IMG/VR virus record: IMGVR_UViG_3300037847_004625
Location: 6,598 to 35,722 of that record
DNA: 29,125 bases
Origin: a virus
Strand: one strand, 5' to 3'
A program made the translations under genes and the position numbers. The notes below the pieces were generated by a model that was given only the letters and a program-made list of their open reading frames with translations, made no database searches and was not told the origin of the DNA. Each line of letters starts with the position of its first letter. Position 1 is the first letter of the stretch. Below, piece after piece: positions 1 through 29,125 of the stretch.

Positions 1-1439
1 TATTCACAGTTACATATGAAAAAGATTATACAAAAACTTATACAAAGATTTGGTCTAAAGATTGGGACAAAGATTATACAAAAACTTATACCAAAGCATA
101 TGATAAAGTATATGAAGGATCATTTGATGCAACATATACAAAAGTTTGGGAAAAGAACTATCTAAAAGATTATACTAAGGAATGGGAAAAGGCCTACGAT
201 AAAACATACGAAGGTTCTTTTGATGCAGCATATACAAAACTGTATGCAAAGAATTGGGTCAAGGCTTATGATAAAGACTATGTTAAAACTTACACAAAGA
301 CATATACTAAGAACTGGGTAACCAACTATGATAAAGATTGGTTGAAAGACTATGAGGGTTCATTTGATGCCAACTGGGTCAAAGCCTATACAAAGAACTG
401 GGTTAAGACATACACAAAAGATTGGAACAAAGATTACGTCAAAGCGTACACCAAGAACTGGGTTAAGAACTACGATACAGTATATGAAAAAAACTATGTA
501 AAGACATACACTAAACAATGGGAAGTAGATTGGAACAAGGAGTACTTAAAGAACTATGAAAAGTCATACGCTGTACAATATGAAAGAATATGGACAAAGA
601 TCTGGGAAAAGAATTATACCCGTAACTATACAGCCACATACACAAAAGATTACACCAAGGTATGGCAAAGAGACTATGAAGGCAACTACTCAGGGTTTAT
701 CAACTATACTGGTCAATTTGTTTCAAACTACCTCAAAGACTATGTTGGAGAAGTAACAAATACATATTCTGGCTTTGTAAACTACGAAAAACTGTTTACT
801 AAGAGCTGGGGTCGGATGTATAATAAAGAATATGTGAACGATTGGGCTACCACTCAACAGTTCCAGAAAGAGTATGATAAGGATTATACAAAAACATTTA
901 CAGGTATTTTTACAAAGACGTATTCATCTATTCATACCTATGAAGGAACTAGAACGGTAAACTATGAGAAAACATATACAGCAGACTATACCAAATTATA
1001 TGCAGCTGATATAACTTATGAAAAAGAATATACAGCTACAAGGTCAGAGAATTTTGAAGGAGCATTTACTAAATCTTATTCAAATGAAACTGATTATGTC
1101 AAAGACTATGATAAAGAATACGAAGCTGTATACTCAAGTAATTTTGGAAGTATAAATTATACTAGTGTTGCAAAGTTTGAGAAAGCATGGCAAAAAGCAT
1201 ATGCAAAATTTTATGATGCTAACTATGCAAAGAACTATGAAGGCTATATTGACTTTACAAAAGATTACAATAAGGATTATGAAGGTACGTTTACAGGATA
1301 TTTTGAAAAGAACTTTACAAAAACCTATGCTAAATTGTACACAGTTGACTATTTGAATAATTATATAAATACATACGTAGATACAACAAACTACGTTGGC
1401 ACAGCATCTACACTTAAATTATGGGTGAGGGTTGCATAA
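1..1439 (+). CDS. Tetrad-repeat (aromatic-x-Lys-x) protein, probable tail-fibre/adsorption structure, 5' truncated
   Basis: The reading frame is open from base 3, so the protein starts before the window; at least 478 residues are present. The sequence is a register-perfect four-residue repeat: the first 58 consecutive tetrads (visible residues 1-232) all begin with Y, W or F, and 44 of the 58 have K or R at position 3 (typical units YTKD, WEKN, YDKV). A YEGSFDA variant occurs at residues 37, 69 and 117. The second half is looser, with two-residue insertions giving six-residue units (YSGFIN, YSSIHT, YAADIT), and it ends in a non-repetitive LWVRVA. No signal peptide or enzyme motif is visible. 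Its place before glycosyltransferase/oxygenase genes and in a T4-like genome suggests a virion fibre or other adsorption protein; this is inference, because I do not recognise a named family. A single long repetitive non-fibre structural protein is the alternative. Confidence 0.75.
   Translation, partial: FTVTYEKDYTKTYTKIWSKDWDKDYTKTYTKAYDKVYEGSFDATYTKVWEKNYLKDYTKEWEKAYDKTYEGSFDAAYTKLYAKNWVKAYDKDYVKTYTKTYTKNWVTNYDKDWLKDYEGSFDANWVKAYTKNWVKTYTKDWNKDYVKAYTKNWVKNYDTVYEKNYVKTYTKQWEVDWNKEYLKNYEKSYAVQYERIWTKIWEKNYTRNYTATYTKDYTKVWQRDYEGNYSGFINYTGQFVSNYLKDYVGEVTNTYSGFVNYEKLFTKSWGRMYNKEYVNDWATTQQFQKEYDKDYTKTFTGIFTKTYSSIHTYEGTRTVNYEKTYTADYTKLYAADITYEKEYTATRSENFEGAFTKSYSNETDYVKDYDKEYEAVYSSNFGSINYTSVAKFEKAWQKAYAKFYDANYAKNYEGYIDFTKDYNKDYEGTFTGYFEKNFTKTYAKLYTVDYLNNYINTYVDTTNYVGTASTLKLWVRVA
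1364..1371 (+). promoter_or_regulatory. Possible T4-type late promoter (intragenic)
   Basis: An exact TATAAATA lies near the 3' end of the repeat-protein gene, about 80 nt upstream of the next start. It matches the T4 late promoter -10 element, but it sits inside AT-rich coding sequence, so chance occurrence is quite possible. Confidence 0.3.
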
Positions 1440-1449
1440 GGAGTAAATA

Positions 1450-2241
1450 ATGAGTGATGTGATAGACATTGATCCTGGAGCACATGGCTTCAAGGTTGAT
1501 GTATCAGGTAAAGTTGCCAGTTCAGAAGCAGAGTTGGCTAACAAAAGAATCGATGCAAAGATTCCAGAATTTGATGAAGAGATTGACCACGATGTTCCTC
1601 ACAACAAGGAAGATGTGGTTGATGAAGTTTACAAAGAAAGTCTCAGTAAAGATCGTTCAGACCGTTTAGGCTTAGTCAGACCTCCTGACAAGAATATGAA
1701 GACATCATGGATGCGTGATCCTGTTGAGGCAGATGACATGGAGGAGATTAAATTGGCAGAAGAAAAAGCGGTAGAGCCTGATTGGCCATTTGGTGATGGA
1801 GAACCTATCTATGCATTCTTTTCTAATGATGCAAGAACAGTTCTTACATTCTTTCTAAGAATGCCAGATGATAGAGTTGAGAATCATACTATTGATTCAG
1901 CTCCTATGCATGAAGCAGCATGGCACCATCTAAGAAAAATATTCACTGAAGACCAACTGAATAAGAATACTGGTCGCGAGATCAATAAGATCCATAGGAT
2001 GCGTTCTAAAGAAGAAGAGGAAGAAAAGGAACGTGAATCCAAAATGAAACAAGAAGGTTTGTTTGGAGCTAAGGTTGAAGCATTTGAATTAGATGTAGTA
2101 AGCAGATCCACAAACAGAGAATTGAAGTCAGCAATACGAAAGTCAAAATCTACAATGGAAGTTATTGCTACTGTAGGTGCTCTCATTGCTCTTGATCATA
2201 TGGAGTCTAAAAAAGAAGATGTCGCAGAAGCAGCAGAATAA
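1450..2241 (+). CDS. Unknown charged protein next to fibre gene
   Basis: This 263-residue protein is not recognised. It starts at ATG 1450 behind a strong ribosome site (AAGGAG, 10 nt after the stop of the repeat protein). The N-terminal half is acidic and likely extended. Residues 111-165 carry the most folded-looking part (WPFGDGEPIYAFF, FFLRMPDDRVE). Residues 186-201 form a Glu/Lys-rich, probably helical stretch, and residues 235-249 are mildly hydrophobic but too short and polar to be a clear membrane segment. Its last 23 bases overlap the start of the next gene. The context suggests a virion or virion-assembly protein acting with the fibre gene (chaperone or minor tail component), but nothing in the sequence proves it. 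A TATAAATA box at 1364-1371, inside the upstream gene, could give it its own late transcript. Confidence 0.7.
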   Translation: MSDVIDIDPGAHGFKVDVSGKVASSEAELANKRIDAKIPEFDEEIDHDVPHNKEDVVDEVYKESLSKDRSDRLGLVRPPDKNMKTSWMRDPVEADDMEEIKLAEEKAVEPDWPFGDGEPIYAFFSNDARTVLTFFLRMPDDRVENHTIDSAPMHEAAWHHLRKIFTEDQLNKNTGREINKIHRMRSKEEEEEKERESKMKQEGLFGAKVEAFELDVVSRSTNRELKSAIRKSKSTMEVIATVGALIALDHMESKKEDVAEAAE

Positions 2242-3106
2242 TGGTTTTCTGTACGTTGGCTCTCTAACTAAACCTTATTATGATGCTGCTGTAATGTCTG
2301 CTGAGTCCATTAAGGACTGGTGGCCAGAAGCTAAGATAATGTTGTTTACTCATGAGCCTTGGGTACAAGAAAGAAGAGACTCAAGAATCTTCGATAAGAT
2401 TGTAACTAATATTCCATGTCATTGTAGAGCTAAGTTATGGGCTCTTAACCAAACAATCTTTGACAAGACATGCTATATGGATGCGGATACATATTGTGAG
2501 TCTGAAGACATAAAGTATATCTTTGATGATTTACCTGACAACTTTGATATGGCTATGACTACAAATAGACCATACAATGCTAAAGTTGTATACTTTATGA
2601 AAGACAGAGAACTTACTCATTACAAAGAAGAAGATAAGAAACTTATCTGGGAAGGTGGCGAACCAGATGGTAAGCCTTTGTATGCTGTACACTCATGGGA
2701 AGATAATGCCAAGAATGGTGTGTATAGAATGCTATGGCATTGTGGAATGTTTATATATAATAATAAGCCACATACATTAGATATGCTAAACAATTGGTAT
2801 ATCAACTACAGGGAGCAAATAGAAAATAAGAAAAACTGGCACGAAAAGTTTGAACATCCAAGGTCTCTATGGTTTTGGGACACGTATGCTTTTTGGAGAA
2901 CAAATTTCTATAAGAATTATAATGTAAAGATAAGAGAGATCCATCCAAAGTGGAACTTTGTAAATGGATATCGAGATTTTGAGTTAAGTGAGAAACACAA
3001 GAAAGTTATTCACCACTATACAGTACCATCAAGACCACAAGACGAAGGATTAATAGATGACCCCAATATATCAAATACAATCGGAAATTTTGACATACTT
3101 AGATGA
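2219..3106 (+). CDS. Glycosyltransferase, GT-A fold, DxD motif
   Basis: A 295-residue putative sugar transferase. The N-terminus (NGFLYVGSLTKPYYDAAVMSAES, written here in parts: NGFLYVGS, then LTKPYYDAA) looks like the first strand/helix of a nucleotide-sugar-binding domain. Residues 85-92 read CYMDADTY, a DxD metal/nucleotide-sugar motif (D88, D90) preceded by a helix that ends in LNQTIFDK, as in GT8-like and related GT-A enzymes. I chose ATG 2219 (MSQKQQNN) over an upstream in-frame ATG at 2177, because the longer form adds a 14-residue hydrophobic/lysine tail encoded wholly within the previous gene. The gene overlaps the preceding gene by 23 nt and the next by 50 nt, so the four genes are probably co-expressed. 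The acceptor is unknown: either virion protein (fibre) or host surface glycan. It is only distantly similar to the three minus-strand transferases at 5915-8152. Confidence 0.75.
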   Translation: MSQKQQNNGFLYVGSLTKPYYDAAVMSAESIKDWWPEAKIMLFTHEPWVQERRDSRIFDKIVTNIPCHCRAKLWALNQTIFDKTCYMDADTYCESEDIKYIFDDLPDNFDMAMTTNRPYNAKVVYFMKDRELTHYKEEDKKLIWEGGEPDGKPLYAVHSWEDNAKNGVYRMLWHCGMFIYNNKPHTLDMLNNWYINYREQIENKKNWHEKFEHPRSLWFWDTYAFWRTNFYKNYNVKIREIHPKWNFVNGYRDFELSEKHKKVIHHYTVPSRPQDEGLIDDPNISNTIGNFDILR

Positions 3107-3830
3107 ATGGCAAAAGTTCATCTGGGATTTAGATCTACCAAATAATTTTGGCCAAGGAAAGAAGTTCAAAGCTCGTGGTGGTAAGTTCTTCAAAGAAGGT
3201 AGATCAGAGTATGCAAGTTCTGTTGAATGTCTTAACTCTCTAAGACACGATGAGCATGATGGATATCCTCCAGACTCATATGGATATGATTTCAATCAAA
3301 TAGCTACATGGATAAAGTCTGGTACTTTATCAGCAGATATAGGTAAGCCTTTAGCTGAAAAGAGTCAGTGGTTAGATGACAATCTTGGAGCCTACTTGGG
3401 GTATAGGTTCTGTGCATTGAAAATGTATTATCCTCCACAAGGATATATCTCGTGGCATACTAACTGGAATGTACCAAGTTACAATATCTTATTTACTTAC
3501 AATCCTACTGGTGATGGTTTCTGGAGACACATCAATCCTACTGGTTCAAAATCACATAAACCTAATATAGGAGAGAATGAAGAGAACGTAGTAACTATTC
3601 CTGACAAGCCAGGATGGTCATGTAAGGTTGGATACTATGGACGTAAAGAAGAACATGATAAGATTGTTTGGCATACAGCGTATACCAATGAACCAAGAAT
3701 TACATTAGGTTATGTTATATACGAAGAAAGTATTTGGAAGAATACTGTTGAAGAGATTGCTGGTAAAGAGTTAGTATGGCCTCTAGCTCCATACGAACCA
3801 GAGACTGTACAAACATCATTTACTAAATAA
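3057..3830 (+). CDS. 2OG-Fe(II)-oxygenase-like jelly-roll protein with HxN site
   Basis: A 257-residue protein resembling phage 2-oxoglutarate/iron oxygenases. Residues 124-150 (MYYPPQGYISWHTNWN, then SYNILFTYNP) match the strand carrying the first iron ligands. Residues 204-222 (VWHTAYTNEPRITLGYVIY) match the strand with the distal histidine (H206) and the 2OG-binding arginine (R214). The first motif reads H134-T-N136 instead of the usual HxD, so the carboxylate ligand seems to be missing, as in two-histidine asparaginyl/aspartyl hydroxylases or in an inactive or halogenase-like variant. The start is ATG 3057, with AAGGA about 9 nt upstream, inside the end of the glycosyltransferase gene. 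It converges with the next gene, overlapping its end by 8 nt. The substrate is unknown; the adjacent fibre gene is an attractive but unproven target. Confidence 0.6.
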   Translation: MTPIYQIQSEILTYLDEWQKFIWDLDLPNNFGQGKKFKARGGKFFKEGRSEYASSVECLNSLRHDEHDGYPPDSYGYDFNQIATWIKSGTLSADIGKPLAEKSQWLDDNLGAYLGYRFCALKMYYPPQGYISWHTNWNVPSYNILFTYNPTGDGFWRHINPTGSKSHKPNIGENEENVVTIPDKPGWSCKVGYYGRKEEHDKIVWHTAYTNEPRITLGYVIYEESIWKNTVEEIAGKELVWPLAPYEPETVQTSFTK

Positions 3831-4212
3831 ACCTTGATCCAAACTTATGATACTCTTTATGTGACTTTTTACACACATTGACAAGTACATAGTATAATAT
3901 TTTTTCATGTTGAGTCTTTACAGATTCATGAAGGTCGATGCCAGGTACTCTATAGTTTGTCATTGTATACAATAAGTACCATACATCTTTGACACCTTTG
4001 AATACAATGTTATCTAATCCATTGTACTCTATAGCCTTCTTGTATCCTTCCCATTGGTTCTGTACATTCATTGCATCATGTAGTTCTTTAACTATAGGTT
4101 GAATCTTTTTCCATTCACTATCTTGTTCTGCAACAAACATTTGGTTGAATAACTGCTGACTATATAACAACATAACAAAGCCATAGATCTGGCTATCGAC
4201 CATCATTCTCAT
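3823..4212 (-). CDS. Unknown 129-residue protein
   Basis: Not recognised. The protein looks all-helical, with a hydrophobic first 25 residues (IYGFVMLLYSQQLF), a charged centre (SEWKKIQPIVKELHDAMN) and a lysine/histidine-rich C-terminus. Three closely spaced ATGs (MRMM) make the exact start uncertain by a few codons; AAAGG lies about 11 nt upstream of the first. It is the last gene of the minus-strand island, 15 nt after the phosphate-permease-like gene, so it is probably co-transcribed with it. Its 3' end overlaps the 3' end of the plus-strand oxygenase-like gene by 8 nt, and no terminator hairpin is visible between the converging operons. Confidence 0.6.
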   Translation of the reverse strand: MRMMVDSQIYGFVMLLYSQQLFNQMFVAEQDSEWKKIQPIVKELHDAMNVQNQWEGYKKAIEYNGLDNIVFKGVKDVWYLLYTMTNYRVPGIDLHESVKTQHEKILYYVLVNVCKKSHKEYHKFGSRFI

Positions 4213-4227
4213 TTTATGTAAACCTTT

Positions 4228-5187
4228 CTAAAGTCCGTTTGGTACAATTATATAGTGTATTGCCAGAACAACACCAACCGATGCACCAAGACCAATCATC
4301 ATCTTAAAGAAGTCTTTTCCTACAAGAGGAAACACCACTTTAAATTTTTCTTTGCCAGTCATAGTAGCCATGGCAAGTTCTCGACCACAAAGAAGTCCTA
4401 CAAACACCCAAGTTGTTGACATTGGAATATCATTGAGTTCCTTAAAGAAGAATAAGATTACCCAATAAACACCATCAATAATGGTTGCACTTCGTACATA
4501 ACGTGTATTGTGTTTCTCGAGGACAATGTTCTGGATCTTACCTCCACCTTCTCTAAACATCCACCATAGACCACCAACAAATACCACACTGATACACACC
4601 ATAAGGTCTACTGGAATTTCTCTAGGAAGGAACACAGCAATGTTTGCCATGTCATGAGATAACCAAGTCCACCAAAGAAAACCTGTTGTAAACCATTGAC
4701 CTACTCGCCAATATATTTTATGTTCTTCTTTTACAGGTTTTGCTTCATCTAAAATTTTAGTTACACCGATCCAGATAACATAAGCTGCAACAGCTGCAAC
4801 AGCATATCCCATCATGGATTTCATCAACATTTTCTCTAACACAAAAGTTGAAGCAAATGCAGATAGTACTAAAAATGAAGTTGATACTGGTACACCTATT
4901 CGAGTAAGCAATAGAAGTAGACCAGGGGCCATAGCATGATACCATTGTATCTCTTGAAACGGTATCTTATTAAGTCGGCCATACGATATATCTCCACCGT
5001 ACATATACCAACCATACCATAGTGCCCATAATAAAACAGATGATGCAGATAACCACATCACCTTCCAATTTACTCTATCGTTATTAGATGCAATCCATGT
5101 ACCTAGGGTTTGCACAGAATCGTTTGCAATTACAGAATATGCAGCAAATAAAAAACCCACTGCCATCCATAGAGTTACTAGTTCCAT
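4228..5187 (-). CDS. PiT-type inorganic phosphate permease
   Basis: A 319-residue polytopic membrane protein of the inorganic phosphate transporter (PiT) family, which moves phosphate across the cytoplasmic membrane with a cation. Both halves of the family's inverted repeat are visible. Half one has ANDSVQTLGT at residues 21-30 (canonical GANDxxNxxGT) and GVPVSTS at 98-104. Half two has SHDMANIAVFLP at 177-188 and DIPMSTTW at 253-260 (canonical PxSTTH). Many hydrophobic segments surround these, with one hydrophilic loop around residues 147-158. The second repeat has H178 where Asn is usual. At 319 residues it is compact but within the range of short prokaryotic PiT proteins. A clear GGAG sits 8 nt before ATG 5187. 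The 86 nt before it are AT-rich with a TATAAT-like box on the minus strand but no matching -35. Another anion such as sulfate cannot be excluded as substrate. Confidence 0.8.
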   Translation of the reverse strand: MELVTLWMAVGFLFAAYSVIANDSVQTLGTWIASNNDRVNWKVMWLSASSVLLWALWYGWYMYGGDISYGRLNKIPFQEIQWYHAMAPGLLLLLTRIGVPVSTSFLVLSAFASTFVLEKMLMKSMMGYAVAAVAAYVIWIGVTKILDEAKPVKEEHKIYWRVGQWFTTGFLWWTWLSHDMANIAVFLPREIPVDLMVCISVVFVGGLWWMFREGGGKIQNIVLEKHNTRYVRSATIIDGVYWVILFFFKELNDIPMSTTWVFVGLLCGRELAMATMTGKEKFKVVFPLVGKDFFKMMIGLGASVGVVLAIHYIIVPNGL

Positions 5188-5273
5188 AGTAATTTCTCCA
5201 AAATGGTTTCAAGTCACTTGTATTTAATTGACAAATTCATAAGTTATATTATCATTATATTAAAGTTTCATTA

Positions 5274-5915
5274 TTATTTGGGTTCGTCTCTGTTTACCTT
5301 TCCTATAACCATTATACGTTTAGCTCCTAAGAACTCTCTTGACTCACCATAATATATTTTTCTTAGATGTGCTTGTCTTGAAAGTTCATTAGCTCCATCT
5401 GCACAGTTGATGTGCAACCATTTTACATTTTTATTATTATTACTTTGTAGTACATACAATTTATCTGGGAACTGGTTAGTTATGTACTTCATATCCATCA
5501 TATGTTCACAAGAACAATTGATGACAACATTACCTTTAAGATCTAGTCTATCAAACACTACATCTTTGTTGTGAACTTTGACTTGAGGTAAATCATCTTT
5601 GTATATGTGCTCTGCAATATCACAAGTATACTCATCAACATCATAAAGATTGATAGGAATATCATAGCCCAAACGATTAACAAGCATTGGAACAATAACA
5701 ATACCATACCAACTAGCCAGTATGTCGATGCCTCTAATTTTTCTATCACGATATCTTTCATCTACTAATGTCTCAACCAGCCACCATTTACTTTGTATCT
5801 GAGTCTCAAATACACATTCACTAAAATCTTTAAATTTATATATGTGCTTGTCAGCTACGTATCCCATACCTTTGTGGAAAAGCTGATGTGTTTTTTCTAT
5901 TGAATAATGATGCAT
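5274..5915 (-). CDS. Probable SAM-dependent methyltransferase
   Basis: A 213-residue protein with the layout of a class I Rossmann methyltransferase. GIDILASWYG (residues 62-71) is at the position of the SAM-binding first strand and loop. The acidic YDVDEY (91-96) is where the ribose-binding acid sits, and VVINCSCEHM (130-139) matches the strand-4 catalytic region. The C-terminal KRIMVIGKV resembles the last strands of the fold. The glycine-rich loop is poorer in Gly than usual, so the assignment is by overall pattern and not by exact motif. The start ATG 5915 overlaps the stop of the upstream glycosyltransferase by one base. Its position in the glycosyltransferase run suggests methylation of a sugar or of a surface molecule; no acceptor can be read from the sequence. 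Confidence 0.5.
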   Translation of the reverse strand: MHHYSIEKTHQLFHKGMGYVADKHIYKFKDFSECVFETQIQSKWWLVETLVDERYRDRKIRGIDILASWYGIVIVPMLVNRLGYDIPINLYDVDEYTCDIAEHIYKDDLPQVKVHNKDVVFDRLDLKGNVVINCSCEHMMDMKYITNQFPDKLYVLQSNNNKNVKWLHINCADGANELSRQAHLRKIYYGESREFLGAKRIMVIGKVNRDEPK

Positions 5916-6559
5916 TAGTCACCCCAAAACTTCTTCAATGTATCATACTTATCTTCTACGTCATCAAAACATGCAACAACATGATCATCTCTCTTTGTGT
6001 ATTCTGTGATATCTTCTGGAAAGTGTGAGCCATATTTGTATGAGTAAGCTAATTTTTTTGGAAAAAATTTTAAGCTGTCTCTATGTCTTCTGTACATCCA
6101 ACTATCTAATCCATAAAAGGACTTGAATATCTTATCTTTGTTGTCTTGAAAGTCTTTGTATTGTTGTTCAAAATTGTTACCTTGAATATGCATGACAGAA
6201 GAGTTTACATCACAATGAAAGATATATTTGTTTATCTCATCACTGAACCATGTAGTCTTTAGTATTTGTCCTAAGCCAATAAACTTTGATAACTTACCAT
6301 GTACAAAACAATCAAGGTCAAGATATATTGTATCATTCTCAAACAAACCTGGTTCAAATAAATTAACTTTATTCCACCATAGTCTATCTTGACAAAATGA
6401 ATTGTATATCTTTGTTTCTATATTACGATCAAAGCCTCTAGGATTATCAGTCCAACATATAAAGTTGTTTACCTGATCTTTGACTTGATGAAATAATTGG
6501 TTTACAAACTCATGTCTGTAACCAACTCCTACTTTCATGCATACTACATCTAACTTCAT
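5915..6559 (-). CDS. Glycosyltransferase-like protein, paralogue 1 (DLD motif)
   Basis: A 214-residue probable nucleotide-sugar transferase. It opens with a strand (KLDVVCMKVG), then FICWTDNPRGFD, then the metal-binding motif YLDLDCF with D81 and D83. The C-terminal half has the block LDSWMYRRHRDSLKFFP, then YSYKYGSHFP. The same blocks, in the same order and spacing, recur in the next two upstream genes, so the three are paralogues. I start it at ATG 6559, which overlaps the upstream stop as ATGA and favours translational coupling, rather than at the GTG five codons earlier (6574). It is the shortest of the three. Donor and acceptor sugars are unknown. Confidence 0.65.
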   Translation of the reverse strand: MKLDVVCMKVGVGYRHEFVNQLFHQVKDQVNNFICWTDNPRGFDRNIETKIYNSFCQDRLWWNKVNLFEPGLFENDTIYLDLDCFVHGKLSKFIGLGQILKTTWFSDEINKYIFHCDVNSSVMHIQGNNFEQQYKDFQDNKDKIFKSFYGLDSWMYRRHRDSLKFFPKKLAYSYKYGSHFPEDITEYTKRDDHVVACFDDVEDKYDTLKKFWGD

Positions 6560-7317
6560 AGATATTGTTTCCACTCTTTAGCAACCCATCCTGTCTTTAT
6601 ATCTAATGGGTCTGGCTCATGATCTTCCATAAACACACAGACTGCATGATCTGGTCTGTACTTATATTTAGCTGCGTCACCTCTCACTGTATAGTTGTCT
6701 GGATATGCAGCACCTCTGTTGAAAGAATATACAGATCCTTTTGGATATGTATTGATCTTACTTCTCCATTTTCTCCACAAGTATGCATCTGCACTGTAAA
6801 GTGATTGCTTGATTCTTCTATAGTTCTTACTGAAGTGGGTCCATATTTCATTTGTCACAGGTTGAGTATTATCAACATAAATTAAACTTGCATTAAACAA
6901 CATTGTAAGAAAATAGTTTTGTCCATGCATACCTACATGCCAAGGAGGCATCCAGTCACAATCTATCATTGCTGGAGTTGGCGTATCGATAATTCTATCC
7001 ATAGGACCAAGAAATAAATTATCGAGATCAGAGAATAGTATCTTACCTTCTATACCACATAGCTTTGGAGCAAACAATGACATCTTGATACCATCCCAGA
7101 AATACCACTGATCATTATCTACAATGTCTTGCCATAGCCATTGCTCTGTACATTCAACAGGCTTTATTTCATCATCTAAGCCTTCTGGATTTTCAGTCAT
7201 ACAATATGACTTAAACTCTTGCTTGATATGTTTCTTAGCCATTCTGTGGATTAAGTTTGGATACTCAGGACCAAACTTATCACCCCACTTCATAGTCATC
7301 AAGTTAATAATATTCAA
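6556..7317 (-). CDS. Glycosyltransferase-like protein, paralogue 2 (DLD motif)
   Basis: A 253-residue member of the same paralogous set: N-terminal strand (INLMTMKWGDKFG), YCMTENPEGLDDEI (residues 38-51), the metal motif FSDLDN with D97 and D99, and the late block ADAYLWRKWRSKINTYP, then YSFNRGAAYP. The start is uncertain. TTG 7317 gives the best alignment with the paralogues, but an AGGAG lies only 2 nt before it, and the next in-frame ATG (7299) would remove the first strand. An ATT two codons later, with ideal spacing to the AGGAG, is also possible. It overlaps the upstream transferase by 14 nt. It is probably part of a glycan-building or glycan-decorating pathway with its neighbours. Confidence 0.65.
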   Translation of the reverse strand: MNIINLMTMKWGDKFGPEYPNLIHRMAKKHIKQEFKSYCMTENPEGLDDEIKPVECTEQWLWQDIVDNDQWYFWDGIKMSLFAPKLCGIEGKILFSDLDNLFLGPMDRIIDTPTPAMIDCDWMPPWHVGMHGQNYFLTMLFNASLIYVDNTQPVTNEIWTHFSKNYRRIKQSLYSADAYLWRKWRSKINTYPKGSVYSFNRGAAYPDNYTVRGDAAKYKYRPDHAVCVFMEDHEPDPLDIKTGWVAKEWKQYL

Positions 7318-8152
7318 TACTCCTGATTACATGCTGACGTTCTGTCTTGATAACTTGTTCTTTCTCTTGTCTAACAACATGAAGAGCTGGATTATCTTTA
7401 CTGTCCTCAGCATTAAGATCTACATACTTCTTGCCTTGACCATTGAGTAATCTAAACATAAAACCTTCTCTTCGTAAGAAAGGTGTCTTGTCTTTTGGAA
7501 AGAACTCTGATCCTTGTTCTGCTCCAAAGAAGTATGAGTATGCCCAACCTCTTGGTAGACAGTTTATAATATCTCTGTGATAATGATTAATGTATTCATC
7601 ATTACCTCTAAACTTGAATGCAAACACTTCTGGATCATCCATAAATTGTTTTGCAACATAGTCTAAAGAATTACCATGCCACATCATAATGGATGAGTTA
7701 ACTAATGCTGCAAACTCAAAGTCAGGATCAAAACCAGATACTTTGAATGCTTGTGATTCCCAGTCAATTGGTTTCCAATAACAATATAGCATTGTTAGTT
7801 TGTCCTTGACTGCATAGTCGCACATTGCATCAAAGTCTCTTTGTATCACTGTATCAAGATCAAAGTATATGTTGAGTCCATCACCAGAAATAGATTCATC
7901 AAACAACATCATTTTATTCCACCAACCCCACAGGTTGTAATCATTAACATCAATTATATTGATGCCAGGCATAGCTATTGTTGTTTGATTTGTAAGTAAG
8001 TTAAAATTGTATGGCTTAGAAAAGTTTGCATCTATCTGATTCTTCAGTTGATAGACATGCTCATCTGTATAATATTCTCTTGGATCAAACTCCATTTGGT
8101 ATGGAGATTCAGTATGAACAGTCTTGATGCAATAAATGTTAATACGAGTCAT
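7304..8152 (-). CDS. Glycosyltransferase-like protein, paralogue 3 (DLD motif)
   Basis: The largest of the three paralogues at 282 residues. After an N-terminal strand (MTRINIYCIKT) there is a roughly 25-residue insertion relative to the others, then WWNKMMLFDESI and the metal motif IYFDLDTV with D98 and D100. The downstream block NDEYINHYHRDIINCLP, then YSYFFGAEQG, aligns with the same region of paralogues 1 and 2. The start ATG 8152 lies 14 nt inside the end of the upstream unknown gene. The order large, medium, short along the operon fits serial duplication with trimming, although separate acquisition from a shared marine phage pool is equally possible. Confidence 0.65.
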   Translation of the reverse strand: MTRINIYCIKTVHTESPYQMEFDPREYYTDEHVYQLKNQIDANFSKPYNFNLLTNQTTIAMPGINIIDVNDYNLWGWWNKMMLFDESISGDGLNIYFDLDTVIQRDFDAMCDYAVKDKLTMLYCYWKPIDWESQAFKVSGFDPDFEFAALVNSSIMMWHGNSLDYVAKQFMDDPEVFAFKFRGNDEYINHYHRDIINCLPRGWAYSYFFGAEQGSEFFPKDKTPFLRREGFMFRLLNGQGKKYVDLNAEDSKDNPALHVVRQEKEQVIKTERQHVIRSIEYY

Positions 8153-8549
8153 CTATCCACCGCCTTGTAATAGTCAAATATTCATCCACCTTTGTTTCTT
8201 TCTCTCTGTTTTGATGTATGAGAGCAAGAGGTAGCCAATCTTTACATGCTACCCAATCATGTATTGTATGATGATCACTTATAGTAGAGAATGACAACCA
8301 ATAATTCAAACCATGGTTCTTGAATTGTTTGAAGCTCTTCTCTACTGTAAATGCTCTAATAACATTATCAAATTCAAATGGCAATCTACCAGAAGCATGA
8401 AATTGATCTGGGTTCAAATATGCTTGGTATGTATCATTGTATGTTGTCACTAAGTAATACTTATACTTCTTATTATTGTATAATAATCTAATTGGATTAA
8501 GCTCATCATCTATAGGTTTTTCAAAAAACTTTGGTACCAAATTGGCCAT
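8139..8549 (-). CDS. Unknown 136-residue protein between radical SAM and glycosyltransferase genes
   Basis: Not recognised. The protein is soluble and mixed in character: a basic/aromatic segment NNKKYKYYLVTTYNDTYQAYL around residues 25-45 (quoted in part: KYKYYLVTTY), a histidine cluster SDHHTIHDW around residues 90-98, and a charged C-terminus. No cysteine pair, leader-peptide signature or membrane segment is seen. The start ATG 8549 overlaps the last base of the radical SAM stop codon, so the two are likely translated together. It could be an accessory protein of the radical SAM enzyme or a glycan-pathway protein; nothing decides between these. Confidence 0.6.
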   Translation of the reverse strand: MANLVPKFFEKPIDDELNPIRLLYNNKKYKYYLVTTYNDTYQAYLNPDQFHASGRLPFEFDNVIRAFTVEKSFKQFKNHGLNYWLSFSTISDHHTIHDWVACKDWLPLALIHQNREKETKVDEYLTITRRWIDDSY

Positions 8550-9478
8550 TAGTAGCCACCTTCATTTGCTACAATGTGGGCGGGAAGCGGAGCGACTCTA
8601 AATCCTTCCGTAATTCTTCCTCTGCGAGTTTGCTCCATGAATGGGTAAAGCCTAGTGTCCATATGACTATCCCAATCCGCAATTTTAATCCACAGACCGC
8701 TTCTGTGTAGCGCTTTTCCAACTGAATCCGGGTTAAGGGGGAACATAAATGTATCCGGTTCAACATGTTGGCCATAAATTGGTTTCTCCTTCCATGAGTT
8801 GATATAGTCTACTGATAGACCATAATGTTCTGCACACATCTGAATCATGTCATCCATGCTCCAGTTGTCTACACTCTCTAATAAATACCTTCCATGTTGG
8901 CCAACGTTTTTGAAGCGTATCATAGCATGGTCAATATTCTTTTGTTTAAACAAATGCAACAATCTACTTGGTGCATCATCATTGATACCTTTACATAATA
9001 TAGTTCCTGTGTCAACAATAAACTTACAGTCTCTTATATTTTCAAGAGCCATAACCTTTTGTTTGGCACATCTCAATTCATCAATAGCCTCATACCAGTC
9101 ATCATTATCAACACCGTTCAATGACAAATAAACGTGCGATAACTTAGCCTCTCTGAGACTACGAGTATACCTTATACTAGCCAATTTCAGTCCATTAGTC
9201 AACAGGGTACAACGATGCCCTGCCTTTCTGATCCTGACTATTATGTCGGTAAGATCATTCCTCATGGTAGGTTCAGCTCCCATGATTCTGATCATAGTTC
9301 TTTTTGGGAATCTATTGATCGTATTTATCAATTTATCAATGTCCATGTCAGGAATATCTCTATTAGGAATATAACAATTTTGACATGTCATATTACACTG
9401 ATGAGTTACATCTGCAGTGACATCTGTAAAGTGATTATCTTCCGGATCTAGTTCATAGTATCCTGGTAAGTTTGTCAT
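8549..9478 (-). CDS. Radical SAM enzyme
   Basis: A 309-residue radical S-adenosylmethionine protein. The iron-sulfur ligand motif CxxxCxxC is at C28, C32 and C35 (CNMTCQNCY). MGAEPT at residues 66-71 is a variant of the SAM-binding GGEPT motif, and TLLTNGLKL follows at the expected strand. The C-terminal part has no cluster of cysteines, so an auxiliary-cluster SPASM domain seems absent. I start it at ATG 9478, preceded by GAGGA with 6 nt spacing, rather than at the TTG 9499 seven codons upstream. It overlaps the end of the oxygenase gene by 26 nt. The reaction is unknown. The stretch encoding the C-terminus (about 8581-8760) is markedly richer in G+C than its surroundings. Confidence 0.85.
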   Translation of the reverse strand: MTNLPGYYELDPEDNHFTDVTADVTHQCNMTCQNCYIPNRDIPDMDIDKLINTINRFPKRTMIRIMGAEPTMRNDLTDIIVRIRKAGHRCTLLTNGLKLASIRYTRSLREAKLSHVYLSLNGVDNDDWYEAIDELRCAKQKVMALENIRDCKFIVDTGTILCKGINDDAPSRLLHLFKQKNIDHAMIRFKNVGQHGRYLLESVDNWSMDDMIQMCAEHYGLSVDYINSWKEKPIYGQHVEPDTFMFPLNPDSVGKALHRSGLWIKIADWDSHMDTRLYPFMEQTRRGRITEGFRVAPLPAHIVANEGGY

Positions 9479-10034
9479 ACGCTTCCTCAGTGTATTCAAA
9501 ATTAGCTAGTATTGCAATCCTTACCATATCAGACTTATGGTAAGAAGCGTGAGGATAACTTGGGTTAACAAAATAAACTTCACCAACGTCAATGTCTATT
9601 GTCTCCACTTTACCTTTTTGTACATCATTCCAACTCTTTGCAACTTTAAGTGTTATAGGATCTGATATAGGACATAACAAGTTATATGTGTTTGGAGGAT
9701 CCATATGATATTCTAAATGGTGTCCAGGATCCATCATTGCAAATCTATGATTACTTGACTCAAATCCTGAGTGTATTGATATCTCTTCAGTATGAATTTG
9801 ATTATAAAATTCACCTAGTTCGTATACTTGTTCTCCTGTACTAACACCAGCAACTGCATGCTCATGTCTATGCTCTGCAGTCTTTTCACCAGACAAATTC
9901 ATAGGATCATCCGCTAAAGAATGGTATATAAATAAATTATGTGTAATGAGTTCTGGTGTCAATGAGCCAAGTTTTATGGCAGAAGGTAGCTTTCTATTCC
10001 TGCCATGTAGTCTCAATTCATCTTTTTTACTCAT
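9453..10034 (-). CDS. 2OG-Fe(II) oxygenase / aspartyl-asparaginyl hydroxylase-like protein
   Basis: A 193-residue cupin-type protein with a plausible iron site: HMD at residues 110-112 (H110, D112) and H162 in NPSYPHASYH, with R172 ten residues later as the 2OG-binding arginine. The strand VYFVNPSYPHASYH matches the family's second-ligand region. This contrasts with the HxN protein at 3057, which lacks the acid. It is the first gene of the minus-strand island (ATG 10034) and has a poor ribosome site. Its upstream region is shared with the divergent plus-strand operon and holds a TATAAT-like box on the minus strand. The substrate is unknown; hydroxylation of a protein side chain or a small molecule is possible. 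Confidence 0.65.
   Translation of the reverse strand: MSKKDELRLHGRNRKLPSAIKLGSLTPELITHNLFIYHSLADDPMNLSGEKTAEHRHEHAVAGVSTGEQVYELGEFYNQIHTEEISIHSGFESSNHRFAMMDPGHHLEYHMDPPNTYNLLCPISDPITLKVAKSWNDVQKGKVETIDIDVGEVYFVNPSYPHASYHKSDMVRIAILANFEYTEEAYDKLTRIL
9927..9934 (+). promoter_or_regulatory. Possible late promoter inside antisense gene
   Basis: An exact TATAAATA on the + strand within the minus-strand oxygenase gene, 167 nt before the first gene of the rightward operon. If used, it would transcribe antisense to the oxygenase 5' end. It may be a chance match in AT-rich DNA. Confidence 0.2.
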
Positions 10035-10056
10035 AATGTGACCATTTCATTGTTAT

Positions 10057-10064
10057 TATAAATA
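10057..10064 (+). promoter_or_regulatory. T4-type late promoter for the small-virion-protein/neck operon
   Basis: An exact TATAAATA in the 59-nt divergent intergenic region. With T4 spacing (-13 to -6), transcription would start at about 10070, leaving a 24-nt leader that contains the ribosome site AGGAG ahead of ATG 10094. The same bases read ATTATA, i.e. TATAAT on the minus strand (10055-10060), which could serve the divergent oxygenase operon. Confidence 0.65.
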
Positions 10065-10093
10065 TATTTAGCTAAGTAATTTAGGAGCACATA

Positions 10094-10429
10094 ATGGCAA
10101 CAAAGGCAAATATTGTAATCGAACAAGGTGCAAGTTTCTCTACAGATATTGATATTACAGATGCTGCTGGTGCTCGTGTTGACTTGAGTAATTATACAGC
10201 AAACTCACAAATAAGAAAACATTTTTCTTCAACAAATGCTGCAGCTACTTTCACTTGTTCTACTGGTGGTACAAATGGAACTGTAACAATGGCTTTGACA
10301 TATGATGTTACAGCTAATATTACAGATGGCAGATATGTGTATGATCTTACTTTACTTAACACAAGTTCAAATACAAAGATAAGAGCTGTTGAAGGAATAG
10401 TAACAGTTTCACCAAGGGTTACTCAATGA
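10094..10429 (+). CDS. Small virion-type beta protein
   Basis: A 111-residue protein that opens the rightward structural operon. The sequence looks like a single beta-sandwich (Ig-like) domain: alternating strands IVIEQGASFSTDIDIT, SNYTANSQIRKH, GTVTMALTYD and GRYVYDLTLL. Proteins starting with this wording (IxQGxSFxxxIxI...GxxxDLSxYTA) are common near baseplate/neck genes of marine myophages and are annotated as structural; that is from memory of the family, not a search. AGGAG precedes ATG 10094. Its stop overlaps the next start as ATGA. Confidence 0.7.
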   Translation: MATKANIVIEQGASFSTDIDITDAAGARVDLSNYTANSQIRKHFSSTNAAATFTCSTGGTNGTVTMALTYDVTANITDGRYVYDLTLLNTSSNTKIRAVEGIVTVSPRVTQ

Positions 10430-10620
10430 CAAAGATATTAGAGAACAATCTTAACACATTGACATTGTATGGCAATCCTGTATCAGGATCAGCTAACAGG
10501 TTGTCTGCTTGTGAAGATGTTCAAGAAAGCACATTAGCTAATGGAGCTATCTTAGTTTATAGTTCAAATGAGAAGAAGTATATTCTTCAAGAAGATACAT
10601 CGGATGGTGGTGAATATTAA
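10426..10620 (+). CDS. Small tail-module protein A
   Basis: A 64-residue protein. The C-terminal half carries a module also present in the next gene: a DV motif (CEDVQEST), then ANGAILVYSSNEKKYI, then an acidic end DGGEY. This resembles the D-V-x(n)-NGxVLxY module repeated in many phage tail-fibre and tail-associated proteins. It starts at ATG 10426 within the stop of the preceding gene. The final codons for DGGEY contain a GGTGGTGA stretch that can act as the ribosome site for the next gene. Confidence 0.6.
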   Translation: MTKILENNLNTLTLYGNPVSGSANRLSACEDVQESTLANGAILVYSSNEKKYILQEDTSDGGEY

Positions 10621-10898
10621 TGGGAGTCACAATTGCAATAAGTGGCAATACAAAACCTACTCCGTTACATGCAAACGGCGCCCCGCTGGCAAATGTTGCA
10701 GCTGGAACAATACATCTGGCTAACACAACATTGAAACAAAAATTAGTTATGCCAACAAAGGTTGTAAGAAGAGTAGATGACTTTGCTGATGTTGATACAA
10801 GTAGTGTGAGCAATGGACAAATAATTAGATACATATCTGCAAACGACACTTTTATAGCTACTAATAGAAATGTCGAGTTAGACGGAGGAGAATATTAG
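10620..10898 (+). CDS. Small tail-module protein B
   Basis: A 92-residue protein. The N-terminal half is unlike protein A (TIAISGNTKPTPLHANGAPL), while the C-terminal half repeats its module: VDDFADVDTSS, then SNGQIIRYISANDTFI, ending LDGGEY. The start ATG 10620 shares its A with the upstream TAA. The C-terminal DGGEY codons (GGAGGAGAA) form the ribosome site for the next gene. A tail or baseplate accessory role is inferred from the module and from its place just before the neck genes. Confidence 0.6.
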   Translation: MGVTIAISGNTKPTPLHANGAPLANVAAGTIHLANTTLKQKLVMPTKVVRRVDDFADVDTSSVSNGQIIRYISANDTFIATNRNVELDGGEY

Positions 10899-11524
10899 TG
10901 GCCATTCAGATTAAACGTAGTACCAATACTGCAACACCAACTACTCTTGAGTTTGGTGAACTTGCTTGGTCTGGTAATGGTGATGTAGTTTATATTGGTA
11001 ATGGAAGTGCTGTTGTTGCAGTTGCTGGTAGAAGAGTAACAGGAACACTTACAGCTAACCAAGCTATTGTAGTAGATAGTAATAGTTTTATAGACGAAAT
11101 AAAAACTGGAGGTTTGACACTCACAACTTCTGGTACAGCTAACACAAAGATTGTTGGTTTAGTTGCAAATGTTGAGTTAGCTAATTCAACAACTATAGCA
11201 ACATCAACTGCTGTAAAGAACTATGTTGATGAGAATGCAGTCACTGGAGGATCAACTCAACTGAATGGTTTGACAGATGTCACTATAACTGATAGACAAC
11301 AAAGTGACTTCATGATGGCATCAAACACAACTCACGTTAGAAATGTAACTGTAGCTGGAGGTGTCACAGCAACTGCTAATGATACAGTAGTAACATTCAA
11401 TTGTGTCAACTCTTCAGCTGACTTTCTTTCTGGAGCAAACTTACAGTTTACAACGGCATTCAAAGATGGTGACGGAAACAGATTACAAATACTATACGCC
11501 AATGGCGATGCGGCCTGGGGGTAA
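10898..11524 (+). CDS. Virion structural (tail/fibre-like) protein, GTG start
   Basis: A 208-residue protein starting at GTG 10898, which shares its G with the upstream TAG and follows GGAGGAG. The opening IQIKRSTNTATPTTLEFGELAWSG (quoted: IQIKRST, LEFGELAWS) is the phrase that begins many T4-like marine phage tail/fibre proteins. The middle is rich in T, A, V and N, as in beta-structured fibre shafts. LNGLTDVTITDRQQSDFMM around residues 124-142 is the L-x-DLTDV-type module related to that in the two small upstream proteins. It is short for a fibre and lacks an obvious receptor-binding tip, so it may be a head- or baseplate-attached short fibre piece. Confidence 0.65.
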   Translation: MAIQIKRSTNTATPTTLEFGELAWSGNGDVVYIGNGSAVVAVAGRRVTGTLTANQAIVVDSNSFIDEIKTGGLTLTTSGTANTKIVGLVANVELANSTTIATSTAVKNYVDENAVTGGSTQLNGLTDVTITDRQQSDFMMASNTTHVRNVTVAGGVTATANDTVVTFNCVNSSADFLSGANLQFTTAFKDGDGNRLQILYANGDAAWG

Positions 11525-11527
11525 CAA

Positions 11528-12271
11528 ATGGCAGTACCAAGTTCAAGATCTACCTTCAAAGAGTTATGTCTTAGAAGGTTAGGTAAACCAGTCATAGAGA
11601 TTAATGTTGATGATGATCAAGTAGAGGATCGTATAGATCAAGCTCTACTTTATTATCAAGACTATCACTTTGATGGGTCACAAAAATTATTTCTTAAACA
11701 TGCAGTTACACAAGATGATAAAGACAATGGTTACATATCAATATCCAATAGTAATGTTATTGGTATAATTGATATCTTTGATATTGGTGATGCATTGAGT
11801 ACAAACAACTTATTCAACATAAGATATCAAATTGCATTAAATGATTTGTATGACTTATCAAGATATGACTTAGTTCCATTCTATATGAACTTCCAGAACA
11901 TAAGATTCATAGAAGAGATATTAGTTGGTAAACAACCATTGAGATTCAACAGGCATGTCAATAGACTACATATTGATATGGATTGGGATAAGCTAGAAGT
12001 AGGACAGTTCTTAGTTGCTCACGTGTATGAAAAAGTAGATGGTGATACGTATACTGATATATGGGGTGACAGATGGTTAGCTGAATATGCTACATGCTTA
12101 ATAAAATACCAGTGGGGATCTAACCTAAGTAAGTTTACAGGAATGCAACTGCCAGGAGGTGTACAATTCAACGGAGCTGATATTTTGTCTCAAGCACAAC
12201 AAGAAAAAGATAGACTTGAACAAGAAATGATCAGTTCTTACTCTCTACCAGTTCACGATATGACAGGTTAA
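11528..12271 (+). CDS. 13: Neck protein gp13
   Basis: A 247-residue homologue of the T4 neck protein gp13, which with gp14 closes the packaged head and joins it to the tail. It is recognised by the N-terminal helix-turn pattern (STFKELCLRRLGKPVIEINVD quoted in part: ELCLRRLGKPVIEI), followed by the VEDRIDQALLYYQDYHFDG block and a late WLAEYATCLIKYQWGSNLSKF block, all typical of marine T4-like gp13. Its order before gp14, gp15 and the terminase genes confirms the call. It is shorter than T4 gp13 (about 309 residues), as usual in this group. It begins 3 nt after the preceding stop and ends one base before gp14. Confidence 0.85.
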   Translation: MAVPSSRSTFKELCLRRLGKPVIEINVDDDQVEDRIDQALLYYQDYHFDGSQKLFLKHAVTQDDKDNGYISISNSNVIGIIDIFDIGDALSTNNLFNIRYQIALNDLYDLSRYDLVPFYMNFQNIRFIEEILVGKQPLRFNRHVNRLHIDMDWDKLEVGQFLVAHVYEKVDGDTYTDIWGDRWLAEYATCLIKYQWGSNLSKFTGMQLPGGVQFNGADILSQAQQEKDRLEQEMISSYSLPVHDMTG

Positions 12272-12272
12272 T

Positions 12273-13052
12273 ATGTCTATAACAAACGGAGTCACGAGTA
12301 CATACTTCAATAAGTTTGCTCATCATGGTGAGCAAAATCTTATAGCTGATCTCGTTATCGAGTCAATTGCTATATATGGTATTGATGTAGGTTACCTTAC
12401 TAAGAAGTATACTTCAGAAGGATTTGATGAGTTGTATACTGAAGAGGATCTTGCATTATTTGATACTGTAAGAGATGTTGCAATGTACATAAGAAACGTT
12501 GATGGCTTTGAAGGTGAAGGTGATTTCTTATCTAAGTTTGGATTAGAGATAAGAGATTCAATGACTCTGTCTGTAGCAAGAAGATCTTTTGAAACTGAAG
12601 TAGAAGCATTAGATAATATATCAAGACCTAGAGAAGGTGACTTGATATTCTTTCCTCTCAACGAAAAACTTTATGAGATCAAGTTTGTTGAACACGAACC
12701 AGTGTTCTATCAAATGGGTGCATTACAATTCTATGATTGTAGAGTAGAACTATTTGAGTATTCTAATGAAAGATTTAGAACTGGTGTAACAGCTATTGAT
12801 GAACTTGAAACAAAACTATCACTTGATGTATATCAAGAAGTTCAACTACTTGCAGAAGATGATGAACCATTGTTTACTGAAGATGGATACAGATTACTTT
12901 CTGAAGAAGAAGATGCATCTGATGATAGTGCTGATGCTGATAGAGATTATGATACAATAACAGATGCAGAGAATGTATTCTTAGAGACAGAAGCTGATGC
13001 AATTATAGACTTTAGTGATGCTGATCCATTCAGTGAGGGTGGTAGGTTCTAA
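12273..13052 (+). CDS. 14: Neck protein gp14
   Basis: A 259-residue gp14-type neck protein, the partner of gp13 in the head-to-tail connector. The diagnostic part is the N-terminal two-thirds: YFNKFAHHGEQNLIADLVIES, quoted in part as HHGEQNLIADLV, and DALD/SRPREGDLIFFPLNEKLYEIKFVEHEPVFYQMG, quoted as PREGDLIFFPL and FVEHEPVFYQMG. The last 60 residues are strongly acidic and low in complexity (EEEDASDDSADADRDYD), unlike T4 gp14, and are probably disordered; a TEDG/LLSEEE motif there resembles short acidic repeats in other marine phage structural proteins. The stop overlaps the gp15 ATG by one base. Confidence 0.85.
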   Translation: MSITNGVTSTYFNKFAHHGEQNLIADLVIESIAIYGIDVGYLTKKYTSEGFDELYTEEDLALFDTVRDVAMYIRNVDGFEGEGDFLSKFGLEIRDSMTLSVARRSFETEVEALDNISRPREGDLIFFPLNEKLYEIKFVEHEPVFYQMGALQFYDCRVELFEYSNERFRTGVTAIDELETKLSLDVYQEVQLLAEDDEPLFTEDGYRLLSEEEDASDDSADADRDYDTITDAENVFLETEADAIIDFSDADPFSEGGRF

Positions 13053-13948
13053 TGTTTGGCCATCAGTTTTATCATTCTACATTACGTAAGTATGTTATTA
13101 TCTTTGGAACATTGTTCAATGAAATAACATTAACAAGAACAGATAACAATGGTAATCGTGTACAAGATATCAAAGTACCTTTAGCTTATGGACCTCGTGA
13201 TAAAACTATTGCAAGACTTGAACAAGATCCAGATTTAGATAGAGAAGCTGCAATTGTTCTTCCTCGCATGTCATTTGAAATGATAGGCTTGTCGTATGCA
13301 ACTGAACGAAAGTTGAATACTGTAAGAAGAAATGTTGCTGTGCATGATGTAAACAATAAAGACAACTACAGGACAATGTACAATCCTGTACCATATGACA
13401 TAAACTTTGAACTCAATATCTTCTCAAGATACACAGAAGATTCTACTAAAATTATTGAACAAATTATGCCATTCTTTACACCAGAGTTCACTATAACAGC
13501 TACTTTGATTCCAGATATGAACTGGACAATTGATATTCCAGTTGTACTTGAGGCTGTAACAATATCAGATACTTATGAAGCTGACTACCAACAAAGACGC
13601 GCATTGATACATACATTGACTTTTACAATGAAAGGTCAATTGTTTGGACCAGTAACTAAATCAGGATTGATCAAAACAGCAAACACACAATTCTATGTGG
13701 ATACAACAACTAAGTTTGCTAACACCAATCCTGCTAACACTGTACTCAAATCAATTGCAACATCACATTCAAATGGTACTCAATTTACACTTCATTCTAG
13801 AGGAACAATCACACCAGGATTACTGGCAAATGGTTCACCAACTACCAATGCAAGTTTGACAGTGAATACAAGTAGCATACAAGCTAATGATAACTATGAT
13901 TATATAACTAACTTCGAGGAGTTCTTTGATGGTGATGGAACAGGATAG
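13052..13948 (+). CDS. 15: Tail completion / sheath terminator gp15
   Basis: A 298-residue homologue of T4 gp15, the ring that caps the contractile sheath and docks the tail to the neck. It is recognised by the opening GHQFYHSTLRKYVIIFGTLFN, quoted in part as FYHSTLRKYVIIFGTLFN, the IKVPLAYGPRDK block, and the RMSFEMIGLSY and NPVPYDINFELNIFSRY segments. The C-terminal 70 residues are Ser/Thr/Asn-rich and look like an added extension. It lies between gp14 and gp16, as in T4. It ends 20 nt after the gp16 start. Confidence 0.87.
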   Translation: MFGHQFYHSTLRKYVIIFGTLFNEITLTRTDNNGNRVQDIKVPLAYGPRDKTIARLEQDPDLDREAAIVLPRMSFEMIGLSYATERKLNTVRRNVAVHDVNNKDNYRTMYNPVPYDINFELNIFSRYTEDSTKIIEQIMPFFTPEFTITATLIPDMNWTIDIPVVLEAVTISDTYEADYQQRRALIHTLTFTMKGQLFGPVTKSGLIKTANTQFYVDTTTKFANTNPANTVLKSIATSHSNGTQFTLHSRGTITPGLLANGSPTTNASLTVNTSSIQANDNYDYITNFEEFFDGDGTG

Positions 13949-14402
13949 ACCTTTTAATGCTCACGCTGATCCTATTGCTAATGCTTTGGATATTACTCCT
14001 AATACTGCCCCTCTGTCATTACACTCATCTGAAAAAGCATCCACCCATGTACCAGCCAAAGGGACTGAAACCACCGAAAAAGATATAGAGTATGCAAGAG
14101 AAAATCTTTACCACCTTGCTGAAAGAGGTAGAGATGCATTGGATGGCATACTTGAATTAGCTAATCAATCACAACATCCTAGAGCATATGAGGTTGTTGG
14201 TCAACTCATAAAAACACTTACTGATACAAATGATAAGATTGTTGATATGCAAGCTAAAGCAAAAGATATTTTATCTGATCCAAAAAAAGATGGACCTGAC
14301 AAAGTAACAAACAATCTCTTTGTTGGAACCAATGCTGACTTAACAAAACTTCTAGGTGGAAATGCAAGAGAGCAATTACTAAAAGATGATGATAAACGAT
14401 GA
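13929..14402 (+). CDS. 16: Terminase small subunit gp16
   Basis: A 157-residue small terminase, the DNA-recognition ring that works with gp17 in packaging. The core DIEYARENLYHLAERGRDALDG (quoted: YARENLYHLAERGRDAL) and HPRAYEVVGQLIKTLTDTN (quoted: AYEVVGQLIKTL) form the central coiled-coil helices of the gp16 family. The C-terminal NNLFVGTNADLTKLLGG is the conserved tail motif. I start at ATG 13929, since GAGGAG ends 7 nt upstream; a TTG one codon earlier and an ATG two codons later are in frame. Length is close to T4 gp16 (164 residues). It overlaps gp15 by 20 nt and the next gene by 17 nt. Confidence 0.85.
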   Translation: MVMEQDRPFNAHADPIANALDITPNTAPLSLHSSEKASTHVPAKGTETTEKDIEYARENLYHLAERGRDALDGILELANQSQHPRAYEVVGQLIKTLTDTNDKIVDMQAKAKDILSDPKKDGPDKVTNNLFVGTNADLTKLLGGNAREQLLKDDDKR

Positions 14403-15432
14403 GATAAGATTCTATAGCGGAGTTCCTCATTGGGCAGGAAAAGGCTATGTCTTAGATAAAGATAACATTCACATCATGATGAGATTTGAACAGACAGATA
14501 TGTCTTTTCGTGATGCATGCTTTATGACTGCTGAAAAAATAAGAGAAAGAACTGATAAGAGAATAGTAATTCCAATAAGTGGAGGAGCTGAAAGTACTCT
14601 TATTTCATATATCTTTGATAAAGCTGGTATTGAAAATACAAAGATACATCAAATCTATAGTTTTAGACACCGTACATTAAACCAAACAGAATCTAATCAA
14701 CTTACACATACAAGAGTAATTCCAAACATTTATCAACATGTTGATGTAGTAAAATTTGTTAAGTCAGATTTTTATCAAGATCTTTTCATCAAACAATTTC
14801 CAATAGTATCTTATGCAGCTGTACAGGCAGAAATAATTAACCACCCAGATATTGATCGTGAAAGAGATTACATCATATGGGGTACAGGTATACCATTGAT
14901 GGGTAGGTTCACTCCACATAGTCCATTACAGTGCTATGAGCAATCAATAAGAAGATTTAGAAGAATAGCAACATTGCAAAATGGATTTGAAGATACGGAG
15001 TTCTTTGAAGATAATCCAATTATTCTTTCAGCAATATATTGTAATTTTTTCAAAAGACAAATGAATATGTGGAACGAACATACTACATTGTATGGAGTAA
15101 GATGGGATGACTATTGTAAAAAGGATTACTACTCACACTATTTTCCTGAAATAGGTAATTGGTTTATGGATAAAAAATCTCATCAAAGAGATTGGTATTG
15201 GTTTTCAAGAGAAGATATATCACATAGAACAAACCATTATATCAATATGAAAACTGGAGAGACATATTTCTCTAGTCCAAATAGAACTATCAACACATGG
15301 TACTTAGATGATGTATATGATGTACTTAAAAATGACAGGCCTGTCAAGACTATAAATAACATGGTAGGTCATATACATTCCATCAAGCCTTGGGCTACAG
15401 AGAATGATGATAGTAAAGATGGTAATGTATAG
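14386..15432 (+). CDS. PP-loop ATPase / asparagine-synthase-like protein with SGGAES motif
   Basis: A 348-residue protein with an ATP-pyrophosphatase P-loop: RIVIPISGGAESTLISYIF, with SGGAES at residues 65-70 where the family has SGGxDS. Enzymes with this loop (asparagine synthetase, GMP synthetase, QueC, tRNA-modifying ligases) adenylate a carboxyl or carbonyl group. A later IIWGTGIPLMGRF (near residue 165) resembles the GxGxD/E region of the asparagine-synthase domain. The usual Asp is replaced by Glu. The C-terminal half is rich in W, Y and H (NMWNEHTTLYGVRWDDY) and unrecognised. It is inserted between the two terminase genes, which adjoin in T4. The start is ATG 14386 or the next codon; the ribosome site is weak and lies within gp16. 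Confidence 0.65.
   Translation: MMINDEIRFYSGVPHWAGKGYVLDKDNIHIMMRFEQTDMSFRDACFMTAEKIRERTDKRIVIPISGGAESTLISYIFDKAGIENTKIHQIYSFRHRTLNQTESNQLTHTRVIPNIYQHVDVVKFVKSDFYQDLFIKQFPIVSYAAVQAEIINHPDIDRERDYIIWGTGIPLMGRFTPHSPLQCYEQSIRRFRRIATLQNGFEDTEFFEDNPIILSAIYCNFFKRQMNMWNEHTTLYGVRWDDYCKKDYYSHYFPEIGNWFMDKKSHQRDWYWFSREDISHRTNHYINMKTGETYFSSPNRTINTWYLDDVYDVLKNDRPVKTINNMVGHIHSIKPWATENDDSKDGNV
15351..15358 (+). promoter_or_regulatory. Possible late promoter before nuclease/gp17
   Basis: An exact TATAAATA near the 3' end of the PP-loop gene. T4 spacing would place a start at about 15364, giving a 125-nt leader to the nuclease gene. It is intragenic and may be a chance match. Confidence 0.3.
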
Positions 15433-15488
15433 TATACTTGCCCGAGACGCAAAGCTTATTATACATAAAAAAACGGAGAAGTCAACGG

Positions 15489-15917
15489 ATGTTTGAATAT
15501 AATTTTAATTTAATTAAAGTAGTAGATGGAGATACTGTTGACATCGATATTGATCTTGGTTTTGGAGTGTGGTTGAGAAACCAACGTATTCGTATAATGG
15601 GAATAGATACACCAGAATCAAGAACGTCTGATCCTGTTGAAAAAAAATATGGTATACTAGCAAAAGAGCAAGTTGAAAAGTATCTTGTCAATTGTAAGAA
15701 GTTCAAATCTTTCAAGGATGAAAAAGGAAAGTTTGGAAGAATATTAGGTGACTTTGAAGTATATCATTCTACGTCAGGTAGGTGGATGCTCATGGCAGAA
15801 GCTATGATTCAAGAAAATTATGGTGTTAGGTACCATGGACAATCAAAAGATCTTATAGTGTCTGAACATCTAAACAACAGAACAAAGTTGAAAGAGCGTG
15901 GAATTATCCCCGAATGA
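15489..15917 (+). CDS. Staphylococcal-nuclease-like (thermonuclease) protein
   Basis: A 142-residue single-domain SNase-like nuclease, an OB-fold Ca-dependent phosphodiesterase family. The signature residues are all there: VVDGDTVDIDID (first Asp ligand), RIRIMGIDTPE (catalytic Arg, second Asp, catalytic Glu) and GRILGDF (second catalytic Arg). Start ATG 15489 follows CGGAGAA with good spacing; a TTG 51 bases upstream would only add a basic tail without a ribosome site. There is no signal peptide, so it acts in the cytoplasm or is packaged. It overlaps the terminase large subunit by 20 nt. Relatives occur in marine T4-like phages; host DNA breakdown or DNA-end trimming are possible roles. Confidence 0.85.
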   Translation: MFEYNFNLIKVVDGDTVDIDIDLGFGVWLRNQRIRIMGIDTPESRTSDPVEKKYGILAKEQVEKYLVNCKKFKSFKDEKGKFGRILGDFEVYHSTSGRWMLMAEAMIQENYGVRYHGQSKDLIVSEHLNNRTKLKERGIIPE

Positions 15918-17550
15918 AATCTATCTAGGTAATCCCAGACTCAAAAAAGCTGGAGTTAAACTAGATTATACAGAAGAACAAATCCAAGAACTTGTAAGAT
16001 GTTCTAAGGATATTGAATACTTCTGTCGTACATATATGAAGATTGTCAACATCGATGAAGGTGTTGTACCTCTTGACTTATATGACTTTCAATTAGACAT
16101 TATGAAGTCTGTTGTTCATAATCGTTTCTCTATATGTAAGATGCCACGGCAGTCAGGTAAGACAACAACCATGGTTGCTGTTATACTTTGGTTTATCTTA
16201 TTCAATGAATCATTCAATTGTGCTATATTGGCTAACAAAGCAAGTACAGCTAGAGAGATTCTAAGTAGACTACAGATGGCATATGAATGGTTACCACATT
16301 GGTTGCAACAAGGTTTAGTTGAATGGAATAAAGGTAGTCTTGAATTAGAAAATGGAAGTAAAGTTCTAGCAAGTTCAACATCATCATCTGCTATACGAGG
16401 TGGCTCATTCTCTCTTGTCTATCTTGATGAATTTGCATTTGTTGATGCACAGCTACAAGAAGAATTCTTTGCATCTGTTTATCCTACTATATCATCTGGT
16501 AGAACATCAAGAGTTATGATTACATCTACTCCTAAAGGTATGAACTTGTTTTACAAGTTGTGGGTAGATGCTGAAGAAGGAAGAAATGAATATGTACCTA
16601 TTCAAGTTCATTGGTCTGCTGTACCAGGTAGAGATGAGGCTTGGAGAGAACAAACTATCAAGAACACTAGTGAAGAACAATTCAGACAAGAGTTTGAATG
16701 TGACTTTATAGGTTCATCAAATACATTAATAAATCCAAGTAAACTTGCATCATTGGTCTTTCATGATCCAATTGCACAAAATGAGAATGTAAAAATATGG
16801 AAAGAAGTTGTAAAAGGACATGTATATGCCATCTCTGTTGATACTTCCAGAGGCATTGGTAATGATTATAGTGCATTTACTGTCTGCGACTGTACTGCTG
16901 TACCTTATGAAGTTGTGTGTACGTATAGATCCAACATTATTAGTCCGATGTTATACCCTAATATTATTTACGACATTGCACGTAAGTATAATGATGCTAT
17001 TGTTCTAGTAGAAATAAATGACATTGGCCAACAAGTTGCTGATATACTTCATCATGAGTTAGAGTATGAAGGAATACTTACAGCTGAATGGAAAGGCAGA
17101 TCTGGACAATTACTTACAGCTGGATTTGGTGGCAAGTCACAACAACTTGGAGTTCGAACAACTAAACAATTGAAAAGAGTTGGTTGTGCATCTCTCAAAA
17201 CTATAATAGAAAATGATAGATTAGTAATTAATGACTTTGAAATACTAAAAGAGCTTACAGCATTTGTTGTTAGAGGACAAAGTTATGCTGCTGAGGAAGG
17301 TTATAATGATGACTTAGTAATGTCATTAGTATTGTTTGCTTGGTTGACAGGTCAAGAATACTTCAAGGAAATGACAGACATTGATATAAGAAAGAACTTG
17401 CTTGCTGCAAATGAAAAGGCACTGGAAGAAGATATGTTACCTTTTGGATTCTTCCAAGATGGTTTTACAGATCCAGATGATGATATGCAAAAGTATAGTA
17501 GTGACTCTTTGATTGTTGATACACCATATGAAATTGAAGGTTCATGGTAG
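15898..17550 (+). CDS. 17: Terminase large subunit gp17
   Basis: The 550-residue packaging motor and headful nuclease. Walker A is at residues 82-89 (MPRQSGKT), Walker B is VYLDEF at 174-179 (D177, E178), and the coupling motif is ITSTPKGMN shortly after. The nuclease domain starts with VDTSRGIGNDYSAF at about 314-327, followed by VLVEINDIG and the late DDLVMSLVL carrying the remaining metal-binding acids. The start is GTG 15898 (then ELSPNEIYLGNP), which matches the N-terminus typical of marine T4-like gp17; no later ATG preserves it. The short AAAGAG just before GTG is a weak ribosome site, so coupling to the overlapping nuclease gene is likely. Length and motif order are normal for the family. 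Confidence 0.95.
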   Translation: MELSPNEIYLGNPRLKKAGVKLDYTEEQIQELVRCSKDIEYFCRTYMKIVNIDEGVVPLDLYDFQLDIMKSVVHNRFSICKMPRQSGKTTTMVAVILWFILFNESFNCAILANKASTAREILSRLQMAYEWLPHWLQQGLVEWNKGSLELENGSKVLASSTSSSAIRGGSFSLVYLDEFAFVDAQLQEEFFASVYPTISSGRTSRVMITSTPKGMNLFYKLWVDAEEGRNEYVPIQVHWSAVPGRDEAWREQTIKNTSEEQFRQEFECDFIGSSNTLINPSKLASLVFHDPIAQNENVKIWKEVVKGHVYAISVDTSRGIGNDYSAFTVCDCTAVPYEVVCTYRSNIISPMLYPNIIYDIARKYNDAIVLVEINDIGQQVADILHHELEYEGILTAEWKGRSGQLLTAGFGGKSQQLGVRTTKQLKRVGCASLKTIIENDRLVINDFEILKELTAFVVRGQSYAAEEGYNDDLVMSLVLFAWLTGQEYFKEMTDIDIRKNLLAANEKALEEDMLPFGFFQDGFTDPDDDMQKYSSDSLIVDTPYEIEGSW

Positions 17551-18060
17551 TTGTTCTTTTATGATAGTGGAAAAATTTGTGTAATAGCATATACAAGATG
17601 TGGTCATACCAGTATGTATGAACACTTTGGATACAAGAGACCATACAAATTTTCTTATGAGGATGATCATTATAAATCTTTTGAAACAAGCAACACAGAA
17701 GAAAAAGTTGTTGTTATGAGAAACCCATATGAAAGATTGAGTTCTGCAGTAACAAATGCAAATCATTTAAGCATGTCAAAGTATCGTAAAAAATTTATAC
17801 TTGAACATTCTAACTTAGAATTACAAAAACTTTTAGAAGTAGATACAAACTACAAAATTATACATTTTAAAAATCTATCTAAATATGTTGCTGTTGGTAA
17901 ACGAACAAATCCAACTTACTCAATAAGACCTCCATACTACGAACAGTGGATGAGTAGTTTCTATACTGAAAAAGAAATGGATGATGAGTATGATGCATAC
18001 CTAAGGATTGTTACTCAACATGAAGAAATGGATGTGAACAAATGGCATCTTCTAACGTAA
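17551..18060 (+). CDS. Sulfotransferase-like protein
   Basis: A 169-residue protein with both phosphosulfate-binding signatures of the sulfotransferase fold: IAYTRCGHTSM at residues 12-22 in the 5'-phosphosulfate-loop position, and VVVMRNPYERLSSAV at 53-67 in the 3'-phosphate site (R57, S64/S65). Such enzymes transfer sulfate from PAPS to sugars or proteins. It is shorter than typical members (usually over 200 residues), and the C-terminal part is reduced. The TTG start at 17551 follows the gp17 stop directly, with AAGG upstream; the first ATG (17611) would delete the phosphosulfate loop. It sits between gp17 and the gp18 promoter as an extra gene. Confidence 0.6.
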   Translation: MFFYDSGKICVIAYTRCGHTSMYEHFGYKRPYKFSYEDDHYKSFETSNTEEKVVVMRNPYERLSSAVTNANHLSMSKYRKKFILEHSNLELQKLLEVDTNYKIIHFKNLSKYVAVGKRTNPTYSIRPPYYEQWMSSFYTEKEMDDEYDAYLRIVTQHEEMDVNKWHLLT

Positions 18061-18073
18061 AAGGTTGTCTTTT

Positions 18074-18081
18074 TATAAATA
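18074..18081 (+). promoter_or_regulatory. T4-type late promoter for tail sheath gene
   Basis: An exact TATAAATA in the 70-nt gap before gp18. T4 spacing predicts the transcript start at 18087, giving a 44-nt leader that ends with AAGGAG before ATG 18131. Confidence 0.7.
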
Positions 18082-18086
18082 ATCAG

Positions 18087-18100
18087 AAGCATATATGCTT
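18087..18100. other. 14-nt perfect palindrome at the predicted gp18 transcript start
   Basis: AAGCATATATGCTT is its own reverse complement. As RNA it can fold into a 5-bp hairpin with a four-base loop at the extreme 5' end of the predicted sheath mRNA, or as DNA serve as a dimeric protein site. The function is inferred only. Confidence 0.4.
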
Positions 18101-18130
18101 TTCAAAACCTTAATGAAGGAGAATTAAGCC

Positions 18131-20335
18131 ATGGCATTCCAAGTAAGTCCTGGTGTAAATGTTTCGGAAATAGATCTAACTACCATTGTACCTGCCGTTT
18201 CAACAACGGAAGGTGCTTTTGCAGGAACATTTAGATGGGGTCCTGTGGAAGTAGCAACTTTGATTTCTTCTGAAGAAGAGTTAACATCAAGGTTTCATAA
18301 GCCAGATGGTACTTGTTTCGAAACGTTTTTCACTGCTGCCAACTTCCTAGCGTACGGGAATCAATTGTACGTCAGCCGAGCTGTTGCAGCTACGGCTCTT
18401 AATGCTACTGTGTTGCAGAACCCTGCTACATCAGTAGACTCTAGTAACTCATCACATACTATCTTAATAAAGAACAGAGATCATTATGACAATGATGTTA
18501 CAGTTCCAGGTGATGCTTCTTTCTTAGCAAAGTATCCTGGTTCTCTTGGTAACTCATTAAAGATATCTGTTTGTGATAGTTCTGGTGCGTTCGAATCATC
18601 AGTTTCAAACAACGTTTCAGGTATTTCAAACGTTGATTTAGATGTTGCAGTTGGTAACACAGAAGTAGTTATCAAAGCTGCAGACGTCAAAACAGGTTTC
18701 ACATCAACAAGTAACGTAACAGTTGCTGAGTATCTTCTTGCTCAAAATACTGTTGCTAATGTTATGTCTAGCTTTGCTGTTGGTGATGTTATTGTTTTAG
18801 GTAATTCTTCAATTGGTACAGTTGAAAGAGTTATCACAGCTGTAGGTTCCACATCGACTAGTGGTGCTCTTCATGATAACAACAATGACACCATCTTTAC
18901 TGCTACAGCAAACTTAACATTACAAGAAAAATATACATTAAGTACAGCTTTCTCACAAAACTTGGTTTCAGGTTCTGTAACTCGTAAGTGGGAATATGCA
19001 GGAAACTTTGATAAAGCTCCTGGTACTACATTGTATACTAATAACGTTGCTAATAACTCAGATGCATCTGATGAACTACACATAGTTGTAGTAGACCAAG
19101 ATGGTGACATCACAGGAGTTAAAGGTCAGATATTAGAAAAGTACGAAGGTTTATCTCGAGCAACTGATGCTAAGGATGAGTCTGGTGAATCAATCTACTA
19201 CTATAATGTAATTGATAACCAGTCACAATGGGTCCTTAACGGAGGTAAAAAAGTTCGAGCAGGATCTGAAACACAAAACTCAACAGCTGGCTATAACAAC
19301 ACAGCTGTTAATATGTCAAATTCTGCTGTAACGAATACAACTCCATTCACAAGATCGTTTACTATAGGTCGCGATGGTGGATCAGCAAACGTAACTTCAT
19401 TCACAATAACTGGTGATTCAGATAGTGGTGAAGCAAACGTTGCAATTGGAAAGTTATCTGCTGCAATTGATGTGTTTAAGAATCCAGAAGATATTGATAT
19501 ATCAATAGTGTTAACTGGTAAGGCAAGAGGTGGCACTCATGGTCATCAATGGCCAAACTACATCATTGACAATATTGCAGAAGCAAGAAAAGACTGTGTG
19601 GTAGTTGTATCACCAGACAAAGCTGATGTTATCAATAACTTTGGTAACGAGTCTGCAAATACTGTCGACTTCAGAAATGCATTAACTTCATCTTCATATG
19701 GTATAATGGATGGTGCTTATAAGTATCAGTACGATAGATACAATGATGTCTACCGCTATGTTCCATACAATGGTGATGTTGCAGGTCTGATGGTTAGATC
19801 AGATAATACAAGAGACCCATGGTACTCTCCAGCTGGTTTCAACAGAGGTGTTATCAAAAATGTAGTTAAGAATGCTTACAATGCTGATAAAGCAGACAGA
19901 GATGTTCTCTACAAAAATGGTATCAATCCAATAACAACATTCCCAGGACAAGGTACAATCTTGTTTGGAGATAAGACATTGTTGGATAAGCCTAGTGCAT
20001 TTGATAGAATCAATGTTCGTAGATTGTTCATTGTTCTTGAGAAAGCAATTGCAACAGCTGCTAAATTCACATTGTTTGAATTTAACGACGAATTCACAAG
20101 AGCTCAGTTCAGAAATCTAGTCGAGCCTTTCCTACGGGATGTTCAAGGTCGACGTGGTATTTTTGACTTCAAAGTTGTTTGTGACGAAACAAATAATACT
20201 GCAGGAGTAATTGATAGGAATGAGTTTGTTGGTGACATTTACATCAAACCAGCTCGATCAATTAACTTCATTCAGTTGAACTTTGTTGCTGTCAGAACCA
20301 ACGTTGAGTTCTCTGAAGTCGTTGGACAATTCTAA
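18131..20335 (+). CDS. 18: Tail sheath protein gp18
   Basis: The 734-residue contractile sheath subunit, somewhat longer than T4 gp18 (659). The N-terminus FQVSPGVNVSEIDLTT is the family hallmark (PGVxxxExD), followed by GAFAGTFRWGPVEVATLISS and YGNQLYVSRAV. The variable Ser/Thr/Asn-rich middle (about residues 150-470) is the surface domain. The conserved C-terminal part has MDGAYKYQYDRYND, NPITTFPGQGTILFGDKTL and RRLFIVLEKAI, then FEFNDEFTRAQFRN, which form the sheath-mesh domain. AAGGAG stands 9 nt before ATG 18131. It is transcribed from the promoter at 18074 together with gp19 and gp20. Confidence 0.95.
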   Translation: MAFQVSPGVNVSEIDLTTIVPAVSTTEGAFAGTFRWGPVEVATLISSEEELTSRFHKPDGTCFETFFTAANFLAYGNQLYVSRAVAATALNATVLQNPATSVDSSNSSHTILIKNRDHYDNDVTVPGDASFLAKYPGSLGNSLKISVCDSSGAFESSVSNNVSGISNVDLDVAVGNTEVVIKAADVKTGFTSTSNVTVAEYLLAQNTVANVMSSFAVGDVIVLGNSSIGTVERVITAVGSTSTSGALHDNNNDTIFTATANLTLQEKYTLSTAFSQNLVSGSVTRKWEYAGNFDKAPGTTLYTNNVANNSDASDELHIVVVDQDGDITGVKGQILEKYEGLSRATDAKDESGESIYYYNVIDNQSQWVLNGGKKVRAGSETQNSTAGYNNTAVNMSNSAVTNTTPFTRSFTIGRDGGSANVTSFTITGDSDSGEANVAIGKLSAAIDVFKNPEDIDISIVLTGKARGGTHGHQWPNYIIDNIAEARKDCVVVVSPDKADVINNFGNESANTVDFRNALTSSSYGIMDGAYKYQYDRYNDVYRYVPYNGDVAGLMVRSDNTRDPWYSPAGFNRGVIKNVVKNAYNADKADRDVLYKNGINPITTFPGQGTILFGDKTLLDKPSAFDRINVRRLFIVLEKAIATAAKFTLFEFNDEFTRAQFRNLVEPFLRDVQGRRGIFDFKVVCDETNNTAGVIDRNEFVGDIYIKPARSINFIQLNFVAVRTNVEFSEVVGQF

Positions 20336-20366
20336 GCTAAATAGATATAAGGAATAGGAGAGTTCA

Positions 20367-20918
20367 ATGGCCTTCAATATTAACGAAATCAGATCACAGC
20401 TGTCCCTTGGTGGTGCACGCCCTGCTCTGTTTCAGGTTATAATGAACAACCCAGCCAACCCGGCTGGGGATGCGAAGCTGCCTTTTATGGCAAGAGCAGC
20501 TCAGATTCCAGCATCAACAATTGGAACCATCGAAGTAGGATACTTTGGTAGAAAGATTAAGATTGCTGGTGACAGAACATTTGCAGAGTGGACTATAACA
20601 GTTGTCAATGATGAGGACTTCCTGATCAGAAATGCTATGGAAGAGTGGATGCAAAACATCAATACTCATCTTGGTAACGTAAGATCTTTTGGAACTTCAG
20701 CTCCAGCTCTGTACAAAGAAAACGTCCAGGTTATCCAGTATGCAAAAACTGGAACACCGTTGCGCCAATATACTTTCAATGGTATGTGGCCAGTAGAAGT
20801 CAGCTCAATTGACTTAGACTGGAACACAACAGATGCTATTGAAGAATTTACTGTAACCTTCCAGTATGACTGGTGGGAAGTTGATGGAGGAACAACGGGT
20901 AACGCTGGCGGTAATTAA
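20367..20918 (+). CDS. 19: Tail tube protein gp19
   Basis: The 183-residue tail tube subunit, close to T4 gp19 (163). Recognisable blocks are LPFMARAAQIPAS, VGYFGRKIKIAGDRTFAEW (GDR at residues 68-70), the DED at 82-84 and EEWM at 92-95, all characteristic of the tube beta-barrel fold. AGGAG lies 7-8 nt before ATG 20367. It directly follows gp18, as in T4. Another gene of the same fold occurs at 27191. Confidence 0.93.
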   Translation: MAFNINEIRSQLSLGGARPALFQVIMNNPANPAGDAKLPFMARAAQIPASTIGTIEVGYFGRKIKIAGDRTFAEWTITVVNDEDFLIRNAMEEWMQNINTHLGNVRSFGTSAPALYKENVQVIQYAKTGTPLRQYTFNGMWPVEVSSIDLDWNTTDAIEEFTVTFQYDWWEVDGGTTGNAGGN

Positions 20919-20945
20919 ATTATATTATTGCGAAAGTGAAATTAC

Positions 20946-22532
20946 ATGGCTACCCTTTTTGGTTTTGAGATAAGAAGGAAAGCGGACGATCAGGCAACTG
21001 CATCGTTCGCTCCTCTTGCTTTGGACGATGGTGCACATCAAGTCTCTACTGGAGGCATGTATGGCACTTATGTTGATCTGGAAGGAGCAACACGTACCGA
21101 AGCAGAAATGATAACAAGGTATCGTAGGATGTCTATGCAGCCTGAGTGCGACATGGCCATTGATGATATCATTCATGAGTTTATTGTCTATGATGAGCAT
21201 AACAGATTAGTAGAAATCAATCTTGACAAAGTCAAGGGCTTATCTAATTCAACTAAAAAAGTTATTCAAGAAGAATTTGAATACGTTCTTGACCTTTTAG
21301 AATTCAACGAGAAAGGTTACGAAGTTGCTAGGCATTGGTATATTGATGGTAGAATGTTCTATCATATTATCATTGATCCTGATAATGTCGAAGACGGTAT
21401 TCAAGAACTGCGATATATTGATCCCAGAAAGATCAAAAAGGTCAGAGAAAACAAGAAAGAGAGGATCCCTGGAACGCAGGTTACAGTTGAGAGAACTATA
21501 AGTGAATTCTTTCTTTTCAATAACAAAGGTTTTGTAGGTTATCCTGGAGGCACTCCAACATCTGCTGGTCAAGATCAAGGTGTTAAGATTGCTAAGGATG
21601 CCATTCTTCACTGTACATCTGGAGTGATGAGTGAAGATAACAGAATGGTTTTATCCCATTTACACAAGGCTATCAAGCCTCTCAACCAACTACGAATATT
21701 AGAAGACGCAACGGTCATCTACCGGATAGCAAGAGCACCAGAAAGGCGTATCTTCTATATTGATGTTGGTAATCTACCCAAGATGAAAGCAGAACAATAC
21801 CTCAGAGATATGATGGTTAAACATAAGAACCGTCTGATCTACGATGCTGAGACTGGACAAATCAGAGACGATCGTAAGTTTATGACTATGCTTGAGGACT
21901 ATTGGCTTCCAAGACGAGAAGGTGGTAGAGGAACAGAGATCTCTACACTACCGGGCGGTCAAAATCTTGGTGAGATGGATGACGTACTATACTTCCAGAA
22001 GAAGATGTACAAGTCACTCAATGTTCCTGTGAGTCGTTTAGAACCAGAAACAGGAATGACGTTGGGTCGCGCAACGGAAATCAACCGTGATGAAGTTAAG
22101 TTTCAGAAGTTTATACAAAGACTGCGCATGCGTTTTTCAATGTTGTTTGATGCAGCATTAGAAAAACAGTTAGTACTCAAGGGTCATATGACACCAGAAG
22201 AGTATGCAGACATAAGACGTAACATAAAGTATGACTTCAAACAAGACAATTACTTTACAGAACTCAAAGAGAACGAAGTTATCACCGAAAGAATCAATAC
22301 AGTCAATGCTGTTGATCCATTCGTTGGAAAGTACTTCTCACAAGATTGGGTAAGAAGAAACATTCTTAGAATGTCTGATGATGAGATTATGATGTTAGAT
22401 CAACAGATCAAAGATGAAGCTGACACTGATACAGAAATGGACGCAGCGTTAGCAGATCCTGATATGGGCACAAATAATATTGACGGTACATCTGGACCGC
22501 CTAACGATTCAGAGCCCCCTAGTGACGGATAA
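20946..22532 (+). CDS. 20: Portal protein gp20
   Basis: The 528-residue portal subunit forming the dodecameric head vertex through which DNA is packaged; T4 gp20 is 524 residues. Recognised by RTEAEMITRYRRMSMQPECDMAIDDIIHEF (quoted: RYRRMSMQPECDMAIDDI), DGRMFYHIIIDP, IQELRYIDPRKIKKVRE, RAPERRIFYIDVGNLPKMKAEQYL (quoted: APERRIFYIDVGNLPK), LPGGQNLGEMDDVLYFQKK and RLEPETGMTLGRATEI. The C-terminal 50 residues are acidic and disordered. The ribosome site before ATG 20946 is weak (GAAAGTGAA). The operon ends after this gene, where a new late promoter appears. Confidence 0.95.
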   Translation: MATLFGFEIRRKADDQATASFAPLALDDGAHQVSTGGMYGTYVDLEGATRTEAEMITRYRRMSMQPECDMAIDDIIHEFIVYDEHNRLVEINLDKVKGLSNSTKKVIQEEFEYVLDLLEFNEKGYEVARHWYIDGRMFYHIIIDPDNVEDGIQELRYIDPRKIKKVRENKKERIPGTQVTVERTISEFFLFNNKGFVGYPGGTPTSAGQDQGVKIAKDAILHCTSGVMSEDNRMVLSHLHKAIKPLNQLRILEDATVIYRIARAPERRIFYIDVGNLPKMKAEQYLRDMMVKHKNRLIYDAETGQIRDDRKFMTMLEDYWLPRREGGRGTEISTLPGGQNLGEMDDVLYFQKKMYKSLNVPVSRLEPETGMTLGRATEINRDEVKFQKFIQRLRMRFSMLFDAALEKQLVLKGHMTPEEYADIRRNIKYDFKQDNYFTELKENEVITERINTVNAVDPFVGKYFSQDWVRRNILRMSDDEIMMLDQQIKDEADTDTEMDAALADPDMGTNNIDGTSGPPNDSEPPSDG

Positions 22533-22533
22533 A

Positions 22534-22541
22534 TATAAATA
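22534..22541 (+). promoter_or_regulatory. T4-type late promoter before prohead-core genes
   Basis: An exact TATAAATA two bases after the gp20 stop. T4 spacing puts the start at 22547, inside the GGAG (22545-22548), so a transcript from here would have a leader of about 10 nt and lack the full ribosome site. Confidence 0.55.
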
Positions 22542-22556
22542 ATTGGAGAAAATTAA

Positions 22557-22877
22557 ATGGCTGAACCTACGTTGAATGATATGATGAAAGCCGCTGCAGC
22601 TGGAGAACCAACAAAGTTTGCTGACTACTTCTCTGGCGTAATGGTTGATAGGGTTAACGACAAAGTTGATCAGATAAGACAAGCAGTAGCAGATAAGATA
22701 GGTGGATTAGATCCATCGAGTACTCCTGCAATGGAGTTAGGACCTGAAGAGCAAGGTGATATAGAAGAGCCTGAAGTAGATAATGAAGTAGAGTTACAAG
22801 CTGATAACGAACAAGAAGAGGACGAACAGTCAGATGAAGAGATTGAAACAGCTGACGGAACAACCGAAGAAGATTGA
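22557..22877 (+). CDS. 67: Prohead core protein, gp67-like
   Basis: A 106-residue acidic protein in the T4 gene 67 position (between portal and gp68/gp21). The N-terminal half is helical (LNDMMKAAAAGEPTKFADYFSGVMVDRVNDKVDQIR, quoted in part: EPTKFADYFSGVMVDRV). The C-terminal 45 residues are nearly all D, E, Q and N with no aromatic residue. T4 gp67 is 80 residues and also acidic; it is a minor prohead core scaffold cut to pieces by gp21. Assignment is by position plus composition, with the gp67-type F-x-x-x-M/V region in support. Confidence 0.7.
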   Translation: MAEPTLNDMMKAAAAGEPTKFADYFSGVMVDRVNDKVDQIRQAVADKIGGLDPSSTPAMELGPEEQGDIEEPEVDNEVELQADNEQEEDEQSDEEIETADGTTEED

Positions 22878-23430
22878 TATCGTTCCTACTCCTGGTCAGG
22901 ATAAGGGAATGAATGTCAGTTATAAGAATCCTGGTGTCCAAGGTGAGCGAGACTTCAAAGATAAGCATGTTATCGCCAAGACGGATTATCCTGTTCCTGA
23001 AAAGAATGCTGGAGACAAAGACGAATTGTTCTCTGGTGGTAAGCGTACTAAAAAGAAACGCATTGCAGATCAAGAAAACGAAACTAATTCACAAATGTAT
23101 GAAGCTGCAATGAACAAGAAAGCAGAAGATATTGTTATGGCAATGAAGCGTAACAAATCTGACTTCGTTAAAAGATACGGAGATGATGCTAAGTCAGTCA
23201 TGTATGCAACTGCAAACAAAATGGCTCAGGAAGATGTAGACTTAGATGAAACTCAAGGATTTATCTTAGAAGATGGAACTGAGCTTGAGATTGAACCAGA
23301 TGAAATGCAAACAATAGAAGACGTGTTTGAAAGTCTTTCAGATGAACATCAGGATCAATTTGAAGTTTTATTCTCTCAAAACAGAGAAACCAATACAGCA
23401 CTACGACAATGGGTTAGGAGTGTGATATGA
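22834..23430 (+). CDS. Prohead core-region protein in gp68 position
   Basis: A 198-residue hydrophilic protein between the gp67-like gene and gp21. The N-terminal third is basic and extended (QPKKIDIVPTPGQDKG, GKRTKKKRIAD); the middle is helical (YEAAMNKKAEDIVMAMKRNK); the C-terminal part is acidic and ends in a helical region (FILEDGTELEIEPDEMQTIEDVFESLSD, quoted: IEPDEMQTIEDVFESL). T4 gp68 (141 residues, prohead core) sits here, but similarity beyond position is not obvious. ATG 22834 overlaps the previous gene by 44 nt; an internal ATG at 22909, behind AAGGGA, is an alternative start. Its stop overlaps the next ATG as ATGA. Confidence 0.6.
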   Translation: MKRLKQLTEQPKKIDIVPTPGQDKGMNVSYKNPGVQGERDFKDKHVIAKTDYPVPEKNAGDKDELFSGGKRTKKKRIADQENETNSQMYEAAMNKKAEDIVMAMKRNKSDFVKRYGDDAKSVMYATANKMAQEDVDLDETQGFILEDGTELEIEPDEMQTIEDVFESLSDEHQDQFEVLFSQNRETNTALRQWVRSVI

Positions 23431-23708
23431 GATTCAAGCCGGTAGCTAATAGTGCTGTGTTAAATGCATCGCACGTGCAATGTTCAGATAGCAGGTTTCA
23501 AAGAATCTTAAACACACATGCTTCTTCTGTTGCTAATGTTGAGATTGGAACAACAGATTCAAACGTAGTAAAGACAGTAATGGTTCCTGGTAAAGATGCT
23601 GGTGGAGCCTCTGAAGTTATCATTGATGTAGGTAGTGCAGATAATTATATCTCATTACATACCAATGTTGCAACTGTCTTTAGGACACCAGTTGCAGGAG
23701 ACAACTAA
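23427..23708 (+). CDS. Unknown small protein between core gene and protease
   Basis: A 93-residue protein, not recognised. It looks beta-rich (VKTVMVPGKDAGGASEVIIDVGSADNYISLHTNVATVFRTP, quoted: ASEVIIDVGSADNYISLH) with a Ser/Asn-rich first half. It overlaps the upstream stop (ATGA) and its own stop shares one base with the gp21 start (TAATG), so it is embedded in the head-assembly operon. T4 has no counterpart at this point. A minor capsid or decoration role is only a guess from position. Confidence 0.6.
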   Translation: MRFKPVANSAVLNASHVQCSDSRFQRILNTHASSVANVEIGTTDSNVVKTVMVPGKDAGGASEVIIDVGSADNYISLHTNVATVFRTPVAGDN

Positions 23709-24364
23709 TGAAGTTAGTTACTGAACTCGTTGAACGTATCGATGTTAGTGTACAAATAGACGAAGAAACAAAAACAAAAAGTCACTTCATTGAAGGTGTC
23801 TTTCTCCAAGCTGAAATGAAAAATCGTAATGGTAGAATGTATCCTATGCCTACAATGCAAAAGGAAGTCAACCGTTACAATCAAGAATATATTCAAAAGA
23901 ACAGAGCATATGGAGAGTTAGGTCATCCAAATGGACCTACTATCAATCTTGAAAGAGTGTCCCATATGATCAAAGACCTAAAGCAAGAAGGTAATAACTT
24001 CATAGGTAAAGCAAAAGTTTTGGATACTCCATACGGTAATATTGTCAAGAACTTGATTGACGAAGGTGCGCAATTAGGTGTGTCAAGCCGCGGTATGGGT
24101 ACTCTAAGAGAGAAGGCAGGATGTCAAGTAGTACAAGATGACTTCATGCTTTCAACTGCTGCAGACATTGTAGCAGATCCCTCTGCACCTCAAGCATTTG
24201 TAAATGGAGTGATGGAAGGTGTTGATTGGGTTTATGATGCTGCTTCTGGACATTTCCAAGCAATGAAAGTTGTGGAAGAAACTAAAGACATAGGTAAGAA
24301 GTCTGTAAAAGAACTTCAAGAATCAGCATTAAGACTATTCGATAAATACCTAAAATCGCTATAA
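23708..24364 (+). CDS. 21: Prohead protease gp21
   Basis: The 218-residue head maturation serine protease; T4 gp21 is 212 residues. The herpes-assemblin-like catalytic elements are visible: the His in AYGELGHP (H73), the Ser in LGVSSRGMGT (S126/S127), and the conserved NRNGRMYP early in the protein. It cuts scaffold and capsid proteins after L/I-x-E. AGGAG precedes ATG 23708. It is followed by a 49-nt gap with a late promoter for gp22 and gp23. Confidence 0.93.
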   Translation: MKLVTELVERIDVSVQIDEETKTKSHFIEGVFLQAEMKNRNGRMYPMPTMQKEVNRYNQEYIQKNRAYGELGHPNGPTINLERVSHMIKDLKQEGNNFIGKAKVLDTPYGNIVKNLIDEGAQLGVSSRGMGTLREKAGCQVVQDDFMLSTAADIVADPSAPQAFVNGVMEGVDWVYDAASGHFQAMKVVEETKDIGKKSVKELQESALRLFDKYLKSL

Positions 24365-24377
24365 AAAACCGTAAAAT

Positions 24378-24385
24378 TATAAATA
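24378..24385 (+). promoter_or_regulatory. T4-type late promoter for gp22-gp23
   Basis: An exact TATAAATA in the gp21-gp22 gap. The predicted start at 24391 gives a 23-nt leader with AAAGGAG well placed before ATG 24414. Confidence 0.7.
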
Positions 24386-24413
24386 AGTTTATTGACAAAC
24401 AAAGGAGTCAACA

Positions 24414-25529
24414 ATGGCAAGAGAAGAACTAGAGCAGAGCGAAGTTGAAGATCTTCGTGACGCCGAAGAAGAGATTCTTGAAGCCGCTGACGACGACGAA
24501 GAACAAGAAGAAGAGCTTGTTGAATTCCAGGCTTCTGGTGAGGACTCTAGTGTGGCCGACCCAATTGATACTGGATCTTCACGTAGGAAGGCGGACAAAT
24601 CAAACGCAATGCCAATGCCTAAGTTAGGTAAAACTGGCGTTATTCAAAACGTAGTGGATATGTTTGCAAAGATGACACCAGGCCAAGCCTCAAAGGCTTA
24701 CAAAGGTTTGATGGATTCTACAGGAAACATGTCATCTATCAAAGCTAAGGGTGATGCAAAGAGCCCTGTTAAACTTCACACAATGGCTAACATCAAAGTA
24801 AAAGAAGACTTAGAAGCATTGTTTGCTGACAAAGAAACACTCACTGAAGAATTCTTTGACCAAGCATCTACTATCTTCGAAGCTGCTTTGAATGCAAAAG
24901 CTACTATTGTTGAAGAAGCTCTAAGAGAAGACTACGACAAAAAGTTAACAGAAGCCAAAGAGGCTTACGAACAAGAACTTGAATCCAAACTTGATGAGTA
25001 CTTAGAGTACGTTGCTGAAACTTGGATGAAAGAAAACGAAATTGCCATTGAATCTGCTCTTAAAGTAGAAATGGCTGAGAACTTCATGAACGGTGTTAAA
25101 GAACTGTTCAAGGAATCCTACGTTGAGATTCCTGAAGACAAGATTGACCACGTCTCCAACATGGAATCTGAACTCACAGAAGTTAAGAAGAAGTTGGATG
25201 AAGCAGTCAATGATCAGATTGAACTTAAAAAGACAATCAAAGATCAAAATGCTAGCATTCTTTTCAATGAAAAGAGTAAAGGCATGACCCTTAAACAAAC
25301 AGATGAGTTTAAGGATCTAGTTGAAGGCCTTGACTATGATAGTATAGATGACTTCGGATCGAAGCTCGATACTATTCTTGAAACATACTTTAACAAGAAA
25401 CCAGCCGCAACAGAAACTGAAATCAATGAAGAATTAGTTGAAGTTGAAACCGAAGATAAGCCTACGGGAATCTCTGACGGACCAATGGCTGCTTATGCTC
25501 AGGCTATATCAAGAACCCTTAGAACATAA
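24414..25529 (+). CDS. 22: Prohead core scaffold gp22
   Basis: A 371-residue major scaffold protein, longer than T4 gp22 (269). The first 50 residues are extremely acidic; residues 130-300 form a long heptad-like helical/coiled-coil region (DYDKKLTEAKEAYEQELESKLDEYLEY, quoted: KKLTEAKEAYEQELESK; later ESELTEVKKKLDEAVNDQ). Between them is a short basic/Gly segment (KLGKTGVIQNVVDMFAKMTPGQ, quoted: GVIQNVVDMFAKMTPGQ) typical of gp22 in marine T4-likes. The C-terminus GPMAAYAQAISR is also conserved in that group and may contact the capsid. Several L/I-x-E sites are available for gp21. It ends 25 nt before gp23. Confidence 0.85.
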   Translation: MAREELEQSEVEDLRDAEEEILEAADDDEEQEEELVEFQASGEDSSVADPIDTGSSRRKADKSNAMPMPKLGKTGVIQNVVDMFAKMTPGQASKAYKGLMDSTGNMSSIKAKGDAKSPVKLHTMANIKVKEDLEALFADKETLTEEFFDQASTIFEAALNAKATIVEEALREDYDKKLTEAKEAYEQELESKLDEYLEYVAETWMKENEIAIESALKVEMAENFMNGVKELFKESYVEIPEDKIDHVSNMESELTEVKKKLDEAVNDQIELKKTIKDQNASILFNEKSKGMTLKQTDEFKDLVEGLDYDSIDDFGSKLDTILETYFNKKPAATETEINEELVEVETEDKPTGISDGPMAAYAQAISRTLRT

Positions 25530-25554
25530 TAGATAGAACTTCAAGGAGAAACAA

Positions 25555-26916
25555 ATGTTAAATGAAGATCTATTGCAGAAGTGGCAGCCGATCATTGAGC
25601 ACCCTGACTTAGACAAGATTGGGGATACTCACAAGAGGAACGTCACAGCTGTAATGCTAGAAAACACGGAATCTGCTCTTCGCGAGTCAGCTTCTTTCAG
25701 TCCACAATCGTTGCTTGAAGCAGCACCTACAAACGCTATGGGTGCATCGTCTTCGACAGCTGGTGATGGTAACATCGACATCTACGATCCAGTTTTAATT
25801 AGCTTGGTTCGTCGTGCAATGCCAAACTTAGTAGCATATGACATCATGGGTGTTCAGCCTATGACTGGTCCTACTGGTTTGATCTTTGCAATGCGCTCAC
25901 GTTACACTAACCAGACTGGCGATGAGACATTCTACAACGAAGTTAACACTGGCCATGCCATGGACAAAGATAGCTCCACAAACACCAACGTTGGTGGTGC
26001 TACTCAGAACCTTGGTACATTCGTAGGTAATGGTTATCTAAACTCATCCGCTTCAAATATCGAACTGTACAACTATGCAGCCGGTATGACGACAGCTCAA
26101 GCTGAACGCTTGGGTGATGGTTCCGGAAACGCCTTCCCAGAAATGGCATTCAGCATTGAGAAGATTGCTGTGACTGCAAAGTCCAGAGCTCTAAAAGCTG
26201 AATATACAATGGAATTAGCACAAGACCTTAAAGCAATTCATGGTCTTGACGCTGAGTCCGAATTAGCAAACATTCTTTCGACTGAAATCTTGGCTGAAAT
26301 CAACCGAGAAATGATTCGAACAGTTAATGTTATTGCTAAAGTTGGCGCCCAGGATGACACAACTACTGCAGGTAAGTTCGACTTAGACACCGACTCTAAC
26401 GGTCGTTGGATGGTTGAAAAATTCAAAGGTCTGATGTTCCAGATCGAACGAGAAGCTAACAGTATTGCAAAAGGTACAAGGAGAGGGAAAGGCAACATGC
26501 TGATCTGTTCTTCAGATGTTGCTTCCGCACTACAAATGGCTGGAGTACTTGATTATACTCCTGCTCTTAACTCTAACAACTTGCAAGTCGATGATACAGG
26601 CAATACGTTTGCCGGTGTCCTCAATGGAAGAATCAGAGTGTACATTGACCCATACACAACTGGCAACTACATGACAGTTGGTTACAAGGGCTCTAGTGCT
26701 TTTGATGCTGGCTTGTTCTACTGCCCATATGTACCACTACAAATGGTACGTGCGGTCGGTGAAGACACCTTCCAGCCAAAAATTGGATTTAAGACTCGTT
26801 ATGGAGTCATTGAGAATCCATTTGCACGAGGTCTTACAGCTCTTGCAGCTGCAGGTACACTTTCTGCTGACTCGAATGAGTACTACAGGAAGATTCTTGT
26901 TGAGAACATTATGTAA
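25555..26916 (+). CDS. 23: Major capsid protein gp23
   Basis: A 453-residue major capsid protein with the HK97-like fold. Marine T4-like hallmarks: the N-terminal LLQKWQPIIEHPDLDKI, VRRAMPNLVAYDIMGVQPMTGPTGLIFAMRSRY (quoted: PNLVAYDIMGVQPMTGPTGL), AEYTMELAQDLKAIHGLDAE (quoted: ELAQDLKAIHGLDAE), and the late GYKGSSAFDAGLFYCPYVPLQ (quoted: DAGLFYCPYVPLQ). LLE/A at residues 53-56 matches the gp21 cleavage rule and should remove the first 55 residues. AAGGAG precedes ATG 25555. Codon use is visibly more GC-rich than in the accessory genes, as expected of a very highly expressed gene. It is followed at once by a strong terminator. Confidence 0.97.
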   Translation: MLNEDLLQKWQPIIEHPDLDKIGDTHKRNVTAVMLENTESALRESASFSPQSLLEAAPTNAMGASSSTAGDGNIDIYDPVLISLVRRAMPNLVAYDIMGVQPMTGPTGLIFAMRSRYTNQTGDETFYNEVNTGHAMDKDSSTNTNVGGATQNLGTFVGNGYLNSSASNIELYNYAAGMTTAQAERLGDGSGNAFPEMAFSIEKIAVTAKSRALKAEYTMELAQDLKAIHGLDAESELANILSTEILAEINREMIRTVNVIAKVGAQDDTTTAGKFDLDTDSNGRWMVEKFKGLMFQIEREANSIAKGTRRGKGNMLICSSDVASALQMAGVLDYTPALNSNNLQVDDTGNTFAGVLNGRIRVYIDPYTTGNYMTVGYKGSSAFDAGLFYCPYVPLQMVRAVGEDTFQPKIGFKTRYGVIENPFARGLTALAAAGTLSADSNEYYRKILVENIM

Positions 26917-26934
26917 TCTCGACTGCATCGAGAT
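26916..26934 (+). other. Hairpin directly after gp23 stop
   Basis: ATCTCGA, loop CTGCA, TCGAGAT: a 7-bp perfect stem that begins at the last base of the gp23 stop codon and is followed, one base later, by the terminator stem. There is no T-tract of its own, so it may protect the mRNA 3' end instead of terminating transcription. Confidence 0.6.
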
Positions 26935-26935
26935 C

Positions 26936-26964
26936 AAAGGGTGGCTTCGGCCACCCTTTTTTTT
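26936..26964 (+). terminator. Rho-independent terminator after gp23
   Basis: Stem GGGTGGC/GCCACCC (26939-26945 with 26950-26956) closed by a TTCG loop, i.e. a C(UUCG)G tetraloop, flanked by AAA upstream and eight T residues (26957-26964) downstream. This is a textbook intrinsic terminator. Confidence 0.93.
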
Positions 26965-26965
26965 A

Positions 26966-26973
26966 TATAAATA
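26966..26973 (+). promoter_or_regulatory. T4-type late promoter directly after terminator
   Basis: An exact TATAAATA starting two bases after the terminator T-tract. T4 spacing puts the transcript start at 26979, exactly the A of the next ATG. Confidence 0.6.
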
Positions 26974-26978
26974 GAAGT

Positions 26979-27218
26979 ATGATAGTTAAGCAACAAGTAC
27001 TGGTTAACGTCAGATATTGGATGCCCGATTACAATAATCTCCTTCAGGAGTTTTATTGGGGAACTGAAGACATTGTACCAGAGTATCCTAGAGTGCATAG
27101 GTTTTTAAATTTTTGGCATCATAACATAGATGCTGTCATTAGTGAAGTATTGATTGCTAATGAATATAGTAGAGAATATAGGAGCGTAGATTGGCTACTC
27201 CATCGTCCGGAGCACTAA
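26979..27218 (+). CDS. Small conserved-looking protein after gp23
   Basis: A 79-residue protein with aromatic-rich text (VRYWMPDYNNLLQEFYW, then HRFLNFWHHNIDAVISEVLIA). I have a memory of similar short proteins next to gp23 in T4-like cyanophages but no function for them. There is no ribosome site before ATG 26979, which may be the first base of its mRNA. An internal ATG (27021) would lose the RYW motif and also lacks a ribosome site. It overlaps the next gene by 28 nt. Confidence 0.6.
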   Translation: MIVKQQVLVNVRYWMPDYNNLLQEFYWGTEDIVPEYPRVHRFLNFWHHNIDAVISEVLIANEYSREYRSVDWLLHRPEH

Positions 27219-27778
27219 ACGATCAACCAGATAACACTCAGTTTTTATCACCACTGGGTTTCAACTTCTCGATCAAAAAGCTACCAAATACAAACTACTT
27301 TGTCCAATCTTGTAATGTACCTACAGTACAGATGGGTGATGCAGTACTAGCAACCCCTTTTGTTAACATACCAACTATTGGTGACAGAATAGCATATGCC
27401 GAGTTTCAACTTGCTTTTAAGGTTGATGAGGATATGAAAAACTATATTGAATTGTATGATTGGATGTTACAACTTGGCTTTCCAGAAGACTTTGCTCAAT
27501 CAAAAAATATATACGAGAAGCAAAGACAAGTTGACTTTATGGCAGATGGACCGTATAGTGATGCTACACTAACTATATTGAATAGTGCTATGCAACCTAA
27601 TCTTGAAGTACAGTTTGAAGATTGTTATCCAACAGCTTTGTCTGATTTACAATTTTCAACAACGTCTCCTTCTGTAGATTATATTGAATGCCAAGCAACA
27701 TTTAGATATAAGTTGTTTAGAATACTCAGATTGTCATCATCAGGAACAGAGGACACTCAATCTACTAATATTATATAA
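27191..27778 (+). CDS. Tail-tube-fold structural protein (gp19 paralogue, in gp3-like position)
   Basis: A 195-residue protein starting at TTG 27191, with AGGAG 7 nt upstream. Like gp19 it has the sequence IPxxGDR (GDR 64-66), AE (70-71), VDED (78-81) and DWM (90-92). The AE-to-DED and DED-to-WM distances are 9 and 12 residues, identical to gp19, which shows a common tube fold. The opening FLSPLGFNFSIKKLPNTNYFVQSCNVPTV (quoted: LSPLGFNFSIKKLPNTNYF) is typical of a marine phage tail protein family. Candidate roles are tail-tube initiator or terminator; related marine phages have gp3 near this place, but I cannot assign gp3 from sequence alone. No overlap with the next start. Confidence 0.7.
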   Translation: MATPSSGALNDQPDNTQFLSPLGFNFSIKKLPNTNYFVQSCNVPTVQMGDAVLATPFVNIPTIGDRIAYAEFQLAFKVDEDMKNYIELYDWMLQLGFPEDFAQSKNIYEKQRQVDFMADGPYSDATLTILNSAMQPNLEVQFEDCYPTALSDLQFSTTSPSVDYIECQATFRYKLFRILRLSSSGTEDTQSTNII

Positions 27779-27788
27779 TGGAGTTGTA

Positions 27789-28775
27789 ATGAGTTTTATT
27801 GAACCGAAGTGCGTCGAAGGCGCCTTCTCTGAAGACTTACTTGTAGACATAAAAAAGAAATATTGTTCATGGTTCCAATCAGGATGGAAGTCTAATGAAC
27901 GAAATACGTTTGAGTATGGACACGGCCAACATAACATAGTAAAACAACCTAAGTTCTTTGATTGGGATATGATATTGTCTCCAAACATTGAACAAAACCA
28001 TCCTGTTATGTTAGATGCATTTGATGTATTACAAGAAGTAATTGGTAAAAGATCATTGTTCAGATGTTATACAAAAACATATCATTATGGACAAGATGCA
28101 TATCCTCATGTAGATAAACAAGCTAAGAGGACTGGTCCTGCAGAAACAGCTATACTATATCTAACTCAGAACTGGGATCCAAAATACTATGGTATGACAT
28201 TGTTGTATGAAGATAATGAAGTATCTGTTGCAATGCTACCAAAGTACAACAGGTTGTTTATATTTGATAGTGCACAACTACATTCCACATCACCACTTTC
28301 AAGAATAACTCCATTTGAAAAAACTATTATGGTATTCAACACTGCACCAATAGGCTTTGGTGATGAAGGTGTCAAGTATCTGTTTGATAATACAAACAGT
28401 GTAGAGCATACAGGTAGACCATTCTTCAATCATTTGTGGAATGTTTATATGTATTGTGAACAACTTGGTGCTGAGAAACCTGTATGTATGGCTGCACTGT
28501 GGCACAGTGTGTATGGGGATGTGTATAAGAAGCATGATGTCAATATGTTTACTCCTAAGATTGTTGAAAAACATATTGGTAAGGAAGCTGCTGAATTAGT
28601 CAAGGTCTATGGAGAAATGGGTGCAATGCTTTCTCCAAGATATGAAGCTGCTATCAATAGTGGCGACAAAAGATTCATGATGATAGAACTTGCAAATCTT
28701 GTTGACCAGAACTTCAATGGACAGTATAATGAAAGATGTCAGAAGTTAGTGGTAGCAATAGATGAACTTAGATGA
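27789..28775 (+). CDS. 2OG-Fe(II) oxygenase fused to an HD-like (DUF6817-type) domain
   Basis: A 328-residue two-domain protein. Residues 1-190 are a prolyl-4-hydroxylase-like oxygenase: TYHYGQDAYPHVD with H107 and D109 as iron ligands, H165 in FDSAQLHSTSP as the third, then a basic residue in SRITPFEKTIMVFN for 2OG. Residues 200-300 carry HTGRPFFNHLWNVY (H207, H215) and VCMAALWHSVYG (H239), matching the histidine pattern of the HD-like DUF6817 family as I remember it. I start at ATG 27789 with GGAG upstream; the frame is open for 35 codons further, but those lie inside the tail gene. It overlaps uvsY by 14 nt. The substrate is unknown; 2OG oxygenases are common at this locus in marine T4-likes. 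Confidence 0.75.
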   Translation: MSFIEPKCVEGAFSEDLLVDIKKKYCSWFQSGWKSNERNTFEYGHGQHNIVKQPKFFDWDMILSPNIEQNHPVMLDAFDVLQEVIGKRSLFRCYTKTYHYGQDAYPHVDKQAKRTGPAETAILYLTQNWDPKYYGMTLLYEDNEVSVAMLPKYNRLFIFDSAQLHSTSPLSRITPFEKTIMVFNTAPIGFGDEGVKYLFDNTNSVEHTGRPFFNHLWNVYMYCEQLGAEKPVCMAALWHSVYGDVYKKHDVNMFTPKIVEKHIGKEAAELVKVYGEMGAMLSPRYEAAINSGDKRFMMIELANLVDQNFNGQYNERCQKLVVAIDELR

Positions 28776-29125
28776 TTATTACAATGCTTGGGCTGAAGAT
28801 TCAAAGATTGACAGAACTGAGCTAGGTGAGGAGTCTATACGTATACCTCAATTGCATCATAAGTATTATAGGTTTTATAGTGCAGAGAGGATGAAGTTAG
28901 TTAAACTTCAAGAAGAGTATAAGGTTCTGAAAAAAGACAAACACGATTACCTTTCTGGTATCATGGCAGAAGAAGATCTGAATGAACGTGGTTGGGAACC
29001 AAACCCTCTACGTATACTAAAAACAGATATTCCAATGTATATTGAGTCTGATAAAGACATTGTAAACCACAATCTAAAAATTGCATATGCAAAAGAAAAA
29101 GTAGAGTTCTTAGAGTCAATAGTGA
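28762..29125 (+). CDS. uvsY: Recombination mediator UvsY, 3' truncated by window end
   Basis: An open frame from ATG 28762 to the window end (121 codons, no stop). It reads MNLDDYYNAWAEDSKID, then HHKYYRFYSAERMKLVKLQ, a K-rich helical stretch, then LSGIMAEEDLNERG and YIESDKDIVNHNLKIAYAKEKVEFLESIV (quoted: DIVNHNLKIAYAKEKVEFLE). This layout (N-terminal DDxxxxWxxDxxID, the YYSG-type element after a coiled helix, and an S/D-x-D-x-x-x-x-x-x-L helix near the C-terminus) is that of T4-like UvsY, which loads the UvsX recombinase onto gp32-coated single strands. The position after gp23 and a 2OG oxygenase is usual in marine T4-likes. The start overlaps the oxygenase stop by 14 nt; the ribosome site is weak. 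Confidence 0.8.
   Translation, partial: MNLDDYYNAWAEDSKIDRTELGEESIRIPQLHHKYYRFYSAERMKLVKLQEEYKVLKKDKHDYLSGIMAEEDLNERGWEPNPLRILKTDIPMYIESDKDIVNHNLKIAYAKEKVEFLESIV

Follow-up and report, generated by a model that had tools for sequence, protein, structure and literature searches.

Why a phage gene should join a 2OG-Fe(II) oxygenase to a domain of the DUF6817 family, and whether the two halves serve one reaction, is the question raised by a locus in the window, that is, the whole stretch of 29,125 nucleotides analysed here (positions 6,598 to 35,722 of IMG/VR record IMGVR_UViG_3300037847_004625). The fusion gene lies at positions 27789–28775 on the plus strand, and ORF analysis of the window gives a protein of 328 amino acids plus a stop codon, starting at ATG. 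Many 2OG oxygenases are carried by marine T4-like phages, where their use is not established, and a dedicated partner domain is of interest for that reason; 2OG oxygenases occur in 14 of 16 cyanophage genomes according to the accessible part of one report (PMC3037559). A likely ribosome-binding site, GGAG, is found at 27780–27783 (plus strand) ahead of the ATG at 27789, and an alternative TTG start at 27684 was discarded, the ORFs of the related loci L003 and L024 starting at the corresponding ATG. Upstream lies a tail tube protein gene of the gp19 type (27191–27778, plus strand; phrog_45, E = 1.3e-36), and downstream a gene for a UvsY-like recombination mediator (28762–29125, plus strand), which is cut by the window end, overlaps the fusion gene by 14 bases and has counterparts in L003 and L024 that match phrog_231. 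The same slot between tail tube and uvsY is occupied in both loci checked (L003 and L024), with the L024 protein being ∼40% identical to that of the window. The source phage is T4-like and not an obvious cyanophage, because its major capsid protein is closest to that of Stenotrophomonas phage DLP_6, at 69.9%, and that of Pelagibacter phage Mosig, at 65.3%.

The fusion is unlikely to be an assembly artefact, since the full-length protein recurs at 81–100% identity in 8 of 10 IMG/VR loci (the remaining two being cut by contig ends) and a ∼40% identical version is present on four further contigs. Comparison with L003, L005, and L007 gives dN/dS values of 0.08–0.11, with purifying selection equal on both halves, and the distant L021, for which dS approaches saturation, gives values of 0.26–0.28. 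An intact fusion was found in none of 50,697 phage GenBank records at ≥80% coverage, a search that possibly excluded records very near the window, and 13 records matched one half only. A sequence-only reading of this DNA had asked how common the fusion is in marine T4-like phages, and on this count isolated phages of this kind do not seem to carry it commonly.

The N-terminal half (residues 1–190; 27789–28358, plus strand) resembles prolyl-hydroxylase-like 2OG-Fe(II) oxygenases in its Pfam matches, in its match to phrog_274, in a 28-row alignment of this half (A6), and in its likeness to solved P4H and OGFOD1 structures. The Pfam matches together fall within residues 96–180, namely, 2OG-FeII_Oxy_4 (PF13661) at residues 96–173 with 33.4 bits against a cut-off of 27 (E = 6.7e-8) and 2OG-FeII_Oxy_3 (PF13640) with 31.6 bits against a cut-off of 27 (E = 3.4e-7), and the A6 profile matches P4H (6t8m, E = 1.7e-7), OGFOD1 (4nhx, E = 4.8e-7), and also EGLN proteins. 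The complete HxD...H iron site that had been read from the letters is present: H107-V-D109 (28107–28115, plus strand) supplies the first two Fe(II) ligands, with H107 and D109 kept in at least 90% of the A6 rows, and H165 (28281–28283, plus strand), the distal ligand, is invariant in A6. Residue K178 (28320–28322, plus strand) stands where a basic residue is expected, presumably to bind the 2OG carboxylate. Likeness to P4H, OGFOD1/TPA1, and EGLN (PF13640/PF13661; PHROG 274) thus extends over both profile and triad, and the window protein differs from these oxygenases in its lysine at 178, which is arginine in most A6 relatives, and in its fused partner domain. The oxygenase half is best described as a putatively active hydroxylase, acting on amino-acid side chains or on a small molecule. 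A structure prediction for the full-length protein, made from four near-identical sequences, reached a pLDDT of 33.

The window protein matches two PHROG families, phrog_274 over its N-terminal half and phrog_20220. The name of phrog_274, "DNA endonuclease V", is judged to be a mislabel, the family including members with the look of 2OG-Fe(II) oxygenases. Four members were compared with Pfam: L014:4857-5342 scores above the 2OG cut-off, L013:4390-4989 and L013:3804-4394 score below it, and L011:5393-5989 has no Pfam match at E 0.1, so that its assignment comes from phrog_274 and the HxD...H pattern. Judged by the members at L013:3804-4992 and L014:4857-5342, the label, which phage annotations use as well, looks wrong.

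The C-terminal half (residues 192–328; 28362–28772, plus strand) belongs by score to DUF6817 (PF20680; PHROG 20220), with 52.2 bits at residues 202–276 against a gathering cut-off of 25.2 (E = 6.7e-14), and HD_4 stays below its Pfam cut-off (18.2 against 27.2 bits, E = 0.0021). The motifs from which this family had been guessed, HTGRPFFNHL (207–216) and LWHSVYG (237–243), are both present, and the pattern HxxxxxxxHL...HSxYG is common to the window copy and the family; the window copy differs from the consensus in being fused to an oxygenase and in two residues, R256 (proline in the window) and E268 (alanine in the window). An AlphaFold2 model restricted to the C-terminal half (residues 186–328), built from 97 DUF6817 sequences, has a pLDDT of 90.7 and a pTM of 0.87 and shows a predicted HD-type fold, in agreement with the suggestion of an HD-like domain made from the sequence; the outcome named as refuting that suggestion, a predicted structure lacking an HD-like fold, did not occur. 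In a Foldseek search against the PDB, the best match is Mesh1 (3nqw, probability 1.00, E = 6.9e-3), with no match below E 0.001, and in the VIA comparison rows 1–23 are all HD domains of small alarmone hydrolases (SAH) and Rel proteins, led by RelH (7qod_B, Z 13.0, rmsd 3.3, 135 aligned residues), a Z of ∼13 for a helical domain being only moderately safe according to VIA's own note. PhnZ is more distant (4n6w, VIA Z 7.7), as is TmpB (6npa, Foldseek E = 0.35). At the sequence level, a profile match to Lmo0812 (4yf1, E = 1.3e-5) points in the same direction as the structure searches, and the matches to viral models are headed by phage DUF6817 proteins (E = 3.5e-6 and 3.4e-5), with HD-domain proteins next. 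The model therefore places the C-terminal half, as a predicted fold, closest to the small alarmone hydrolases.

The conserved residues that would line the pocket of such a fold form a set different from the ligands of MIOX, PhnZ, and TmpB. In alignments to 4yf1 and Rel, H215 (28431–28433, plus strand) takes the position of the first metal ligand of HD domains, H239-S240 (28503–28508, plus strand) the position of the HD dyad with the aspartate replaced by serine, and N303 (28695–28697, plus strand) the position of the terminal HD-domain aspartate, the last of these being placed by weak alignments to 4yf1 and Rel together with the family counts. Two further positions are characteristic of the family, namely, H207 (28407–28409, plus strand), a near-universal extra histidine of DUF6817, and Y242 (28512–28514, plus strand). 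In an alignment of 97 DUF6817 rows (A5), H207, H215, H239, and Y242 are present in every row, residue 240 is serine in 93, asparagine in 3, alanine in 1, and never aspartate, and residue 303 is asparagine in 63 and aspartate in 34. The A5 rows come from loci gathered by motif patterns and then filtered by a motif expression allowing S, N, or A after H239, which dropped 1 of 153 (L111, which lacks H215 and has the dyad HS); L091, which is cut, was left out. As a check on bias from the motif patterns, 22 members retrieved with the Pfam HMM and without any motif pattern (8 of them repeating known loci or near-copies, and with L192, the 23rd, left out as below the family cut-off) were inspected; the residue after H239 is serine in 14, alanine in 8, and never aspartate, H215 is always present, and H207 is absent in 3. 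The histidine-richest columns between H239 and N303 are residue 300 (30 of 97; glutamate in the window) and residue 248 (17 of 97; lysine in the window), and the two histidines that the window has in this interval, H249 and H262, are not features of the family. The C-terminal half therefore agrees with the HD superfamily in its predicted helical fold and departs from it in the His-Asp dyad. On these alignments, the classical HD metal site is remodelled in DUF6817, with three histidines, a tyrosine, and an Asn/Asp position conserved.

The partnership of DUF6817 with 2OG oxygenases is the strongest new result, and it is this pairing, rather than the di-iron idea, that merits follow-up. Clustering at 80% identity leaves 30 non-redundant viral clusters of DUF6817, of which seven are fused to a 2OG oxygenase, and both domain orders occur: 2OG-DUF6817 in the clusters of L016 (the window clade), L021, and L030, and DUF6817-2OG in those of L026, L041, L067, and L081. 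At the level of loci, the first order is found in the window clade, L021–L024, and L030, and the second in L026, L041/L043, L067/L075–L077, L081/L083, and L089/L090. On a tree of 96 DUF6817 domains, each fusion order must have been gained or lost at least twice in total. In 18 of the 23 unfused viral clusters, a 2OG gene is the immediate same-strand neighbour, against 6.2 expected from the other genes of the same loci, a value of 18 being reached in none of 20,000 simulations, and most of these neighbours abut or overlap. In the phages S-RIM50 and ACG-2014g, DUF6817 and 2OG are encoded separately, and the two genes overlap by 4 bases. The clusters without an immediate 2OG partner are L038, L052, L056, L074, and L080, with L074 having one two genes off. 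None of the neighbours of DUF6817 in P-TIM68 is annotated as a 2OG enzyme, and Pfam gives no 2OG match for the gene immediately preceding it. The viral relatives are the best 80 of 99, of which 73 entered the ORF table, the other 7 being window-clade copies.

Neighbouring phage genes were also tallied by PHROG and Pfam (94 of 167 scanned, among the 25 commonest of 77 and of 41 families listed), giving six 2OG oxygenases, five clamp or clamp-loader genes, and three tryptophan halogenases (PF04820-like), and no one common pathway was seen among the 94. Several 2OG oxygenase genes stand in a row around DUF6817 in the viral contigs L030, L041, L063, L072, and L088.

A similar association is found in bacteria, where 11 of 64 standalone DUF6817 clusters have an adjacent 2OG gene against 3.6 expected, a value reached in none of 20,000 simulations. 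The partners belong to different 2OG families: P4H-like genes adjoin DUF6817 in L101–L104, L107, and L109, and TauD-type genes in L108, L131, L138, L166, L172, L174, L178, and L199, with Pfam confirming TauD for L131, L166, L172, and L178. Because four DUF6817 neighbours supplied the TauD profile, its further matches are not independent, whereas the Pfam results are. In L099, a single metagenome-assembled contig, DUF6817 and JmjC_2 share one ORF. Bacterial 2OG neighbours were located by six-frame search, a TauD match 1.5 kb away in L146 not being counted as adjacent, and the bacterial relatives are the best 80 of 113. Since 53 of the 64 standalone clusters have no adjacent 2OG gene with the profiles used (30 of the 53 being from Planctomycetota or Acidobacteriota, going by their record titles), DUF6817 also lives without a linked oxygenase. 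The family is sporadic in bacteria: in four phyla, PF20680 exceeds its cut-off in 6 of 398, 5 of 296, 2 of 296, and 5 of 292 genomes, the genome on which each search was centred being counted too. NRPS genes directly precede the TauD/DUF6817 pair in L166 and L178 and flank it in L108, these pairs coming from Microbispora, Micromonospora (L178), and Rhizobacter. Pfam was applied to 75 of 129 bacterial neighbour genes, and genes of the HbpS-like haem-degrading protein family account for 4 of the 75. In L125:4986-6476, a 497-amino-acid ORF combines DUF6817 with a weak, sub-threshold match to M14 carboxypeptidase. Neither DUF6817 nor PF20680 was found by name, and no title on their pairing with 2OG enzymes, in a literature search whose coverage leaves most subscription journals outside; the accessible parts of two papers mention 2OG enzymes in gene clusters and do not mention DUF6817 (PMC7824862; PMC2922099).

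Because the two parts recur as fusions and as neighbours in phages and in some bacteria, the oxygenase and DUF6817 very probably work together on a reaction. The leading account of how they do so, to which a probability of about 0.42 is assigned, is that of a hydroxylase with a dedicated partner domain, which probably handles the hydroxylated product in its remodelled HD pocket. The gene product would then be a two-part protein- or metabolite-modifying enzyme, in which the oxygenase half would hydroxylate its substrate and DUF6817, as a dedicated second module, would act on or with that same substrate, for example as a hydratase/lyase or a hydrolase on the hydroxylated product. The logic would be that of PhnY-PhnZ, where a hydroxylase is followed by an HD-fold partner, without the same di-iron chemistry. 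A catalytic or ligand-handling pocket is more likely than a mere linker, because members lacking an adjacent 2OG gene still conserve the residues. HD-fold enzymes offer a partial parallel in the cyanamide hydratase Ddi2, in which the terminal ligand aspartate is replaced, such a loss being able to accompany a different chemistry (accessible part of PMC8177086); Ddi2 keeps the HD dyad, however, and the DUF6817 domain of the window does not. A broader and more tentative proposal is that DUF6817 may be an unrecognised general second-step enzyme for 2OG hydroxylases, with a pocket of three histidines, Asn/Asp, and tyrosine, recruited by P4H-, TauD-, and JmjC-like oxygenases in phages and bacteria. 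If this second-step reading were true, the phage protein would be a one-chain enzyme for two reactions, and the HD fold would be extended to members without the dyad that names it; the DUF6817-2OG pairing also provides a concrete handle, through co-expression with the oxygenase and a search for the product.

Ranked second, after the product-handling pocket, is a regulatory role, in which a degenerate alarmone-hydrolase fold without catalysis would bind a nucleotide-like ligand or a partner protein and so switch or position the oxygenase. This reading is possible though the less favoured: the nearest folds are the nucleotide-binding HD domains of SAH, Rel, and Mesh1, and the losses of the dyad aspartate and, in most members, of the terminal aspartate could mean a dead, regulatory domain. 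RelA is without hydrolysis, for which divergence of its HD domain is the most likely cause (PMC8177086). Against this, three histidines and a tyrosine that are near-invariant across phages and several bacterial phyla seem to exceed a purely allosteric need, and the bacterial members are often found without a linked oxygenase. A canonical alarmone hydrolase was itself rejected on ligand conservation, despite the best fold fit. Relative to Mesh1, RelH, and Lmo0812, the closest solved folds, H215 and H239 are kept at ligand positions, whereas the dyad reads HS and the terminal aspartate is asparagine, so that the mononuclear H...HD...D site of these hydrolases and of RelA-SpoT is not preserved and the site is not that of a canonical metal hydrolase. 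Far less probable is the idea that the sequence-only reading had called imaginable, that of a second mixed-valent di-iron HD oxygenase giving tandem iron oxidations as in PhnY-PhnZ or TmpA-TmpB. A tandem of 2OG hydroxylase and HD-fold partner is a real precedent, these enzymes acting in tandem in phosphonate pathways and not as one chain, and the di-iron members (MIOX, PhnZ, and TmpB) share the six-ligand motif H...HD...H...H...D (accessible part of PMC8177086). The appearance of PhnZ and TmpB among the fold matches, and the two window histidines H249 and H262, which lie after the dyad and before N303, would fit such a site, but the bridging dyad aspartate is absent in every relative examined, the extra histidine pair is unconserved, the terminal aspartate is asparagine in the window and in most of the family, and SAH folds fit better than PhnZ. 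The di-iron site was therefore rejected on ligand conservation. What survives of the analogy is the arrangement, in which a 2OG hydroxylase and an HD-fold partner recurrently go together, by likeness and not by membership, and the di-iron chemistry is left unsupported.

Two further explanations concern the pairing as such. A metal or redox helper, concerned with Fe(II) delivery, protection, or reactivation, or else a dimerisation scaffold for 2OG oxygenases, is improbable; it would suit the links to P4H-like, TauD, and JmjC enzymes, three 2OG families that share a need for Fe(II) and 2OG, as well as the histidine-rich conserved set and the HbpS-like haem-related neighbours, yet the bacterial linkage is patchy and most 2OG oxygenases are not known to depend on one. 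Least probable of all is that adjacent phage genes became fused neutrally or by accident and share no function. Phages often fuse neighbours, the phage 2OG genes here occur in arrays, and a single gain followed by loss could account for one fusion order, but both orders occur with repeated changes of each on the tree, the two genes are adjacent far more often than other genes at these loci, and links to other 2OG families in bacteria and purifying selection on the fusion speak for a shared function.

Elsewhere in the window, a weak Asp/Asn beta-hydroxylase-like gene (PF05118, 23.5 against 22.6 bits; no PHROG match) adjoins a radical SAM gene (PF04055, E = 1.6e-15) at 8552–10034 on the minus strand, followed by seven minus-strand ORFs (3823–8549) with no Pfam match at E 0.001, and these genes together are a possible second modification cluster. 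In addition, a small Usg-like gene (PF06233, E = 2.5e-16) lies at 26979–27218 on the plus strand, with the major capsid gene on one side and the tail tube gene on the other.
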